Below are positions 1 to 64,000 of a stretch of DNA of 64,000 nt, piece after piece. This DNA is from Candidatus Gastranaerophilales bacterium (GTDB lineage: Bacteria > Cyanobacteriota > Vampirovibrionia > Gastranaerophilales > Gastranaerophilaceae): contig CALUQX010000001.1 of NCBI GenBank assembly GCA_944323045.1, positions 1-64,000 of the forward strand, read 5' to 3'. The notes beneath the pieces are model-generated. The model was not told the DNA's origin, did not search any database, and saw nothing but the letters and a program-made list of their open reading frames with translations. Position 1 is the stretch's first letter, and each line of letters starts with the position of its first letter. Both the position numbers and the translations under genes were made by a program.

Positions 1-438
1 TCTGCTATATTAACATCACCGGTTATTGTTGTATTTACAGCGTCTGCAATAGAACTTCCGTTTGCAAGGGTCAAACTACCACCTGCAAGGTTAACACTAC
101 CTGTTGTAGCGGTCAAACCGCCGTTTGATGTCATGTCATTGATTGTCAAACTAGCGTTTGCGTTATCAACTGTTATATTACCCGTCCAGCTATCTCCGCT
201 ATTAAGTGCAAGTGAACCGTCTGCTATATTAACATCACCGGTTATTGTTGTATTTACAGCATCTGCAATAGAACTTCCGTTTGCAAGGGTCAAACTGCCG
301 CCTGCAAGATTTACACTACCTGTTGTAGCGGTTAAGCCGCCGTTTGATGTCATGTCATTGATTGTCAAGCTTGCATTTGAGCCGTCGACAGTAATATCAC
401 CTGTCCAAGTATCACCGTTGTTAATTGCAACTGTACCG
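1..438 (-). repeat. Two 219-bp in-frame tandem repeats in the adhesin gene
   Basis: Bases 1-219 and 220-438 are near-identical direct repeats. The period of 219 bp is 73 codons, so the protein frame is kept. A more diverged third unit follows to about 660. Each unit encodes a segment containing 'NDMTSNGGLTATTGSVN'. The copies differ at scattered bases only. Such repeats allow length variation by recombination, and more copies probably lie beyond the left edge. Confidence 0.9.
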
Positions 439-2126
439 TTTTCACCAATAGCAAGTGTTGTACCGGAATTTACATTTACCGTAACAGCATCACTAATGGA
501 TGACGCACCTGTTGTAGCATCAGCACCGGCGACAGATAATGTACCATTATTTATATCTAATGTACCGCTTGTTGCAACAAGTTGTCCATTAGTATCAAGA
601 CCTTCATAGGTCAATTTACCACCGCTTAAAGTAACTTTACCAGCCCAGAGGTCACCGCCCTGACCACCATAAGTAGCTTCAGCCCCGGTTTCAATTACTA
701 TTTCATTATTCGCGTGTAAAATAAGGTCAACAACACTTCCAACCTGACCACCATTTTTCAGTGTCAGAACACTTGCATCACCTGCAGCTCTTGAAACGCT
801 GTCACCAACTGTAATTGTGCCGTTTGCAATTTTGCCGTTTTCACTCAAGAATAATTTTGAACCGTTATGCAAAACAAGCGCACCGTCATTAATCTGGAAA
901 TTATTTGACATTGTTGAGCCGTCAAGCAACAAAGTTCCGGACTCTTGAGTGTAAGTTCCGGTATAGCTATTTGAAATGTCGCTATTTACAAGTTCAAAAG
1001 TACCGTCACCGGTCTTGTTAATAGCACCTGTACCGGCAATTGCGCCTTCACCTGACTGGAAAGATACTGTGTTTGAACCGGTTACATTCATTACAGAATT
1101 ATCTGCGAGGTAAACATCTTTACCTGTATCTGATGCAGTGTTTTGTGAGAATGTAATATTACCTTTTTTACTATCTAAATTAACAGTACCCGCATTGTAA
1201 ATTGCACCGCCGCGACCGTAACCTTCACTCGTGCTTGCTACGCTGTTACCGCTGAAGGTTGTATTGCCCGCTATATTAAGTTGAGTGTCTTTAACCGTTC
1301 CGACAGAAACATTATTTGCGATAGCACCGCCATTACCGTCAAGAGCCTTGTTGGTAGTAAACTGTGCACCCTGTGCAATATCCACTTTTCCGTCAAAATT
1401 AGCGATAGCGCCGCCGCTCCATGCAGCTTCGTTCTGGTCAAATGTTGCCTCTTCTCCGACAGTGACTACACCTTTGCTGGCTTGCACATCTGAATCCCAG
1501 CTGTAAATCGCACCGCCGGATTCTGCTGTAGCCTTGTTGCTGCTGAAATTTGCCTGATTACCGATTTTAATCTGAGCATCATTAGAATATATCGCACCAC
1601 CTGAACCTGCTTCGTTTGAGGTAAATTGCGTACCGTGACCCATCTCAAGATTAAGTTCATCACGTGCGGTTGTTATATATATAGCACCGCCATAAGTCGT
1701 ACCGGTTACCCCCTCAGCTTTGTTACCGGTAAATGTTACGGCATCATGGATAGCTGTTTTGAGTCCGCCATTTAAACTAAGTGCACCACCTGCTAAACTT
1801 GCAGTATTACCATTGAAAGTTACATTATCAAAAATAGTTAATTGACTTTTATCCCCACCGCTTTGTACAAAACCACCATAACCATATTCGCTTGCCGTAG
1901 TAACACTATTGCCTGAAATCGTAATGGCATCACCTTGCTCTGTTCCGACAGTCATCGTTCCCGAGTTTTGATAAGCACCACCATACTCTGTACCGGTCAC
2001 ACCGGTTACATCTGTTTCTATAGCAACATTCGCCCCTTCTGTAATAATAGTTTGTGCATACGAAATATTCGTTGCCAGATTCACTGATAACGCCACCACC
2101 GTTGCACTTAGCAATAACTTTCTCAT
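1..2126 (-). CDS. Large secreted beta-helix / Pmp-like repeat protein, 5' part (partial at left edge)
   Basis: An open frame runs from ATG at 2126 to the window edge without a stop, giving about 708 residues; the 3' end lies outside. A good ribosome site (CTGGAG) precedes the start. Residues 1-24 are a classic Sec signal peptide ending SYA. Residues about 60-350 carry many pairs of FxxN (FNGN, FTGN, FTSN, FSSN, FDQN, FTTN, FSGN, FSQN) and GGAI/GGAL. These are the two hallmarks of chlamydial polymorphic membrane protein repeats, which fold as a right-handed beta-helix. The later part is Thr/Ser/Gly/Asn-rich and ends in 73-residue tandem repeats (1-438). It is probably a surface or autotransporter-like adhesin. 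The C-terminal anchor cannot be seen, so the secretion route is unknown. Confidence 0.85.
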   Translation of the reverse strand, partial: MRKLLLSATVVALSVNLATNISYAQTIITEGANVAIETDVTGVTGTEYGGAYQNSGTMTVGTEQGDAITISGNSVTTASEYGYGGFVQSGGDKSQLTIFDNVTFNGNTASLAGGALSLNGGLKTAIHDAVTFTGNKAEGVTGTTYGGAIYITTARDELNLEMGHGTQFTSNEAGSGGAIYSNDAQIKIGNQANFSSNKATAESGGAIYSWDSDVQASKGVVTVGEEATFDQNEAAWSGGAIANFDGKVDIAQGAQFTTNKALDGNGGAIANNVSVGTVKDTQLNIAGNTTFSGNSVASTSEGYGRGGAIYNAGTVNLDSKKGNITFSQNTASDTGKDVYLADNSVMNVTGSNTVSFQSGEGAIAGTGAINKTGDGTFELVNSDISNSYTGTYTQESGTLLLDGSTMSNNFQINDGALVLHNGSKLFLSENGKIANGTITVGDSVSRAAGDASVLTLKNGGQVGSVVDLILHANNEIVIETGAEATYGGQGGDLWAGKVTLSGGKLTYEGLDTNGQLVATSGTLDINNGTLSVAGADATTGASSISDAVTVNVNSGTTLAIGENGTVAINNGDTWTGDITVDGSNASLTINDMTSNGGLTATTGSVNLAGGSLTLANGSSIADAVNTTITGDVNIADGSLALNSGDSWTGNITVDNANASLTINDMTSNGGLTATTGSVNLAGGSLTLANGSSIADAVNTTITGDVNIA

Positions 2127-2214
2127 ATAAAGCTCTCCAGTTTTTTTAATTATAATTATAATTCCTATTTAAATTATATAAAGAAATATTTTAAAAGGCA
2201 ATAGGTTATATGAA

Positions 2215-3141
2215 TTAAAAAACAATTTTTTTATTTAAATTTTTTACCATTTGGATATCATCTTCCGGAGCACTGCCTGTTGTGGTCAGGTAGTTACCTG
2301 TCATAATGCCTTCAACGCAGGATTTTAAAGCTTTTTCCTGATTTTTTTTAGACAATCTCATTCTGCCGCCACAAAAACGTAAAACAGATTTCGGGTTAGC
2401 AATTTTGAAAATTGCAAGCGTTCTCAGAACATTTTCTTCATCAATTTTGTTAAGAAAGTTTGCAAAAGGAGTTTCAGGTATCGGCATCAAAATATTAATA
2501 GGTATAGAATCCGGCTGAATTTCCGCAAGATTAAGTGCCATTTCCACGCGCTGTTCCACACTCTCGCCCATACCTAAAATAACGCCGCAGCACAATTCCA
2601 TACCGTATTTTTTAACAAGTTTACAGGTATTAACTCTGTCTTCAAAAGTATGAGTTGTGCACACTTCAGGATAGTATGAACGGCTGGTATTGATATTATG
2701 GTGAAAACGCTTTAATCCTGTTCCGGCAAGTCTTTCAGCCTGTTCTTCATTCAAAATACCAATAGATGCGCAGCTTTTTAATCCGTCAATATTATTAACT
2801 TCTTCAATCATTTTAAGGATTGTATCAAAGTCACTTTCGTCAGGCGTTTTACCGGAAGTAACTATTGCAAAGCGGCTTGCGTAGTGTTCTTTAGCGTCCA
2901 GTGCTGCATCTCTAACTGTTTCAAGGCTGACAAGCGGGTAAGATTCAATATTTGTACGATAATGGGAGCTTTGCGCACAGTATTTGCAATTTTGAGAGCA
3001 TTTGCCATTACGCGCATTAACAAGTGAGCAAAATTCAACAGAATTATTTATATAACCGGCTGAAATGCTTAAAAGTTCATCCAATTCCATATTGTATAAT
3101 TTAAGAAGTTCATCTTTGTCAATTTTTATTTGTGCCGGCAT
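2215..3141 (-). CDS. bioB: Biotin synthase
   Basis: Radical-SAM enzyme that inserts sulfur into dethiobiotin, the last step of biotin synthesis. The protein has 308 residues. The radical-SAM cluster motif CxxxCxxC is C48-C52-C55 (GKCSQNCKYCAQS). The usual BioB landmarks follow: SIGIL, HHNINTSR, SVPIN-like 'SIPINILMP' and a GGRMR segment near the end. By eye against E. coli BioB, the [2Fe-2S] ligand Cys97 is replaced (RFAIVTSGK instead of RFCMGAA), while counterparts of Cys128, Cys188 and Arg260 appear kept. That suggests an anaerobe-type variant of the sulfur-donating cluster. AGAGAGGAATAT precedes the start. No bioA, bioD or bioF is nearby; a BioY-like transporter gene lies at 35301-35960. 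Two palindromic sites lie 75-108 bp upstream. Confidence 0.95.
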   Translation of the reverse strand: MPAQIKIDKDELLKLYNMELDELLSISAGYINNSVEFCSLVNARNGKCSQNCKYCAQSSHYRTNIESYPLVSLETVRDAALDAKEHYASRFAIVTSGKTPDESDFDTILKMIEEVNNIDGLKSCASIGILNEEQAERLAGTGLKRFHHNINTSRSYYPEVCTTHTFEDRVNTCKLVKKYGMELCCGVILGMGESVEQRVEMALNLAEIQPDSIPINILMPIPETPFANFLNKIDEENVLRTLAIFKIANPKSVLRFCGGRMRLSKKNQEKALKSCVEGIMTGNYLTTTGSAPEDDIQMVKNLNKKIVF

Positions 3142-3215
3142 ATATTCCTCTCTTTAAAACCAATAGTAAAACATAATCAAGATAAAGTCAACAGTGCATT
3201 AATATTGACAAGTAA

Positions 3216-3249
3216 TCATTATATAGTGACTAAATTCATTATATAATGA
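3216..3249. promoter_or_regulatory. Pair of 14-bp palindromic operator-like sites upstream of bioB
   Basis: TCATTATATAGTGA (3216-3229) and the perfect palindrome TCATTATATAATGA (3236-3249) start 20 bp apart, about two helical turns. The same sequence recurs at 7826, 7891 and 8840, each time upstream of a minus-strand gene. This fits a shared dimeric regulator. The protein that binds is not known from the sequence. Confidence 0.6.
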
Positions 3250-3268
3250 TATTTATATCTACTTTTCC

Positions 3269-3592
3269 CTAATTAAATCTGCTGGCATATATAAAATTGT
3301 AAACATTGCGAATCTCTCTATCTGACATATTCTCAAGACTATTATATATGTATTCCTTCAAACTCTTAATATCCCTTAAATAATGATTTGTAAACAACTC
3401 TGCTATTTCAATATTAAAAATTTCTGCAAGTTTCTCAAGATTCTGCACAGTTGGAAATGTCTTACCACTTTCTATTCGAAGTATTGACTTGGCATTTATC
3501 CCTAGTTTTTCTGACAGCTGTTCCTGAGTCCAATTATTACTCTTTCTCAACTGTCTTATTTTTTTGCCAAGTAATATCTTCATTGAATCCAT
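3269..3592 (-). CDS. XRE-family helix-turn-helix regulator (pilin module A)
   Basis: Small regulator, 107 residues from the ATG at 3592, which has GGAG seven bases upstream; an in-frame ATG at 3610 lacks such a site. Residues about 9-65 form a Cro/CI-type HTH (KIRQLRKSNNWTQEQLSEKLG, then a recognition helix ending RIESGKTFP). The C-terminal 40 residues are helical and end with an IYNSL...NFIYASR tail. The architecture, HTH plus short helical tail, is shared with the XRE proteins at 12543, 34002, 46045, 51024 and 61119. It is divergent from the pseudopilin gene at 3747, with a 154-bp intergenic region holding inverted repeats. It is probably a local repressor of that pilin and of itself (inference). 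Confidence 0.85.
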   Translation of the reverse strand: MDSMKILLGKKIRQLRKSNNWTQEQLSEKLGINAKSILRIESGKTFPTVQNLEKLAEIFNIEIAELFTNHYLRDIKSLKEYIYNSLENMSDREIRNVYNFIYASRFN

Positions 3593-3679
3593 ATAACATC
3601 TCCGTTTCAATATTAATTTAATTGCAATGCATAAAAATTTAAATGTACTAAAATGTAACTTTTAATATATAAAAGTAAT

Positions 3680-3707
3680 TTGACATATAACATAAGTATG
3701 TTATTAT
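3680..3707 (+). promoter_or_regulatory. Promoter of pseudopilin A with dyads on it
   Basis: TTGACA (3680-3685), 16-bp spacer, TATTAT (3702-3707). The spacer holds the inverted repeat ATAACAT-AAGT-ATGTTAT (3687-3704). A second dyad, ACTTTTA-N5-TAAAAGT (3658-3676), lies just upstream. A dyad inside the spacer is a typical repressor position; the divergent XRE protein is the obvious candidate ligand. Confidence 0.6.
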
Positions 3708-3746
3708 GTTACTTGTAAGCATGAAACATAACACTGGAGGTAACTT

Positions 3747-4475
3747 ATGTTAAAACTAAAACTTAACAGTAAACATTTCGCTTTTACATTAGCCGAAGTG
3801 CTTATTACTCTTTCAATAATAGGCATTATAGCCGCAATTACGCTACCATCCGTAATATCAAGCTATAAAAAACGGGTCGTCCTGACAAAACTTCAAAAAT
3901 TTAATTATGTAATGAACAATGCAATAAAATTGTCATATATAGAAAACGGGAATTTTCTGAAAAATATGGAAGTTGTTGAGCCCAGTGAAGACAACCCTAC
4001 AGGATTTTCTTCACAAGAACAGGTAATCAGATTTATAGAAAAATATATTCTCAAATACATGAAATATGATAAAATCGCGAAGGTAGATTCAACTTCTGAT
4101 TTTAAATCACTTATAAGAGTCGACTTATTAGATGGCAGTATGTTTTTTATTAATGCAATACCGCAATCAAACTTTATACACATATGGTACTTAACAGACA
4201 ATAGATACAAGGAATATTGGGCAGATGAAAACCTTAGAGACGAGGTGCTTGGCAAATACAGTTTTATATTCTACACAGATGCAAATCATATAGATAAAGG
4301 GCAGGGCATGGTGCCATATGATAGCCTTTGGGATGGTACAAGAGAGGACTTATTTAATAATAGTTTATACGGATGTGCAAAATCAGCGGAAATAAATCAA
4401 CCAGGCGTATTTTGTACAAAATTAATCCAGTATGACGGCTGGAAAATCTCAAAGGATTATCCTGTTAAATTTTAA
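3747..4475 (+). CDS. Type IV pseudopilin-like protein, short form (module A)
   Basis: Prepilin-type protein of 242 residues. The 12-residue leader ends in Ala, followed by F-T-L-A-E (A12^F13, Glu at +5) and the hydrophobic helix VLITLSIIGIIAAITLP. That is a class-III signal for prepilin peptidase with Ala rather than the usual Gly at -1. The body is a mixed globular domain with two Cys near the C-terminus (GCAKSAE, VFCTK) and the ending GWKISKDYPVKF, closely matching the protein at 45147 (GWEIPDDYPLKF). CTGGAGG precedes the start. It converges on the response regulator gene with an 11-bp overlap. Its role could be in a type II secretion, type IV pilus or competence-like filament; no assembly genes are nearby. 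Confidence 0.85.
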   Translation: MLKLKLNSKHFAFTLAEVLITLSIIGIIAAITLPSVISSYKKRVVLTKLQKFNYVMNNAIKLSYIENGNFLKNMEVVEPSEDNPTGFSSQEQVIRFIEKYILKYMKYDKIAKVDSTSDFKSLIRVDLLDGSMFFINAIPQSNFIHIWYLTDNRYKEYWADENLRDEVLGKYSFIFYTDANHIDKGQGMVPYDSLWDGTREDLFNNSLYGCAKSAEINQPGVFCTKLIQYDGWKISKDYPVKF

Positions 4476-4839
4476 GAATATTATATGCATCAAGCGTTTT
4501 GCACATATATTTCGGAATACATTCTACATTATATTTTTCGGCAATTCGTTTTATATTACTCGTAGCTGAAATAATTACAATCCTGCTGTTCTTATATTCC
4601 TTAAACATCTGCACTTCGCGCACAAACCACTCACCTGCATAAAGCGGTAAAAAATCCGTTTCCATCTGCAAATCTGTCAAAATTATATCGTAAGGTTCAT
4701 CAATATTCGCCGTAATCCTTGCTATGCCTTCCTGTGCAGAATTCGCCGTATCAATCACACAATCTGCAAACAGTTCTTTGACTGCAAATGTGTGATAATT
4801 TATCCAGTTTTGTGAGTCATCAACAATTAAAATTTTCAT
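4465..4839 (-). CDS. Stand-alone response-regulator receiver protein
   Basis: CheY-like single-domain protein, 124 residues from MKILIVDDS. It has the acidic pair D7-D8, phospho-acceptor D56 (ILTDLQ), ISAT near 90-93 and the conserved Lys at K110 (CIPKY). There is no output domain, so it would act by protein contact. The longer start at 4857 would fall inside the terminator hairpin of the gene behind it, so 4839 is preferred. No Shine-Dalgarno is visible; the bases before ATG (TG-T-TATCTA-N6) look like a weak leaderless -10. The cognate kinase is unknown; the closest kinase gene is at 7035. Confidence 0.85.
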   Translation of the reverse strand: MKILIVDDSQNWINYHTFAVKELFADCVIDTANSAQEGIARITANIDEPYDIILTDLQMETDFLPLYAGEWFVREVQMFKEYKNSRIVIISATSNIKRIAEKYNVECIPKYMCKTLDAYNILKI

Positions 4840-4858
4840 AAATATTAGATAACACAAA

Positions 4859-4886
4859 GGCGCCCGAAACTCAAGTTTCGGGCGCC
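4859..4886 (-). terminator. Rho-independent terminator of the Hsp20-like gene
   Basis: A 28-bp perfect inverted repeat with 13-bp arms (GGCGCCCGAAACT) and a 2-base loop. On the minus strand it is followed by CTTTGTGTT. It sits 13 bp after the stop of the Hsp20-like gene and directly before the receiver gene. Confidence 0.8.
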
Positions 4887-4899
4887 TCCTAAAAACAAC

Positions 4900-5451
4900 T
4901 TATTTTATAATCGGTACAGTAATAATATACATATCACCTTTTTTGTTTTTGCTTATAGCATCAAAATCAACATTGTCATCAAAATCGTACTGTTGCATGA
5001 CTTTTATCATCTTATCGTGATGCTTTGTTGAAGATTCACCTGCGGCGGTCACTGTCAGCGTATCTCCGTCTGTTGAGACTTCAACATTCTTCTCATTGTT
5101 GTCAAATGGTCTCAAATTTACAATAATCTCGTAAGCATCGCCCTTCTTTTCCAGATGAATATAATTTTCGCTCTCTTCACCAAGACGCATGCCTCTTTCA
5201 ATGTTCTTTCTATACATTCTCTCCATTTGGCGGTGTTCACGCATCATATTCTTTTCAAATCTGCGCATCTGTACAGCAGGATCCATCATCCGTTTGAAAT
5301 GCCAATCCGTAACAGTATAAAAAGCTAAATAAGCCCCCAAAAATACCATTAAAGCCGTCAAAATATGCTTTAACACAGGGTGATGGCACAGCCAGCAGTC
5401 GTCGTAATGATGATGCTGCTCGCGGTTTTCGTAATTGTTGTTTTCATCCAT
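4900..5451 (-). CDS. Membrane-anchored Hsp20/alpha-crystallin-like protein
   Basis: 183 residues. A short His/Cys-containing cytosolic start (EQHHHYDDCWLCHH) is followed by one membrane segment at about 28-48, then a charged Met/Arg-rich helix (about 55-95). The C-terminal beta-domain (YEIIVNLRPFD..NVEVSTDGDTLTVTA) has the pattern of small heat-shock protein domains. Most Hsp20 proteins are soluble, so the membrane anchor and coiled linker are unusual. It could guard envelope-associated proteins or serve as an assembly factor; the fold call is moderate and the role is inferred. The gene is a single unit, ended by the hairpin at 4859. Confidence 0.6.
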   Translation of the reverse strand: MDENNNYENREQHHHYDDCWLCHHPVLKHILTALMVFLGAYLAFYTVTDWHFKRMMDPAVQMRRFEKNMMREHRQMERMYRKNIERGMRLGEESENYIHLEKKGDAYEIIVNLRPFDNNEKNVEVSTDGDTLTVTAAGESSTKHHDKMIKVMQQYDFDDNVDFDAISKNKKGDMYIITVPIIK

Positions 5452-5506
5452 AGTTAAAAACTCCTTTCTTATTTTCTACATTTTTATATTATGCAATAAA
5501 TTAGAC

Positions 5507-5535
5507 TTGTCTATAGCTCTTTTGTATGTTATACT
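5507..5535 (+). promoter_or_regulatory. Promoter of the RHH gene
   Basis: TTGTCT (5507-5512), 17-bp spacer, TATACT (5530-5535) with an extended TG. AAGGAG follows ten bases before the ATG at 5558, so this gene has a short conventional leader. Confidence 0.6.
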
Positions 5536-5557
5536 GTTAAAAAAAGGAGTAGGTAAA

Positions 5558-5746
5558 ATGGCGAAGGTTTTAGTTTCAATGTCAGATGACTTTCTAAATA
5601 AAATTGATAGTGTTGCAAGCAATGAGCAACGCACCAGAAGCGAACTTATCAGAGAAGCTCTGCGCACTTACATCAGACGCAACACTGTACTTAACCCGCA
5701 AAGGGCTGAAAATAACGCCAAAATCCTTGAACAAATGATGGATTAG
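5558..5746 (+). CDS. Ribbon-helix-helix (CopG/Arc-like) DNA-binding protein
   Basis: 62 residues: MAKVLVSMSDDFLNKIDSVA, then a helix with TRSELIREALRTYIRR. This is the classic RHH layout: a beta-strand at the N-terminus for DNA contact and two helices for dimerisation. The start at 5558 is chosen because AAGGAG lies just upstream; the open frame further up is not preceded by a ribosome site. Such proteins often act as antitoxins or small repressors, but no toxin gene lies next to it. The gene downstream is convergent and overlaps by 4 bp. Confidence 0.85.
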   Translation: MAKVLVSMSDDFLNKIDSVASNEQRTRSELIREALRTYIRRNTVLNPQRAENNAKILEQMMD

Positions 5747-7047
5747 GCATTATTCTCTTTTATAAACATATCAACCCACTTTATTAAGCCCGAAACATCA
5801 TAAGGTTTTGGCAGGTATAAATCTGCACCGGAATTGAGTATTAACTCCTTGTCATGGATAATTGATGTTACAATCAGCTTTGTCCGGCTAAATTTTTGCT
5901 CTTGTTTTATTCTCCGGCACAATTCCAGCCCCTTTAAATCCTCCACTCTGCCTGCATCCATTATGATTATTGCCGGTTCATATTCCAAATCCGACAAATC
6001 ATCTTCTTTTTCTAAAATCTCAACATCATATCCCTGAAGTTTCAAAATTGTTGTAAGCAAAAGTTTCATTGCCTCATCAGGCTCTGCAACAAGTACATGT
6101 TTATTGTATGTGTTTATGTCAACAGAATCTTCTGCACTTATTTGCGGGCGCTCAATCAAATAATTAGATTTGTCCGGCAAATCAGCCATTTTATTAATTT
6201 GATACAACGCATTTGTAAGCTGATTGGCATCTTTATATTGAACAAATTCATTTGTGACAATGCCTATTGTTGTGTGTACAAAATTTGAACGTCTGCCGGC
6301 ATACTCGTCCCCTCTCATCAACATATATCCGCGTCTATTGTCCTGAGAAGAATAAAACTTTGACGCAACCGAATCAAACGCAAATACCAGAAAATTAGCT
6401 ATTTTTTCCGCCTTTAACGGGTCTGTAATCACCAGAAACTGATTTTCCGAAACAGCCCCCAGATAATCGTTTTCACTCAATGATGAATTGATTATTGCAC
6501 AATATGTCTGCAAAAGCTTATCAGATGCCAGTTCTGTATAAGTTTCTTTGTAATTTTGAAAATTTTCCACACTAATCAAAAGGCTTGCCCACAGATTATT
6601 CTGGTTTAATATACGTTTTATTGCGCGCAGTGAATAATTTCTGCCCGGGATAAAACGTTTTGCATCAAGATTTGACTCGTATTCTCTGCGAAGATGCGCC
6701 TTCATTCGTATGGAAAACTCTTCCGGATTAACAGGCTCACTAATAAAATCGTCAGCACCGCTTTCCAAAACTTTTATTCTGTCTGCAAGCTCGGCGGATT
6801 TTGAAGTCGCAACAATCACCGGACGCATGTTGTAGGTCAAAGCGCGAATTTTCCTGCAGTAATCAGCAAGTTCACCTTCATTACTGTCAGAAATTATAAT
6901 CAAATCCGGTTCGAGCTCCTGGATGGTTTTCATTGCGGATATAAGATTTTTTGACACATAACAGGTGTTGCTTTTACTGTTCAATAATTTTTTATATTTA
7001 GTCGACAGCTCTCTGCGTCTGTCAATAATAAGTGTTACTGCCTGCAT
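5743..7047 (-). CDS. Receiver - degenerate GGDEF - receiver protein
   Basis: 434 residues. The first receiver domain (about 4-120) keeps the phosphorylatable Asp (D54, IIISDS) but has Glu at the usual Lys position (FISEP). The middle (about 130-300) follows the GGDEF diguanylate cyclase pattern, but the signature reads SENQF, so catalysis is unlikely. The second receiver (about 315-434) keeps Asp (IIMDAG) and Lys (LPKPYD). It is therefore probably a signal-integrating scaffold that may bind but not make c-di-GMP. It is cotranscribed with the kinase gene upstream (13-bp overlap), which suggests that kinase phosphorylates it. Confidence 0.85.
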   Translation of the reverse strand: MQAVTLIIDRRRELSTKYKKLLNSKSNTCYVSKNLISAMKTIQELEPDLIIISDSNEGELADYCRKIRALTYNMRPVIVATSKSAELADRIKVLESGADDFISEPVNPEEFSIRMKAHLRREYESNLDAKRFIPGRNYSLRAIKRILNQNNLWASLLISVENFQNYKETYTELASDKLLQTYCAIINSSLSENDYLGAVSENQFLVITDPLKAEKIANFLVFAFDSVASKFYSSQDNRRGYMLMRGDEYAGRRSNFVHTTIGIVTNEFVQYKDANQLTNALYQINKMADLPDKSNYLIERPQISAEDSVDINTYNKHVLVAEPDEAMKLLLTTILKLQGYDVEILEKEDDLSDLEYEPAIIIMDAGRVEDLKGLELCRRIKQEQKFSRTKLIVTSIIHDKELILNSGADLYLPKPYDVSGLIKWVDMFIKENNA

Positions 7048-7763
7048 TTTGCTCTCGCCTGCCTTTCAATATCTGCAGAGGGCAAAAGCACCTCAAAAGT
7101 TGTCATACCGTCATTTGAAGATACAGAAATTTTTCCGTCCATTTTTTCAACCAGTGTTTTTGTGATAAAAAGTCCAAGCCCGCTTCCCTGAACCTTACGG
7201 GTCAAAGGGTTGTCAAGACGCGAAAATTTCGTAAATATCTTATCGTAATCTTCTTGCTTTATGCCTATCCCTTTATCAATTACACGGATAGGTATATAGT
7301 CGCAATTATCGCAAAATCCTGTTTCAATAGTGATAGTGGAATTCTCATCGGAGTATTTTGCGGCATTCTCTATTAAATTTGTCATTACCTGAAAAAATTT
7401 ATCTTTATCAGCTAGAATTTTAGAATTTTTATCATTAATATTTATGGAAAAATTACGATTATGATACTGATTTTTGACAATAGAAACAACCGTTTCTATA
7501 ACAGGTTTTATTGCGACACCGGTTAAAATAAGGTCATCTTTTGCCGATTGTAGTCTGGTTACAGAAAGCATATTTTCAACGAGATTAATCAACCTGTTAG
7601 ACTGCTCTTCAATAATTTTCACGAACTTTTTTTTGCTGTCATCATCAAGTTTATCCCATGAGGCGAGCATTGTCTGAGCAAAGCCTCTTATAGAAGTCAG
7701 CGGAGTTCGCAATTCGTGACTAACAGTAGAAATAAAATCGTTTTTATCATCATTAATAGTCAT
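7035..7763 (-). CDS. Soluble sensor histidine kinase
   Basis: 242 residues: a dimerisation/H-box domain with His16 in SHELRTPLTS, then an HATPase domain with N-box (TNLIENAAKYS, 128-138), G1 (DKGIGI, 163-168) and G2 (GSGLGL, 193-198). No membrane segment and no sensory domain precede the H-box, so input must come from a partner protein. The start codon lies six bases after a TATAAT box, with no ribosome site. It overlaps the receiver-GGDEF-receiver gene by 13 bp, forming a two-component operon. Two palindromic sites lie upstream at 7826 and 7891. Confidence 0.92.
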   Translation of the reverse strand: MTINDDKNDFISTVSHELRTPLTSIRGFAQTMLASWDKLDDDSKKKFVKIIEEQSNRLINLVENMLSVTRLQSAKDDLILTGVAIKPVIETVVSIVKNQYHNRNFSININDKNSKILADKDKFFQVMTNLIENAAKYSDENSTITIETGFCDNCDYIPIRVIDKGIGIKQEDYDKIFTKFSRLDNPLTRKVQGSGLGLFITKTLVEKMDGKISVSSNDGMTTFEVLLPSADIERQARAKCRQ

Positions 7764-7769
7764 ACTATA

Positions 7770-7798
7770 ATTATAGCATATTTAATAAAATTTCACAA
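7770..7798 (-). promoter_or_regulatory. Leaderless promoter of the histidine kinase operon
   Basis: On the minus strand: TTGTGA (7798-7793), 17-bp spacer, TATAAT (7775-7770), with an extended TGC before it, then six bases and ATG at 7763. The expected transcription start is the A of the ATG or within a base or two. Confidence 0.7.
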
Positions 7799-7825
7799 TA
7801 CATTAACATAATATCAAACATATAT

Positions 7826-7904
7826 TCATTATATAGTGACTATTTTTACAATTAAAATTCGATTAATTAACCAAACATTAGAATTTGCATTCATTATATA
7901 ATGA
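7826..7904. promoter_or_regulatory. Two palindromic sites upstream of the kinase operon
   Basis: TCATTATATAGTGA at 7826-7839 and the perfect palindrome TCATTATATAATGA at 7891-7904. They have the same sequence and order as the pair upstream of bioB, here 65 bp apart. Confidence 0.6.
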
Positions 7905-7940
7905 CATTTAGTTTAATATTATCTTAATTTGTGTTTGCAA

Positions 7941-8726
7941 TTACTCAAATCGCAAATTCCTGTTGTACAAACTGTCTATCAACTGCGCGATGTTTTCTTT
8001 TTCCTGTTCTGACTGGTATTTGGGAGCAACTTTAGTCTCTATTATTTTGTCATGTTTGTCAAACCGTGTGAATTGTTTCCACTCTCCATTTTTAGGATTG
8101 TAGTCATGGATTTCCCTTACGGTCTTGCCGTCTCTGTAAAAATACGTTGTTTTAGCCGGTTTGCCGTTTTTTGAGTTGTACTCAGATACTGAACTCACAG
8201 TCTGACTCTCTCTAAAACTTGTCCAGCGGATTACAGCCTCTGTTTTTGGATTTATTTCCTTTATTGTACTTATTGTCTGACCGTCACGGCGATACAGGGT
8301 AACTTTCTTGATTTTTCCGGTCTCCAAATCGTATTCCTGAATGGATGTAACTCTGTTTTCATTGCGAATATCATAGTTGATTGTACGTATTCTTTTGCCG
8401 CTGTCTACATCGAATTCGTCAATTGATTTATATAAAATATAATTAATTGTCCTGAATTTTTGTCCTGTATGCGGTACAAATTCATCTATAGCACGGATTT
8501 TTTCATTGTTAAAATAGTCATAATGCACTACCCGCAATTTGTCTCCTGTACTGGCATCATACTCGATTATCCTGTCAATAGAGAGTTTGTTACGTCTGTA
8601 AATTATCTCTTTTCTGATGTCAGGCATTGGCAGTTTTTCGATATCTACCGGTGCAATATTATTGTCTGCTTTGCCTTTATTCACAAGTTTTACAGGTAAC
8701 TTTTCCGCTAAAATAAGTGCATTCAT
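7941..8726 (-). CDS. Tandem repeat protein resembling DUF2963 of phytoplasmas
   Basis: 261 residues from the ATG at 8726, which has GAGGAG upstream; the ATG at 8756 lacks a ribosome site. From about residue 50 the protein is built of roughly eight 20-22-residue units with consensus I-x-E-Y-D/N-x-x-T/N-G-K-x-x-K/R-x-x-x-Y/F-x-x-D-G (for example IQEYDLETGKIKKVTLYRRDG). This is the pattern I recall for DUF2963 repeats, also reminiscent of MORN or YD-type repeats. There is no signal peptide and no membrane segment. It is probably an elongated beta-repeat scaffold; the function is unknown. A copy of the TCAyTATATArTGA site lies upstream. Confidence 0.7.
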   Translation of the reverse strand: MNALILAEKLPVKLVNKGKADNNIAPVDIEKLPMPDIRKEIIYRRNKLSIDRIIEYDASTGDKLRVVHYDYFNNEKIRAIDEFVPHTGQKFRTINYILYKSIDEFDVDSGKRIRTINYDIRNENRVTSIQEYDLETGKIKKVTLYRRDGQTISTIKEINPKTEAVIRWTSFRESQTVSSVSEYNSKNGKPAKTTYFYRDGKTVREIHDYNPKNGEWKQFTRFDKHDKIIETKVAPKYQSEQEKENIAQLIDSLYNRNLRFE

Positions 8727-8839
8727 GATAATTCTCCTCTTATGCTCTATTTTCATTTTGGAAGAATTATAGCAAGGGCAAAAAAACGAATATATAAGAC
8801 ATTAGGGCAATATTTTAATTAATCAATAGTGTAATATAG

Positions 8840-8853
8840 TCATTATATAGTGA
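8840..8853. promoter_or_regulatory. Palindromic site between the HxlR gene and the repeat-protein gene
   Basis: TCATTATATAGTGA lies immediately after the HxlR stop codon, in the upstream region of the repeat-protein gene (start 8726). It is the fifth copy of the motif in 5.7 kb; I noticed no further copy elsewhere in the window. Confidence 0.55.
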
Positions 8854-9198
8854 TTACTTATTTAATTTATTGATAAGTTTAAGATAATCTTTGTAATCAG
8901 TTCCCCAACTCGCCATAGAATTCAATACCGGCATCAAACTGTATCCTACATCTGTCAGAGTGTATTCAACACGCGGCGGCACCTGCGGATAAATCTTTCG
9001 TTCAACAAGTCCGTCATTTTCCAGCGAACGTAAGTTACTCGTCAAAACCTTTTGTGAAATACCGGTTACAGATTTTTTCAACTCACCAAATCTTTTTGTA
9101 CCAGTCAATAAATCCCGTATTATTAATGCTTTCCACTTATCACCAATAAGCTTTAGAGTAGTTTCAACCGGACACGGCGGCAAATCTTTTAACTCCAT
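8854..9198 (-). CDS. HxlR-family transcriptional regulator
   Basis: 114 residues with the winged-helix pattern of the family: CPVETTLKLIGDKWKALIIRDLLTG, then RFGELKKSVTGISQKVLTSNLRSLENDGLV and the wing PPRVEYTLTDVG. Cys9 sits at the position of the redox-sensing cysteine of HypR/YodB-type members, so a thiol or electrophile response is possible. A ribosome site (GAGGG) precedes the start. It is divergent from the acetyltransferase gene at 9297. It is the nearest candidate to bind the palindrome that follows its stop codon, but that link is only inference. Confidence 0.92.
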   Translation of the reverse strand: MELKDLPPCPVETTLKLIGDKWKALIIRDLLTGTKRFGELKKSVTGISQKVLTSNLRSLENDGLVERKIYPQVPPRVEYTLTDVGYSLMPVLNSMASWGTDYKDYLKLINKLNK

Positions 9199-9261
9199 AT
9201 ATCCCTCTCATTTCTACATTAGTATCTTATGTATACTTACTTTATAATTTATACAACAGAC

Positions 9262-9290
9262 TTGTCAATTTGTCAAATATATGATATTAT
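9262..9290 (+). promoter_or_regulatory. Leaderless promoter of the acetyltransferase operon
   Basis: TTGTCA (9262-9267), 17-bp spacer, TATTAT (9285-9290), six bases, ATG at 9297. No Shine-Dalgarno is present between the -10 and the start. Confidence 0.65.
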
Positions 9291-9296
9291 CAATTT

Positions 9297-9839
9297 ATGA
9301 AGACTGAGTATCAAAAAATGGTTGACTGCGAGGTGTATCAACCCTGGGATAAAGATTTACAGGCGTTGCGTGACAGGGCACACCAACTTGCCCGTAAATA
9401 TAACCAAACCTGCGATAAGGCTGTTTTAAAGGACTTATTAGGCTGTGAACCTGAAAATTTATATATAGAAGCGCCATTTTTTTGTGATTATGGCTGTAAT
9501 ATTGAATTCGGCAAAAACGTTTATATGAATTTCAATTGTGTAATACTCGACTGTGCAAAGGTCAAAATCGGTGATAACACTTTTTTCGGACCTAACTGCC
9601 AGATTTACACACCATGCCACCCATTAGACGCCCAAACCCGTAACAAGGCTGTAGAATGGGCTGAACCTATCACTATCGGTAACAACTGTTGGATTGGCGG
9701 CAGTGTTGTTATTCTGCCGGATGTAACGATTGGCGACAACTGTGTTATCGGCGCCGGAAGCGTTGTCACAAAAGATATTCCGCCAAACTCTGTTGCTGTC
9801 GGCAACCCTTGTAAAGTTATTAGAACACTGGAAAATTAG
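9297..9839 (+). CDS. Maltose/galactoside O-acetyltransferase-like hexapeptide protein
   Basis: 180 residues of the Maa/LacA family: an N-terminal helical cap (KMVDCEVYQPWDKDLQALRD) and then a left-handed beta-helix with hexapeptide repeats (IGNNCWIGGSVVI, IGDNCVIGAGSVV). The catalytic His is H108 (TPCHPLD). It acetylates sugars or related acceptors with acetyl-CoA; the substrate cannot be fixed from sequence. It starts an operon with the NUDIX gene (9-bp gap) and the HAD gene (4-bp overlap). Confidence 0.9.
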   Translation: MKTEYQKMVDCEVYQPWDKDLQALRDRAHQLARKYNQTCDKAVLKDLLGCEPENLYIEAPFFCDYGCNIEFGKNVYMNFNCVILDCAKVKIGDNTFFGPNCQIYTPCHPLDAQTRNKAVEWAEPITIGNNCWIGGSVVILPDVTIGDNCVIGAGSVVTKDIPPNSVAVGNPCKVIRTLEN

Positions 9840-9848
9840 GATATATTT

Positions 9849-10400
9849 ATGGAATTTGGAGAAAAAACATTAACATCAGAATGTATTTATAAAGGTAAAG
9901 TAATAGATGTTCTGCGCGATGAAGTGCAAATTGCAACCGGCAGACAATCCTTCAGGGAAGTAGTTAAACATTCAGGCGGGGTTGTTATTGTGGCGGTTAA
10001 ACATGATGCCGGATTACATGAGCCTGTAATTTTGCTGGTTAAGCAATTCCGGTATCCTATAAAAGAAGTCGTATTTGAACTGCCTGCAGGTAAACTTGAA
10101 AAAGGTGAAAACCCTGATGATGCCTGCAAAAGAGAACTGGAAGAAGAAACCGGCTATCGGGCAAAAAATTGGCGTTCACTTGGCTACATAAACACCTCCC
10201 CCGGATTTTGCGATGAGCGTCTTTACCTTTATCTTGCAACAAACCTTGAGTTTGTCGGCGAACATCCTGATGAAGGTGAAATTATCAAAGCGTACGAATA
10301 TAAATTGTCTGAAGTTGAAGACATGATACTAAATGGCAAAATTAACGATGCTAAGACAATTTGCGCGTTACACAGAGCTTTTAGCGGAGTAGAATTATGA
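9849..10400 (+). CDS. NUDIX hydrolase, ADP-ribose pyrophosphatase type
   Basis: 183 residues. The NUDIX box spans about 81-103, with the core RELEEETG preceded by a glycine-lysine start (GKLEKGENPDDA). The upstream pattern (VKQFRYP...VFELPAGK) is typical of ADP-ribose pyrophosphatases, which cleave ADP-ribose to AMP and ribose 5-phosphate. A partner in nucleotide-sugar clean-up is plausible next to a sugar acetyltransferase and a HAD phosphatase. Its stop overlaps the next start (ATGA). Confidence 0.92.
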   Translation: MEFGEKTLTSECIYKGKVIDVLRDEVQIATGRQSFREVVKHSGGVVIVAVKHDAGLHEPVILLVKQFRYPIKEVVFELPAGKLEKGENPDDACKRELEEETGYRAKNWRSLGYINTSPGFCDERLYLYLATNLEFVGEHPDEGEIIKAYEYKLSEVEDMILNGKINDAKTICALHRAFSGVEL

Positions 10401-11188
10401 TAAAAATGGTTGCAACTGACATTGACGGGACAATATTGCGCGGAGATTCCGGGTTCAGTCCGGCAGTAAAAAAATGCATAAATGATTTATCTTGCCGCGG
10501 GATTAAAGTTGTGCTTGTAACCGGCAGAATGCATTGTGCAACCTGTTTTCTGGCTGATGAACTGGGATTAAAGACCCCCATTGTTTCTTATCAAGGCGGA
10601 ATGATAAAAGAAAATACCCCTGAAGGCAAGGTATTTTATAACAAATACCTTAATCCGGATTATGCAAAGGAAATTATTGAATGGGCAAAGGAAAACAACA
10701 TTCATATTAATCTTTATATGGACGATGTTTTGTATGTCGAAAAAGACGACGAAACTATTCGTCGTTATACAGAAGCCAGGTACATTACATTCAAAGTGTC
10801 ACCATTTAGTGAATTAAAGTTTGAAAAAATCAACAAAATTCTGGCAATAGATTACGAAAATCCTGACAGAGTAAATGGCTGGGTTAAATATTTAAGCGAA
10901 AAATATCCGGATTTATATATTGTAACTTCAACCCCTAATTTTTGTGAAATATCGCATCCGGATGCAAAAAAATCGACTGCTGTCGAGTATTTGTGCAAAC
11001 TATGGGACATAAATAAGAAAGAAGTTTTAACTATAGGTGATCAGAACAATGATATAGAATTATTAAAAGCCGGCGGGGTTAAGGTGGCTATGGGAAATGC
11101 CACCGAAGAATTAAAATCATATGCAGACTACGTGACAGATACAGTCGCAAATGATGGATTTGTCAAAGCTGTGGAAAAATTCTGCTGA
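10397..11188 (+). CDS. Cof-type HAD-IIB phosphatase
   Basis: 263 residues with the HAD motifs: nucleophile D8 and acid D10 in ATDIDGT, motif II Thr in VTGR, and the C-terminal motif GDQNNDIELLKAGG. The large type IIB cap between them is as in Cof/YidA phosphatases, which act on sugar phosphates or flavin and PLP phosphates. It is translationally coupled to the NUDIX gene by a 4-bp overlap. The substrate is unknown. Confidence 0.92.
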   Translation: MIKMVATDIDGTILRGDSGFSPAVKKCINDLSCRGIKVVLVTGRMHCATCFLADELGLKTPIVSYQGGMIKENTPEGKVFYNKYLNPDYAKEIIEWAKENNIHINLYMDDVLYVEKDDETIRRYTEARYITFKVSPFSELKFEKINKILAIDYENPDRVNGWVKYLSEKYPDLYIVTSTPNFCEISHPDAKKSTAVEYLCKLWDINKKEVLTIGDQNNDIELLKAGGVKVAMGNATEELKSYADYVTDTVANDGFVKAVEKFC

Positions 11189-11223
11189 TACCGTCTCGCT
11201 AAATTTAAAACTCCCTGTTATTC

Positions 11224-11252
11224 TTGACTCGTTTTTTTATATTTGCTAAAGT
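11224..11252 (+). promoter_or_regulatory. Leaderless promoter of trmFO
   Basis: TTGACT (11224-11229), 17-bp spacer, TAAAGT (11247-11252) with extended TGC, six bases, ATG at 11259. No ribosome site is present. Confidence 0.55.
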
Positions 11253-11258
11253 TTACAT

Positions 11259-12569
11259 ATGAAAGTTAAAATTCTTGGTGCCGGACTTGCCGGTTCAGAA
11301 GCTGCCTTGCAGCTTGCAAAACGTAATATTGAAGTAGATTTATATGAAATGCGACCACTTAAAACAACCGGAGCGCATACCACTGACAAATTTGCAGAAT
11401 TCGTTTGTTCAAATAGTCTCGGCTCATTTGACGTTTTAAACGCATCCGGTTTGCTTAAAAAAGAAATGGAAATTTTAGGCGGCGAACTTATTAAAATCGC
11501 ATTTGATTGTGCTGTTCCAGCAGGCAGCGCACTGGCTATTGACAGAGAATTGTTCTCTCAAACTGTAACAGAAAAAATAGAACAAACCCCTCAAATTAAT
11601 ATAATACGTGAAGAAGTAACCGCTATACCTGACGGCAATGTAATTGTTGCATCAGGTCCTTTAACAAGTGACAAACTCGCTGAATCTATAAAAGAATTTA
11701 CTCAAAGTGAGCACCTGCACTTTTTTGATGCGATAGCACCAATCGTCGAAAAAGACAGTATCGATTTTGACAAAGCATTTTATGCAAGCCGTTACGACAA
11801 AGGTGAACCTTCTTACATTAATTGCCCGATGAATAAAGATGAGTACGAAAAATTTTATGACATTCTAATCCATGCTCCCAAAATAGAACTAAAAGAATTT
11901 GAAAAAGATGCAAAGTTTTTCGAAAGCTGTCTTCCGGTTGAAGTTTTAGCCTCCCGCGGGATTGATACTCTGCGTTTTGGTCCGATGAAGCCGGTAGGAC
12001 TGGTTGACAAACGCACAGGCATAGAAAACTATGCTGTTGTGCAACTACGTCAGGATAATTCCGCCAAAACACTCTACAATCTTGTAGGATTTCAGACCAA
12101 TCTAAAATGGGGAAGTCAAAAGGAACTTATACATTCAATCCCGGGGCTTGAAAATGCTAATATAATGCGTTATGGAGTCATGCACAGAAATACATTTATA
12201 AATTCACCGGCTATTTTGAATTCTACATTACAAACGCGCAAGCGTCAGAATCTTTTCTTCGCCGGACAAATCACCGGAACAGAAGGCTACACTGAATCTA
12301 TTGCCTCCGGTCTTCTGGCAGGAATTAATATGGCTAAACTCATAAATAACGAAGAATTGCTTGTTTTGCCTAAAACAACTGTACTCGGTGCATTAACAAA
12401 CTATATTTCTGATGAAAATCACAACAATTTTCAGCCTGTTAATTCCAATTGGGGTATTCTTGACAGTGTCGAATTACCAAAGAAAGAACGTAAAAATAAG
12501 AAATTAAAGGCTGAAAAAATGTCGCAAAGATCTCTGGAAGTCTTACATAGTCTTGAGCATATGATATAA
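11259..12569 (+). CDS. trmFO: Folate/FAD-dependent tRNA (uracil-54-C5)-methyltransferase
   Basis: 436 residues, normal family length. The FAD-binding GAGLAGSEAA (7-16) is followed by family signatures: EMRP, EFVCSNSLG, PAGSALAIDRELFS, VGFQTNLKWGSQKE, FAGQITGTEGYTESIASGLLAG. The enzyme makes ribothymidine-54 in the tRNA T-loop, using methylene-tetrahydrofolate and NAD(P)H. It is found mainly in Firmicutes, cyanobacteria and some other phyla, which fits the proposed lineage. It is a single gene from a leaderless promoter, convergent with an XRE gene (27-bp overlap). Confidence 0.97.
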   Translation: MKVKILGAGLAGSEAALQLAKRNIEVDLYEMRPLKTTGAHTTDKFAEFVCSNSLGSFDVLNASGLLKKEMEILGGELIKIAFDCAVPAGSALAIDRELFSQTVTEKIEQTPQINIIREEVTAIPDGNVIVASGPLTSDKLAESIKEFTQSEHLHFFDAIAPIVEKDSIDFDKAFYASRYDKGEPSYINCPMNKDEYEKFYDILIHAPKIELKEFEKDAKFFESCLPVEVLASRGIDTLRFGPMKPVGLVDKRTGIENYAVVQLRQDNSAKTLYNLVGFQTNLKWGSQKELIHSIPGLENANIMRYGVMHRNTFINSPAILNSTLQTRKRQNLFFAGQITGTEGYTESIASGLLAGINMAKLINNEELLVLPKTTVLGALTNYISDENHNNFQPVNSNWGILDSVELPKKERKNKKLKAEKMSQRSLEVLHSLEHMI

Positions 12570-12851
12570 GTACATCAATGTCTTGTGATCTTTATTTATA
12601 GCTTTAACTATTTCACTTTTCATAAGTTCAACAGATTTTGTCTCTTCAAATAGGAAAAATTCATATACAGAGACGCCAAGTGCTTTTGCAATAGCATCAA
12701 GATTATCAGGGGTCGGATAATTACGACCTTTTTCTATTTTGCTTATGCTTTTAGGATCTAAACCTATCTTTTTGCCAAGCTGTTCTTGCGTAATACGTTG
12801 TTTTTTGCGGATGACTTGTATTTGTTTGCCTAATTTTTCTTTTAAATTCAT
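12543..12851 (-). CDS. XRE-family regulator, solitary
   Basis: 102 residues: HTH KQIQVIRKKQRITQEQLGKKIGLDPKSISKIEKGRNYP (about 9-46), then a helical tail ending NKDHKTLMYLYHML. A strong ribosome site (GGAGG) precedes the start. It has the same architecture as the pilin-associated XRE proteins but has no divergent pilin gene; the next gene upstream is pfp, in the same orientation. An 18-bp dyad upstream (12885-12902) could be its own operator. Confidence 0.85.
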   Translation of the reverse strand: MNLKEKLGKQIQVIRKKQRITQEQLGKKIGLDPKSISKIEKGRNYPTPDNLDAIAKALGVSVYEFFLFEETKSVELMKSEIVKAINKDHKTLMYLYHMLKTM

Positions 12852-12884
12852 ATTACCTCCTGCCTCCTAATTAACTAAAATATC

Positions 12885-12902
12885 AGTAATTAGTAAATTA
12901 CT
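12885..12902. promoter_or_regulatory. 18-bp dyad upstream of the solitary XRE gene
   Basis: AGTAATT-AGTA-AATTACT: 7-bp arms with a 4-bp spacer. This is the same geometry as the dyad at 3687-3704 (ATAACAT-AAGT-ATGTTAT) in pilin module A. It is probably an autoregulatory operator. Confidence 0.5.
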
Positions 12903-12995
12903 TAACTGGCTAATAGATAGATAAAAATTAAAAATATATCTTATAAATAGAGTTTAAAAAAATTAACAATAATTCACAAAAAATAATGCATTAAA

Positions 12996-13025
12996 AAATC
13001 CTCTCTAAAATTTTAGAGAGGATTT
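12996..13025 (-). terminator. Terminator of pfp
   Basis: Perfect 30-bp inverted repeat (arms AAATCCTCTCTAAAA), 23 bp after the pfp stop, followed on the minus strand by TTTTAATG. Its U-rich exit makes it a Rho-independent terminator. Confidence 0.85.
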
Positions 13026-13048
13026 TGAGGTGATTAAAATAATTATTT

Positions 13049-14731
13049 TTATACACTTGCGAGTTCTTTTGCTCTTTCAAGCTGTAAAGTGCATGTTGTG
13101 ATATCACAAACTTCGCAAGGACCGAAGTACTGAACAGCCCCCGGGAATAAATATCTGTCATTAAGTGCCCAGTCTTCTCTGCATTCTTCCAGAGCTTTGA
13201 ACACCGGTCCATCAAGTCTTACAAGTGCTTTTTGGATAACAGGTTTAAATTCACCGTGGCGTTTTTCCATATTCATCATCATAGTAAGAGGAACACCGCC
13301 TGCAACCCATTCTGTAGCAGGTTTTGTTAAGTTTCTTATTGATGATAAATAACCGGTCAGTCCGAAATTGATTAACGCAAATGCGTTAAATCCGAGTGAA
13401 TAACAGTAATCTGCATCAAAGTTTGACGGGAATGCACATCTTCCTTCATAACCGAAGAAGTGAGATTGTGCAGAGAATTTACCGATATATTCACCTTGAG
13501 ATTTCAGTTCATCCAGTCTTGTTGTAATCATTTCGATTAACAGTTTTTCAGTTTCGATTTTAGAAACCTGAACATTGCCGTGCGGATCGCGGTCTGCCAG
13601 CAACTGCCCTTTAATCAATGCCGGTAATGAATTGTATACTTTAGCATTTTCAGGGTCAAGTCTGTTTTCTACAATATCAAATTTTTCTCTGATAGTAGTT
13701 GCGTTAACAAAATCCGGATCGTTTTCTAAAGCAGCCATGATATCGTTCAGATTTGCTATCATAGATTTCATTTCAGGGATGAATTCTATCAGACCTTCCG
13801 GAATGATTGCGATACCGAAGTTTTTACCCATATCAGCGCGTTTAACAATGATATCTGTCATGTAGTTGATAATGCTTTCTAAAGACATTTTCTTTTCTTC
13901 AACTTCTTCGGATATCAGAGTGATGTTAGGCTGAGTTTGTAAAGCGGCTTCCAGAGCAACGTGGGATGCACTTCTGCCCATGATTTTAATGAAGTGCCAG
14001 TATTTTTTAGCAGAATTTGCATCGCGTTGGATGTTGCCGATTAATTCTGCGTAAGTTTTGGTTGCAGTGTCAAATCCAAAAGAAATTTCGATTTGTTCAT
14101 TTTTCAAATCGCCGTCGATAGTTTTCGGGCAGCCTATAACTTGAATACCTGCGTTGTTTTTTACAAACCATTCAGCCAGAAGTGCGGCGTTGGTATTGGA
14201 ATCATCGCCGCCGATGATTACAACAGCAGAGATGTTTAATTTTTTGCAGACTTCAAGTGATTTTTGGAATTGTTCTTCAGTTTCAAGTTTAGTTCTGCCT
14301 GAGCCGATAATATCAAAACCGCCGGTATTTCTGTAGGCATCGATAAATTCGTCATTAAATTCAACGTATTTTCCGTCGATAATACCTGACGGTCCGCCTA
14401 AGAACCCGTATAATTTATTAGCAGGATTAGCCTGTTTTAATGCATCATACAGCCCCGCGATAACGTTATGACCGCCCGGAGCCTGACCGCCTGAGAGTAT
14501 AACACCGACATTTCTAACAGAAGACGGTGTTGAAGCGGAAGATGAGTTAAAAGTAACAACAGGTTTGCCATACGTATTTTTGAAAAGTGCTTTAATTTGT
14601 TCCTGATCTCTAACGGATTGAGTTGCATCGCCTTCAACCAGTTCCAGAGAGTTGATGCCTTTAGCGAGGCTGGCTGGTAATTTCGGCTGATACTTCAATC
14701 TTTCGATTTGTAATGGTGAAAGTTTTTTCAT
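13049..14731 (-). CDS. pfp: Pyrophosphate-dependent 6-phosphofructokinase
   Basis: 560 residues from MKKLSPLQ at 14731, chosen for the AAGGAAGAG ribosome site; the ATG at 14758 has none. Long-type [13 protein letters not shown] near the start, the GGDDSNTNA motif and [10 protein letters not shown]. An Asp in GGDDS and the Lys in PKTIDGD are the known marks of PPi rather than ATP use. It interconverts fructose 6-phosphate and fructose 1,6-bisphosphate with PPi, so glycolysis saves ATP and is reversible. That fits a fermentative lifestyle, together with pgk at 25019. Confidence 0.95.
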
Positions 14732-14857
14732 TTTCTCTTCCTTTATTTTAAGTACCACTATTTACAAGAATATATTAACACAAAAAGAGAAAACTGTACG
14801 AATAGTGCAATGCTTTGTGATTTTTTGCCGACAGGTGAAAGCATATATTATGCAGAT

Positions 14858-15067
14858 TTATTTAAGAAGTTCAAAAGTTTCTACGCCGAAGTATTTGGCT
14901 ATTAAATCCAGTTTTTCGATAGTTATATTCATTTTAGCATTTTCGATTTTACCGATGTAAGACCCGTCAAGCTCAAGTTCGAGGGACAGATTTTCTTGAG
15001 TAAGTCTTTTCCGTTTTCTGAGTTTTTTGATATTTTTAGCGAGAATCTTTTTTATATCCTTTGTCAT
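14858..15067 (-). CDS. Short XRE-family regulator (pilin module B)
   Basis: 69 residues, little more than the HTH: KNIKKLRKRKRLTQENLSLEL, then IGKIENAKMNITIEKLDLIAKYFGVETFELL. It lacks the helical tail of the other XRE proteins in the window. It is divergent from the 410-residue pseudopilin gene (154-bp gap). The gap holds a 17-bp perfect palindrome exactly on the -35 of the pilin promoter, so local repression is likely. Confidence 0.85.
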   Translation of the reverse strand: MTKDIKKILAKNIKKLRKRKRLTQENLSLELELDGSYIGKIENAKMNITIEKLDLIAKYFGVETFELLK

Positions 15068-15099
15068 AGAATAATTTTCGCAATAACTTGAGCAATTAC

Positions 15100-15138
15100 C
15101 ACGATTGACAATCGTGAAAAATCATGTTATAAGCATGA
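15100..15138 (+). promoter_or_regulatory. Promoter of pseudopilin B with two dyads
   Basis: TTGACA (15105-15110), 17-bp spacer, TATAAG (15128-15133). The palindrome CACGATTG-A-CAATCGTG (15100-15116) covers the -35. A second dyad, TCATG-N7-CATGA (15122-15138), covers the -10. The layout is ideal for a repressor. Confidence 0.65.
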
Positions 15139-15221
15139 ATAGCAATAATTTCAGACTTATTAAAATTTGATAAAAAAGGATAGTTAGTCGTAAATAATTA
15201 ACAAGAAAGGAGCAACTCAAG

Positions 15222-16454
15222 ATGCAGAACAACAAAGAAGCAAGTACTAAGCCTAATTATAGAAACCACTTAGTCACTCAATCACCTGTCTTGAATTTGT
15301 TTCACGCTCACGGAGACTCGCCTAAGGAGCTCTGCTCCAGTCGGCTCGTTCCGTTCGCTAACCGGACTCGTTTCACTCCGTCCGTGCGCAAATTCGCTAA
15401 TCACTTAATTACTTTTCCAAAAGCCGCATTTACTTTGGCGGAAGTCCTCATCACCCTCGCCATCATCGGCGTGGTGGCGGCGATAACGATACCAAGCCTC
15501 GTTAAGAACTACAACGAAAAGGCATGGAGCACCGCACAAAAAGTATTCACAGAACGTTTAGAAGTCGCAACTCGCCAAATGAACACAGAAGAAAAACTTG
15601 CGGGCTACTCAAATACCATGGACTTTGTGAACGAATTGAAGAAGTACATAAAAATAACAAGAGTCTGCGACAATAACAACATTACCAAGTGCTTCAACAA
15701 AGAAGTAATCTGGAACGAAGGCGAAGACCCAATTGATATGTCCACAATCAAAAACGCCGCAAGCTTAGGTCAGGATGACTGGGATACAGACACAGTTGCA
15801 GTACAATTTGCAAACGGCGTGAATGCAGTAATCGCCTACAATCCAAACACAACACAGGAACCATTTAATAACCAGTTTAGCGCAACGAGTAATTCAATGG
15901 CGATATTATATGATGTCTCCGGCAATAAGAACCCGAATATGAATGGCAAAGACATCGGAAAGATTAACGTAGAGAATCTCGCCGGCGTAACAGGGTGCAT
16001 GATACCTGAACTCGCAGACACAGTGTGCATAACACAAATATTGGCACCTACTAGTGGTTACAAATCCTTAACCAAAGCAGAATGTGAAGCACAAAAGGGG
16101 GATTTAGGGATAAAAGAATGCAATCAGAATACAGATTATTGGGCAGGTGCAGTAGCGGTATGCAATGGTACAAAGAATATGCCAACCCAAAGACAGCTGA
16201 CTGCACTAGCAGAGTATATATATGCAGATTCAATAAGCGACTCATACAACACAAGCGGTCTAAACTGGGATGTGGATCGAATTTCACTCTTCACACAATC
16301 ACCTTATTCCTGGTTCTATGTTTGGGAAGGTTATGAGCGCAGCCGAGACTACGCGTACGGTCGCACCTTCAAACCTTCAAGTACAGAGTATCGCAATGAC
16401 CTCGGCTACGTTCGCGACTCCAGCAACGTACTCGCGGTTTGTCTTGCCCATTAA
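15222..16454 (+). CDS. Type IV pseudopilin-like protein, long form (module B)
   Basis: 410 residues. AAAGGAG precedes the start. The leader is extraordinarily long: 69 residues before A^FTLAEVLITLAIIGVVAAITIP. The DNA coding for the leader (about 15263-15415) is repeat sequence also found downstream (16741-17060) and at 53041-53210. Mature domain: the N-terminal half is nearly the same as in the protein at 51541 (NYNEKAW, LNTEEKLAGY-type segments). The C-terminal part has YWAGAVAVC...MPTQRQLTALAEYIY and ends SNVLAVCL, resembling an Lcl/FISUMP-type ligand domain. It is probably a surface filament tip or adhesin; the true start could also lie later, but every later ATG falls beyond the prepilin motif. 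Confidence 0.85.
   Translation: MQNNKEASTKPNYRNHLVTQSPVLNLFHAHGDSPKELCSSRLVPFANRTRFTPSVRKFANHLITFPKAAFTLAEVLITLAIIGVVAAITIPSLVKNYNEKAWSTAQKVFTERLEVATRQMNTEEKLAGYSNTMDFVNELKKYIKITRVCDNNNITKCFNKEVIWNEGEDPIDMSTIKNAASLGQDDWDTDTVAVQFANGVNAVIAYNPNTTQEPFNNQFSATSNSMAILYDVSGNKNPNMNGKDIGKINVENLAGVTGCMIPELADTVCITQILAPTSGYKSLTKAECEAQKGDLGIKECNQNTDYWAGAVAVCNGTKNMPTQRQLTALAEYIYADSISDSYNTSGLNWDVDRISLFTQSPYSWFYVWEGYERSRDYAYGRTFKPSSTEYRNDLGYVRDSSNVLAVCLAH
15263..15415 (+). repeat. Repeat-derived DNA inside the pilin B leader
   Basis: Contains CTTAGTCA/CTCAATCA octamers (15269-15284), a segment CGGACTCG...CTCCGTCCG...GCAAATTCG (15363-15400) and a further octamer stretch (TAATCACTTAATTACTT). The middle segment recurs in direct orientation at 16848-16886 and 53086-53118. 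Here it is translated. Confidence 0.75.
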
Positions 16455-17241
16455 GAGGCTCTGCCTCTTACTGGAGGCACTAAGGCACTAGGATGCTAAG
16501 GCACTAAGGAATTACAAGAATAAGGCAATGCAAGAATAGAGCGTTGCCTTATTTTTAGTAAATACTTAGCCCCTCAGTGCCTTAGTAACTTAGTGCCTTT
16601 TATGAGTCAATGTGGATATTCCATGTTGCCTGATTTACCTCTCCGAGGGGGAGGTCACAACACTTAACGAACGTATGTGAGTTTAGTGTTGTGGGTGGGG
16701 GTTGGTCATAGGCGTATTTAGATTAGCTGTGGCTGTTATGAAACAATTGGCTGGATTGTTTCGCATTCGCTGTCTTGGATTTGCTCCGCGCTCGGAAAGT
16801 TTCGCTTTTGAACCTGCGGTTCAACTCCGCTCAATTTCCTCGCTATCCGGACTCGCTTTGCTCCGTCCGTACGCAAATCCGCTCGCAATGACGGTCTTAC
16901 TTTTTGTATCGAACTTATTCCCCTATTCCCTTTCAATTTGAGATCGCGCATTATCTACGACTTGCTAGAATTGCGACTATGCCGCTGCGCGATGACATGT
17001 GGCGTTGGCTGATTAATGTAACCCGCTTAATCACTTAATCACCCAGTCACTTAATCACTTTTGTAACAACAGTTCACTGGTCACCGTTCACCGGTCACTG
17101 CGCCCAATGTATAAAAGCGGACTAGTCTGCTAAATCACCGGTCACTTATTTCTTCAACATTCTTAACATTTCCGGCAATTTTCTAAAGTATTTTAGAAAA
17201 TTGCCGTTGTTTATTCTGTGTAGTATAGTGGAGAATTATTT
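16455..17241. repeat. 787-bp noncoding repeat tract downstream of pilin B
   Basis: No supportable gene. It holds: a terminator (16519-16556) flanked by inverted AAGGCACT-type octamers (16474-16510 versus 16566-16602); a GATATTCCATGTTGCCTGAT segment shared with 53020-53041; the CTCCGTCCG...CGCAAATCCGCT repeat (16848-16886); GCTGCGCGATGACATG shared with 53131; CTTAATCA-type octamers (17026-17057); and GTTCACTGGTCACC-type 7/8-mers (17070-17100). Short open frames inside it are of repeat composition and are not genes. Confidence 0.8.
16519..16556 (+). terminator. Terminator of pilin B
   Basis: AATAAGGCAA-GC stem pairing with GC-TTGCCTTATT across an 11-14-base loop, continuing into TTTTAG. Confidence 0.75.
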
Positions 17242-19611
17242 ATGGCTGTATCAGGCATTGAAGGTAATTCGAATAACAAAAAAACAGCAGGGCAAAAAAA
17301 TATTCACAATGTGCAGCCCAAAGAAACACTGTATTCCATTGCGAAAAAATATGGAGTGTCAGTTGATGCCTTGCGCGAATATAACGGGATAGGGAAAGAT
17401 AATGCTATCAATGCCGGTCAGTCACTTAAAATTCCACCCAAAAGCGCATCTAAAGGCACTTCTGTCATGCCGGAACGAAAAACTGAAAAAGATGAGGGAT
17501 TTTCTTTTATTCCAAAAGATGAAGAGGTTCCGCCGCCGTCTTCTCAAAGTACACAATCTCCTTTGGAAATTGCTAAAACTCTAAAAAAACTTTCTAATCA
17601 TATTGCCGCTGTCGGCGATGATGATTTTACAGAAGCTTTGATGCAGATTAACAAAAATAATGTTATTGATGTCATAACAAGTTACAACAAAATTTCTAAA
17701 AATGAATCTTTGATAGAAATGATTTGCGATGAATGGGGCAGCAGCGAAAAAGACCGTAAAGCCGCAGTAAATCATGTTATGGATACTCTGTCCGCAAAAG
17801 TCGGCAAAACTATCGCAACTGATGAAGTCCGCAATGAATTTACTACTGAATTAAATGACCAATTTGATTCATGGGGCTGGGTTTCTACAAAAAAACTTGA
17901 TAAAATTATGAATACAATGATATCAGATTATGACAATCTGGTAGCAAAAAAAATTCAGGCAGCAAAAGATAAACGAATTGTTCGTATAGGAAACAAAAAA
18001 ATTACCAGCGGACGCTTAAGACTTGATGCTGATTCAACAGCAGTGAGAGAAGACCGTCCGAAAGGTCGTCCTGATCCTGTTTTGGACAAAAATGGAAATA
18101 TTACCGCAAATGTCAAGGTTTACAATAATCCTATCGGGCATGGTAATCTTAGCGGCAAAACAATAATTGTTAATGCAGGACACGGAGGCTACAATCCAAA
18201 TAACGGATTCTTTGATGCCGGCAGTGCAAATAAAGACAATGACGGCAATATGGTTGAAGAATGGAGCACTAATGATGCTATTGTAAAAAAACTTATACCG
18301 CTGCTTTCACTAGGCGGGGCAAAAGTTATTTATATGAACGGTTCAGCCATAAATATTATGGATGCAAAAGAAAAATATGATGCGGACATGTTTGTAAGTA
18401 TTCACTGCGACAGTGCGCAAAATTCTGATGCCAGCGGACAATCTATTATTTATCGTGACAACAACAAAAATAATTCACGTCTTGCGCAAACTATAGAAAA
18501 ACATCTTGATAAAGTCCCTGACATTGATGCTGAAAACTGTAAGGCAAAAGAAGATGACCGCGGACTCGGTGTTTTAAAAGCCTCTGCCTCTATCCCGTCG
18601 GTACTGATAGAAGCCGGATTTTTGTCAAATGAAGATGACATAGAAAAACTTCAGGATGAAGGGTTCCAGTATACTTTTGCCGTAAATCTTGCAACAGGTA
18701 TTGCAGATTATTTCAAAGGTTCTCCAGAAGATAATAAAAGAGCAGATGCGGCAAAAAAAACTTCCGGTAAGAAACAAAATTATGAGAAGAATCCTCACAC
18801 CATAGCTCCGCAGACTCATACTGTAAAAAAAGGAGAAACTCTCTATTCAATTGAAAAAAAATACGGTATGCGCGCGGGTGAACTCGCTTATCTTAATAAT
18901 ATTGATGCAGGCAGTTTGAAAATCGGACAGAAAATTAAAATTCCGGAACGATATAATGTCGGCAGTCCAAAGAACAAAAATGATGTTGCAAAACTTCTTG
19001 GATTCAGTTCTGATTTCATAGATGACTTGATGACTTTTGAGGGCAAAAAAGATGTTCACAGAGTGTTTTATGATAATGCCGGTAATGCCACTATTGGTTA
19101 CGGACATTTGCTTGATACGGCATTTGAGAAAAAGTATTATAAAAACAGAAAATTAAGTGATGTTGAAGTTTATACCCTTCTTGCAAAAGACTTACTTGAA
19201 GCTGAAAATGCTGTCCGTATGTCCATAGGATCAGATAATTATGAACGACTTTCAAGCAGTCAGAAACAGGCGGTTGTAGATTTTGTATTCAGCCGCGGGT
19301 CAGGTACATTCAACAGTGAAACCTGTGATGCACTCAGAGAAGGACTTATCGATGGGGATTTTGATCAGGCAGCGGCAAATCTTACCTACAATCGTTCCAT
19401 AAAAACAGGTCAGGTTATGAACGGGCTTACAAAACGGCGGTTGTATGAAATGGCTATGTTTGCCGGTAACAACAAATCTGATGAAGTTCTTGATGCTGCG
19501 CGTGATTTGTTTGAAGAAGGACTCCGTGCTGCTAAAAAAGAAAAACTGAATGACGGAACTATTGCAGCTTACAAACGCGATGTCCAAAACTGGTTTGACG
19601 GCGAACTTTAA
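17242..19611 (+). CDS. LysM - amidase - LysM - lysozyme peptidoglycan hydrolase
   Basis: 789 residues with four recognisable parts. LysM 1 (about 22-66, VQPKETLYSIAKKYG). N-acetylmuramoyl-L-alanine amidase type 3 (about 305-495), with zinc ligands and catalytic residues visible in NAGHGG, VEEWSTND, SIHCD and IEAGFLSN. LysM 2 (about 523-568, VKKGETLYSIEKKYG). A phage-type GH24 muramidase (about 580-740), with Glu in MTFEGKK, then YDNAGNATIGYGH. It would cut both the glycan strand and the stem peptide. There is no signal peptide, so export must be by another route, holin-like or by lysis. The region 90-290 is unassigned. GGAG precedes the start. Confidence 0.92.
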   Translation: MAVSGIEGNSNNKKTAGQKNIHNVQPKETLYSIAKKYGVSVDALREYNGIGKDNAINAGQSLKIPPKSASKGTSVMPERKTEKDEGFSFIPKDEEVPPPSSQSTQSPLEIAKTLKKLSNHIAAVGDDDFTEALMQINKNNVIDVITSYNKISKNESLIEMICDEWGSSEKDRKAAVNHVMDTLSAKVGKTIATDEVRNEFTTELNDQFDSWGWVSTKKLDKIMNTMISDYDNLVAKKIQAAKDKRIVRIGNKKITSGRLRLDADSTAVREDRPKGRPDPVLDKNGNITANVKVYNNPIGHGNLSGKTIIVNAGHGGYNPNNGFFDAGSANKDNDGNMVEEWSTNDAIVKKLIPLLSLGGAKVIYMNGSAINIMDAKEKYDADMFVSIHCDSAQNSDASGQSIIYRDNNKNNSRLAQTIEKHLDKVPDIDAENCKAKEDDRGLGVLKASASIPSVLIEAGFLSNEDDIEKLQDEGFQYTFAVNLATGIADYFKGSPEDNKRADAAKKTSGKKQNYEKNPHTIAPQTHTVKKGETLYSIEKKYGMRAGELAYLNNIDAGSLKIGQKIKIPERYNVGSPKNKNDVAKLLGFSSDFIDDLMTFEGKKDVHRVFYDNAGNATIGYGHLLDTAFEKKYYKNRKLSDVEVYTLLAKDLLEAENAVRMSIGSDNYERLSSSQKQAVVDFVFSRGSGTFNSETCDALREGLIDGDFDQAAANLTYNRSIKTGQVMNGLTKRRLYEMAMFAGNNKSDEVLDAARDLFEEGLRAAKKEKLNDGTIAAYKRDVQNWFDGEL

Positions 19612-20549
19612 AATACACTTTCAATTCTGCCGACGACTTCTCCGTGCAGAGTCTGTATGTCATGTGAAACATCAATATCAGCCCAGTGCAGATTTTTCAA
19701 TGCGTCAAGGGTAACTATTTCCCGTGCTTTCATGTCGCAGTCAGAAATTTTTACAATCATTGCCTCTTCTTTTTCAAGATTAACGACAATACACAAGCCG
19801 CCCGCCCCGACTTTTGCAACTAAATTTTCGGAATTCTCCATTATTTTTGTGTCAAGTCTGTTTTCGCCGCCAATTATGTACGGATGATTTAAGAATGCAT
19901 TTTTTATTTTTGCATATTTTGGATCAGTAAACAGATTTAAATATCCGGCAAGCATATTTTTTAATGGCATAGACATAATAGGAACACCACAGCCGTCTTT
20001 TGTCACAGGGTATTCTTTGTTGACTTTGCATAACTCATAAATTTTTTCCTTTATTGCAAGTTGAAGCGGATGCTCCGGATGGTCATAAGTTTGCAGACCC
20101 CAGTTTTTTACTTTGCATATCGCAAGCATCATTATATGTTTGCCGACACAGTTGTTGTGGAAAATCGTTTCTCGTTTATTAGCAAGAAGTAATTTTTCCT
20201 GTTCTTTTTGAGAGATTGGTTTGTGATATCCGCATTTCAGATAACTTTCATCCAGCCCGATTTTTTCAAGAAATTTTTTTGCAGTGTTTACGTGTAACTC
20301 TTCACCGGCATGAGAGGCGCAGCACAAGGCAATTTCTTCGGAGGTCAAATCAAAATACTTATCCACACCATAGTCTATAATCAAACTCGCCTGCAGGGGT
20401 TTTGCGCAGGAACGCAGATAAAACGGGGCATCTTTAGAATCTCCGTGGCTGTCTATAACACGTGTTTTGTCACTAACCATAAGGTATCCGTAATGTTCCT
20501 GTTCAACAAGTCCGTCACGTATATATTTAATCAATATCTCCGCTGTCAT
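19608..20549 (-). CDS. L-asparaginase II-like protein
   Basis: 313 residues, asparaginase II family (the Rhizobium etli AnsA type, unrelated to the E. coli enzymes). Seen motifs: LRSCAKPLQASLII, EEIALCCASHAGEE, NNCVGKHIMML, DGCGVPIMSMPL. The Ser/Cys-Lys arrangement in SCAKP and the NNC-GKH motif are family hallmarks. Predicted reaction: asparagine to aspartate and ammonia, in the cytoplasm. It overlaps the upstream MshEN-like gene by 23 bp and converges on the hydrolase gene. Confidence 0.85.
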   Translation of the reverse strand: MTAEILIKYIRDGLVEQEHYGYLMVSDKTRVIDSHGDSKDAPFYLRSCAKPLQASLIIDYGVDKYFDLTSEEIALCCASHAGEELHVNTAKKFLEKIGLDESYLKCGYHKPISQKEQEKLLLANKRETIFHNNCVGKHIMMLAICKVKNWGLQTYDHPEHPLQLAIKEKIYELCKVNKEYPVTKDGCGVPIMSMPLKNMLAGYLNLFTDPKYAKIKNAFLNHPYIIGGENRLDTKIMENSENLVAKVGAGGLCIVVNLEKEEAMIVKISDCDMKAREIVTLDALKNLHWADIDVSHDIQTLHGEVVGRIESVF

Positions 20550-21258
20550 TTTTCAAAAGCTCCAATAACTGTGTAAGTTTCTTTTTGAGATGCAAATTTT
20601 CTTTTTGCAATTTTTCTATTTCACTGTCTGTTTTTTGTGTTGCGGATAATTCATGTTCGCATTTTGGAGTTATGTTGTAATCCAGAACGAAACGTGTTTG
20701 CGCCTCCTGTTTTAACATCAGTGCAGAAATTGCATCATTGTATGAGATAAATCCCAAATCCGCGAGAATTTGTGCAAATTTTTTGTCTGAGTTTTCTGCC
20801 GAAGAGATGGCTTTATCAAGCTGTTCCTGCGTAACACAGCCTCTGTGCAGGAAGTATTCGCCAATTCTGTATTTGCCGGCAATAAACCCGCACATTGCAG
20901 AAATTTCTTTAGAATCCGGCATTGTTATCAGTTTTTGATCCGCACAGAATTCGAAATATTTTGCAACTTCTTCCATAGACCAGAAATTTGTGAGGGCTAT
21001 ATCCAGCATAGAAAAATCATTTTCACAGCACTGCAAAAAGTTATAAATATTACTGTCAAACCCGCATTTTTTATCGGTTAATTCATTTTTGCCGCTAAAA
21101 GTCAATGTCGGACAATACATAGAAAAACTGTTTTCGCATATAGTGTTAAAATTATGCTTTTCAAGATCCCGTTTTAGTTTAACAAAAATAACCTGCTTTA
21201 CCCACAACGGGAAGCTGTATAATTTATCTAAAAAAATATTAAGTACGTTTTTTCTCAC
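20527..21258 (-). CDS. MshEN-like domain protein with C-terminal coiled coil
   Basis: 243 residues from a GTG start with CTGGAG upstream. The middle (about 135-185) reads IGEYFLHRGCVTQEQLDKAI...KFAQILADLGFISYNDA. That is the two-helix unit of the GspE/PilB N-terminal (MshEN) domain, a c-di-GMP-binding module in some members. The last 35 residues are a leucine-rich coiled coil (EIEKLQKENLHLKKKL). The N-terminal 100 residues are Cys-containing and unassigned. It could link c-di-GMP to pilus or secretion functions, given the many pseudopilins here; that is inference. It overlaps the asparaginase gene downstream. Confidence 0.55.
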   Translation of the reverse strand: MRKNVLNIFLDKLYSFPLWVKQVIFVKLKRDLEKHNFNTICENSFSMYCPTLTFSGKNELTDKKCGFDSNIYNFLQCCENDFSMLDIALTNFWSMEEVAKYFEFCADQKLITMPDSKEISAMCGFIAGKYRIGEYFLHRGCVTQEQLDKAISSAENSDKKFAQILADLGFISYNDAISALMLKQEAQTRFVLDYNITPKCEHELSATQKTDSEIEKLQKENLHLKKKLTQLLELLKNDSGDID

Positions 21259-21360
21259 TTTTAATTTCTCCAGAATATATTTTTAGCATGTATAAGAGAA
21301 ATATTCAAGTCCGGAATGGTTATTTTTTTAGCACAGATGTCCAATATTTTACGTTAAAAC

Positions 21361-24273
21361 TCAGAACAAACTTAACTGATTAGCGTTTTCTTTTTCTGTA
21401 TGTTCGCGCTGGTATTTTGACAGAGTTAACAAATCGTTTTCGATTTTTGCCAGAAATGGTGAAATATCAAAATGCTCCTGTTTGCCGTACATATAGCGTT
21501 TTTGTGCGCGGCTTAAAAACAATCTCTGTTTAGCGCGGGTCATACCAACATATAAAAGCCGCCTTTCTTCCTCAATTTCTTCCGGTGTCTGCGCACGATA
21601 CAGGGGCAGAATCCCGTTTTCTAATCCGACAACAAATACACATTTGAATTCCAGACCTTTGGACGAATGTAGAGTCATAAGAGAAATTCTGTCAGCCCTT
21701 TCATCAAGTGTGTCGGATTCTTTGATTATAGAAACTTCATGTATAAATTCTTCCCTCGTATTGTAAGTTTGGGCAAATTCTTTCAGGTATTTGAAAATAT
21801 AGTCTTCAATACCCTCTTTAATTTCTGCCGGAATATTTTCCAACTGTTCAGTTACCGGTATATTATCGGTTAAATTCTTAAGCAGTTTTCTCACAGGTGT
21901 TTTGTCACACAAAAGGTCATCAGATAGCTTGACATAAGGCATGCCGGATCTGTTCAACGCCTCTATAAGCGGCTGTACCTGTGCTGAAGTTCTGTAAAGA
22001 ATTGCAAAATCTCCGAATGATAAATCATCTTCTTCACCTGTTGAACGGTTGGAATCTATGGAGAAAAAGCTGTGACCGCCTATGAGTTTTTCTATTGTAC
22101 TTACTACAAATTCCGCTTCTGCTTTATCTGTCGGGGCAGTGTGGATTGTGATTTTTTCATGCGGTCTATCATATTGAGAGATTATGTTAAAACAGTCAAT
22201 CATTTGATTTGATGCATTTACAATACTTTCTGTAGAACGATAATTGTTTTTCAGGTTAATAATCTGTGCGTCAGGATAGTCGTTTTTAAAGTTGTTGAAA
22301 AATTTTGCACTGCCGCCGCGGAACCCGTAAATAGCCTGATTTTGGTCACCTATTACACAAATGTTTCCATTTTGCGGCACCAGCAGTTTTATTAATTCGT
22401 ACTGATTTTCGTCTATATCCTGATATTCATCTACTGAAATGTATTTGAGATTTTCCTGATAAGAGCGGATAATTTCCGGATAATCTTTAAACAGTTTTAC
22501 AGTCAGTCTGATTAAGTCGTCAAATTCCAGAGTATCCGGCGGCAATTCTCCGTTATAAAGAGATTTTTCCTGTTCACTTATCAGTTTAAAATTTTCACTG
22601 ATTCCTGCTTCTGTATAATGTTTTTTTAATATAGAAAGACAGAGCGAATGGAATGTGTGAATATTAATCCGGTTGGCGGCATCAGGTAAAAGCAGGGCGA
22701 GCCTTTCGCGCATTTCCTGAGCGGCTTTGCGGGTAAATGTTATAGCAAGACAGTTGTTTGCTGGAATATTTTTTTCTTTTATAAGGTATGCAATACGTCT
22801 TGTTAAAACAGTTGTTTTGCCGGAACCCGGTCCTGCAACAATAAGCAGTTGGTTGTGTTGATTTTCTACGGCAGCCTTCTGGAATTCATCCAGTTCATTT
22901 ACCCTGTGTGTTTTTTCATGTTGTTCCGGCTTTTCTGCTTCAAATGCAGCCTGTTTAAATTCCGGATTATGTTGTTCTGTTTTCGTGGTTTTTGGAATAT
23001 CGATATTCAGTTTCAGGTTAATAAAATTTTTTTTAACAACTTCGCTGTCTTCAAACAATTTTATAACACCATATTCTCCGTCAAATCCGGCATGTTTTAT
23101 AACTTTTCCCTGCCGCAGACGCGAGATACCTTCTCCTAAAAGCGGCGAATCTTTGGAAAGTTCCTCTACAGGAACATTCTGTAAAATAGAGAACTCAGAC
23201 CCGAATTTATTTATCAGCCGTTCATATTCAAGCGCAACGGATTTGCTGGAGGTACCGACCTGCATAATCTCTGACAGAATTTCAGGCAGCGGCACGAGGC
23301 TGAACACTTTTCCGGCAGTAGCGGGTTTAAAGGTATTGTGGCAATCGCGGTCAGCAAGTTCACAAACGCGGTTCAAAACGCCTATAGTCATCGGTTTGCC
23401 GCAAACAGGACAGATACCGTTATGTTTGCGTGTCTCTTCAGGTGTCATACAGACATTGCATTTTCTGTGTCCGTCTTCATGGTATTTGCCCTCTTCTGGA
23501 AAAAATTCCACTGTTCCAACATAACCATTTCCTGTTTTCAGGGCGTTCATAATACTGTAGTAATCCATTTCCGTATCAAAAACAGTTGCTTCACGCGCAA
23601 GTTTTGCAGGCGAATGAGCATCGGAATTAGATACAAGTCTATATTTATCCAGTTTTGAAACTCTCCAGTTCATTTCAGGATCAGAAGAAAGCCCTGTTTC
23701 TACAGCAAAAATATGTTCTGCCAGATCTCCGTAACAGTCTTCTATAGAGTCAAAACCTGATTTTGAGCCGAGAACAGAAAACCACGGGGTCCAAATATGT
23801 GCCGGAATAATATAAGCACCTTCGCCGGATTCTAAAGTCGTCTCAAGTAAATTTCTGGAGTCTAACCCCAGAATAGGGCGTCCGTCGGATTTTATATTAC
23901 CAATGGCGTCAAGTTTATTGCGAAAATTCTCTGCGGTCTGTAAATCCGGCACAAAAACAACATGGTGGACTTTTCTTGTCTTATCCCATTTTTTGTAAAT
24001 TGTAGATATCTCTACAGACAATAAAAATCTGACAGGGCAGCCAGCAGGGAATATTTGTTTTTCAATTTCGGGTTTAAGTCTGAAAACGCCTTCTTGAGCA
24101 GGCACAAGTTTTTCTTTTATTTCATTAAACCATGCCGGATGAGTAAAATCCCCTGTAGAAATAACACTCAGCCCTTTTTTCTTTGCCCATAGCGCTAATT
24201 CTTCAAGATTACAGTTTTTACTGGTTGCGCGGGAATACTTTGAATGGATGTGTAAATCAGCGTAGAAAAACAT
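21361..24273 (-). CDS. Endonuclease Q (PHP) - UvrD/Rep helicase fusion
   Basis: 970 residues. The N-terminal 400 residues match the EndoQ/TIGR00375 type: PHP metal motif DLHIHSKYS (6-14), SVEIST, an SNSDAHSP segment and a CNVC...CPVC zinc site (near 269-300). EndoQ nicks DNA 5' of deaminated bases. The C-terminal part is a superfamily 1 helicase: Walker A GPGSGKTT (near 481), DEYQDIDE, GDQNQAIYGFRGG, LHSSKGLEFK and YVGMTRAKQR. A nuclease and an unwinding motor in one chain suggest a self-contained base-damage repair enzyme. The ribosome site AAAGGGG precedes the start. I am confident of both halves; the length is one uninterrupted frame. Confidence 0.93.
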   Translation of the reverse strand: MFFYADLHIHSKYSRATSKNCNLEELALWAKKKGLSVISTGDFTHPAWFNEIKEKLVPAQEGVFRLKPEIEKQIFPAGCPVRFLLSVEISTIYKKWDKTRKVHHVVFVPDLQTAENFRNKLDAIGNIKSDGRPILGLDSRNLLETTLESGEGAYIIPAHIWTPWFSVLGSKSGFDSIEDCYGDLAEHIFAVETGLSSDPEMNWRVSKLDKYRLVSNSDAHSPAKLAREATVFDTEMDYYSIMNALKTGNGYVGTVEFFPEEGKYHEDGHRKCNVCMTPEETRKHNGICPVCGKPMTIGVLNRVCELADRDCHNTFKPATAGKVFSLVPLPEILSEIMQVGTSSKSVALEYERLINKFGSEFSILQNVPVEELSKDSPLLGEGISRLRQGKVIKHAGFDGEYGVIKLFEDSEVVKKNFINLKLNIDIPKTTKTEQHNPEFKQAAFEAEKPEQHEKTHRVNELDEFQKAAVENQHNQLLIVAGPGSGKTTVLTRRIAYLIKEKNIPANNCLAITFTRKAAQEMRERLALLLPDAANRINIHTFHSLCLSILKKHYTEAGISENFKLISEQEKSLYNGELPPDTLEFDDLIRLTVKLFKDYPEIIRSYQENLKYISVDEYQDIDENQYELIKLLVPQNGNICVIGDQNQAIYGFRGGSAKFFNNFKNDYPDAQIINLKNNYRSTESIVNASNQMIDCFNIISQYDRPHEKITIHTAPTDKAEAEFVVSTIEKLIGGHSFFSIDSNRSTGEEDDLSFGDFAILYRTSAQVQPLIEALNRSGMPYVKLSDDLLCDKTPVRKLLKNLTDNIPVTEQLENIPAEIKEGIEDYIFKYLKEFAQTYNTREEFIHEVSIIKESDTLDERADRISLMTLHSSKGLEFKCVFVVGLENGILPLYRAQTPEEIEEERRLLYVGMTRAKQRLFLSRAQKRYMYGKQEHFDISPFLAKIENDLLTLSKYQREHTEKENANQLSLF

Positions 24274-24364
24274 AATACCCCTTTCACTTTTTAAAAAAGT
24301 GTAGCAAAAATATTTTCACGCTGCAACAGGTAAACAGGTATTTTATGTGTATCCAATACAAACA

Positions 24365-24388
24365 TCCGGCATGAATATTCATGCCGGA
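24365..24388 (-). terminator. Terminator of the Skp-like gene
   Basis: 24-bp perfect palindrome (arms TCCGGCATGAAT), 15 bp after the stop, followed on the minus strand by TGTTTGTATT. Confidence 0.7.
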
Positions 24389-24403
24389 CAACAAAATTAA
24401 ACA

Positions 24404-24868
24404 TTATTTCACGGCAGGTGCCACCTGATTTGTTATGTCATCTCCGCCGAGCAAAACAATATTCTTTGGCAAAACAAGGTTATAATTCATTGAACGCGCC
24501 TTTTCTATTACGGCATTTCGTATATTCCGGTCTATTGCGTTGAATTTTGTATTATACTCCTGTTCCATTGCTAATTTTTGATTATTAATATCGTTACGAT
24601 ATTTTTCTTCTAAAACTTTTAACTTCGCGGAATCTGTTTCCTTTGCCATTTCTGCACGCGCTTTATCAAGTGTCGCCTGCATTGTCTGCATCTTCTTTTC
24701 CTGTTCTGATTTTAATTTCTTAACCTCATTTGAATTAGCGACAAGCTGCTGCACATCCACAACAGCTATTTTATAATCCGTATCACCTGATATTGCCTTA
24801 TTATTCATCGAATATCCGCAGGTAAACGCCATTACTGCTATCAATACTGTTATAACATGTTTTTTCAT
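24404..24868 (-). CDS. OmpH/Skp-family periplasmic chaperone
   Basis: 154 residues. N-terminal signal peptide (MKKHVITVLIAVMAFTCGYS). Then KIAVVDVQQLVANSNEVKKL, the typical Skp start 'VD-x-Q-x-x', a long coiled-coil hairpin rich in Lys/Glu/Met (about 45-115), and the closing ARSMNYNLVLPKNIVLLGGDDIT. Skp proteins carry unfolded outer-membrane proteins through the periplasm, so it supports a diderm cell. AAAGGAGG precedes the start. Confidence 0.92.
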   Translation of the reverse strand: MKKHVITVLIAVMAFTCGYSMNNKAISGDTDYKIAVVDVQQLVANSNEVKKLKSEQEKKMQTMQATLDKARAEMAKETDSAKLKVLEEKYRNDINNQKLAMEQEYNTKFNAIDRNIRNAVIEKARSMNYNLVLPKNIVLLGGDDITNQVAPAVK

Positions 24869-24956
24869 ATATCTGCCTCCTTTGACAACTTAACTTAAAT
24901 CAAAAAGCAGATTTTTAAATTGCCTTAATGTGTAATTTTAGAATATTAAAACAGCA

Positions 24957-24985
24957 TTGCGTAAAATTTTTGTTTTGTGTAGAAT
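24957..24985 (+). promoter_or_regulatory. Promoter of pgk
   Basis: TTGCGT (24957-24962), 17-bp spacer, TAGAAT (24980-24985). A 33-bp leader with AAGGAG follows. Confidence 0.5.
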
Positions 24986-25018
24986 TTATTTGCGAAGTTT
25001 TAAATAAGGAGAAAACTT

Positions 25019-26221
25019 ATGAAAAAATCAATTAAAGACTTAGGAGACATCAAAGGTAAAAGAGCATTAGTCAGAGTTGACATCAATGTACCTCTTGATG
25101 CAGACAAAAATGTTACAGACGACACAAGAATTCAGGCAATTTTACCTACCGTAAAATTCTTGAAAGATAAAGGAGCAAAAATTATTTTAATGGCTCACTT
25201 AGGCAGACCAAAAGGTGAAAGAAACCCTGAATTTTCACTTGCTCCGGTTGCAAAATATTTATCAAAAGTTTTAGGCGAAGATGTATTATTTGTTGCAACA
25301 CCGGTTGGTGAAGGTGCTGAAAAAGAATTAGATGCATTGAAAGACGGTCAGGTTGCTTTGCTGGAAAACATCCGTTATTACAAAGCAGAAGAGGCAAAAG
25401 ATGATGACATGACTTTTGCTAATGAACTGGCTAAACTCGGTGATTTCTATGTGAACGATGCCTTTGGTGCAGCTCACAGAAACCACACTTCTACTGCAAA
25501 ACTTGCAAAAGTTTTAAAACCGGCTGTATCAGGCTTGTTAATGGAAAAAGAACTGAGATGTTTATCTCAAGCGCTTGACAACCCTACACGTCCGTTCACA
25601 GCAGTTGTAGGCGGTGCTAAAGTTTCTTCTAAAATCGGTGTTTTAGAAAACTTATTAGACAAAGTTGACAACATGATTATCGGCGGCGGTATGGCTTACA
25701 CATTTGTAAAAGCCAATGGCGGCAAAATCGGTAATTCAATTTGCGAAGACGACCAGTTAGAAGTTGCAAAAGCTATTGAAAAGAAAGCTGCAGACAAAGG
25801 CGTTAAACTTGTTATGGCAACAGATGTTCTTGCAACAGATGATTTTTCAGGCAACGGCACTAACAAATTCGTTAAAATTGATGAAATTCCTGACGGATTT
25901 GAAGGGGTTGATGCCGGTCCTGAATCAAGAAAAGCATTTGCAGAAGTTCTTAAAAATTCAAAAACAATTTTGATGAACGGACCTGTAGGCGCTTTTGAAA
26001 ATCCAGCATTTGCAGAAGGTACAAAGGCTGTATTAGAAGCTATTGTAGAAGCTACTAAAAACGGTGCAACTTCTGTAATCGGCGGCGGTGATTCAGTTTC
26101 TGCTGCTAAAAAATTCTTCAAAGCAGAAGATTTCACTCACGTGTCAACCGGCGGCGGTGCATCACTTGAATTTATTGAAGGCAAAGTTCTTCCGGGTGTT
26201 GCAGCTCTTGATGACAAGTAA
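25019..26221 (+). CDS. pgk: Phosphoglycerate kinase
   Basis: 400 residues, full length. Family motifs: RVDINVPLD, HLGRP, ALLENIRYY, VNDAFGAAHR, GGAKVSSKIGVL, GPVGAFE and the C-terminal nucleotide site GGGDSVSAAKK with STGGGASLEFIEG. It catalyses the ATP-forming step of glycolysis. AAGGAG precedes the start, and a strong terminator follows. Codon use (many GCT, GGC, AAA) suggests high expression. Confidence 0.98.
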   Translation: MKKSIKDLGDIKGKRALVRVDINVPLDADKNVTDDTRIQAILPTVKFLKDKGAKIILMAHLGRPKGERNPEFSLAPVAKYLSKVLGEDVLFVATPVGEGAEKELDALKDGQVALLENIRYYKAEEAKDDDMTFANELAKLGDFYVNDAFGAAHRNHTSTAKLAKVLKPAVSGLLMEKELRCLSQALDNPTRPFTAVVGGAKVSSKIGVLENLLDKVDNMIIGGGMAYTFVKANGGKIGNSICEDDQLEVAKAIEKKAADKGVKLVMATDVLATDDFSGNGTNKFVKIDEIPDGFEGVDAGPESRKAFAEVLKNSKTILMNGPVGAFENPAFAEGTKAVLEAIVEATKNGATSVIGGGDSVSAAKKFFKAEDFTHVSTGGGASLEFIEGKVLPGVAALDDK

Positions 26222-26243
26222 ATAAGAATATTAATAATGAGTG

Positions 26244-26279
26244 TAGAGGGCGCGAATTTATTCGCGCCCTCTATTTTTT
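26244..26279 (+). terminator. Terminator of pgk
   Basis: Inverted repeat TAGAGGGCGCGAA / TTCGCGCCCTCTA with a 4-base loop (26244-26273), followed by six T. Confidence 0.9.
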
Positions 26280-26510
26280 CATGGAGCACTTATCAAAAAC
26301 ATACAATTACATGACAATGGTAGTATTACTATGAGAATAGAAGATTTGTACAATTTCAACCCTAATCGCACAAGTGCGCGAGGGCGAATTGGTGAACGTT
26401 TACAAAATGAAGGGAAATTAATAAATTTTTATATTATTGTTTTAATAGAAATCAAAAAATAATAAATACTGTTATTGACACTGATATTTATTTTTTATAA
26501 AAATATATAA

Positions 26511-27005
26511 ATGAAAAAACTTTTAAAATACTTGGAATATATAATTTTTATATTTTTAAATATTATTTTCAGCTTTAGTGTATTAGGGTTTTCTTTATTT
26601 TTACTTTTATTATTTTCTCCGCCGTTTCAAGCATTTTTGCCGCATAAAGCGGAGCTGACGGATGATGTTCTTTTGGCATATGCATTAGGAGCATTTTTAA
26701 TTTACTTATTTTATATTCCGGTGAAACTATTTATATTTCAAATCTTATTTATACTAAAAAATATTTTACCTAATATAAATTGTTTTTTAAAACATATTCT
26801 GGATAACAAAATTTTTCGACATAAAATACTGTTTTTTGCTTTTTTAATAGATTTAATTTTTTATTTGCTGGATGGATTTATATTAAATCCTATATTTTCC
26901 GGCAGTTTAAAGGATGCTACATCTACATTCATTATATTTGGCGGCGGAGTACTGCCGTGCTATTTTGTATTTTTACTGTGCAACAGACGGAGAATTAAAG
27001 AATAG
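26511..27005 (+). CDS. Small membrane protein, FGGGV family, copy 1
   Basis: 164 residues, AT-rich, with about four hydrophobic segments (roughly 10-40, 55-80, 98-120, 135-155). I do not recognise the family. It shares with the proteins at 27072 and 28536 the layout and the conserved ending ...FIIFGGGVLPCYFVFLLC. There is no ribosome site; TTGACA at 26475 and TATAAA at 26496 put the expected transcript start within a few bases of the ATG. The 289-bp gap before it holds the pgk terminator and one short unsupported frame (26331-26462). Confidence 0.65.
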   Translation: MKKLLKYLEYIIFIFLNIIFSFSVLGFSLFLLLLFSPPFQAFLPHKAELTDDVLLAYALGAFLIYLFYIPVKLFIFQILFILKNILPNINCFLKHILDNKIFRHKILFFAFLIDLIFYLLDGFILNPIFSGSLKDATSTFIIFGGGVLPCYFVFLLCNRRRIKE

Positions 27006-27036
27006 GGAATTATATTTAATAAATATTAATAAAAAA

Positions 27037-27065
27037 TTGTAATATTATAACAGGACTGTTATAAT
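27037..27065 (+). promoter_or_regulatory. Leaderless promoter of FGGGV copy 2
   Basis: TTGTAA (27037-27042), 17-bp spacer, TATAAT (27060-27065) with extended TGT, six bases, ATG at 27072. Confidence 0.7.
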
Positions 27066-27071
27066 TGGTTT

Positions 27072-27557
27072 ATGCCAAATATTCGAAAAATAGTTGAATT
27101 ATCGTTTTTTATAATTGTTAACATATTTATCAGTGCCATGCCGGTATTATATGTGATTTATAATTTAAGCAACCTGTTTGTTTCAAATACACAGCAGTTT
27201 AATCCTGCGACTACCGAACTTCCTTATTTATTTTGTTTTTTGATTTTCTGGGTGGTTATTATTGTTCTGAAAGTTACTTTTTTCCCGTTTTTATTTAAAT
27301 TAAAGAAATTTTTGCCTTATACACATATTTTTTTTATAAAGTTTATAGAAAACAGAAAATTGACAGGTAAATTAATACTGTATGTTTTACTTGCCGATAT
27401 TTTGTTAAATGGAATTAGTTATTTCTTACTTTTCAAAGATGTTGATATTTATGACTTGATAATTAATATTGTGGGAAACTTTTTATTCGGCGGCGGAGTC
27501 GGGTTCTGTTATTTATCACTGTTTGCATTTTTTTTAAATACAGATAAAAAACTTTAA
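27072..27557 (+). CDS. Small membrane protein, FGGGV family, copy 2
   Basis: 161 residues starting MPNIRKIVELSFFIIVNIFI. About four membrane segments; a conserved FNPATTELP loop and the ending NFLFGGGVGFCYLSLFAF. It is clearly paralogous to 28536 (first 20 residues nearly identical) and more distantly to 26511. No function is known to me. The gene and its upstream 90 bp form the unit that was duplicated. Confidence 0.75.
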   Translation: MPNIRKIVELSFFIIVNIFISAMPVLYVIYNLSNLFVSNTQQFNPATTELPYLFCFLIFWVVIIVLKVTFFPFLFKLKKFLPYTHIFFIKFIENRKLTGKLILYVLLADILLNGISYFLLFKDVDIYDLIINIVGNFLFGGGVGFCYLSLFAFFLNTDKKL

Positions 27558-27595
27558 AAATGGATATTATTTTAATTTTATGTTATAAAAAATAT

Positions 27596-28396
27596 ATGGT
27601 TAAAGTTTTTTATTTGCTATTGATAATATTAATAATTGAAAATAACTATTTATTTTTAGCTATATCTGCAGCAGTATTATATTTTTTATACTGTTTTATT
27701 TTAATGATTGACAGTTTGACTAATGACAGATGTAACAAAATAAATCTATCTTTAAATGCATATTTTATATTAATTTTAATTTTGATTTTTCAGAGTTTTG
27801 AAAGGTATGGAAGCTATGTGATATTTATACTTCCGTTTATATTTTTACCGGTGTTATGGGCAGCAGTTATTAAATTAATTATAAAAAGATTTAATATTGG
27901 CATCAGGAAAACAATGTTTTTGACAGCTTTATCCGGTATTGTGGCATCAGGTTATTTTTTTGTACTGAGTTTGATGATTTCATTTATGCCATCAGAAAAA
28001 TTAGTACCAAAATGGTTTTACACTCCTGAAATTATTCGTTTAAAACATTACCATGAAGAATATTCTCATTTTCCAACATTCTTACCCTTTAATATAAAAG
28101 ATTATCGTTTTGTCCAGGAACATGCATTTGACGGATATAATGTCAACTATTTAAGATTTTCAACTGATAAACAGTATTTGGATAATATTAAACAGGAGTA
28201 TGAGTGGTCATGTCAGATTGTTACAACAAACCGTAAACTAATAAATAATTTCGAAAGTATTTATATAAATGAAATTAATGATGATGAAGATGATGTTTGT
28301 ATTCTTCATAAAAAAACAGAATTAGAACATTATACTACAGGTATTGTTTTTACAAAGCAAAATAATACTATCTTTTATTTTTATAAAAATTTTTAG
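27596..28396 (+). CDS. Hypothetical membrane protein
   Basis: 266 residues from the ATG at 27596. This start is chosen because an extended -10 (TGT-TATAAA, 27581-27589) ends six bases before it, matching the leaderless pattern of its neighbours; the ATG at 27560 has neither a ribosome site nor such a box. Four to five hydrophobic segments fill residues 1-150 (including FERYGSYVIFILPFIFLPVL). A soluble C-terminal part of about 110 residues is rich in Tyr, Asn and Asp. It lies between two FGGGV paralogues. Not recognised. Confidence 0.65.
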   Translation: MVKVFYLLLIILIIENNYLFLAISAAVLYFLYCFILMIDSLTNDRCNKINLSLNAYFILILILIFQSFERYGSYVIFILPFIFLPVLWAAVIKLIIKRFNIGIRKTMFLTALSGIVASGYFFVLSLMISFMPSEKLVPKWFYTPEIIRLKHYHEEYSHFPTFLPFNIKDYRFVQEHAFDGYNVNYLRFSTDKQYLDNIKQEYEWSCQIVTTNRKLINNFESIYINEINDDEDDVCILHKKTELEHYTTGIVFTKQNNTIFYFYKNF

Positions 28397-28535
28397 TGTT
28401 AAATAGACTAACACCTGAACAAGCTGTTGTTTATTTTTATGCTGCAACGGTCGAAGAATTAAAGAATAAGGAAATATATTTAATAAATATTAATAAAAAA
28501 TTGTAATATTATAACAAGACTGTTATGATTATTCT
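28397..28535 (+). pseudogene. Remnant of an FGGGV gene end plus duplicated promoter
   Basis: Bases 28436-28520 align by eye with the 3' end of copy 1 and the spacer after it (26972-27056): GAAGAATTAAAGAAT, AATATATTTAATAAATATT, AAAAATTGTAATATTATAAC. The coding part is broken. It marks a tandem duplication whose unit ran from the end of copy 1 into copy 2. TTGTAA (28501) - N17 - TATGAT (28524-28529) - N6 - ATG (28536) is the promoter of copy 3. Confidence 0.6.
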
Positions 28536-29036
28536 ATGCCAAATATTAAAAAAATAGTTGAATTATCGTTTTTTATAATTGTTAACATATTTATCAGTGT
28601 ATTTCCGCTTTTAGATTGTATTAACAGAGCTAGTGATTGGGTTATTATCGACAGTCATCATCTTAATCCTGCTACTGTAGATATTTTCCCTTTCATTATT
28701 TGTTTTATTTTATTATGGATTCCTTGTATATTATTTAAGAGTTGCTTATTCCCATTTCTCTTTCGTTTACAGAAGTATTTACCGAATATACATAATTTTT
28801 TTGTAAAACTAACACAGCAGCGTTCTTTCAAATACAAGTTCACCATTATAATTTTGTTAATGGATGCCTTACTAAATGGTATAATTACTTATCTATTATT
28901 TAACGATTCAAATAGCCGTGACATAATAGATAGTATTGTTTTAAACTTTTTATTTGGCGGCGGAGTGTGGTTCTGTTATTTATCACTCTACATCTGGCTT
29001 GATACTAAAAAGAATTATTTTACAAAACAGCCTTGA
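28536..29036 (+). CDS. Small membrane protein, FGGGV family, copy 3
   Basis: 166 residues, MPNIKKIVELSFFIIVNIFI at the start, LNPATVDIF loop, and NFLFGGGVWFCYLSLYIW near the end. It is close to copy 2 (27072) throughout. A leaderless promoter identical in layout lies upstream (28501-28529). It converges on the mntP-like gene with a 17-bp overlap. Confidence 0.75.
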   Translation: MPNIKKIVELSFFIIVNIFISVFPLLDCINRASDWVIIDSHHLNPATVDIFPFIICFILLWIPCILFKSCLFPFLFRLQKYLPNIHNFFVKLTQQRSFKYKFTIIILLMDALLNGIITYLLFNDSNSRDIIDSIVLNFLFGGGVWFCYLSLYIWLDTKKNYFTKQP

Positions 29037-29559
29037 GCGCAAGCAGTATCAGGATTACTCCGCCGGATATCTCAAGATATTTTGACGGAAAATTCTTAAT
29101 CAAATTCCCGCTCCAAAATCCGGCTAATGACATTATAAATGACGCAAAGCCGATTATCGTTGCAGGTTCAACAAGCGGTGTATGGCTGAAATTCAGACTG
29201 CCGCCTGCAACAAGCGCATCTATACTGGTCGCAATCCCCATTCCCACAAGACATTTAAAGCCGATACAGCATATTTCATCCTCTTTTGGCTGAAATGCCT
29301 CTGCAATAAATTTTATCCCTAGAATTAAAAAAATTGCAAAAACAATAATATCACTGAATGTCGCTACATATTTGTGGATTACATCCGCCCCTGTATAACC
29401 GATACAGGGCATCAGTCCCTGAAATATTCCCATTGTAAGCGCAAGGAATAGTGAATTTTTCACACGCTGAGATTTAAAAATTAACCCCTGCGAAAATGAT
29501 ACAACGCAACAGTCAATTCCAAGGGCTATTGCAAGTAAAAATATCTCAATTATACTCAT
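29020..29559 (-). CDS. MntP-like manganese efflux pump
   Basis: 179 residues with six predicted membrane helices. The two internal repeats show the paired Asp motifs ALGIDCCVVSFSQG (first) and GIATSIDALVAGGSL (second), typical of MntP. These proteins export Mn2+. The start lies 14 bp inside the end of the DUF4127 gene, so the two are cotranscribed. Manganese-sensing elements (yybP-ykoY riboswitch) were not seen upstream. Confidence 0.85.
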   Translation of the reverse strand: MSIIEIFLLAIALGIDCCVVSFSQGLIFKSQRVKNSLFLALTMGIFQGLMPCIGYTGADVIHKYVATFSDIIVFAIFLILGIKFIAEAFQPKEDEICCIGFKCLVGMGIATSIDALVAGGSLNFSHTPLVEPATIIGFASFIMSLAGFWSGNLIKNFPSKYLEISGGVILILLALKAVL

Positions 29560-30901
29560 TTACTTCAACCTCAAAAAGCCTGTGCCATGGAAAAGTATAT
29601 TTTGCATCAACTTTTATCTCAAGCTGCTGCGATATAATCGTTTCAAACGGTCGCATTTTTGCTTTAATTTTTTCTACGTCAGGCTCCTCAAGCTGCTGAC
29701 GAACATTTGCCTGATATGCCCAATCATCCAAAAATCTGACTGCCTGCAATTTTTTAAATGCACGGTCATCATATTCTTTTGCAAAATATTTGATAACACC
29801 GGCACAGATCAGACTGCCAAGCGAATTTGCAGAGGTATTCCACGCTGAATAACCGTAAAATGCCTTCCCTAATCCTTTCTCAAACAGTTTATGTACAAAT
29901 GCGTTGTCTGCTCCGTTGGCAAATCTTACATCCGCTATCATATAAGATCTTTCAGGCAGACTCCAGTCTCCGGAAAAAGGTTTTGTCGCCACTTTCATGA
30001 CAATTTCACCCTGATGCTCTTCAAAATTATTTATATAGAGAAGAATATCCGCATTGTCTGTGCTGACAATCTTACATCCGGCAAGTTCTAATTGTCCGTT
30101 TACTGACTTTTCTATTGATACATCTTCGTAATTTGAGATTAAATTTTTCTGAGAAGGTTCAAGAAAAATCGGCGCTACATTCAGCTTTTGCGTGTGAAAA
30201 TCACTCACAGCACGGGCGAGCAATGTTAAAGGAATCTCGTCCGCACCTGTTTTGATAAACCCGCCGAGTTTTTCCAGCGCCCTTGCCTCCTGTACATTAA
30301 ACCCGTATTCTGCACAATCATCCTTTGAAAATACAAGTGTGTTAAAAATCCCCTGTTTTTGCTTTTCAAGATAAAGTTTATTAATCTCAAAATTTCGTTT
30401 GCGTCCCGCAAGATAATCATCAAGAATTTCTGACGGTATCACATTTGCAATACAGCTTTCTGCACCTAACTTGTGCGTCTGGTAGGAGTAATCAAAAATC
30501 TTTTTTCCGTATTTTGACCAGTATTCTTTTTCTTCTTCATTAATATTGTTGTTTGAAATACGCATTATACTGGAAAAAGCATAAACTTTTGCCCCGTTAT
30601 TTTTTAGAATCTGACATAGCTTTTCCACACGCTTTTCAATTTCTTCAAAGCTGTCCGAACAGCGTCTGGACGGTATCAATCCGCCATATGCAACTGTGTC
30701 CAGCGCCACAATAATTGCATCCAATTCCGGCAGACTCTCAAGCCAGCCCAAAATTTTTTCTCTGTCAGCACACTTCACCAAATCACCGAGCCATGCGCGT
30801 TCCGGCATGAAAAACTCAATGCTTTTATCAATTCCGGCACACATCTCAGGAAGACTATAGCAGACAGGTCGGTTATCTATCGGTACAAATCCTATTTTCA
30901 T
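29546..30901 (-). CDS. DUF4127 family protein
   Basis: 451 residues. Family marks: FVPIDNRPVCYSLP at the start, DTVAYGGLIPSRR near 90-103, and FSSIMRISN. The reaction is unknown; members are found mostly in Firmicutes and allies. No signal peptide. CTGGAG precedes the start. It is the first gene of a two-gene operon with the mntP-like gene. Confidence 0.85.
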   Translation of the reverse strand: MKIGFVPIDNRPVCYSLPEMCAGIDKSIEFFMPERAWLGDLVKCADREKILGWLESLPELDAIIVALDTVAYGGLIPSRRCSDSFEEIEKRVEKLCQILKNNGAKVYAFSSIMRISNNNINEEEKEYWSKYGKKIFDYSYQTHKLGAESCIANVIPSEILDDYLAGRKRNFEINKLYLEKQKQGIFNTLVFSKDDCAEYGFNVQEARALEKLGGFIKTGADEIPLTLLARAVSDFHTQKLNVAPIFLEPSQKNLISNYEDVSIEKSVNGQLELAGCKIVSTDNADILLYINNFEEHQGEIVMKVATKPFSGDWSLPERSYMIADVRFANGADNAFVHKLFEKGLGKAFYGYSAWNTSANSLGSLICAGVIKYFAKEYDDRAFKKLQAVRFLDDWAYQANVRQQLEEPDVEKIKAKMRPFETIISQQLEIKVDAKYTFPWHRLFEVEVNEYN

Positions 30902-31018
30902 ATCTCCAGTATACTAAAATATAATGCGTTTTACAAATTATTAACAAATTATTGCCCGATGCGCAAAAAAATATTTTTTCTTGTTTTCAAATTGACTGTA
31001 ATATTACTTAAAAAAAAC

Positions 31019-31047
31019 TTGAGGTTATCAACTCTAAGTTTTATAAT
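31019..31047 (+). promoter_or_regulatory. Promoter of prs
   Basis: TTGAGG (31019-31024), 17-bp spacer, TATAAT (31042-31047). AGAAGGAAAAG follows before the ATG at 31082. Confidence 0.6.
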
Positions 31048-31081
31048 ATAAAAGCGATTCAGAAAGAAGGAAAAGTATTAA

Positions 31082-32092
31082 ATGGTTTTGGAAATGCCTC
31101 TTGAACAATTGGAACGTACAATTAATCCGACCCATGACATAAAACTCTTTGCCGGACGCTCCAATCCTAAACTCGCTCAGGAAATAGCTGATTATCTGGG
31201 CACAACAATCGGACCTATGGTAGTGAAAAATTTTGCTGACGGCGAAATTTATGTTCAGGTAAAAGAAAGTGTACGCGGAGATGATGTATTCATTATCCAG
31301 CCGCTTTGCAACCCTGTTAATGAAAATTTGATGGAATTGTTAATTATAATCGACGCATTCAAAAGAGCCAGCGCCAAAACAATTACTGCGGTAATTCCTT
31401 ATTATGGATATGCAAGACAGGATAGAAAAACTTCCGGTCGTGAGGCAATCACAGCTAAACTCGTTGCAGATTTGCTGACAACAGCAGGTACTGACAGAGT
31501 GCTTGCAATGGATTTGCATACAGGTCAAATTCAAGGGTTCTTTAATATTCTGGTTGACCATATTTTTGCAATGCCGATTCTTGTAAATTACATTAAAAAA
31601 CTTGGCATCAACCCTGATGATATGGTTGCGGTAAGCCCTGATACAGGCGGCGTACAACGAACAAGACATCTTGCAAAAGAAATAGGTACAACACTTGCTA
31701 TTATCGACAAACGCCGCGACAAACACAATGAAGCTATTGCAAGCCATGTAATCGGTGATGTAAAAGATAAAGTTTGTATTCTTTTTGACGATTTGATTGA
31801 CACAGCAGGCACAATATGTGAAGCCTCAAAACTTTTGAAAAAAGAAGGGGCAAAAGATGTTTATGTATGCGCTGTTCACCCTGTATTTTCAGGTCCGGCT
31901 ATAGAACGCCTGACAGAAGCACCAATCAAGGAATGCATTGTTACAAACACAATTCCTCTGAAAATGGATAACATGCCTGCCAAAATCAAACAGCTTTCTG
32001 TGGCACCGCTTTTAGGACAGGCAATTTCAAGAATCCATGATGATGAATCCGTAAGTTCACTGTTTGGATTTGAAAAAGATATTCAGGTATAA
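31082..32092 (+). CDS. prs: Ribose-phosphate pyrophosphokinase (PRPP synthetase)
   Basis: 336 residues; an N-terminal extension of about 18 residues precedes [18 protein letters not shown]. Seen: [45 protein letters not shown], the PRPP loop [11 protein letters not shown], and [10 protein letters not shown] near the end. It makes PRPP from ribose 5-phosphate and ATP, feeding purine, pyrimidine, histidine and tryptophan synthesis. Single gene with its own terminator. Confidence 0.97.
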
Positions 32093-32118
32093 TTAAAGAA
32101 TGAAGTATGAAAAAGACA

Positions 32119-32146
32119 AAATCTCCTCTAAATAGAGGAGATTTTT
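32119..32146 (+). terminator. Terminator of prs
   Basis: AAATCTCCTCTA / TAGAGGAGATTT with a 2-base loop, then TT. Confidence 0.85.
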
Positions 32147-32189
32147 ATAATGTAATAAAGTTTCGAAAATGTTCAGACGTAGGGTAATT

Positions 32190-32264
32190 TATAATTATGA
32201 AAATGTTTTTTCATAATCCTCCCCAAGTCTGGTAGCCGTTCTTTTCCAAAGACGGCTTTTTTTT
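32190..32264 (+). ncRNA. Candidate small RNA or leaderless micro-ORF unit
   Basis: TATAAT at 32190-32195 is followed, seven bases on, by ATG at 32203, a 10-codon frame (MFFHNPPQVW, stop TAG at 32233-32235) and then directly a strong terminator. The terminator is AGCCGT...ACGGCT with extra CTTT/AAAG pairs, 32234-32257, then eight T. An alternative view is a hairpin (32194-32217), an unpaired C-rich CCTCCCC and the terminator, an architecture like cyanobacterial Yfr1. CCTCC could pair with Shine-Dalgarno sequences. No gene follows on this strand for 1.7 kb, so it is a self-contained unit. No clear -35. The rest of the 289-bp gap (32265-32381) holds a short GC palindrome only. Confidence 0.35.
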
Positions 32265-32381
32265 GCGCCTGCGCAAAGTTGCAGTTATAATCTGCTTTTT
32301 AGTTGTAAGACTGAATAATAGAACTTATTTGCACTGTGATGACTTAAGCTGGGGCGGCAAACACAGGTGTTCAGAATAAAT

Positions 32382-33116
32382 TTACTGCCACTTTGCCTGC
32401 ACAATGCATAAATCTTCACCTGTTTCAGCATTTTTCAACAGATGCAATGTTGTATCGGCTGATGCCATTTCTATTTGTGAAACTACTTTTTCGCCGTATT
32501 TAATCTCTTTTTTGAACTGCATATCAAGAGTTTTTAGTTTACGCTCTTTGCGAAACTCCAGAGGCAGCGGTTCAAACGCCCAGACAATATAATTGCAGTT
32601 GTTGGCGTGCATATTAACATCTATGTCATCATACCGGACTTCAAAAGTTTTTTCTAAATCAACTTTAGAAAGCGGCTGGATTTTAGAAAACGCAAGGTCA
32701 TCCTCACGTTTTTCAAAAGCCGCCATCTTCTCATTGTTTAAGGCTTTTTGCGCCGGCACAAGCGCCCTTGTGTCAATATCTGCAACAGCCCAGATGCTTG
32801 CGATTCGCGCAAGCGTTTTTTCTGCTGTACAAATCTCAAAATCACGATATGCAAACAGTTTATGACAGCCGCGCGGCTCAGTTTTCAAAGTCAAATTATA
32901 GTGTCCCTGCGGATAGTCATAGAATTCCATATGATATTTCAAAAGAAACCATGCCAGATTATGACTTGAAACATAAGAGTAGCCAAATCCAAGACTTTCA
33001 GCATTATAACTTGCCATATCCTGAAGATAATTCAAAATTGCAGAAGGCTTTAGTCTCAACCCGTAATCCATTTCGGAATATTTAACTTTTATGTTTTCAG
33101 TGTAAGCGTTTATCAT
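32382..33116 (-). CDS. Acyl-ACP thioesterase
   Basis: 244 residues, double hot-dog fold. First half: YSEMDYGLRLKPSAILNYLQDMA, then WFLLKYHMEFYDYP. Second half: VRYDDIDVNMHANNCNYIVWAFEPLP, where the DIDxNxHxNN pattern carries the catalytic Asp/Asn/His group. It releases free fatty acids from acyl-ACP and may set membrane lipid chain length. No neighbouring fatty-acid genes. Confidence 0.9.
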   Translation of the reverse strand: MINAYTENIKVKYSEMDYGLRLKPSAILNYLQDMASYNAESLGFGYSYVSSHNLAWFLLKYHMEFYDYPQGHYNLTLKTEPRGCHKLFAYRDFEICTAEKTLARIASIWAVADIDTRALVPAQKALNNEKMAAFEKREDDLAFSKIQPLSKVDLEKTFEVRYDDIDVNMHANNCNYIVWAFEPLPLEFRKERKLKTLDMQFKKEIKYGEKVVSQIEMASADTTLHLLKNAETGEDLCIVQAKWQ

Positions 33117-33147
33117 CTCACATTAAAATATAACATAAAGACGAAAC

Positions 33148-33843
33148 TCAGTCACAGGTTCTTTTGCCGTCCCAGCTTAAATCATCACATTTAGTGTAGT
33201 TCATATTTTCGTTTTCAAGTACCCATGCAGCGCAAGATGTGGAGCTTTCAAATTTACAGTGTGTTTCAAATGGATATTTTGTTTCTTCCTTAGAGCCAAA
33301 TGGCACAACTCCTTTTTGTGTAATATAGAAATAAAAAACATCTTTGCCTAGTTGATTGGGTTTATTACTTCCATTTATATCCACACTAAATTCTCCGCAG
33401 GTATTTTTTAAAGCACCTGTCCCAGCCTCTGATTGACATACTTCAGAAGAATATCTTGAAAAGTAACGCAGAATCATGCCATTTTCTAATACTGCATATT
33501 TTGATGTAGAAGCAAAATTGTCTGTTTTTCCCCAATCTGCACTATAATTTTTTAGTGTTATATACTTATTGTCGGCACAGCCAAGATATGTGTGCTCACA
33601 TGTTTTATGAACTTTAAAAATTTTTAAAATATCTTCTGTTTTATAATCGACATCACCGTTTGCTATATTCATATTATATGCGTAAGATAATTCAGCATAG
33701 AATTTTTTTAATTTTGTAATCAGTACTTTTTCCTGATATTTCTGAATAAAAGAAGGAATTGTTAATGCTGCTACAATCCCGATAATTGCTAACGCAATTA
33801 GAGTTTCTGCAAGTGTAAATGCTGTTTTTGTACGATTAAACAT
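33148..33843 (-). CDS. Type IV pseudopilin-like protein, short form (module D)
   Basis: 231 residues with a short 8-residue leader, A8^FTLAETLIALAIIGIVAALTIP. The globular part carries about eight Cys (HKTCEHTYLGC, SEVCQSEAG, TCGEFS, HCKFESSTSC, KCDDLSWDGKRTCD), so disulphides are likely in the mature protein. It resembles the short forms at 3747 and 45147 in the helix-following segment (Y-x-x-K/R-V-x-x-T-K/R-L-x-K/R-F) but has a different C-terminus. AGGAGAATATT precedes the start. Divergent from the XRE gene at 34002. Confidence 0.88.
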   Translation of the reverse strand: MFNRTKTAFTLAETLIALAIIGIVAALTIPSFIQKYQEKVLITKLKKFYAELSYAYNMNIANGDVDYKTEDILKIFKVHKTCEHTYLGCADNKYITLKNYSADWGKTDNFASTSKYAVLENGMILRYFSRYSSEVCQSEAGTGALKNTCGEFSVDINGSNKPNQLGKDVFYFYITQKGVVPFGSKEETKYPFETHCKFESSTSCAAWVLENENMNYTKCDDLSWDGKRTCD

Positions 33844-33858
33844 AATATTCTCCTATCT

Positions 33859-33929
33859 AAAAAATAGTAACTTATATATTTATTACATCTATTAAATCAT
33901 GTTATACTATTTTTTAAATACTTTGTCAA
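33859..33929 (-). promoter_or_regulatory. Promoter of pseudopilin D with a long dyad
   Basis: On the minus strand TTGACA (33929-33924), 17-bp spacer, TATAAC (33906-33901). An 11-bp inverted repeat, AAAAAATAGTA (33859-33869) / TACTATTTTTT (33905-33915), has one arm on the -10/spacer and the other in the leader. This is an arrangement suited to repression by looping or to a leader RNA hairpin. Confidence 0.6.
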
Positions 33930-34001
33930 TATAGCAAAAGATTTATTATATCGTTAAATAATTTATCTCACATTGCTAAAATTACAAAATCGGAGTAATT
34001 T

Positions 34002-34316
34002 ATGGACGATATAAAAAAACTACTCGGTAGAAGAATTAAAGAATTACGTATAAAAAATAAACTATCTCAGGAAGAGCTTGCTGAAAAAATTGATATTGCG
34101 GAACGCAATTTAAGTAAAATTGAATGCGGAATAAATTTTATCCGTGCGGAAAAAATCGGTAAACTCGCAGAAGCGTTAAAAGTTGAACCAAAAGATTTAT
34201 TTGACTTTAGTCATCAACAGGATATAACTGAGATTAAAAAAGAATTGATTGCCGCAATAGACAGCGGTGATGAACGACTCCGGCTGATATATCAGATTTA
34301 CAAAGCTGTATGTTAA
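34002..34316 (+). CDS. XRE-family regulator (pilin module D)
   Basis: 104 residues: GRRIKELRIKNKLSQEELAEKIDIAERNLSKIECGINFI (about 9-47) and a helical tail ending RLIYQIYKAVC. CGGAG precedes the start. Most similar to the protein at 61119 (IDI..RNLSKIE.G). Divergent from pseudopilin D; the HicA-like gene follows 53 bp downstream in the same direction, so one transcript may carry both. Confidence 0.87.
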   Translation: MDDIKKLLGRRIKELRIKNKLSQEELAEKIDIAERNLSKIECGINFIRAEKIGKLAEALKVEPKDLFDFSHQQDITEIKKELIAAIDSGDERLRLIYQIYKAVC

Positions 34317-34369
34317 AAACAATCAAGAGTACTATTGCAAGTATAATTTTACGGAGTTAGTATAAATAT

Positions 34370-34735
34370 ATGAAAATAACCGGCATACAAAACTATCAGT
34401 ACAGCCCGAATTTTAACGGATCAAAAGATAAATTTATACAAAAAATATTACAGGCTGACAATATTAAGAAGATAAAAATTTTATCATCCGATGTTGAGAG
34501 AATTTGTGAATCTCTGGGGTTTGAACGTAATAAAAAACGCGGTTCACATATGACATTTAAGATTTCCGATACTGAAAATATGATGATAGTTGCCCCGCAT
34601 AACAATAAAAATGAAATAAGCCATACTGACAAAGTTAAATTTCAAAGGTTTTTGAAAAAATATTATAAAAACGCACCAGATAAAGCTGATAAAACTGAAT
34701 CTGAAAATCAAAATTCACTTGATGTAATTATTTAG
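34370..34735 (+). CDS. HicA-like toxin-domain protein
   Basis: 121 residues. The core (about 35-105) reads SSDVERICESLGFERNKKRGSHMTFKI...MMIVAPHNNKNEISH. This is the HicA mRNA-interferase pattern, including the G-S-H active-site His and the strand after it. HicA is normally 60-80 residues; here an N-terminal MKITGIQNYQYSPNFNG and a C-terminal charged tail are added. No HicB gene is adjacent; the XRE protein upstream may be its partner (inference). It could alternatively be a diverged RNA-binding protein. Overlaps the convergent GNAT gene by 21 bp. Confidence 0.7.
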   Translation: MKITGIQNYQYSPNFNGSKDKFIQKILQADNIKKIKILSSDVERICESLGFERNKKRGSHMTFKISDTENMMIVAPHNNKNEISHTDKVKFQRFLKKYYKNAPDKADKTESENQNSLDVII

Positions 34736-35257
34736 ATATTCAATATCACTGTGTAGAAGAGAATAGAGCTTTTTGACATCTTTTTCAACATTAACCGGTA
34801 ATTTCCCATTATACGGCAAATAGTACAAATCCATTGGAAACGGTTTATCTTTTGCCGGATAAAAATAGTCGTAATCCAACTTTTTAGCCCCTAAATTTGT
34901 ATAAAATTTTATTCTTCTCAGAGTATTAGGCTCATTTTCATCAGGCTTTTCGACTTCTAAATAAATTCCCTTTTTAAATTCATCTGACAGCGAGGTCAAT
35001 ATCCGGCTGCCATAGCCTTTTGAATGGTATTCTTTAAATATAGCTATATAATCAAGCCACAAACTGTCTGATATTTCTGCAAAAATCACATATCCTACAT
35101 TAGTGCTGTTTTCAGTAACAATTTTAACTCTGTCCGCGCCGGAATTTATAAGTTCAATAAAACGCTCGTAAGATTTTAATTCTTCCGGCGGAAACTGTTT
35201 GCACAGGTCTTTGTATATATTTATAAAATTATTTGCGTCAATATCAATAAAATTCAT
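34715..35257 (-). CDS. GNAT-family acetyltransferase
   Basis: 180 residues from the ATG at 35257. It has the GNAT core: GYVIFAEISDSLWLDYIAIFKEYHSKGYGSRILTSL, with the acetyl-CoA loop (KGYGSRIL), then the later strand LEVEKP and FYTNLGAK. Substrate unknown. The start is fixed by a promoter: TATATT ends six bases before the ATG. A longer frame to 35344 would put the start within bioY. Confidence 0.85.
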   Translation of the reverse strand: MNFIDIDANNFINIYKDLCKQFPPEELKSYERFIELINSGADRVKIVTENSTNVGYVIFAEISDSLWLDYIAIFKEYHSKGYGSRILTSLSDEFKKGIYLEVEKPDENEPNTLRRIKFYTNLGAKKLDYDYFYPAKDKPFPMDLYYLPYNGKLPVNVEKDVKKLYSLLHSDIEYLNNYIK

Positions 35258-35263
35258 AAACAC

Positions 35264-35292
35264 AATATACCATGCCGGCAAATCAGAAACAA
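35264..35292 (-). promoter_or_regulatory. Leaderless promoter of the GNAT gene
   Basis: TTGTTT (35292-35287), 17-bp spacer, TATATT (35269-35264), six bases, ATG at 35257. The -35 region lies next to the end of the bioY-like gene. Confidence 0.65.
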
Positions 35293-35300
35293 GACACGTA

Positions 35301-35960
35301 TTACATAAAAATCCAGAGCAAAAGTCTTGCATACTTTGCGACAAGAACTAACAGAAAGCTTAAAATAAAATCATAAACTATTTTCCAGCCGCTTTGTGCA
35401 ATAATCCAGCCCTGAATAAATTCAGTGCCTTCGTGTTTTAATCCGGCTAAAAACAGCATATAAAATATTCCGATAATATGTATTGTAAGCACTCCGACCA
35501 AAACTGCTTGAGCAATATTTCTGTAAGTAAATCCGCTTTTAAGAATAGAGCCTGCAAAAAATACAGCCGGAATATAGCCGATAATATAGCCGAAACTGTA
35601 TTCAAAAATATACCCAGGTCCACCTCCGAGCGCAAACACCGGCAAAATAAAAAGACCGGCTAAAATATACATTAGTATACTTGTGATACCGTACTTACGT
35701 CCGAGCATTGCACCGATGAACATTACAACCGGAATTTGCGGAATTATTGCAACTGTTTTTAGAAAGTCTGACGGATTATGATGAACAGTTTCGTCAAAAA
35801 TGTCTAACGGCAGAATATAATGAGTCAGGTTAAATTTGATAAAAGTAGAAAGCACAAGCAGAAATGCACAGAATATCATAAGCATTATACTGCCTAAAGA
35901 AAGTCTTATCCCGAAAATCTGGCGGTATCTTAATCTTTTTTCAGCTTCGCTTTCGCTCAT
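35301..35960 (-). CDS. bioY: BioY-like biotin transporter subunit
   Basis: 219 residues with about six membrane helices. Family marks: IPQIPVVMFIGAMLGRKYG, FALGGGPGYIFEYSFGYIIGYIPA. BioY is the substrate-binding S component of ECF biotin transporters; no energising EcfA/EcfT genes are close. Together with bioB (2215) it suggests partial dependence on outside biotin or its precursors. It overlaps rimI by 4 bp and is cotranscribed with it. Confidence 0.88.
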   Translation of the reverse strand: MSESEAEKRLRYRQIFGIRLSLGSIMLMIFCAFLLVLSTFIKFNLTHYILPLDIFDETVHHNPSDFLKTVAIIPQIPVVMFIGAMLGRKYGITSILMYILAGLFILPVFALGGGPGYIFEYSFGYIIGYIPAVFFAGSILKSGFTYRNIAQAVLVGVLTIHIIGIFYMLFLAGLKHEGTEFIQGWIIAQSGWKIVYDFILSFLLVLVAKYARLLLWIFM

Positions 35961-36490
35961 AGAATATTAATCTTCCTTTTTAGTTGTTCAACAGTTTCGT
36001 TGTATCGTAACTTAAATTTATCGTAAAATATATTTTCTGTCCACATTATTAAAGCATCTTCATTATTATTTTGATAATAGCCGACGCGTGTTCCGAATGA
36101 TTTAAATCCGTATTTTTCATAGAGGGAAATTGCTGCGGTATTGCTGACGCGGACTTCCAGAGTAATGTATTTAACCATATTGGTATAGCAGTCGTCAATG
36201 ATAGCAGTCAAAAGTGCTTCGCCGATATGATTTCTGCGCAAAGCTGGATCTACGGCGATGTTGGTAATATGGGCTTCTTCAAGAATTTGCCAGCTTCCGG
36301 CATATCCGATAATTTTTTCATTTTCATCCAGCGCGCAATAGTATCTGGCTAATTCGTTGCTTATTTCGCTTAAAAAAGAGTCTTTAGACCAGTGATGATC
36401 TCCATAAGCCGCTTTTTCAATTTCTATGACCGCATCAACGTCAGCCGTTTTCATTCTACGGATTTTTATATTATGTAATAATGCATTCAT
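35957..36490 (-). CDS. rimI: Ribosomal protein S18-alanine N-acetyltransferase
   Basis: 177 residues. GNAT core with RimI features: EKAAYGDHHWSKDSFLSEI, HITNIAVDPALRRNHIGEALL, VRVSNTAAISLYEKYGFKSFGTRVGYY. A C-terminal extension of about 25 residues is added. It acetylates the N-terminus of S18; rpsR itself is at 44135. No ribosome site: TGC-TAATAT ends six bases before the ATG, a leaderless arrangement. First gene of the operon rimI-bioY. Confidence 0.92.
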   Translation of the reverse strand: MNALLHNIKIRRMKTADVDAVIEIEKAAYGDHHWSKDSFLSEISNELARYYCALDENEKIIGYAGSWQILEEAHITNIAVDPALRRNHIGEALLTAIIDDCYTNMVKYITLEVRVSNTAAISLYEKYGFKSFGTRVGYYQNNNEDALIMWTENIFYDKFKLRYNETVEQLKRKINIL

Positions 36491-36574
36491 AGAATTATAT
36501 TAGCACGTCAAATTAATGAATGCAAATAAATAACTGTTAGTTAGCAAAATATTTTAATCTATTACGGCAAGATA

Positions 36575-38449
36575 TTAAGAGAACATTTTGAAAGTACGTT
36601 CTGTATTTTTATCTATGACGCTTTTAATTGCATCGAATTGCTGCTGGAGTGCATTGTGTTCGGTGTCGAGTTTTTTAAGTTCAATGTCAAATTGATTATC
36701 TTGTATCTGCAATTCGCTGACCGTGTATTGATATTCAGCTTCTGCTTTCGCGATTTTTTCAGTATCCTGAACTTCGGTAATTTCAGACACATTATTAGAT
36801 TGAATGCTTGTCCATACGATGTTGCCGTCAGCATTCAAACCATAAACTGCCTGTGACATAGTTATTTGACCGTTAGTCAGGGCATTTTGCAGCCAATTTT
36901 CGTCGTTTAATTGTTCATCGTCAATAACTATGTAGCGGTTTGCTTCCTGCGTAGTTTCTTTCATGACATCAGGTACTGTGTAATAAATGTCTTCACCTTC
37001 TTCTTGAACAGAATATAATACATCAGATTCATCACTGGCATCCATTGCATACCAGAGGTTGATGTACCATTGCGCAAGCGGTTTGTCGTAAATTCTTTCA
37101 GTGTATTCCGGCTTTTTCGGTTCCATTGGCATTTGCAAATCGAATGTCGGTTTTTCCATGTCAAACGGTTCCGGAGGTGTAGGCATTTCCGGTTCATCTA
37201 CTGTCAATTTCTGCATATCACCGTCAGTAAAGTTGATTAACATGTCAATCATTGTTTCACGGCTCAAATCAGCTTCTGAAAATTCACCGCTGCCGTTATA
37301 ACATTGCCAGTTCATTGAAACATAATACAGGTCAATTGCTTTCTGTTTTAATGATTTCAATTCATAATTTCCGTTGTTATAAACATAGTCACTCAATAAA
37401 ACTTGAAGTTTATATTGTGTTTCATTTATTGTACCGGCTTGATAATCAGCGCGTGCTTTTTCAAGCCTGTTAGATATACCTGATACCCCTTGATAATCAT
37501 CTGTACCATCACATTTTCTCAGATATTCGCCATTGCTGTCTTTTTCATTAATACCGTTAGATACTTGTTCCATTTCTTCGTTAACGGTATCATTCATGTA
37601 TCCGCCCGGGTCAACTCTGATTGTAATATCATCACCATAACTGGTTGTATAAATACCATTATTGCCGTTGTTACCGCACATATCAGTAGAGGCATCATAG
37701 TCTATGATGTGCTGCAAAACGTGTGTATAACAAGAACAATCGTTTGTATCACGCGCCTGCAAAGCATGCCAGTAACATTGCTTACTCGGATCAGAAGGTT
37801 CCGGACCGTCTTTCATATCACTTGTACCAACTGCGTCACTGAATATCTTATACAAATCAGTTTGATTTTGTGCTGCCAGCCATTCCTGATAATCCTTCTC
37901 ATACTGCTCAAGTTCTCTATTGTACAAGTCTAATGCATTATTGTAATCTTCTAATTTTTGACTGTAATCGGCAAATTCTTTGTTAAATTTATCTAATTGC
38001 GCCTGATAATCTGCCATTTCTTTATCATATTCGGCTTTTTCTTTGTTATATGCGTCTAATTTGTCCTGAAATTCAAGTTCACCCTGGTCAAACAACCCGT
38101 ATTTATCAAGAAATTCATATAAATCATTAGATGCCTCAAAATTCTTTGCGTCAGTTGAATTAACATAGACCTGATTGGATGCGTTTTTAAAGATATACTG
38201 GTTTTTAAGCGGGTCATACTTATTGACAGCATTGAATGTCAATGCTGAAGACTGCTGGAGTCCGGAATTGTCAAATAAAGCGTATTCAAGCTTTGTAGAG
38301 TCCAGAACAGAAAGGTATTTATCCTGTGCTTCATCAGTTTTAGAGGCAAGGCGCAATTTGGCATTAGTAGTTACCATGGATTCCATTTCGTTATGGTTAA
38401 TCCTGGTGGTTAAACTTAACAATCTTGCCTGTGATGCCGCAAGTCCCAT
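36575..38449 (-). CDS. Large coiled-coil protein starting MGLAASQARLL
   Basis: 624 residues, not assigned to a named family. The N-terminus (MGLAASQARLLSLTTRINHNE) and C-terminus (LDTEHNALQQQFDAIKSVID, then an Arg-Thr-Phe-Lys ending) look like the two ends of one helical bundle. Residues about 125-200 are a long coiled coil of Lys/Glu/Tyr/Asp heptads. A Cys cluster lies near 225-260 (CYWHALQARDTNDCSCYTH). Pro-rich linkers (EPEMPTPPEPFDMEKP) lie near 410-440. No signal peptide. AAAGGGAAA precedes the start. The end-pairing layout recalls filament or secretion-apparatus subunits, but this is only a structural impression. Confidence 0.75.
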   Translation of the reverse strand: MGLAASQARLLSLTTRINHNEMESMVTTNAKLRLASKTDEAQDKYLSVLDSTKLEYALFDNSGLQQSSALTFNAVNKYDPLKNQYIFKNASNQVYVNSTDAKNFEASNDLYEFLDKYGLFDQGELEFQDKLDAYNKEKAEYDKEMADYQAQLDKFNKEFADYSQKLEDYNNALDLYNRELEQYEKDYQEWLAAQNQTDLYKIFSDAVGTSDMKDGPEPSDPSKQCYWHALQARDTNDCSCYTHVLQHIIDYDASTDMCGNNGNNGIYTTSYGDDITIRVDPGGYMNDTVNEEMEQVSNGINEKDSNGEYLRKCDGTDDYQGVSGISNRLEKARADYQAGTINETQYKLQVLLSDYVYNNGNYELKSLKQKAIDLYYVSMNWQCYNGSGEFSEADLSRETMIDMLINFTDGDMQKLTVDEPEMPTPPEPFDMEKPTFDLQMPMEPKKPEYTERIYDKPLAQWYINLWYAMDASDESDVLYSVQEEGEDIYYTVPDVMKETTQEANRYIVIDDEQLNDENWLQNALTNGQITMSQAVYGLNADGNIVWTSIQSNNVSEITEVQDTEKIAKAEAEYQYTVSELQIQDNQFDIELKKLDTEHNALQQQFDAIKSVIDKNTERTFKMFS

Positions 38450-38531
38450 GATATTTCCCTTTCTATTTGTTTATATTGTCGGAATATCAGGGGGACTTCT
38501 TTAAAAATACCGGCATTTTTGTAAATTTTTG

Positions 38532-38945
38532 TTAATTTTTTAAGGAGTTGTCAGCCGAAATTAAATAGTCTTCAAAGGTTTTTATGTTTACCCTGTAGCC
38601 GCAGCCTTCGTGTAATTTTGCGGGATAAAGAATTTTTCTGGCAGGGTATTTTCTGCACATTGCGGGACGGTTTTTGTAATCCGAACACAAGCCGTCTTCT
38701 GTCACAAGTTTGCATGCAAAAATCAAATTTCCCTCTTTATCCTTCCCTTTTATATAAAATCTTCTGTATGTCGGGAATAAAAACTGCATAAATTTAAACT
38801 CTTTTTCAGTGTAAGTGTCATAGCTGTACATATAATTGCAGCATTTGCCGCATTTGAGACAGTGCCCTGTCACCTCATAAGTTATCCGTTCCGGTACAAA
38901 ATTTGATTTTATTTCGTTTATTACAGAGAGTATAAAATCCTTCAT
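38532..38945 (-). CDS. YkgJ-type cysteine-cluster protein
   Basis: 137 residues with CLKCGKCCNYMYSY near 28-41 and later CKLV...GLCSDYKNRPAMCRKYPARK. This is the pattern of the YkgJ/CxxCxxCC family, proposed to bind iron or zinc. The function in cells is not established. No ribosome site; an extended -10 (TGT-TATGAT, 38952-38960) ends six bases before the ATG. It is divergent from the PBP1a gene. Confidence 0.85.
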   Translation of the reverse strand: MKDFILSVINEIKSNFVPERITYEVTGHCLKCGKCCNYMYSYDTYTEKEFKFMQFLFPTYRRFYIKGKDKEGNLIFACKLVTEDGLCSDYKNRPAMCRKYPARKILYPAKLHEGCGYRVNIKTFEDYLISADNSLKN

Positions 38946-39012
38946 ATCACTATCATAACATATTTGCCAATATATATTTTTATACTAAAATACTAATGAG
39001 GTTTTTACAAGT

Positions 39013-41160
39013 ATGACAAACAGAAGACAAAACAGATATTACAAAGACTCTGCAAAATCAAATGTAAGAAAAAAGAAAAAAGAAAACGGCTTTTTATCAA
39101 CCATTAAATTTCTGTTTATAACCGGCTGTGCATGCGCACTCGCAGGCGTTGCCTCTTTGCAGTTGTATCTGTCTTCACTGCCGCCTATTCAAAATCTCGA
39201 CGGCTTTAAGCCAAATATCGTCACTAAATTCTATTCTGCTGACGGTGAAATTATTAAAACATTCACTGCCTACACATTTGAAAAAGTGAATTTTGACGAT
39301 ATTCCGGAAGACTTTATTCATGCACTTATCGCAACAGAAGACAAAAATTTCTATAAACATCACGGATATGACCTCACAGGGCTTGCAAGATCAACCGTAC
39401 AAAATATCCTTGCAGGACACGTTGTTCAGGGGGCAAGTACTATTACACAACAACTTGCAAGAATCCTCTTTTTGTCTAACGAAAGAACTTTTGACAGAAA
39501 AATAAAAGAATTATTTATTGCCGCAAGAATAGAAAAAACTATTTCTAAAAATCAAATCCTAGAAATGTATGCAAACAATGTATACTTAGGAAGCGGCGCA
39601 TACGGGGTTGAAGGCGCGGCACAAATTTACTTTAATAAACACCTGAAAGAATTAGACCTTGCAGAATTGGCATTAATCGCAGGTCTGCCGCAGGCTCCTT
39701 CTGTTTACTCTCCGTTCAACAATATGGATCTCGCTGTACAAAGACGTAATCAGGTTCTTAACCGTATGTACAAAATGAGATACATTACAAAAGAACAGTT
39801 TGAATCCGCAAAAGAAGAAAAAGTTCACTTAAGTACTATGCCGCAATTCTACACCACTAACAAAGCTCCGTATTTTTGCGACTATGTGTTAAAAGAACTG
39901 GAAAAACTCGGGTTTGACGAAACAGAAATATCACAAGGCGGCTATAAAGTTATAACAACACTTGATTATAAGATGCAAAAAGCCGCAAATGAATCTATTC
40001 CGCGCGTAATGAGAAACTGGGGCTTAACAGGTGAAAAACAGCAGGCTGCATTATTCTCATTCAGCCCGATAGACGGCAGAATTCTTGCATATTCCGGCGG
40101 AAAAGATTATGTAAAAAGCCAGTATGACAGAGTATCGCTTGCAATAAGACCTCCGGGTTCAGCATTCAAACCGATTGTCTATGCCGCGGCTATGGAGCGC
40201 GGAGTTGACCCGAATGATTTGATTGAAGATACTCCGATTAAAATCGGTGACTGGGCACCTAAAAATGCCGGCAACAAATACAGAGGTAAAATCCCTGTTT
40301 ATACAGCGCTTATGATATCCTCAAATGTTGCCGCTGTAAGACTTATTCAAGAAGTTGGTATTCGTTCTGTAATCCAGACCGCAAGGGTATTAGGCATAGA
40401 AACTCCACTTGAATATGACTACACTATTGCACTTGGCTCAAATGGTGTTAAATTGTTTGAATTTACCCGTGCATTCGGTGCCTTTGCAAACGGCGGATAT
40501 ATAGTTCAACCATATGCGGTCGAACGCGTAGAAACTTCCCGCGGCAAGGTCGTTTATCGTGCGCCAAAAGCAAAAGTTTCACATCAAATAAGTCTGAAAA
40601 CTGCCGCGCAGATGACGGCTATGATGAAAACAGTTATCACAAACGGTACCGGTCGCGCTGCCAATATCGGCGTTCCTGCCGCCGGCAAAACAGGTACCAC
40701 CGATGACAACCGTGATGCATATTTTGTAGGTTACACACCAAACATCGTAACAGGTGTATGGGTTGGTAACGACGAAAACGGCACAACACGCGGCAACATA
40801 TACGGCGGTACAGCACCAGCTATCATCTGGCATGATGTTATGAAAGCCGGAACAGAACGCTACGGCAAACTTGACTTTAATTATCCGGAAGTTAAACTCC
40901 TGCCGTTCAGTCTTTCAACAGGTATAATCAAAAATCCTGAAGAAGATCCGCGTGCACAAAAAGAAGAGGAAGAAGGCACTGCTGAAGAAAATCCTTCAAA
41001 CACACTTGCTCCTGTCGGTACAACAAATAATAACAATATGACTCCTGCAGATGTGATTAAAAATTTCAGACAACAAAATACAGCCGCACCGGCAAAAGAA
41101 CCTGTAAAGGCTCCTACGCCTGTACCAATGGCTGTACCGGAAACGCTCAGACAGCCGTGA
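39013..41160 (+). CDS. Penicillin-binding protein 1A (transglycosylase/transpeptidase)
   Basis: 715 residues. Basic cytosolic start, one membrane anchor at about 30-50, GT51 glycosyltransferase with EDKNFYKHHGYD and GASTITQQLARILFLS, then the transpeptidase: SxxK in PPGSAFKP (near 382), SSN in ISSNVAAVR and KTGTT. The C-terminal 60 residues are a Pro/Ala/Asn-rich tail. It polymerises and crosslinks peptidoglycan in the periplasm. A short ribosome site (GAGG) precedes the start. Confidence 0.95.
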   Translation: MTNRRQNRYYKDSAKSNVRKKKKENGFLSTIKFLFITGCACALAGVASLQLYLSSLPPIQNLDGFKPNIVTKFYSADGEIIKTFTAYTFEKVNFDDIPEDFIHALIATEDKNFYKHHGYDLTGLARSTVQNILAGHVVQGASTITQQLARILFLSNERTFDRKIKELFIAARIEKTISKNQILEMYANNVYLGSGAYGVEGAAQIYFNKHLKELDLAELALIAGLPQAPSVYSPFNNMDLAVQRRNQVLNRMYKMRYITKEQFESAKEEKVHLSTMPQFYTTNKAPYFCDYVLKELEKLGFDETEISQGGYKVITTLDYKMQKAANESIPRVMRNWGLTGEKQQAALFSFSPIDGRILAYSGGKDYVKSQYDRVSLAIRPPGSAFKPIVYAAAMERGVDPNDLIEDTPIKIGDWAPKNAGNKYRGKIPVYTALMISSNVAAVRLIQEVGIRSVIQTARVLGIETPLEYDYTIALGSNGVKLFEFTRAFGAFANGGYIVQPYAVERVETSRGKVVYRAPKAKVSHQISLKTAAQMTAMMKTVITNGTGRAANIGVPAAGKTGTTDDNRDAYFVGYTPNIVTGVWVGNDENGTTRGNIYGGTAPAIIWHDVMKAGTERYGKLDFNYPEVKLLPFSLSTGIIKNPEEDPRAQKEEEEGTAEENPSNTLAPVGTTNNNNMTPADVIKNFRQQNTAAPAKEPVKAPTPVPMAVPETLRQP

Positions 41161-41164
41161 AACT

Positions 41165-41222
41165 GTGAACAGTGAACAGAAATCTTAAAAGACGTTAGGA
41201 CGCTAAGACGTTAAGACGTTAA
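41165..41222 (+). repeat. Short tandem 7-mers and 8-mers after PBP1a
   Basis: GTGAACA twice (41165-41178), then four octamers GACGTTAG, GACGCTAA, GACGTTAA, GACGTTAA (41191-41222). Similar GTTCAC/GTGAAC heptamers lie at 17070-17100, 43149-43158, 53221-53232 and 57790-57812. Confidence 0.8.
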
Positions 41223-41294
41223 GTACATTACAAAATAAATAAGTATGCTTGGGGGTTCAGTCCAGCAGAAAGCTTTAAAAATCGGAGCATAAAA

Positions 41295-41930
41295 ATGGAA
41301 GCAGAAATTAAAACTCATATAGGCGTTGATGAATCAGGTAAGGGGGATTTTTTCGGACCGCTTGTAATAGCTGGTGTTCTCACCGATGAACAAAACGCTA
41401 AATACTTTACTGAACTCGGAATGAAAGACAGTAAAAAACTTTCCGATAAAAAAATACTTTATTACGCTCAAGAAATTAAAAAACTTGCGCCGCATTCCGT
41501 TATTGCTATTTCCAACGGACGCTATAACGAATTGTATTCAAATATCAAAAATTTAAACAAATTACTGGCATGGGGACATGCACGGGCAATCGAAAATATT
41601 CTTGAGAAGAATACATGTGAATATGCGCTGTCTGACCAGTTCGGTGATGAAAGTTTGATAAAAAACGCTCTGATGAAAAACGGACGTTCCATAAGACTTG
41701 AACAAATGGTAAGGGCAGAAAGCGATATTGCGGTTGCGGCAGCATCAATTCTTGCACGCGCTGCTTTTGTGCAAAAAATGGAAGCCATGGAAAACACTTA
41801 CGGTTTAAAATTTCCTAAGGGCTGTTCTGGACTGGTTAAAACAGCCGCGGCAGAATTTATCTCTAAATACGGTAAAGACAGACTGAAAGAGGTCTGCAAA
41901 ACACACTTTAAAACATATAATGAAGTTTAA
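41295..41930 (+). CDS. rnhC: Ribonuclease HIII, catalytic domain only
   Basis: 211 residues. The active-site start GVDESGKGDFFGPLVIAGV (9-27) has the D-E-S-G-K-G-D form of RNase HIII; later SDQFG and RAESDIAVAAASILARAAF. It degrades RNA in RNA-DNA hybrids. Usual RNase HIII proteins are near 300 residues because of an N-terminal substrate-binding domain; here the catalytic domain begins at residue 7. CGGAG precedes the start. dapF follows 25 bp downstream. Confidence 0.9.
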   Translation: MEAEIKTHIGVDESGKGDFFGPLVIAGVLTDEQNAKYFTELGMKDSKKLSDKKILYYAQEIKKLAPHSVIAISNGRYNELYSNIKNLNKLLAWGHARAIENILEKNTCEYALSDQFGDESLIKNALMKNGRSIRLEQMVRAESDIAVAAASILARAAFVQKMEAMENTYGLKFPKGCSGLVKTAAAEFISKYGKDRLKEVCKTHFKTYNEV

Positions 41931-41955
41931 AGAAATTATTAATGAGGATAAGTTT

Positions 41956-42789
41956 ATGAACACAATAAAAGTTACCAAAATGCAAGGATGCGGAAATGAT
42001 TTTGTCATACTGGATTATGATGAATATAAAAAGACAAATATTGACATGCCGGAACTTGCGAAAAAAATTTGTGACAGAAATTTTGGCATCGGGGCTGACG
42101 GAATGATTATTCCAAAAACAGATGTTGATAATGCTGATATTGGCTGGTATTTTTACAATTCCGACGGCTCAATAGCCCAGATGTGCGGCAATGGCATGAG
42201 ATGTTTTGCCAGATATGTTTATGATAAAAAACTCGTCAACAAAAAACAGTTTAGTGTCGAAACACTCGCCGGCATTATCAAACCGGAATTGCTTGACAAT
42301 GGCATGGTTAAGGTAAATATGGGGACGCCTATTTTAGAAGATGAAAAAATCCCGTTTAAAGGCGAAAGAAAATTGCATGCACTCGATAAAGAATTTGAAA
42401 TTATGCCTGTATCCATGGGGAACCCTCATTGCGTAATTATTACGGAAGAAGACCCGATGACACTTGCTCAAAACTATGGTCCGGTAATTGAAAAACATGA
42501 GTTTTTCCCTGAAAAAACTAATACCGAATTTGTAAAAGTTAAATCAAAAACAGAAATAGATATGCGTGTTTACGAACGCGGCTGCGGCATAACCCTCGCC
42601 TGCGGAACCGGAGCATGTGCCAGTGTTGTGGCATGTGTTTTAAATAACTTAACAGAACAAAGGGTAAAAGTTAATCTGCTTGGAGGGGCTGTATTGGTTG
42701 AATGGCAAGGCTCTGCGGCTGATACTGCAAAAGATATTTTCTTAATCGGTCCTGCCGAATACAGCTTTTTTGCAGATTATATATTGTAA
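41956..42789 (+). CDS. dapF: Diaminopimelate epimerase
   Basis: 277 residues from the ATG at 41956 (GAGGAT upstream). Motifs: MQGCGNDFVILD, the first catalytic Cys in MCGNGMRCFARYV, the second in LACGTGACASVVA. It converts LL- to meso-diaminopimelate for lysine and peptidoglycan. Next to rnhC and upstream of the ribosomal operon; likely cotranscribed with rnhC. Confidence 0.97.
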   Translation: MNTIKVTKMQGCGNDFVILDYDEYKKTNIDMPELAKKICDRNFGIGADGMIIPKTDVDNADIGWYFYNSDGSIAQMCGNGMRCFARYVYDKKLVNKKQFSVETLAGIIKPELLDNGMVKVNMGTPILEDEKIPFKGERKLHALDKEFEIMPVSMGNPHCVIITEEDPMTLAQNYGPVIEKHEFFPEKTNTEFVKVKSKTEIDMRVYERGCGITLACGTGACASVVACVLNNLTEQRVKVNLLGGAVLVEWQGSAADTAKDIFLIGPAEYSFFADYIL

Positions 42790-42844
42790 AAATTGTATTT
42801 TTCATGATAAACTTAAACTATATCAGAAAAGGAGAATAAAGATT

Positions 42845-43144
42845 ATGAAAACTTATGAATTATTGACTATATTCAAACCAAATTTAGATGCAGAAGAAAT
42901 TGACAAAGCAGTAGAAAGAATCAGCGCATCAATAGTAGAATTTGGCGGAAATGTAAGCTCAACTGACAAAATTGGCAGAAAAAAATTAGCATATGAAATC
43001 CAGAATTTCAGAGACGGATTTTTCATTTCTATGGTACTTTCTTTGCCGGCAGAAAATGTTGCAGAATTCAGAAGACAATTGAGATTGAATGACAACATTT
43101 TGAGAACAATGTTCATGGAAACATCAGTAAAAGCAAGTGTATAA
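42845..43144 (+). CDS. rpsF: 30S ribosomal protein S6
   Basis: 99 residues, MKTYELLTIFKPNLDAEEID, KIGRKKLAYEIQNFRDGFF. The start follows AAAAGGAG. It binds S18 in the 30S platform. Normally rpsF, ssb and rpsR are tight neighbours; here nearly 500 bp of repeats separate rpsF from ssb. Confidence 0.97.
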   Translation: MKTYELLTIFKPNLDAEEIDKAVERISASIVEFGGNVSSTDKIGRKKLAYEIQNFRDGFFISMVLSLPAENVAEFRRQLRLNDNILRTMFMETSVKASV

Positions 43145-43648
43145 CTTGTTCTGTGAACAGTTAAAAAGATGTTAAGCACATTCAAAAATTTAATAGTAAA
43201 AAGAATAGTGGATTACCTGACAAAGTGAATCAATTAAGAAAAAAATCTTAATCACTCAATCACTTAATCACCTAATTACTTTAAAAGGAAAGGCGGCTAT
43301 ACAAGCAATTGTAAGCTGAGATGAAAAAAAGAGATGCGAGAGGATAAGTCTTGCAAAGGTCTAAAAATCTTTTCAAACCACCTCGAGCGCGTTGACAAAA
43401 CAAAGCCGGTATCGCAATAAATCGGCAAACGTACAATAACAATTTATGAAAGGCGGCTATACAAGCAATTGTAAGCTGAGATGAAAAAAAGAGATGCGAG
43501 AGGATAAGTCTTGCAAAGGTCTAAAAATCTTTTCAAACCACCTCGAGCGCGTTGACAAAACAAAGCCGGTATCGCAATAAATCGGCAAACGTACATAACA
43601 ATTTATGAAAGGCAGTTTCACAAGCAATTGTAAGCTGAGATGAAAAAA
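43145..43648 (+). repeat. Noncoding repeat region between rpsF and ssb
   Basis: CTTAATCA-type octamers (43247-43278) are followed by two tandem copies of a 160/159-bp unit (43291-43450, 43451-43609). A partial third copy (43610-43645) merges into the ssb start. Each unit has a small hairpin TACAA-GCAA-TTGTA, a micro-frame MKKRDARG, and a GCCGGT...ATCGGC hairpin. The copies differ by about one base, so the duplication is recent or maintained. I do not recognise a known leader RNA family. Confidence 0.9.
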
Positions 43649-44050
43649 ATGTCATTAGCAAAATCAGTAGTAACGGGTATAGTATACAGAGCACCGGAAA
43701 AGCGTTTTACGCAGAATAATGTGGCTGTATCAGCATTTGTACTCAATATTGGCGAAAGAGAAGAAATACTTTTGAGAGTTGTTGTAAAAAGAAACAGCCT
43801 TGATGAAGTGGTTTCTTCACTAAACAAAGGCGACAGAGTTCTGGTCGAAGGCAAACTTCAAACCGCAGTCGTTAAAACAGATGACGGCGGCGAAAGAAGA
43901 ATTTATGAAATAGACGCCAATACTATCGAAAAAATGGGTGCCGGCGCAATGTCTGCATCTTCTGATAAATTCGGAACAGAAGAAATCGTTAAATTTGAAT
44001 CAGATGATTTTTCAAATGAACTTATCGGCGAGGATGAAATTCCGTTCTAA
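43649..44050 (+). CDS. ssb: Single-stranded DNA-binding protein
   Basis: 133 residues, OB fold: SLAKSVVTGIVYRAPEKRFTQNNVAVSAFVLNIG, later RVLVEGKLQTAV and the acidic tip ELIGEDEIPF that recruits partner proteins. Two starts are possible, 43640 and 43649; 43649 is preferred because GAG lies nine bases upstream and SSB proteins usually start close to this point. The 43640 ATG is part of the upstream tandem repeat. Confidence 0.93.
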   Translation: MSLAKSVVTGIVYRAPEKRFTQNNVAVSAFVLNIGEREEILLRVVVKRNSLDEVVSSLNKGDRVLVEGKLQTAVVKTDDGGERRIYEIDANTIEKMGAGAMSASSDKFGTEEIVKFESDDFSNELIGEDEIPF

Positions 44051-44134
44051 TTTGACAATAGAAAAAAGTCATGATAAAAATTATAAGTACACAACAAGGT
44101 CGAATAAAAAACTAGAAAGGTATTAAATACTAAA

Positions 44135-44365
44135 ATGGCAAAACAAGACTTAGATAAGAAAAAACGTAAAAGCTGCACACTCTGCGCTGATAAAGTGGAA
44201 TCAATTGATTATAAAGACGGTGCAAAATTAAGAAGATACTTAACCGAAGCCGGCAAAATTATTCCGCGTCGTATCACAGGCAATTGCGCAAAACACCAGA
44301 GAATGGTAGCAAAAGCTATTAAACGCGCAAGAGAAGCCGCAATTATTAATTACGTTTTTGACTAA
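44135..44365 (+). CDS. rpsR: 30S ribosomal protein S18
   Basis: 76 residues: [54 protein letters not shown]. It partners S6. AAAGG precedes the start. Last gene of the operon, followed by a terminator. Confidence 0.97.
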
Positions 44366-44389
44366 TTAATGTTGTGAATATTTATGTAA

Positions 44390-44420
44390 ATCGGGCAAAG
44401 CGTAAGCTTTGCCCGATTTG
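44390..44420 (+). terminator. Terminator of rpsF-ssb-rpsR, left copy of a duplicated hairpin
   Basis: 28-bp inverted repeat (arms ATCGGGCAAAGC, GCTTTGCCCGAT) followed by TTGTTGTTT. The identical 28 bp recur at 45092-45119 after higA. Confidence 0.9.
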
Positions 44421-44469
44421 TTGTTTACGTGAATAGAAATTATGTTCTATATGTAAAGTATATAAATGC

Positions 44470-44498
44470 TTGACAAATGTAACCAATTAGGTTATAAT
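44470..44498 (+). promoter_or_regulatory. Consensus leaderless promoter of higBA
   Basis: TTGACA (44470-44475), 17-bp spacer, TATAAT (44493-44498), six bases, ATG at 44505. Full sigma-70 consensus. Confidence 0.85.
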
Positions 44499-44504
44499 AA
44501 GAAT

Positions 44505-44783
44505 ATGATTAAATCTTTTAAACACAAAGGTTTAGAAAGATATTTTCTAAACGGAGACAAAAGTGGTATACAAGAAAAACATGAACAAAGGTTACGTTTA
44601 ATATTAAACCGTCTCAATTTAATGGCAAGAATTGAAGATGTAAATTTCCCATCAGCTAATTTACACAGATTAAAAGGTAACTTGAAGGATTTATGGTCAA
44701 TAAAGATTAGTGGCAATTGGCGTATAACATTTAAATTTGAGAATGAGAATGTTTATATTGTTGACTATATTGACTATCACTAA
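44505..44783 (+). CDS. higB: HigB-type toxin (RelE/ParE superfamily)
   Basis: 92 residues from the ATG at 44505, chosen from the promoter position. MIKSFKHKGLERYFLNG, LNRLNLMARIEDVNFP, LHRLKGNLKDLWSIKISGNWRITFKFENENVYIVDYIDYH. This is the 'plasmid maintenance killer' HigB pattern: the toxin cuts mRNA on the ribosome. The gene order toxin then antitoxin (14-bp gap) is typical for higBA. Confidence 0.93.
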   Translation: MIKSFKHKGLERYFLNGDKSGIQEKHEQRLRLILNRLNLMARIEDVNFPSANLHRLKGNLKDLWSIKISGNWRITFKFENENVYIVDYIDYH

Positions 44784-44797
44784 AAGGAGGTAAAAAA

Positions 44798-45082
44798 ATG
44801 GAAATGTATAACCCGCCGCATCCTGGCGAAATGTTAAAAAATATATATCTGCCGGATTATAAATTATCGATATCTGCATTGGCATTAAAACTTGGCATTA
44901 GTCGTAAACATCTATCAAATATAATCAATTGTAAGGTGCCTGTAACGACAGAAGTTGCACTGAAACTTGCAAAATGTTTTGGTACATCAGCAGAAATTTG
45001 GTTAAGAGAACAAGTCGCATATGATTTGTGGCAAGCCAGACAATATGTAAACCTTGATAATGTCGATGTGGTTGCAATGTAG
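44798..45082 (+). CDS. higA: HigA-type antitoxin
   Basis: 94 residues. PPHPGEMLKNIYLPDYKLSI, then the HTH ALALKLGISRKHLSNIINCKVPVTTEVALKLAKCFGTSAEIWL. HigA neutralises HigB and represses the operon. A strong AAAGGAGG precedes the start, in contrast with the leaderless toxin gene. Confidence 0.93.
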   Translation: MEMYNPPHPGEMLKNIYLPDYKLSISALALKLGISRKHLSNIINCKVPVTTEVALKLAKCFGTSAEIWLREQVAYDLWQARQYVNLDNVDVVAM

Positions 45083-45091
45083 TTTATAAAC

Positions 45092-45119
45092 ATCGGGCAA
45101 AGCGTAAGCTTTGCCCGAT
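45092..45119 (+). terminator. Terminator after higA, right copy of the duplicated hairpin
   Basis: Identical over 28 bp to the hairpin at 44390. Followed by ATACTATTC rather than a T run. Confidence 0.75.
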
Positions 45120-45146
45120 ATACTATTCTATTTTGCTGTGGACGGC

Positions 45147-45896
45147 TTAAAACTTTAACGGATAATCATCAGGGATTTCCCAGCCGTTTTTCATTATCCA
45201 GAGAGCACAGAGTGCCCGCTCATTAGATGGCATTTCCTTTGTACAGCCGACACTCGTATTATTTTTTATGTCTTCATCGGTATAATAAGCGGTTCTTGTT
45301 CTGCAATATGGCATTATACCAGTATCCGGATAAAAATTAAAAGTGAAATTTTTTGTTCCGGAATCTTCACGGTTTCTATCGGACTCTTCTTCTCCGGCTT
45401 CATTGGTAAAGGTTGTCAACTTGTAGTCATTTGCATTCGGGTATAAAACCCAGCTTGACCCGGATATAGTTGCCATACTGCCATCAGGGAAATATAAATC
45501 GACTTTTTTATCGTGTGCATTTTCTCCATTAGTTTCTACTTTTAAAACTTTTATATATCCTTTTAAATATTTATCATACCAGTCTTTCGGGTCTAAAGCA
45601 TCAGATGCATCATATATATCGCTGAAACCGTTTTTCATTGTTATCCAGTATTCTTTAGGACCATTATCCACTTCGGACAGTTTTATAGCCTGATTCATCA
45701 TAGAGTGGAATCTAGCAAGCCGCGTTTCTACGACTCTTTTTTTATAAGATTGAACAAGATTTGGTATTGTTAATGCCGCAACTATTCCGATTATGGCAAG
45801 TGTTATCAGTACTTCTGCCAAAGTGAAGGCTGGCACCAGATCGTTGGTACAGACTGATTTGTCCTCTGTCAATGTGAAAGCAAATTTGTTTTTCAT
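45147..45896 (-). CDS. Type IV pseudopilin-like protein, short form (module E)
   Basis: 249 residues from the ATG at 45896 (GGAGG upstream). Two prepilin-like motifs stand in series: FAFTLTED at 5-12 and PAFTLAEVLITLAIIGIVAALTIP from 22; only the second is followed by the hydrophobic helix, so A23^F24 is the likely cut. The body ends GWEIPDDYPLKF like the protein at 3747, and the Cys pattern (PYCRTR, VGCTKE, ALCALW) suggests disulphides. Divergent from the XRE gene at 46045. Confidence 0.88.
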   Translation of the reverse strand: MKNKFAFTLTEDKSVCTNDLVPAFTLAEVLITLAIIGIVAALTIPNLVQSYKKRVVETRLARFHSMMNQAIKLSEVDNGPKEYWITMKNGFSDIYDASDALDPKDWYDKYLKGYIKVLKVETNGENAHDKKVDLYFPDGSMATISGSSWVLYPNANDYKLTTFTNEAGEEESDRNREDSGTKNFTFNFYPDTGIMPYCRTRTAYYTDEDIKNNTSVGCTKEMPSNERALCALWIMKNGWEIPDDYPLKF

Positions 45897-45951
45897 TATT
45901 ACCTCCAATATGTATGTATTTTTATATAAAATTACAGTTTTACTTAAGATT

Positions 45952-45980
45952 ATTATAAATACAACTGTAGTTTTTGTCAA
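45952..45980 (-). promoter_or_regulatory. Promoter of pseudopilin E with a spacer dyad
   Basis: On the minus strand TTGACA (45980-45975), 17-bp spacer, TATAAT (45957-45952): full consensus. The spacer holds TACA-GT-TGTA (45960-45969). Further AACTGTA lies downstream in inverse orientation. Confidence 0.65.
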
Positions 45981-46044
45981 ATATACATTTATACATTATG
46001 TTTGTGGCTGACAGCATCTGCTATCCTGTAAAAAAGAGGACGTT

Positions 46045-46362
46045 ATGAAAACTAACAAAGAAATGCTAGGGTTACGCATTAAAGAAATACGCAAAAAGAA
46101 AGGTTATAGTCAGGAAAAACTTGCTGAACTGGCTCAAATTGAACCGACTTCTCTCAGTAATATTGAAAATGGCTACAATTACCCGTCATTCAAAACACTT
46201 GACAAGTTGTTAGAAATTTTGGGAACTAATTATCTTGAAGTATTTAATTTTGAGCATCATAATACGCCGGATGACCTGATAGCAGAAATTACAAACATAC
46301 TTAAAACTAATCCTGACAAACTGCAGGATTTTTATAAGATCGCACGCGCCCTGACTACTTGA
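46045..46362 (+). CDS. XRE-family regulator (pilin module E)
   Basis: 105 residues: GLRIKEIRKKKGYSQEKLAELAQIEPTSLSNIENGYNYP (about 9-47), helical tail ending KLQDFYKIARALTT. AGAGGAC precedes the start. Same two-part layout as the other pilin-associated regulators. Overlaps the convergent decarboxylase gene by 8 bp. Confidence 0.87.
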   Translation: MKTNKEMLGLRIKEIRKKKGYSQEKLAELAQIEPTSLSNIENGYNYPSFKTLDKLLEILGTNYLEVFNFEHHNTPDDLIAEITNILKTNPDKLQDFYKIARALTT

Positions 46363-47779
46363 TTACTTCTATAAAATCATAATCTACAAGGTATGGCATA
46401 TGTTCTTTAGTAATCAATTCACCCGGGAGGAGAACTGCTATGCCAGGAGGGCATTCTGCAATAACTTCACCTGAGATTCTGCCTATTGCCTGAGATTTCG
46501 GGATAGTTTCTTTTGGGGAGTAAAACGCATCACGCAAACTCATTTTTATAATTGGAGTTAACATAGGCATATGCTTTTTGTTTTCAAGATGACAAATGTC
46601 TGAGTAATGCGATTTGTCAATAGTTTGCAGACATTTTACAAGATATTGCATATCAGCGCGTGTGTTGCCGAGATTGGAAAGGATTAACAGACCGGCATCA
46701 GATGCGCTTTCAACTTCTATGTTAAAATCAATTTCAAGAATTGATTCAAGACGTTTGCCAGACAGCCCGTCTGCACGTATAAAGACTTTTGTAATATCAG
46801 TCTTATATCCAAAATCAGGTTTAAGATGATGTATATGCTCCATTTTATCAATTTCGCGGCGCAAGAATTTAGCGTTTGCAATTGCGCGTTCAAGCTGTTT
46901 TTTTCCGCGCGGACTTTCGAGATTTGCGCGTGCCGCATCAAGACTGCCTAAAAGCATTAAGGAAGGACTGGTTGTATGCAGCAATTTTAAAGCTTTTTCA
47001 ACAGCATCAACATCAATCATTGAATTTTCTGCAATGTGCAGCATTGAACTCTGGCTCATACTGCCGCCGGTTTTATGTAGAGAATGAACAACCGCATCTG
47101 CGCCTAACTGTAATGCAGGAGTTGGCAGATGACTGTTAAAATTCCAAAGACAGGCGTGCGCTTCGTCTACAATAAGCGGGACTTTGTATTTTTTACAGAT
47201 TATAGAAATTGATTTGATGTCAGAAACAACACCTTCGTAAGTCGGATTAGTAATCCACACCATACTTGCATCATCATGCATTTTTAGCATTTGTTCAACG
47301 CTTTCCGGAGTTACATTTCCCCAGATACCCCATTCCACAAAACGGTTTGGAATAAGCCATAGAGGTTCTGCACCGGAAATTATCATGCCGGTCAAAACTG
47401 AACGGTGGCAGTTTCTATTGGTGATAATTTTTTGTCCTTTTTGGGTTAAACTCATTGCAATAGCAAGATTGCCGGCAGTAGACCCATTCAACAAAAAGAA
47501 AGTTTTTTTAGCCCCGAAAGCTTTTGCAGCAAGTTCCTGCGCTTCTTTAATAGGACCGGTTGCAGGATGAAGTGTTCCGAGATTGTCAAATTCGTCGGTT
47601 GTGTCCACAGTCAATGCCTTTGCGCCAATCAGTTTTTTAAATTCAGGCAAAGTTCCGTTTCCCTTTGTATGTCCGGGAATATGAAACTGGTATGTGGGGT
47701 TTTCATATGCTTTTTTCAGGGCTTCTACAATAGGGGCTTTTATTTTTATTGTTTTGTCATTTTTTGTTACGTTTGTCAT
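46355..47779 (-). CDS. Orn/Lys/Arg decarboxylase family PLP enzyme
   Basis: 474 residues, the short YaaO/SpeA-like type without a receiver-like wing domain. HIPGHTKGNG near 33-42, LNGSTAGNLA, D205 and H208 in VDEAHACLW, PLP Lys K236 in HSLHKTGGSMS, and the C-terminal ECPPGIAVLLPGE. It decarboxylates a basic amino acid to a polyamine such as cadaverine, putrescine or agmatine; the substrate cannot be read from sequence. No ribosome site: TATATT ends seven bases before the ATG, with TTGCAA 18 bp further up. Confidence 0.93.
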   Translation of the reverse strand: MTNVTKNDKTIKIKAPIVEALKKAYENPTYQFHIPGHTKGNGTLPEFKKLIGAKALTVDTTDEFDNLGTLHPATGPIKEAQELAAKAFGAKKTFFLLNGSTAGNLAIAMSLTQKGQKIITNRNCHRSVLTGMIISGAEPLWLIPNRFVEWGIWGNVTPESVEQMLKMHDDASMVWITNPTYEGVVSDIKSISIICKKYKVPLIVDEAHACLWNFNSHLPTPALQLGADAVVHSLHKTGGSMSQSSMLHIAENSMIDVDAVEKALKLLHTTSPSLMLLGSLDAARANLESPRGKKQLERAIANAKFLRREIDKMEHIHHLKPDFGYKTDITKVFIRADGLSGKRLESILEIDFNIEVESASDAGLLILSNLGNTRADMQYLVKCLQTIDKSHYSDICHLENKKHMPMLTPIIKMSLRDAFYSPKETIPKSQAIGRISGEVIAECPPGIAVLLPGELITKEHMPYLVDYDFIEVIK

Positions 47780-47825
47780 AATTATTAATATACTATAAAA
47801 AAATCATTTTTTGCAATAATTTTTG

Positions 47826-47834
47826 TGTTATGAT
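47826..47834 (+). promoter_or_regulatory. Extended -10 of the porin gene
   Basis: TGT-TATGAT ends eight bases before the ATG at 47843. There is no ribosome site. The opposite promoter of the decarboxylase lies 10 bp away. Confidence 0.5.
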
Positions 47835-47842
47835 TAATATTT

Positions 47843-49126
47843 ATGAACAGGATTTTTTTTCTCTTAATGTTAATATTTGCTCTAACCCCGCTAAATTCAG
47901 CAATTGCTGAAGAAGAGGTTGTGCTTGACCTGTCTGAAAAAGTTGAAAGCAAAGTTGAAAAAAATAATATTTTGTCAAAAGGGAAGAATAAGCCGCAGCA
48001 AGATAATCCGCATACCTTTGTTCCGGAAGCGATTGATAATACTGATGTCGAGTTTTCAATATTTGATAACTTAATTGATAAAGATAAATCTTCTGATCAT
48101 CCGTTCAAGATAGAAGAAGAATCACTCTGGGGCAAAATTTATAAAATGGAAGTCGAAAGAACATCTATACCAACATTTTTGTTGAAGGATGAATTAAACT
48201 TTAAAATAGATAAAGGTCCTGTTGAACAGTTAGAATTCTTTGGGGCATATCAAGGCAACTTGAACGGACTGTTTGCAGAAGGCGATTACGATACAACATA
48301 TGATTACAATATTATGGAAGCCGGCGTTATCGGTAAAATACGAAATACAAACACTGATTTTAAAATTCTGATGAATTTTAAACCGACAAGTGAAAGAAGT
48401 TTTATGCAGAACTTATTCACCGATGTCTATTTTATGAATACAAGTATTCCGCACCACAAAATTATTGTTGGTAATTCCAGAAATCAGGTTGGTGTAGATG
48501 GCGGGGCATCTTCTTATACACAACCTTTTGCACTGCGTTCACAAATCGCGCGGAATTTCGGTAACACGAGGGCTTTAGGGGTGCGTGTTGTCGGGGATTA
48601 CCCTTACATTGATTACAGTTTAGCTGTAAACAGTTCTGACAGATTTTTCAGAGAATTTTTCCCGGGGGCTGAATTCACCGGCTGGGTTAACTTCAAACCG
48701 CTTACAAAGGTTCAGGAAAAATATGGTAATCTTGTAGTTGGCGGCGGCATAAATTCCGGACATAACAACACAGATTATACCGTTGCAGGCGCCTATATCG
48801 GGTACAAGCACAAAAATTTTATGGCAAATGCCGAATACTCAATTGCAGACGGCTATAATGGCGTTTATTTAAGCACTGATAAAGCATCCGGTTTTTATAC
48901 AACTTTAGGCTATAAAATTACACCAAAATTGCAACTTGTAGCGCGCTATGACCAGTTCGATCCGAACAGAGATATCGCAAACAATAACCGCCGTGAATAT
49001 TCTATCGGGCTTAACTATTTTATAAAAGGTCAGGCGCTGCGGCTTATTTTTAACTATGTGTTCTGTGACAATGATAATGCCGAAGACAGCCACAGGCTTA
49101 TTATGGGCACTCAAATACTGCTTTAA
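47843..49126 (+). CDS. Outer-membrane porin, phosphate-selective porin O/P-like
   Basis: 427 residues. Signal peptide (MNRIFFLLMLIFALTPLNSAIA, cut before EEE). A charged linker to about 105 is followed by alternating beta-strands of a barrel: LEFFGAYQGNLN, FKILMNFKPTSERS, KNFMANAEYSIADG, LQLVARYDQFDPNRD, REYSIGLNYFIKGQALRLIFNYVF. The FDPN...GLNY pattern near the end recalls OprO/P-type porins. The last residues TQILL fit a barrel end, although the terminal residue is Leu. It supports a diderm envelope. Confidence 0.8.
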   Translation: MNRIFFLLMLIFALTPLNSAIAEEEVVLDLSEKVESKVEKNNILSKGKNKPQQDNPHTFVPEAIDNTDVEFSIFDNLIDKDKSSDHPFKIEEESLWGKIYKMEVERTSIPTFLLKDELNFKIDKGPVEQLEFFGAYQGNLNGLFAEGDYDTTYDYNIMEAGVIGKIRNTNTDFKILMNFKPTSERSFMQNLFTDVYFMNTSIPHHKIIVGNSRNQVGVDGGASSYTQPFALRSQIARNFGNTRALGVRVVGDYPYIDYSLAVNSSDRFFREFFPGAEFTGWVNFKPLTKVQEKYGNLVVGGGINSGHNNTDYTVAGAYIGYKHKNFMANAEYSIADGYNGVYLSTDKASGFYTTLGYKITPKLQLVARYDQFDPNRDIANNNRREYSIGLNYFIKGQALRLIFNYVFCDNDNAEDSHRLIMGTQILL

Positions 49127-49132
49127 GACTCA

Positions 49133-49318
49133 CTATTTTACATCGTCTTTTATGACAATAAGATTATTAATGATTTTCATTGCACAAGTAGGCAAAACAA
49201 CATCATTTAATCCGGTTGCAATGCTTATAATTTTACCGGCACCAAGTACCACTTCTTCACCTTTATAGTGAAATTTGTAATCGTCTTTTCTGTCAGAACG
49301 TATTGTAACTTTATCCAT
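49133..49318 (-). CDS. Small hypothetical protein
   Basis: 61 residues, MDKVTIRSDRKDDYKFHYKGEEVVLGAG. Beta-rich, no membrane segment; two short strands around KGEEVVLGAGKIISIATG. AGAGG precedes the start at a good distance. Not recognised. Stops just after the porin gene end on the opposite strand. Confidence 0.6.
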   Translation of the reverse strand: MDKVTIRSDRKDDYKFHYKGEEVVLGAGKIISIATGLNDVVLPTCAMKIINNLIVIKDDVK

Positions 49319-49361
49319 TTTTTTACCTCTGTCTAATAATTTTTATACCACCGGTTAAAAT

Positions 49362-49700
49362 CTATTTTTTACTATCTTTAAAGCCTGCTATATTATAGAA
49401 TACACCTGTTTCCATAACTTCATCATACAGTTCTTTATCTTCTTTGAACTGTTTTTCTGTATATGGATACAAATCTATGCAAACATCCAGATCTGTTTCA
49501 ATTTTACCGATTAAAGGCCATATCTCTTCTCGTTTAGACTGGTCTTCTATCTCAAAAAGCGCCACCAGTTCTATATCTTCACCCTCATGCTGTTTGCCGT
49601 CAAGAAATGTGCCGAACAAATACATACCCTTGAAGTCTTCAAACCGTTTTCTAAAAGTTTTTGAAAGTATCATAATAACTTCATCAACTGTTTTTGTCAT
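49362..49700 (-). CDS. Nucleotidyltransferase-like (MNT) domain protein
   Basis: 112 residues. The pattern MYLFGTFLDGKQHEGEDIELVALFE corresponds to the G-S-x10-D-x-D motif of minimal nucleotidyltransferases, with Ser replaced by Thr and the Asp pair read as D-x-E. A later acidic DVCIDLYPYT may supply a third carboxylate. MNT proteins often act as antitoxins with HEPN partners; no HEPN gene is adjacent. It starts within the last codons of hisS (17-bp overlap) after AAGGAG, so it depends on the hisS promoter. Confidence 0.6.
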   Translation of the reverse strand: MTKTVDEVIMILSKTFRKRFEDFKGMYLFGTFLDGKQHEGEDIELVALFEIEDQSKREEIWPLIGKIETDLDVCIDLYPYTEKQFKEDKELYDEVMETGVFYNIAGFKDSKK

Positions 49701-50937
49701 TCTGTAATTTACTCCTTAAATTTTTTCTGTCTATTGTTTCCTGCACTGATGTGTCAAGATTTTTGACAGACACCTGACCTTTATCTATCTCTTCTTCTCC
49801 TAAGATTAATGCATATTTTGCTACTTTTGAAGCTTTTTCAAGCTGTTTTGTGAATTTTTTATTACTCAAATCAAATTCCACATTAAAACCTTCTGCTCTC
49901 AATTCTTCTGCCAGTTCAAAAGCGTCAATAGAAGAATTTGAGACAATATAAGCATCCAGTCTTTTTTCTTCAATATCCGGAATAAGTGAGTTAAGCCTTT
50001 CCATTCCCATTGCCCAGCCTACAGCAGGAGTGTCTTCACCGCCGAGGTTGCGTACGAGACTGTCATATCGACCGCCGCCGCATACAGCGTTTTGTGAGCC
50101 TAAATTATTTGATTTAATCTCGAATACTGTTCTGTTGTAATAATCCAGCCCTCTGACAAGCAGTTTATTCACAACGTATTTAATATTCATTTTGTCTAAA
50201 TAGGATTTTACATCGTTAAAATGCTGAGCACATTCATCACAAATAAAATCAGACTGAATAACTTTTTTAATCTCCGGCTTTTCAAAAATTGCCTTGCAGG
50301 ATTCGACTTTACAATCCAAAAGACGCAGCGGATTTTTTTCATACCTGTTTTGACAATCTTCACAAAGGTTGTCAAATTCAGGCTTTAAGACTTCTTTAAT
50401 TCTTTTTTTGTATTCTTCGCGGCATTGAGGACAGCCGAGGGAATTAATTTCTACTTCAAGGTCATTCAACCCGAGAGATTTTAGGTAATTAACAGCGAGT
50501 AAAATGACTTCGGCATCAGCCGCCGGCTGTTTTATCCCGAACAATTCAACGCCAACCTGATGAAACTGTCTCTGGCGACCTGCCTGCGGGCGTTCGTATC
50601 TAAACATAGGTCCTTTGTACCAGAGTTTGACAGGAGCAGATAGTCTTGACATACCGTTTTCTATAAAAGAACGCACAACACCTGCGGTATTTTCCGGACG
50701 CAAGGTCAATGAGCGGTCATTCTTTTCAAATGTATACATTTCTTTATTTACAATATCAGTAGTGTCACCAACACCTCTGGCAAAGAGTTCTGTAACCTCA
50801 AAAATCGGGGTACGTATTTCTTTGTAACCGTATTTTGTAAATATTTCAAGTGCTTTTTGCTCAAGATTATGCCATTTTTCCACTTCTTGAGGCAAAATAT
50901 CTTTTGTGCCTTTTACTACGTGTATAAATTTACTCAT
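49684..50937 (-). CDS. hisS: Histidyl-tRNA synthetase
   Basis: 417 residues. Class II motifs: motif 1 KEIRTPIFE, motif 2 GPMFRYERPQAGRQRQFHQ, LVRGLDYYNRTVFE, CGGGRYDSL and motif 3 AVGWAMGMERL. A Cys-rich insert with several CxxC pairs (CPQC, CEDC, CDEC) lies near 180-250. The C-terminal anticodon domain is present. Leaderless consensus promoter. Confidence 0.97.
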   Translation of the reverse strand: MSKFIHVVKGTKDILPQEVEKWHNLEQKALEIFTKYGYKEIRTPIFEVTELFARGVGDTTDIVNKEMYTFEKNDRSLTLRPENTAGVVRSFIENGMSRLSAPVKLWYKGPMFRYERPQAGRQRQFHQVGVELFGIKQPAADAEVILLAVNYLKSLGLNDLEVEINSLGCPQCREEYKKRIKEVLKPEFDNLCEDCQNRYEKNPLRLLDCKVESCKAIFEKPEIKKVIQSDFICDECAQHFNDVKSYLDKMNIKYVVNKLLVRGLDYYNRTVFEIKSNNLGSQNAVCGGGRYDSLVRNLGGEDTPAVGWAMGMERLNSLIPDIEEKRLDAYIVSNSSIDAFELAEELRAEGFNVEFDLSNKKFTKQLEKASKVAKYALILGEEEIDKGQVSVKNLDTSVQETIDRKNLRSKLQNDKNS

Positions 50938-50943
50938 AAAACT

Positions 50944-50972
50944 ATTATATTAAGCCGGCGCGAAATTGTCAA
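50944..50972 (-). promoter_or_regulatory. Consensus leaderless promoter of hisS
   Basis: TTGACA (50972-50967), 17-bp spacer, TATAAT (50949-50944), six bases (AGTTTT), ATG at 50937. Perfect sigma-70 consensus at optimum spacing, with no room for a ribosome site. Confidence 0.85.
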
Positions 50973-51023
50973 CGAAAAATTAGAAAAAACTTTAATATTA
51001 TTGACAACCAGACGCAAAAATTA

Positions 51024-51365
51024 TTATTTGTTCATTTTTATTTTGAATTCTTTAAAGCTGGTAATAAATTTATATATAAATTCGATATCTGTGCCAGATG
51101 CCTCATCAAGCCAGTTGATTATTTTATTTTTCAGGATATTGTTAGGCAATTTATGCTCATAATTAAACAAATCTTTGACTTGAACATCAAAGACCTGAGC
51201 TATTTTATCGAGTTTTTCAGGTTGAGGGAAATGGATACCTGCCTCGATTTTAGAGATATGATTAGGTTCAAGTCCGATGAGTTCAGACAGTTTTTCCTGC
51301 GTAAAATGATTACTTTTGCGTAGTTCCTTAATTCTTTTGCCGAGTAGGTTTTTACAAGATGTCAT
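51024..51365 (-). CDS. XRE-family regulator (pilin module F)
   Basis: 113 residues: GKRIKELRKSNHFTQEKLSELIGLEPNHISKIEAGIHFP (about 9-47) and a helical tail ending IEFIYKFITSFKEFKIKMNK. AAGGAG precedes the start. Divergent from the 398-residue pseudopilin; the 175-bp gap contains several TACGATT / TGCGATT direct repeats. Confidence 0.87.
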   Translation of the reverse strand: MTSCKNLLGKRIKELRKSNHFTQEKLSELIGLEPNHISKIEAGIHFPQPEKLDKIAQVFDVQVKDLFNYEHKLPNNILKNKIINWLDEASGTDIEFIYKFITSFKEFKIKMNK

Positions 51366-51540
51366 ACACTTCTCCTTTATAAAAGGATAGTACGCAATTG
51401 GATTTTTAGAAATATTGAATTACGATTGATTTTAAAGAATAATTATGCGTAATACGATTAAAAATGCATTAAATATATGATGATGCGATTGTTTTAATAT
51501 GCATAAAATTGGTTGTAATAGAAAAAAGGAGATTTAAAAC

Positions 51541-52737
51541 ATGACATTTAACACAAACGAAGCAATTGCTCAGACTTATTCCAGAAACAACGGTACTCAC
51601 CATACTCACTTCACTCACTTAGTCACTTCCCCAAAAGTAGCGTTTACGTTAGCCGAAAGCAGGCTAGCCTGCATTACTACTCTTGTAACTGCTAAAGCCG
51701 CGTTTACTTTGGCAGAGGTATTAATCACCCTTGCGATAATCGGCGTGGTTGCGGCGATAACAATACCAAGCCTTGTAAAGAACTACAACGAAAAGGCATG
51801 GGCAACGGCACAAGATGTGTTCACCAAACGTTTAGAAGTTGCCGCAATACAATTGAATACAGAAGAAAAATTAGCCGGCTACAATTCGACAATGGATTTT
51901 GTAAACGAATTAAAGAAGAAAATAAAAATAATCAATGTCTGCGATAGCAACAATTTAAGCAAATGCTTTGAAAGAACAATCTTAACTGCAGACGGTCAGG
52001 AGGTGGACGCCGCGAGTTTGAAGACATCTGCCCAGTTAGCAAAAGAGGATTGGGGTACAGAAACAGTAGGCGTTCAATTTGCAAATGGAATAAACGCCCT
52101 AATTGCATATAATCCACAGACCGACCAACAACCATTTAATAACCAGTTTAGCGCAACCGAGGCAAGCATGGCGATACTATATGACGTATCAGGACACAAG
52201 AATCCGAATACAATAGGCAAAGATATAAATCAGAACGCGAATGTTAAAAAACTTGGCTGTATGATTAAGAAAGATTTAGTCGGCGGTATGTGCATAAGTC
52301 AGATACTTGCCCCTGATACCGGATATAGTGCTCTAAGCAAAGAGGAATGTGAACAGATAGCAGATGCAGGCTATGGAAATAATAGATTATATTGTGGAGG
52401 CTATACAAGTGACTACTGGGCAGGCGCAGTGAAAGCATGCGGCGGAATAAACAACATGCCAAATAATAATCAGCTAACCCAGTTTGCAAACTACATATAC
52501 AACACAGATAGCATAAGTTCAAGCGGAACAACCAGCAGATTAGCAATGGACACAACGAAAGCTAGTCAGTTCCTCTCAGCTTCACAATATTCTAATTACT
52601 TCTATGTTTGGTTAGGACAGGAGAACATCAGTAACAACGACGCGTATTATCGTGTCTTTGGTCTTGACAGCACTGGTTTCAATGACCGTGATGGCAACGG
52701 CTACAGCTACGTACTTGCGGTTTGTCTAGACAATTAG
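51541..52737 (+). CDS. Type IV pseudopilin-like protein, long form (module F)
   Basis: 398 residues, paralogue of the protein at 15222. The 54-residue leader contains a complete first motif VAFTLAES (33-40), a Cys-containing segment, and then the real one, AAFTLAEVLITLAIIGVVAAITIP. The leader DNA carries CTCACTTAGTCACTT octamer sequence. The mature N-terminal half is almost the same as in module B. The C-terminal half is diverged but keeps the frame (YWAGAVKAC...MPNNNQLTQFANYIYN, FYVWLG, ending SYVLAVCL), an Lcl/FISUMP-like domain. AAAAGGAG precedes the start. A terminator follows. Confidence 0.88.
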   Translation: MTFNTNEAIAQTYSRNNGTHHTHFTHLVTSPKVAFTLAESRLACITTLVTAKAAFTLAEVLITLAIIGVVAAITIPSLVKNYNEKAWATAQDVFTKRLEVAAIQLNTEEKLAGYNSTMDFVNELKKKIKIINVCDSNNLSKCFERTILTADGQEVDAASLKTSAQLAKEDWGTETVGVQFANGINALIAYNPQTDQQPFNNQFSATEASMAILYDVSGHKNPNTIGKDINQNANVKKLGCMIKKDLVGGMCISQILAPDTGYSALSKEECEQIADAGYGNNRLYCGGYTSDYWAGAVKACGGINNMPNNNQLTQFANYIYNTDSISSSGTTSRLAMDTTKASQFLSASQYSNYFYVWLGQENISNNDAYYRVFGLDSTGFNDRDGNGYSYVLAVCLDN

Positions 52738-52740
52738 AAA

Positions 52741-52763
52741 TAAGAGGGGCATTGCCCCTCTTA
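52741..52763 (+). terminator. Terminator of pilin F
   Basis: TAAGAGGGGC / GCCCCTCTTA around a 3-base loop, then TATATTA. Confidence 0.8.
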
Positions 52764-52803
52764 TATATTACCCATAATAATTATTTTAATTACAAATAGT
52801 AAT

Positions 52804-52847
52804 GTTCACTTTTTCTTTTTGTTGCGATGCAAAAAGAAAAAGTGAAC
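52804..52847. repeat. Long perfect hairpin with 18-bp arms
   Basis: GTTCACTTTTTCTTTTTG (52804-52821) and its exact complement (52830-52847) flank an 8-base loop. A second inverted repeat follows (GGCAA-AATGGC / GCCATTGCC with TGAC/GTCA flanks, about 52886-52922). It could be the end of a small non-autonomous element or a strong bidirectional terminator. Confidence 0.75.
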
Positions 52848-53389
52848 CGAAAAAGAAAAGCGCGAGAGAGCGGAAGGCGGAGGCTTGACGGCAAAATGGC
52901 TATGCCATTGCCGACGTCAACCGAAGACCTGCTAAACGCGAACGAGCAAGACACACGCGATTAAAATGAACGAGTCATCAGGAACTACGTTCCCGAACCC
53001 TCCTTATTTTTCAGTCAATGAGGATATTCCATGTTGCCTGATGTTTTCATGTCATCGCGCCTTCGCGTCGCCGTTTCTCCCTCTGCCGGCTCGCGCTCCG
53101 TCCGTCCGCAAATCCGCTCTGCTCGCAATCCGCTGCGCGATGACATGGTGGCGTTGCCTGATTCATGTAACCCGCTTAATCACCTAGTCACTTAATCACT
53201 TAATCACCCAATGTAACAACCGTTCACAATTCACAGAGAATCATTTTTTTACAGATATTGTTAACAAATATAAATAATCATGTTGCCATTAGGGTATCGA
53301 TTGATGTACAATTAAAGAACAGTCATGCGTGGCATGATTTGACGTTAGTGATTATGAAAACTTAAAAATACAGGGATAGGGAGGTTTAT
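52848..53389. repeat. Noncoding repeat tract downstream of pilin F
   Basis: No supportable gene. Shares with 16611-17100: GATATTCCATGTTGCCTGAT (53020-53041), CTCCGTCCGTCCGCAAATCCGCT (53096-53118), GCTGCGCGATGACATG (53131-53146), ATGTAACCCGCTTAATCA (53165-53182) and four to five CTTAATCA-type octamers (53175-53206). The order is the same as after pilin B. Near its end is the dyad TCATGC-GTG-GCATGA (53323-53337), upstream of nrdJ. Confidence 0.8.
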
Positions 53390-55372
53390 GTGAATACCAC
53401 TGAAGAAAAATTGGACTTGACCGAAAACGCCGTGAAAGTTCTGGAAAAACGTTATTTGAAAAGAGATAAAGAAGGCAATTGTGTTGAAACTCCGGCTGAT
53501 ATGTTCAGACGTGTTTCTAATGCTATTGCTGAAGGTGATTTGAAATTTAACAAGGCTCAATCTGATGTTAAAAAATTATCCGATAGATTTTATGATGCTA
53601 TTACTCACAGATATTTTATGCCGAATTCACCAACTTTGATGAATGCTGGTCGTGAATTGGGACAACTGGCTGCATGCTTTGTTCTGCCGGTTGATGATTC
53701 TCTGGATAGCATTTTTGAAACTATCAAAAATACCGCACTTATTCATAAATCCGGCGGCGGTACAGGATTTTCTTTCTCAAGATTGAGACCGAAAAATAGT
53801 GTGGTACGCTCTACTATGGGTGTTTCATCCGGACCGGTTTCATTTATGGAAGTTTTCAACGCTGCAACTGAAGCCGTTAAACAAGGCGGCACAAGACGCG
53901 GTGCTAACATGGGGATTTTAAGAGTTGACCACCCTGATATCCTTGATTTTATTGAATGTAAATCTGATAACAATAAATTAAACAACTTTAATATTTCTGT
54001 TGCTATCACCGACAAATTCATGGATGCTTATATGAAAGGCGAAGATTATGAACTGGTTAACCCGCAGAATAATCAGGTTGTCGGTAAGTTGAGCGCAAAA
54101 AAAGTATTCGATATGATTATTGACGGTGCATGGAGAAACGGCGAACCGGGTATTATTTTCATTGACAAAATGAATTCAGATAACCCTACTCCTTTAATCG
54201 GTGCTATTGAATCAACTAACCCATGCGGCGAAGTTCCTTTATTACCGTTTGAAGCCTGCAACTTAGGGTCAATTAATTTAGGGCTTATGGTTAAAAACGG
54301 GGCTAACGGACTTGAAGTTGACTGGGATTTACTCGCAAAAACAACAAGAACAGCTATTCGTTTCCTTGACAATGTAATTGCAGTGAATAACTACCCGCTG
54401 CCGCAAATTTCTGAAATGGTGCAAAACAACCGCAAAATCGGTTTAGGTGTAATGGGCTGGGCTGATTTGCTGATGAAATTAGGTATTCCTTACAATTCAG
54501 AAGAAGGTACAAAATTAGGTGCGCAGATTATGGAATTTATTGATTATGAATCAAAATGCGAATCTATTGAACTTTCTAAAGAAAGAGGGCGTTTCAACAA
54601 CTTTAAAGGAAGTATTTATGATCAGGACAATTACCTGTACAACAAATACAAAGGTAAATCAGCAGGTAAAATTTCTGATGAACAATGGAAAGAATTAGAC
54701 GCATTAATCAAAGTTCATGGCATCAGAAACGCTACAACTACCTGTATTGCACCAACAGGCACAATCTCAATGATTGCTGCTGCATCAGGCGGTATTGAAC
54801 CTCTGTTCGGTCTTGTATTCTCAAGATTAATTATGGATGGCACAGAAATGCTTGAAATTAATCCTATCTTTAAAGACTATATGATTGAACACGGCTTGTA
54901 TTCAGAAGAGTTGATGAAAGCTATTGCAAAAGACGGCTCTGTTGCTCATGTCGCAGGTGTTCCGGAAGAAGTTAAACGCATATTCGTGACAGCACATGAT
55001 GTTTCTCCTTACTGGCACGTAAAAATGCAGGCTGCTTTCCAGCTTCACACTGACAATGCGGTTTCTAAAACAGTTAATTTTGAAGAAAATGCAACAAGAA
55101 AAGATATTGAACAGGCGTACATTCTCGCTTACGAAAATAATCTGAAAGGCATTACTGTTTACAGAAACAATTCCCGTCAGTTCCAGCCGATGAATCTGGA
55201 TTCTAAAAAGAAGGAAGAAGAAGTAAAGGTTGAGGAAGTTAAAGTCGAAGAACCTGTAGATGAACCGACAGGTGAAATTAAAACAGTGAAATGTCCTGAA
55301 TGCGGAAATGAAATTCAAATGGCTGAAGGATGTTTTATCTGTCTTAATTGCGGTTATTCTGGTTGTTCATAA
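53390..55372 (+). CDS. nrdJ: Adenosylcobalamin-dependent ribonucleotide reductase (class II)
   Basis: 660 residues from a GTG start after GGGAGG; the ATG two bases earlier runs into TGA. Motifs: [77 protein letters not shown] and [12 protein letters not shown]. The tail has a lysine/glutamate linker and a zinc-ribbon-like CPECG...CLNCGYSGC that carries the redox Cys. It reduces ribonucleotides without oxygen, which fits an anaerobe that has vitamin B12 available. Confidence 0.95.
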
Positions 55373-55397
55373 CGCACAAATTTAATGCTATTTTATC

Positions 55398-55428
55398 AAG
55401 GGGGGACAGTTTATCTGTGTCCCCTTTT
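55398..55428 (+). terminator. Terminator of nrdJ
   Basis: AAGGGG...CCCCTT stem with additional GACA/TGT pairing, then TT. 26 bp after the stop. Confidence 0.75.
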
Positions 55429-55533
55429 GTTATGTAAAATTTTTGTAACATGTTACGGAGAAAACGCAATTTTATTTTTTTTGTGATTTTAATAGATATA
55501 CCGGTAAAGTGTAGTAGAAAGGTTTATTAAATT

Positions 55534-56019
55534 ATGACAAAAGTAGAAGTAATCGGCAGACCGTTACAAGTTGGCGGTAATACAGCACAATTAACAACCA
55601 ATGGCAAGGTAAAAATTACAGATGCCGAAGGTAAAACAAAAGTTATTTCACAAAAAAGTTTTCAGAAACAGTTAGTTCAAAATGCTGATAAAATCAATAA
55701 AGGTGATACTTTTGAATTCAAAAGCAACAACACAGGCAAGAAAATTGCGGCAGGTTTAGGCATCGCAGGACTTGTAACAGGACTTGCGGCTGCAGTTGTT
55801 TACCGTAAAAATATCGGACAATTCTTTAAAAATACTAACTTTAAAGAATTAGGTAAGGATTTGATTAAAAAAGGTAAAGATTTTGCCAAAAATGGTTGGG
55901 AAAACGGGAAAAATCTTTTATCTGCAGGCTGGACAAATGTAAAAGAATTCGGTACAAATGTACTTGAATATATCAAAGATATTCCGAATAAATTTCCAAA
56001 ATTAAAACCTGGGAAATAG
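55534..56019 (+). CDS. Hypothetical protein with one membrane segment
   Basis: 161 residues. Residues 1-65 form a small beta-domain (QVGGNTAQLTTNGKVKITDAEG). A Gly/Ala-rich membrane helix follows at about 70-88 (IAAGLGIAGLVTGLAAAVVY), then a basic amphipathic tail of Lys/Phe/Asn/Trp (KNTNFKELGKDLIKKGKDF). AGAAAGG precedes the start. No family recognised. The glycine-zipper-like helix may allow self-association. A terminator follows. Confidence 0.7.
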   Translation: MTKVEVIGRPLQVGGNTAQLTTNGKVKITDAEGKTKVISQKSFQKQLVQNADKINKGDTFEFKSNNTGKKIAAGLGIAGLVTGLAAAVVYRKNIGQFFKNTNFKELGKDLIKKGKDFAKNGWENGKNLLSAGWTNVKEFGTNVLEYIKDIPNKFPKLKPGK

Positions 56020-56038
56020 GTATCTAATGTAGTAAAAG

Positions 56039-56072
56039 AATCGGCGGCAAATTTGCCGCCGATTCTTTTTTT
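56039..56072 (+). terminator. Terminator of the 161-residue protein gene
   Basis: Perfect 26-bp palindrome (arms AATCGGCGGCAAA) then C and seven T. Confidence 0.9.
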
Positions 56073-56124
56073 GTCGTTTTCCGAAGATGTAATCGCGGGG
56101 GACGAAGCCCACCTGCTGTTTTTG

Positions 56125-56133
56125 TGTTATAAT
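56125..56133 (+). promoter_or_regulatory. Extended -10 of purB (leaderless)
   Basis: TGT-TATAAT ends six bases before the ATG at 56140. No convincing -35, which extended -10 promoters can lack. Confidence 0.65.
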
Positions 56134-56139
56134 AAAACT

Positions 56140-57429
56140 ATGATAGACAGATATTCACGCGAAGAAATGAAAAAGATTTGGAATTTGAATTCCAAATTTC
56201 AGTATTATTTAGATGTAGAAATCGCCGTGGCAGAAGCTTATGCACAGATTGGTGAATTTCCAAAAGAAGATATTGAAGAGTTGAAAAAACTCGCTAAATT
56301 TGATATTAAACGCATTGACGAAATAGAGGCAGAAGTCAGACACGATGTAATCGCTTTTTTGACTAATGTGAATGAAAATTTGGGCAAATATGCAAAATAT
56401 ATGCATGTTGGAATGACAAGTTCTGATGTTATAGACACGGCTTTTGCACTACAAATCAAAGACAGCGGAAAAATAATTGTGAATGACCTTGATGAAGTTA
56501 TTCAATCGTTAAAAGACCTTGCCAATAAACATAGACAGACAGTTTGTATCGGGCGTTCACACGGGATTCATGCAGAAATTATGACCTTTGGTGTTAAAAT
56601 TTGCAACTGGATAGACATTATGGAGCGCCAGCGTGCAAACTTTATCCATGCACTTGATGAAATTAATGTTGGACAAATATCCGGTCCGGTGGGCACTTAC
56701 AGCAATATCCCGCCGGAAATTGAACAAATTGCCTGCCAGAATTTAGGGCTTATGCCGGCAAGAATTTCTACACAAATAATTGCACGTGATTATCATGCTT
56801 ATTTTATGCAGTCACTGGCTTTAATTGCGAGTGTGCTGGAACAGTTTGCAACAGAAATAAGACATTTGCAAAGAACAGAAGTGTTGGAAGTAGAAGAAGG
56901 ATTTGGTAAAAATCAAAAAGGCTCATCTGCTATGCCGCACAAGAAAAATCCAGTTTTGAGCGAGAATTTATGCGGTCTTGCGCGTGTTGTGCGCTCAAAT
57001 TCCATTGCTGCGCTGGAAAATATTCCGCTCTGGCATGAACGCGATATTTCACACAGTTCGGCAGAAAGAATTATTTTCCCTGACAGCCTGATTCTTGTTG
57101 ACTTTATGTTAAATCGCTTTAATAATATCGTGCAAAATCTGGTTGTTCATGAAAAAAACATGCTCAAAAACACAGACAAATTCGGCGGGATAGTTTTCTC
57201 GCAAAAAGTATTGCTTAAACTCGTTGAAAAAGGACTTACACGGGAAGACGCATATAAAATCGTACAGCGAAATGCACTGAATGCATTTGAACACGACGGA
57301 AATTTCAGGGTTAATTTAACCAATGATAAGGAAGTTGCAAAGCTTTTGACACCTCTGGAGATAGACGAGATTTTTAATAAAGAAGACTTCTTGAAAAATA
57401 TTAACGAAATTTATTCAAGGATTCTGTAA
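56140..57429 (+). CDS. purB: Adenylosuccinate lyase
   Basis: 429 residues from MIDRYSREEMKKIWN at 56140; the longer frame from 56053 would start in the preceding terminator. Motifs: HVGMTSSDVIDTA, GRSHGIHAE, the signature GSSAMPHKKNPVLSENL, and SSAERI. It acts twice in purine synthesis, releasing fumarate from SAICAR and from adenylosuccinate. Followed by the ferredoxin gene, 58 bp on. Confidence 0.96.
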   Translation: MIDRYSREEMKKIWNLNSKFQYYLDVEIAVAEAYAQIGEFPKEDIEELKKLAKFDIKRIDEIEAEVRHDVIAFLTNVNENLGKYAKYMHVGMTSSDVIDTAFALQIKDSGKIIVNDLDEVIQSLKDLANKHRQTVCIGRSHGIHAEIMTFGVKICNWIDIMERQRANFIHALDEINVGQISGPVGTYSNIPPEIEQIACQNLGLMPARISTQIIARDYHAYFMQSLALIASVLEQFATEIRHLQRTEVLEVEEGFGKNQKGSSAMPHKKNPVLSENLCGLARVVRSNSIAALENIPLWHERDISHSSAERIIFPDSLILVDFMLNRFNNIVQNLVVHEKNMLKNTDKFGGIVFSQKVLLKLVEKGLTREDAYKIVQRNALNAFEHDGNFRVNLTNDKEVAKLLTPLEIDEIFNKEDFLKNINEIYSRIL

Positions 57430-57487
57430 AAAATACTTGCTTAAGGAATTAGGATATTGTAAAATAATATTATTGAGTGAGGATAAT

Positions 57488-57727
57488 ATGGCAAAATTAA
57501 ACATAACAGTGTGCATGGGAAGTTCCTGTTTTGCAAGGGGAAATGAAAGAAATCTTGCATTTATAGAGAGTTATATACAAGAGCACGGGCTGGAGGCTGA
57601 AATAAATCTTGCGGGTTCGTTGTGTGAAGGTAAGTGTGCCAAAGGTCCTAACATCATTGTAAATGGTGTTGAGTATAACAATGTTGATGAAACAAAGATT
57701 GAGAGAATATTAAAGAGTGATTTGTGA
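57488..57727 (+). CDS. Thioredoxin-like [2Fe-2S] ferredoxin, copy 1
   Basis: 79 residues from MAKLNITVCMGSSC (GAGGAT upstream). The four cluster cysteines are in CMGSSCF and LCEGKCAKG, as in the C-terminal domain of NuoE/HydC-type subunits. It would pass electrons to or from the hydrogenase-like protein encoded next. A sister copy follows at 60782. No NuoE N-terminal domain is present. Confidence 0.88.
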   Translation: MAKLNITVCMGSSCFARGNERNLAFIESYIQEHGLEAEINLAGSLCEGKCAKGPNIIVNGVEYNNVDETKIERILKSDL

Positions 57728-57830
57728 ACCGTAAAAACATCAGTTATTTTAAAGTGTTATGCAGCCTAATATAAGTAACAACAGATCACTGTTCACAGTT
57801 CACAAATCACAGATAAAGGAGTTTTGAATA
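57728..57830 (+). repeat. Heptamer repeats before the sensory hydrogenase gene
   Basis: TGTTCAC-AGTTCAC-AAATCAC units at about 57791-57813 inside a 103-bp gap, the same family as those at 17070 and 41165. AAAGGAG follows before the next start. Confidence 0.6.
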
Positions 57831-59588
57831 ATGGATAAACAATATGCAGTATATACTTTGTCAAATGAATGCCATGACTGTTACAAATGTATCAGGAGCT
57901 GCCCTGTAAAAGCAATTAAAATAGAAAATGGACACGCATCTGTCATTCCAGAAAGATGTATTGCCTGCGGTAATTGCGTAAAAACTTGTCCGGCAAACGC
58001 TAAACGCGTCAGGGTTGATATTGACCGCGCTAAAAATTTGCTGAATGCCAAAAAAACAGTTTTTGTTTCTCTTGCGCCTTCCTGGAACGGTGTATTTGAA
58101 TATACGCCGGAAAAAATGATTTCTATTTTGAAAAAATTAGGGTTCAGTGAAGTTTCTGAAACAGCTCTCGGCGCTCAGGAAGTCTCTATTAAAACTGCAG
58201 AAATATTAAATAATGCGGAAAAAGGTTTGTTTATCTCAAGCGCTTGCCCTGTTATTGTAGATTATATAAGGCTTTATCATCCAGAATTCGTTGATTGTAT
58301 TACACACATCGGCTCACCTGCAATGACTCATGCAAGAATGCTGCGTGAAAAATTTGGAGAAGATATTGGTATTGTATTTATTGGTCCTTGTATCGGTAAA
58401 AAAAATGAGGCTGATTATACAAACCTTATTGATGTCGCCTTAACCTTTGATGAATTAAAAATCTGGATAAATGATATCATAAAAGACATTTCGGCAGTTG
58501 ATATCGCTTATAATGCAAAATTCGTGCCTTCTCAAGCTTACGAAGGGGCATTGTACCCGATAGACGGCGGTATGAACGAAACTATTAAAAAAATCGGTAT
58601 AAGAAAAGATGTTCAATTAATAAATATTTCAGGAATTTACGAATTTAGCCGTGCAATTACTGAACTGAAACCTGAAAATATTCAGAAAACGATTTTTATA
58701 GAAGCATTGTCCTGTGAAGGCGGCTGTATTGCAGGTCCTTGTACCTCAACTAACAAACCGAGTTTGAGTATTGTGTCTGATATTCTTTCAAATGTTAAAG
58801 AACGTGAAGTTATTCCTAAAAAATCTTCAACTGTTGTAGAATATGCAATTCAGCCGAAAAAAGTTGTAACTTCACAGCATTCACTTGAAGAAATACTTAA
58901 GGCTCTGAAAAAAATCGGTAAACATTCAGTGGATGATGAGCTTAACTGCGGCGGCTGCGGCTATGCAACCTGCCGTGATTTGGCTAAAGCTTTATTAGAC
59001 GGTGATGCCGAAACTGCCATGTGTACTTCTTATATGAGAAAAATTGCAATGCGCAAAGCCGCGGCAATGGTTCGCTGCATGCCTGCTGCTATAGTTATGG
59101 TCGACAATTCGATGAATATAATAGAAGCAAATGACGCATTCATGAGAATGTTCACAGGTGATATGTATGAAATATTTAAAGCCAGACCGGACGGTCTTGT
59201 CGGCGCGGCAATTGACAGAATAGTCGATTTTGCAGACATATTCAGGACTATTCTGAAATCAGGTAAAGATCTCCATAAAGAAAGATATTCTGTAAATAAT
59301 AAATTATATGATATAAATGCGTTCACAATTGAACCTAATGAAATAGTCGGCGCTGTAATTACCGACGTTACTCAGTCAGAAACCAATCGTGAAAAAATTG
59401 CCCAAAAAGCACATGAAGTTATTTCTAAAAATATATCTATCGTTCAGGAAATAGCCTGTCTTCTGGGTGAACATATGGTCGAAACAGAAACTCTTCTGAG
59501 TTCTATTGCAAATGATTATGATGACAAAGATGAAGACGAAAATGAAAGTCAAAATCAAAGTGTAAATAATAATGGGGAACAACAATAG
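57831..59588 (+). CDS. Sensory [FeFe]-hydrogenase-like protein with PAS domain (HydS type)
   Basis: 585 residues. Two [4Fe-4S] sites (C14-C17-C20-C24 and C43-C46-C49-C53). The H-cluster domain has L1 SSACP (136-140), L2 GPCIGKK with C187, and L3 SCEGGCIAG with C295 and C299. The proton-shuttling Cys of catalytic enzymes (first Cys of TSCCP) is Ala138, as known for sensory HydS. A CGGCGYATC cluster motif follows near 375, then a PAS domain (about 415-530) and an acidic tail. It is probably an H2 or redox sensor that drives the phosphatase encoded immediately after (stop and start overlap). AAAGGAG precedes the start. Confidence 0.92.
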   Translation: MDKQYAVYTLSNECHDCYKCIRSCPVKAIKIENGHASVIPERCIACGNCVKTCPANAKRVRVDIDRAKNLLNAKKTVFVSLAPSWNGVFEYTPEKMISILKKLGFSEVSETALGAQEVSIKTAEILNNAEKGLFISSACPVIVDYIRLYHPEFVDCITHIGSPAMTHARMLREKFGEDIGIVFIGPCIGKKNEADYTNLIDVALTFDELKIWINDIIKDISAVDIAYNAKFVPSQAYEGALYPIDGGMNETIKKIGIRKDVQLINISGIYEFSRAITELKPENIQKTIFIEALSCEGGCIAGPCTSTNKPSLSIVSDILSNVKEREVIPKKSSTVVEYAIQPKKVVTSQHSLEEILKALKKIGKHSVDDELNCGGCGYATCRDLAKALLDGDAETAMCTSYMRKIAMRKAAAMVRCMPAAIVMVDNSMNIIEANDAFMRMFTGDMYEIFKARPDGLVGAAIDRIVDFADIFRTILKSGKDLHKERYSVNNKLYDINAFTIEPNEIVGAVITDVTQSETNREKIAQKAHEVISKNISIVQEIACLLGEHMVETETLLSSIANDYDDKDEDENESQNQSVNNNGEQQ

Positions 59589-60751
59589 TGTTTATAGATG
59601 TAGATTGTTATCAGGTTAAAAAATATAATCAAAATGCATACGGCGACTATTTTGTTTCCAAAAGATATCCGGATGAAGGTCGTCTCATTGCCGTGTTGTC
59701 TGACGGGTTAGGAAGCGGAATTAAGGCAAATATATTGTCCTGTATGACAGCAACAATGCTTTTGCGCTTTATAGAAAACGAACAAATATCCATCCGCAAA
59801 GCCGCAAGTATTATTATGAACTCTCTGCCTGTATGTAAAGTAAGACATATAAGCTATTCTACATTTTCAGCCGCTGACTGCAACGATGAAGGTGATGTAA
59901 AATTTGTAGAAGAAGGTAACCCGGAAGTAATCTGGATTCGCAATAATGAGGTAATGAAACCTGAATTTGAAATAATAAAATCCAAAACTTTTAAAAACAG
60001 ACAGATGAAAGTTACAAAATTAAAACTAAAACTGGGCGACCGCCTAATATTTTGTTCAGACGGTGTAACCCAGTCCGGTCTGGGCGGCGGTCGCCTTAAA
60101 CTCGGGCTGCGGCGCGATGGACTAATTGTTTTATTAAAAGATAAACTTGCGCAGGAACCTGATATATCGAGTACAGAACTCGCACAATATATAGTTCATC
60201 AGGCAATTAATATAGAAACTAACCGTCAGCCAAAAGACGATATCTCGGCATGTGTTCTGTATTTTAGAGAACCACGTGAGTCTTTGGTATTTACAGGTCC
60301 TCCGTTCCACCAGAACAAAGATGCTGAGTATGCACAAATGTTTGCGAATTTTAAAGGGAAAAAAGCAATCTGCGGCGGCACTACAGCTAACCTTATCTCA
60401 AGAGAACTGAATCGTCCGGTTACCATGGAAAAAACTATAAGTATCGGGAAATTACCGGCATGTTCTTATATGGAAGGCGTTGATCTGGTCACAGAAGGCG
60501 TTTTAACCTTAACAAAAGCTTTAGAATATTTAGAAGCCGGCACAAGTAATATTGACAACGCTGCCGGAAAGCTGGTACAATTTTTGTTAGATAGTGACTG
60601 TATAAATTTCATGGTCGGGGCTAAACTTAATCAGGCTCATTATGATCCGGCTCTGCCTATTGAAATAGAAATCAGAAAAACTATTGTCAAAAAAATAGCA
60701 AATATTTTGCAAGATAAATATCTAAAAAAAGTTGATGTGCAATACATGTAA
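59588..60751 (+). CDS. SpoIIE-type PP2C phosphatase
   Basis: 387 residues from a GTG overlapping the previous stop (TAGTG), so translation is coupled. Phosphatase core: VLSDGLGSGIKAN, the metal Asp, later FCSDGVTQSGLG and KDDISACVLYF. A C-terminal domain of about 140 residues (KKAICGGTTANLISREL...) is unassigned. Phosphatases of this type sit next to sensory [FeFe] hydrogenases in anaerobes. The target protein is unknown. Confidence 0.92.
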   Translation: MFIDVDCYQVKKYNQNAYGDYFVSKRYPDEGRLIAVLSDGLGSGIKANILSCMTATMLLRFIENEQISIRKAASIIMNSLPVCKVRHISYSTFSAADCNDEGDVKFVEEGNPEVIWIRNNEVMKPEFEIIKSKTFKNRQMKVTKLKLKLGDRLIFCSDGVTQSGLGGGRLKLGLRRDGLIVLLKDKLAQEPDISSTELAQYIVHQAINIETNRQPKDDISACVLYFREPRESLVFTGPPFHQNKDAEYAQMFANFKGKKAICGGTTANLISRELNRPVTMEKTISIGKLPACSYMEGVDLVTEGVLTLTKALEYLEAGTSNIDNAAGKLVQFLLDSDCINFMVGAKLNQAHYDPALPIEIEIRKTIVKKIANILQDKYLKKVDVQYM

Positions 60752-60781
60752 GAGGATACTCCTCAGTTAGGAAGGTAAAAA

Positions 60782-61039
60782 ATGGACAAAAAAGTTAGTG
60801 TGAAAGTATGTTTGGGAACAACCTGTTTTGTAATGGGGTCTGCAAATTTACAGGAGCTTATTGAGATAGTTCCTGCTAAATACGGCGATAAAGTAGAAGT
60901 TTCTGGCGTTCCTTGTCTCGGGCTTTGCTCTATTGACTGGGAATTTTCAAAAGCACCTTATGTAAAAGTAGACGAAGATGTTGTTAAAGAAGCAACTGTT
61001 GAAAAAGTCTTAAAAGCTATTGACGAAAAATTAAAATAA
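60782..61039 (+). CDS. Thioredoxin-like [2Fe-2S] ferredoxin, copy 2
   Basis: 85 residues: VKVCLGTTCFVMG and GVPCLGLCSIDW hold the four Cys. It is diverged from copy 1 at 57488. AGGAAGG precedes the start. End of the four-gene sensory operon. Confidence 0.88.
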   Translation: MDKKVSVKVCLGTTCFVMGSANLQELIEIVPAKYGDKVEVSGVPCLGLCSIDWEFSKAPYVKVDEDVVKEATVEKVLKAIDEKLK

Positions 61040-61058
61040 TTTTTAAAACTAATATTTT

Positions 61059-61120
61059 AAAGACCATTTTATTATTGAGATCCTGAAACAAGTTCAGGAT
61101 GACATAATAAAATGGTCTTT
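61059..61120. terminator. 62-bp nested hairpin, bidirectional terminator
   Basis: Outer 17-bp arms AAAGACCATTTTATTAT / complement, and inner arms ATCCTGAA / TTCAGGAT. It lies between the ferredoxin stop and the XRE stop, so it can serve both convergent genes. The inner part resembles a common genomic palindrome. Confidence 0.7.
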
Positions 61121-61448
61121 AGTCTTCATTGGCTAAAAACTTAGCCATTTTATAAATCTTTTCAAGCTTTTTATTATCATTCTTTACTTTATCTAAAATA
61201 TTATAAATCTGATTTATCAATTCTTCAGGTTCTTTTATATGGTCTGTGGCAAAAAGGTCTTCTGTTGAAATATCCAGTGCTTTCAAAATTTTTTCAAGAG
61301 TTTCGGCTTTTACAAAACATTCACCGACTTCAATTTTGCTCAAATTTCTTGGCGAAATATCGATTAACTCAGCCAGTTGCTCCTGCGTTAAATTTTTCTT
61401 TTTTCTTATTCTTTTTACCTTTTCTCCGAAAACTTTTTTAATATCCAT
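61119..61448 (-). CDS. XRE-family regulator (module G, next to hydrogenase genes)
   Basis: 109 residues: GEKVKRIRKKKNLTQEQLAELIDISPRNLSKIEVGECFV (about 8-46) and a helical tail ending KLEKIYKMAKFLANED. Closest to the protein at 34002. AGAAGG precedes the start. It is divergent from the 138-residue gene at 61669, not from a pilin gene. It may control that gene or the flanking hydrogenase genes. Confidence 0.87.
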   Translation of the reverse strand: MDIKKVFGEKVKRIRKKKNLTQEQLAELIDISPRNLSKIEVGECFVKAETLEKILKALDISTEDLFATDHIKEPEELINQIYNILDKVKNDNKKLEKIYKMAKFLANED

Positions 61449-61668
61449 ACAAGCCTTCTACATCAATTTTTTATGAAAATCAGATATCGAATATCATGTT
61501 ATATTAAATTTTGTAAACCTGAAACGGCAAGCTACATCTATATTTTATAAAATTTCTATAGTGTATATCTAAAATTATGGCAATTTCTATATACAAAATT
61601 CTTTTATATAAATGTGAGATGTGCAATTGCAATACGAGGTAAAAAGAATATTAAAGGAGGATTAAATC

Positions 61669-62085
61669 ATGCCAGAACCAATCGGAAGAAAACCCATAAA
61701 CTTTGGAGGTGTCATATTAGATGAAAATCAAATTAAAAATAAGAGAATTGAAAAAGGATTGAATAATACATATATAATCGAATTCAAATCCGGTGTAACC
61801 GCCAAATACGAAATGCAGAATTCAGAAAAAGCACCTGCACTTAACTCAAAAGCAAGTCCATTTAATAAAATGAGCGATGATAAAGTATTTATTACAGAAG
61901 GATTTAACATCAAAGGACTGACTATTGAAGGGAATAGTGAGGCTAGAGATGATATTACATTACATGATTGTGAAAATGCTATAGTGAATACTTTCAACGA
62001 TAATATTGAAGACAAAACGGTGTTTGATGGCGGAAAATACAATTCTCACTTTGGGGATAAGAACGACAAGACCGTACAAAAATAG
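61669..62085 (+). CDS. Hypothetical protein, module G partner
   Basis: 138 residues starting MPEPIGRKPINFGGVILDEN. Predicted beta-rich and soluble: TYIIEFKSGVTAKYEMQ, FNIKGLTIEGNSEARDDITLHDC, KTVFDGGKYNSHFG. The repeated short strands with a buried Asn/Asp look like a small beta-helix. A strong AAAGGAGG precedes the start. Not recognised; the 220-bp gap to the XRE gene is AT-rich with GATAT-CGA-ATATC. Confidence 0.65.
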   Translation: MPEPIGRKPINFGGVILDENQIKNKRIEKGLNNTYIIEFKSGVTAKYEMQNSEKAPALNSKASPFNKMSDDKVFITEGFNIKGLTIEGNSEARDDITLHDCENAIVNTFNDNIEDKTVFDGGKYNSHFGDKNDKTVQK

Positions 62086-62204
62086 ACAAAATATAAAAAT
62101 AATTAGAAGACTGTAAATTTACAGTCTTTTAATTATTTTTTGAAAAATTTCATGTTCATGCCATAATATAAAATATATGGAATAGTAAAGAGGTAAAAAG
62201 ATAT

Positions 62205-63680
62205 ATGGCAATGAATACTAATGCTCCGAAACAAACGTCACACTTAAAAAGAGAAATTCTTGTTAGATTAATAAGAGCATATTTGAGCGACAATTTTGAA
62301 GAGAATACACGCTTAATCCCATTTGATATGCGTCCTAAAGGCAGTGAAGTTCCTTACAGATGCTGTATTTACAAAGAACGTGAAATACTCAGAGACAGAA
62401 CTGTTGCAGGTTTGGGCTGCTCAATTGAAGAGACTGATGACAGCACTTTGCTTTCTGAACTTGCACATAAATCACTTGAACGGGAAGTCCCTGAAGAAAA
62501 TCCTTTAACAGTATTGACAACTGCTTGCAAAGGCTGTGTACCGGCAAGAATTTATGTAACAGATTTGTGTCAGGGCTGCGTTGCAAGACCGTGTGTTAAC
62601 ACTTGTAAATTTGGTGCAATAAGTGTGCAAAATGGCAAATCTGTTATTGACCCTGAAAAATGTAAAAACTGCGGTATGTGCGTGCAGGTTTGCCCTTATC
62701 AGGCAATTACAAAAATTATTGTGCCTTGTGAAAGCGCCTGTCCTGTTGGAGCAATTAATAAAGGCGAAGACGGACACGCAAAAATTGATTTTGACAAATG
62801 TATTTCCTGCGGCAAATGTGTTTCAGCCTGCCCGTTTGGTGCTGTTCATGAAAAAAGCCAGATTATTGACGTTCTAAAAACAATTAAATCAGGCAAAAAG
62901 GTAATAGCAATGCTTGCTCCGGCAATTATGGGGCAGTTGCCTTGCACTCCTACACAACTTCGCGAAGCCATAATGAAATTAGGCTTTGCAGATGTTTATG
63001 AAGTTGCACAGGGGGCTGATGTTACTACACGTAACGAAGCAAAAGAATTTGTTGAGCGCATGGAAAACGGGGCAGAATTTATGACAACTTCTTGCTGTGC
63101 GGGTTACAACGAACTTATTGCAAAACACCTGCCTGAAATTAAACCGTTTGTGTCAGAAACAAAAACACCGCTTTATTACACAGCAGAAATAGTTAAAAAA
63201 GACTATCCGGATGCAGTTACAGTGTTCTTTAGCCCTTGTGTGGCAAAACGACGTGAAGCTTTGCAAAATCCGAATGTTGATTATGTACTTAACTATGAAG
63301 AAGTTGGCGCATGGTTTATTGCACTGAATATTCAGGTAGACTCCTGCGGTGAATCTTCATTCAAAACAGAAGCCTCTGCAGAAGGTAGAAATTATGCACA
63401 AACCGGCGGGGTAGCAAAGGCAGTTCAGTCAATGCTGCCGGAAGAAATTCCTGCACATCCGGTTATAATTGACGGACTCAATAAACAATCTATCCGCGAC
63501 CTTAAAAAGTATGCGAAAAACGGTATTTGTGATATTGGTAACTTAATTGAGGTCATGGCTTGTCAGGGCGGCTGTCTTGGCGGTAATGCTACAGTTAACA
63601 GCTACAAAGCAGCCTCAAAACAACTCGGCGCTTATGTAAGTCAGAGTAAATCTATTAAGGAAACAGAAGACGAAAATTAG
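62205..63680 (+). CDS. [FeFe] hydrogenase, group B-like
   Basis: 491 residues. N-terminal part with CKGC and CQGCVARPC motifs, then [4Fe-4S] sites CKNCGMCVQVCP, CESACP and CISCGKCVSACP. H-cluster domain: L1 TTSCCAGY (near 295), L2 SPCVAKRRE (near 342), L3 MACQGGCLGG (near 450). Both Cys of L1 are kept, so it can be catalytic. TSCCAG rather than TSCCP and the ferredoxin-rich N-terminus suit the group B type of clostridia-like anaerobes. It would make or consume H2 with ferredoxin. AGAGG precedes the start. No maturases HydE/F/G are in the window. Confidence 0.93.
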   Translation: MAMNTNAPKQTSHLKREILVRLIRAYLSDNFEENTRLIPFDMRPKGSEVPYRCCIYKEREILRDRTVAGLGCSIEETDDSTLLSELAHKSLEREVPEENPLTVLTTACKGCVPARIYVTDLCQGCVARPCVNTCKFGAISVQNGKSVIDPEKCKNCGMCVQVCPYQAITKIIVPCESACPVGAINKGEDGHAKIDFDKCISCGKCVSACPFGAVHEKSQIIDVLKTIKSGKKVIAMLAPAIMGQLPCTPTQLREAIMKLGFADVYEVAQGADVTTRNEAKEFVERMENGAEFMTTSCCAGYNELIAKHLPEIKPFVSETKTPLYYTAEIVKKDYPDAVTVFFSPCVAKRREALQNPNVDYVLNYEEVGAWFIALNIQVDSCGESSFKTEASAEGRNYAQTGGVAKAVQSMLPEEIPAHPVIIDGLNKQSIRDLKKYAKNGICDIGNLIEVMACQGGCLGGNATVNSYKAASKQLGAYVSQSKSIKETEDEN

Positions 63681-63703
63681 TTGTTTTTCATATATGCAAT
63701 AAA

Positions 63704-63730
63704 GGCGGGCATTTCTACGAAATGCCCGCC
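63704..63730. terminator. Hairpin between the hydrogenase and HD-GYP genes
   Basis: GGCGGGCATTT / AAATGCCCGCC with a 5-base loop, placed between two convergent genes; usable from either side. Confidence 0.8.
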
Positions 63731-63751
63731 TCCTTAACACGGAAAATTTAT

Positions 63752-64000
63752 TTAAATCTTTGTAGACAGCGACGGCGCAATTGCAATGAAATGTCTGACC
63801 AGATCGGTATCCCATTGCGTGCCTGCACCCATTTTTAGAATTTCGCAGGCTTTTTCAACGCCCATGCCCTTTCTGTAAGGTCTGTCACTAATCAGCGCGT
63901 GGAAAGCATCTGCAACAGCGACGATTCTTGCGGACAACGGAATTTCTTCACCTTTTAATTTGTCAGGATAACCGCTGCCGTCAATGTGTTCATGGTGATA
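63752..64000 (-). CDS. HD-GYP domain protein, C-terminal part (partial at right edge)
   Basis: 83 codons to the stop at 63752; the start lies beyond the window. Reads [14 protein letters not shown], then [29 protein letters not shown]. This is the family's HHE..DGxGYP element and the following DxxDAL-like helix. HD-GYP proteins hydrolyse c-di-GMP; the substrate is not proved. The N-terminal domains are unseen. Confidence 0.92.

Follow-up and report, generated by a model that had tools for sequence, protein, structure and literature searches.

The window, by which we mean the whole 64,000-nucleotide stretch of DNA that was analyzed, comes from the genome of a Candidatus Gastranaerophilales bacterium (G000; 1.98-Mb assembly). 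Near its start, a run of minus-strand genes is punctuated by copies of a short palindrome: hxlR is followed by one site, the DUF2963 repeat-protein gene by two, and the kinase and REC-GGDEF-REC genes, farther along, by two more in front of bioB. The features of this run are given below; the binding sites are listed without a strand.

2215–3141, minus strand: bioB, biotin synthase (TIGR00433), putative target
3163–3191, minus strand: predicted bioB promoter, TTGACT-N17-TACTAT (consensus match), 24 bp downstream of the operator pair
3216–3229: predicted operator TCATTATATAGTGA, proximal member of the bioB pair (sequence match)
3236–3249: predicted operator TCATTATATAATGA, distal member of the bioB pair; the pair spacing is kept in five genomes
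5743–7047, minus strand: REC-GGDEF-REC response regulator, second gene of the kinase operon (domain search)
7035–7763, minus strand: histidine kinase without a sensor domain (HisKA and HATPase_c), putative target operon
7770–7798, minus strand: predicted kinase promoter, TTGTGA-N17-TATAAT (consensus match), 27 bp downstream of the 7826 operator
7826–7839: predicted operator TCATTATATAGTGA, upstream of the kinase operon; without a counterpart in congeners
7891–7904: predicted operator TCATTATATAATGA, just 3′ of the DUF2963 gene; kept in all five congeners
7941–8756, minus strand: DUF2963 repeat-protein gene (PF11178), putative target; congener alignment suggests a start codon at 8726
8840–8853: predicted operator TCATTATATAGTGA, directly 3′ of the hxlR stop codon; kept in all five congeners
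8854–9198, minus strand: HxlR-family regulator (PF01638)
9219–9239: presumed own operator of HxlR, TTAGTAT-N7-ATACTTA, in the hxlR promoter; kept in the genus and partly beyond

The two members of the bioB pair are separated by a 6-bp spacer and lie 20 bp apart, center to center. A similar predicted promoter (TTGACA-N17-TACTCT) is found in the congener G004. Elsewhere in this part of the window, positions 1–2130 cover the beginning of a long minus-strand gene with internal repeats, whose product resembles a repeat protein that is secreted or exposed at the surface, and a strong intrinsic terminator hairpin of 15 pairs (4856–4889) lies between the Hsp20-like and response-regulator genes.

The 14-base palindrome TCAYTATATARTGA occurs exactly five times in the assembly by whole-assembly pattern search, and all five copies are intergenic and confined to 5.6 kb; under a first-order Markov model, 0.075 (~0.07) exact copies would be expected in a genome. 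The same search returned no one-mismatch copy. When up to two mismatches are allowed, the window contains seven sites, compared with 1.48 ± 1.12 expected, and none of 100 shuffles reached seven. Across the whole genome, two-mismatch copies are near background (61, vs. 50 for the reversed-pattern control; these genome-wide counts are all pattern searches). The original prediction had placed five copies upstream of bioB, the kinase operon, and the repeat-protein gene, and had called two of them perfect palindromes. The letters of the window agree at every copy: the perfect palindromes are those at 3236 and 7891, and all five sites are intergenic at the places named. Scanning this genome, as had been proposed, revealed only the five clustered copies and no random scatter including coding regions. 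The prediction also noted that the variants follow the same order in both pairs. That order is real in the window, but the choices of C or T are not kept in congeners, so it carries no weight.

All five congeners (G001–G005) carry exact copies of the palindrome in the same gene block. A site lies directly 3′ of the hxlR stop codon in six of six genomes (G000–G005), and another lies between the DUF2963 gene and the next unit in all five congeners, the G002 copy with one mismatch. That next unit is the kinase gene itself in the window and two congeners, and a nitrilase-like gene followed by the kinase gene in the other three (G001, G004, and G005), where the site lies ∼12 nt from the start codon of the nitrilase-like gene. 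The bioB pair, with its 6-bp spacer, is present in five genomes (G000 and G001–G004); in G005, other genes precede bioB and the pair is gone. Pairwise column identity at the sites on the two flanks of the DUF2963 gene is 94–95%, compared with 65% and 33% in neighboring columns, and at bioB it is 82% within the sites vs. 20% outside them. Among the 23 sites compared, the outer TCA and TGA are best conserved and the fourth position (C or T) is least conserved. Judged from these alignments, the pattern is the one expected of an operator that a symmetric protein dimer recognizes. The proposal of a local regulon under a single dimeric regulator is supported, as the sites are kept in five congeners while the flanking DNA diverges. 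A literature search with TCATTATATAATGA found no match. The nitrilase-like gene occupies L029:10500–11315, L032:11401–12215, and L033:7734–8579; it is missing at the kinase locus in the window's genome, G002, and G003, and in G004 its frame appears to be split into two ORFs.

A candidate for the regulator lies outside the window. We searched 59 genomes for the paired form of the site (TCA-N2-W4-N2-TGA, N6, repeated), and outside the genus this yielded two perfect pairs, both in G026. One of them lies in the promoter of a gene for a 78-aa helix-rich, HTH-like protein, divergent from rimO. The other (L224:7141–7174, equivalent to G026:C5:22140–22173) is located between convergent genes and is not an obvious promoter. 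In G014, a single exact site occupies the promoter of the orthologous gene, also beside rimO. A profile made from the G026 and G014 proteins identified strong orthologs (>130 bits) in exactly 8 of the 59 genomes, namely, G000–G005, G026, and G014, and the next match scored 85 bits. In the window's genome, the ortholog is a 77-aa protein encoded on the minus strand of contig G000:C36 at about 3204–3437, again divergent from rimO.

We describe this protein as Cro-like rather than as a proven XRE member, because it has no Pfam match of its own, the HTH_26 match belongs to distant members of the family, and the predicted fold is weak. None of the G026, G014, and G000 candidate proteins has a Pfam HTH match. 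The distant member L249 matches PF13443 (HTH_26, Cro/C1-type) at 4.5e-7 (30.5 bits, cutoff 22), L251 scores 23.2 bits against the same model, and 7 of 22 family members match it at E 0.05 or better; hhalign finds L249 homologous to the candidate group at 98% probability. Structure prediction of one paralog, run without an alignment, gave four helices, weakly (pLDDT 59). Profile comparison with local XRE proteins was also weak (5.6% probability). Searches of the PDB returned nothing meaningful, no relatives of the candidate were found in viral contigs, and phage records gave three weak tblastn matches only. The candidate is too small to contain a ligand domain.

The link between this protein and the palindrome was followed across 383 family genomes by seeking the exact motif and inspecting every match outside the genus. 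There are 50 such matches, 9 of which lie 43–57 bp before the start codon of an ortholog of the candidate gene. These nine belong to genera g7, g10, and g22, and eight of the nine genomes are new, having played no part in forming the hypothesis. Among the remaining matches, 28 fall inside ORFs of at least 100 codons and 13 elsewhere, including 2 that form longer, perfect hairpins with a T run behind them and hence are probable terminators. Counting the G026 pair, ten genomes from three other genera have the operator in the ortholog's own promoter; the co-occurrence as a whole is to be read as that of a few independent lineages only (g1, g7, g10, and g22). Each of the ten regulators outside the genus has R-N-L-Y in its recognition helix and is encoded divergently from rimO. 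The regulator's promoter in g7 and g22 has the arrangement TCA..TGA-N6-TCA..TGA, which is the spacing of the bioB pair, and its second site extends into a −35 element resembling TTGA(A/T) (promoter read by eye).

At 49 further family loci, TMAYTATATARTKA with no more than one mismatch occurs within 130 bp upstream in 9 cases, compared with 0.57 expected. In a sister group with the helix motif E-N-L-T, a TAA-N8-TTA site is present in six of eight members and starts exactly at −69; several of them have a second TAA-type site 21 bp on, and two ENLT paralogs (L235 and L240) have no clear site. In effect, RNLY proteins pair with TCA-N8-TGA and ENLT proteins pair with TAA-N8-TTA. The change from E to R in the helix tracks the change from A to C in the operator, as would be expected if the arginine reads the G of TGA. 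Three TAA-type paralogs (L165:2990–3040, L270, and L242) have three operators before their own gene, at −69, at −48, and, more weakly, at about −18. Such three-site promoters are reminiscent of lambda OR, and both activation and repression are possible there. A distant paralog, L263, has TCACTATATAGTGT close upstream of its gene (G002:C31, about 19688–19701).

We consider it highly probable, from comparative sequence evidence, that a single homodimeric regulator uses all five palindromes as its operators; the most likely one is the 77-aa Cro/C1-like protein of contig G000:C36. A dimer would read TCA and TGA in major grooves separated by one helical turn, with the bendable TATATA center between them. 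At bioB, the 20-bp spacing would place two dimers next to each other on the same face of the helix, where binding is probably cooperative. In related genera, the overlap of the downstream site with the predicted −35 element of the regulator's gene probably serves negative autoregulation. In the window's genus, where the site in the regulator's own promoter is missing, the protein would control bioB, the (nitrilase)-kinase-response-regulator operon, and the DUF2963 gene. Binding, dimerization, cooperativity, and the sign of control are what we infer from these arrangements, and repression seems somewhat more likely than activation. The sites 24 and 27 bp upstream of the predicted bioB and kinase promoters are in a position that also fits activation, and the site just before the nitrilase-like start codon in G001, G004, and G005 fits repression better. 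A broader reading, which we favor with less assurance, is that the Gastranaerophilales possess a family of very small Cro-like repressors, most of them unannotated, with a specificity code (RNLY with TCA-N8-TGA and ENLT with TAA-N8-TTA), and that in one genus the regulon was rewired with DNA specificity unchanged, the operator having disappeared from the promoter of the regulator's gene and arisen at the bioB/two-component/DUF2963 cluster.

Several other explanations deserve consideration. The strongest of them is that another unlinked regulator binds the sites and that the motif occurs at the gene of the Cro-like protein by chance. The palindrome is absent from the regulator's own promoter in all six orthologs of the window's genus, and the genome encodes further small paralogs of the family. 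Because the own promoter has no site and the gene is unlinked to the cluster, the assignment within the genus rests on orthology and the conserved recognition helix. Against coincidence stand the nine exact promoter matches and the G026 pair, all at orthologs with the same recognition helix, and the covariation of operator and helix within the family. On balance, we regard a different regulator as unlikely.

Less probable still is the original prediction's candidate, the adjacent HxlR protein, as the regulator that binds the palindromes and controls its neighbors. The hxlR gene does abut one site, and in several genera it is linked to DUF2963 and often to bioB. However, its promoter carries a distinct gapped repeat, TTAGTAT-N7-ATACTAA, which is conserved in the genus and whose right half is conserved further out. 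Half-sites are 14 bp apart in that repeat vs. 7 bp in the palindrome, and the same dimer should not fit both. YodB, a member of the HxlR family, prefers a gapped palindrome, TACT-N7-AGTA (PMC8063818). The repeat in the hxlR promoter agrees with this type, which speaks against HxlR acting on the 14-bp sites. No gapped inverted repeat of the family type was found at the bioB, kinase, and DUF2963 sites, which are ungapped 14-bp palindromes. Nor does the palindrome travel with HxlR orthologs: it is absent in a sister genus (L160–L167) whose HxlR is 77–81% identical and lies beside DUF2963 and mostly bioB, it was not found in G011 and G015, where HxlR also lies beside DUF2963, and the G026 HxlR locus has only a two-mismatch copy. 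This part of the prediction was therefore abandoned.

It is hardly plausible that the sites are promoter −10 elements rather than operators. TATAAT does lie inside each site in the direction of the gene, and the ∼12-nt distance to a start codon in three congeners would suit such a reading. Yet it is the whole 14-bp palindrome that is conserved, outer TCA and TGA most of all, no conserved −35 element accompanies the sites, and separate promoters are predicted downstream at bioB and at the kinase gene; an operator may nonetheless overlap a −10 element. Finally, we give almost no credence to the sites acting in RNA (as a hairpin, terminator, or processing signal) or being a short dispersed repeat: they often lie close behind a stop codon and the bioB pair can fold as RNA, but a single site has no folding advantage over shuffled sequence, sense-strand variants (TCAC..ATGA, for example) disrupt the hairpin, the sites lack a trailing T tract, and nothing is dispersed in a genome with five exact copies only.

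Other regulators and known boxes were rejected. The XRE protein encoded at 3269–3610 is found here only in G000 and G004, and the bioB pair exists without it. Its gene and a divergent pilin-like gene (3269–4475) are inserted between the response-regulator gene and bioB in those two genomes only; at other loci, similar XRE/pilin-like pairs enclose a different palindrome of their own. The ribbon-helix-helix protein encoded at 5555–5746 (62 aa) is a family-wide core protein, tied to the GGDEF response regulator in genera that lack the motif. A genome contains up to four copies of it, and across the order three are usual; its gene often adjoins the REC-GGDEF-REC response-regulator gene. An FNR/CRP-like reading of the TGA-N6-TCA center of the bioB pair fails since single palindromes stand alone elsewhere. 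An NrdR box, which is 16 bp long with a longer core, is an unlikely match: its spacing differs, and no nrd gene is involved.

The assignment of the palindromes to the Cro-like protein may be relevant in several respects. First, it would link a regulator, its operator, and its targets in an uncultured order for which a literature search found no described regulon, and it would draw attention to a DNA-binding family missed by Pfam. Second, an operator sequence kept across genera while its targets change would be a clean example of such rewiring. Third, the covariation of helix and operator makes specificity directly testable by single-residue swaps. Finally, it corrects the guess that a neighboring regulator must be the binder. 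What is already known is the kind of system, a small HTH protein with palindromic operators; what is new is the regulator family and its operator, together with their connection to the present cluster of genes and what appears to be a rewiring within one genus.

It remains to place this system among known ones. The HxlR/DUF24 redox regulators (YodB and QsrR) resemble it in that a member with a single Cys near its N terminus is encoded beside one operator; they differ in having gapped operators, and hxlR here has a gapped one in its own promoter rather than the 14-bp palindrome. Biotin regulons are known under BirA, BioR, and BioQ, with which the present system shares bioB as a predicted target. 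Unlike those regulons, its sites are not confined to biotin genes: one of the three target units is a biotin gene, the two others are not, and there are only five sites in the genome. Also close are Cro/C1-type (XRE) HTH regulators with tandem operators, such as lambda CI and Cro and the 434 repressor. Shared with these are the small size of the protein (four helices are weakly predicted for one paralog, at pLDDT 59), 14-bp palindromic operators whose outer contact triplets are separated by one turn, a distance of about two turns between tandem sites, overlap of an operator with the predicted −35 element of the regulator's gene, and, in the TAA-type sister group, a third, weaker site near −18. 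In contrast to them, the candidate has no Pfam match and no extra ligand or cleavage domain, and it is encoded by a chromosomal gene beside rimO whose predicted targets here are bioB, the kinase operon, and the DUF2963 gene.
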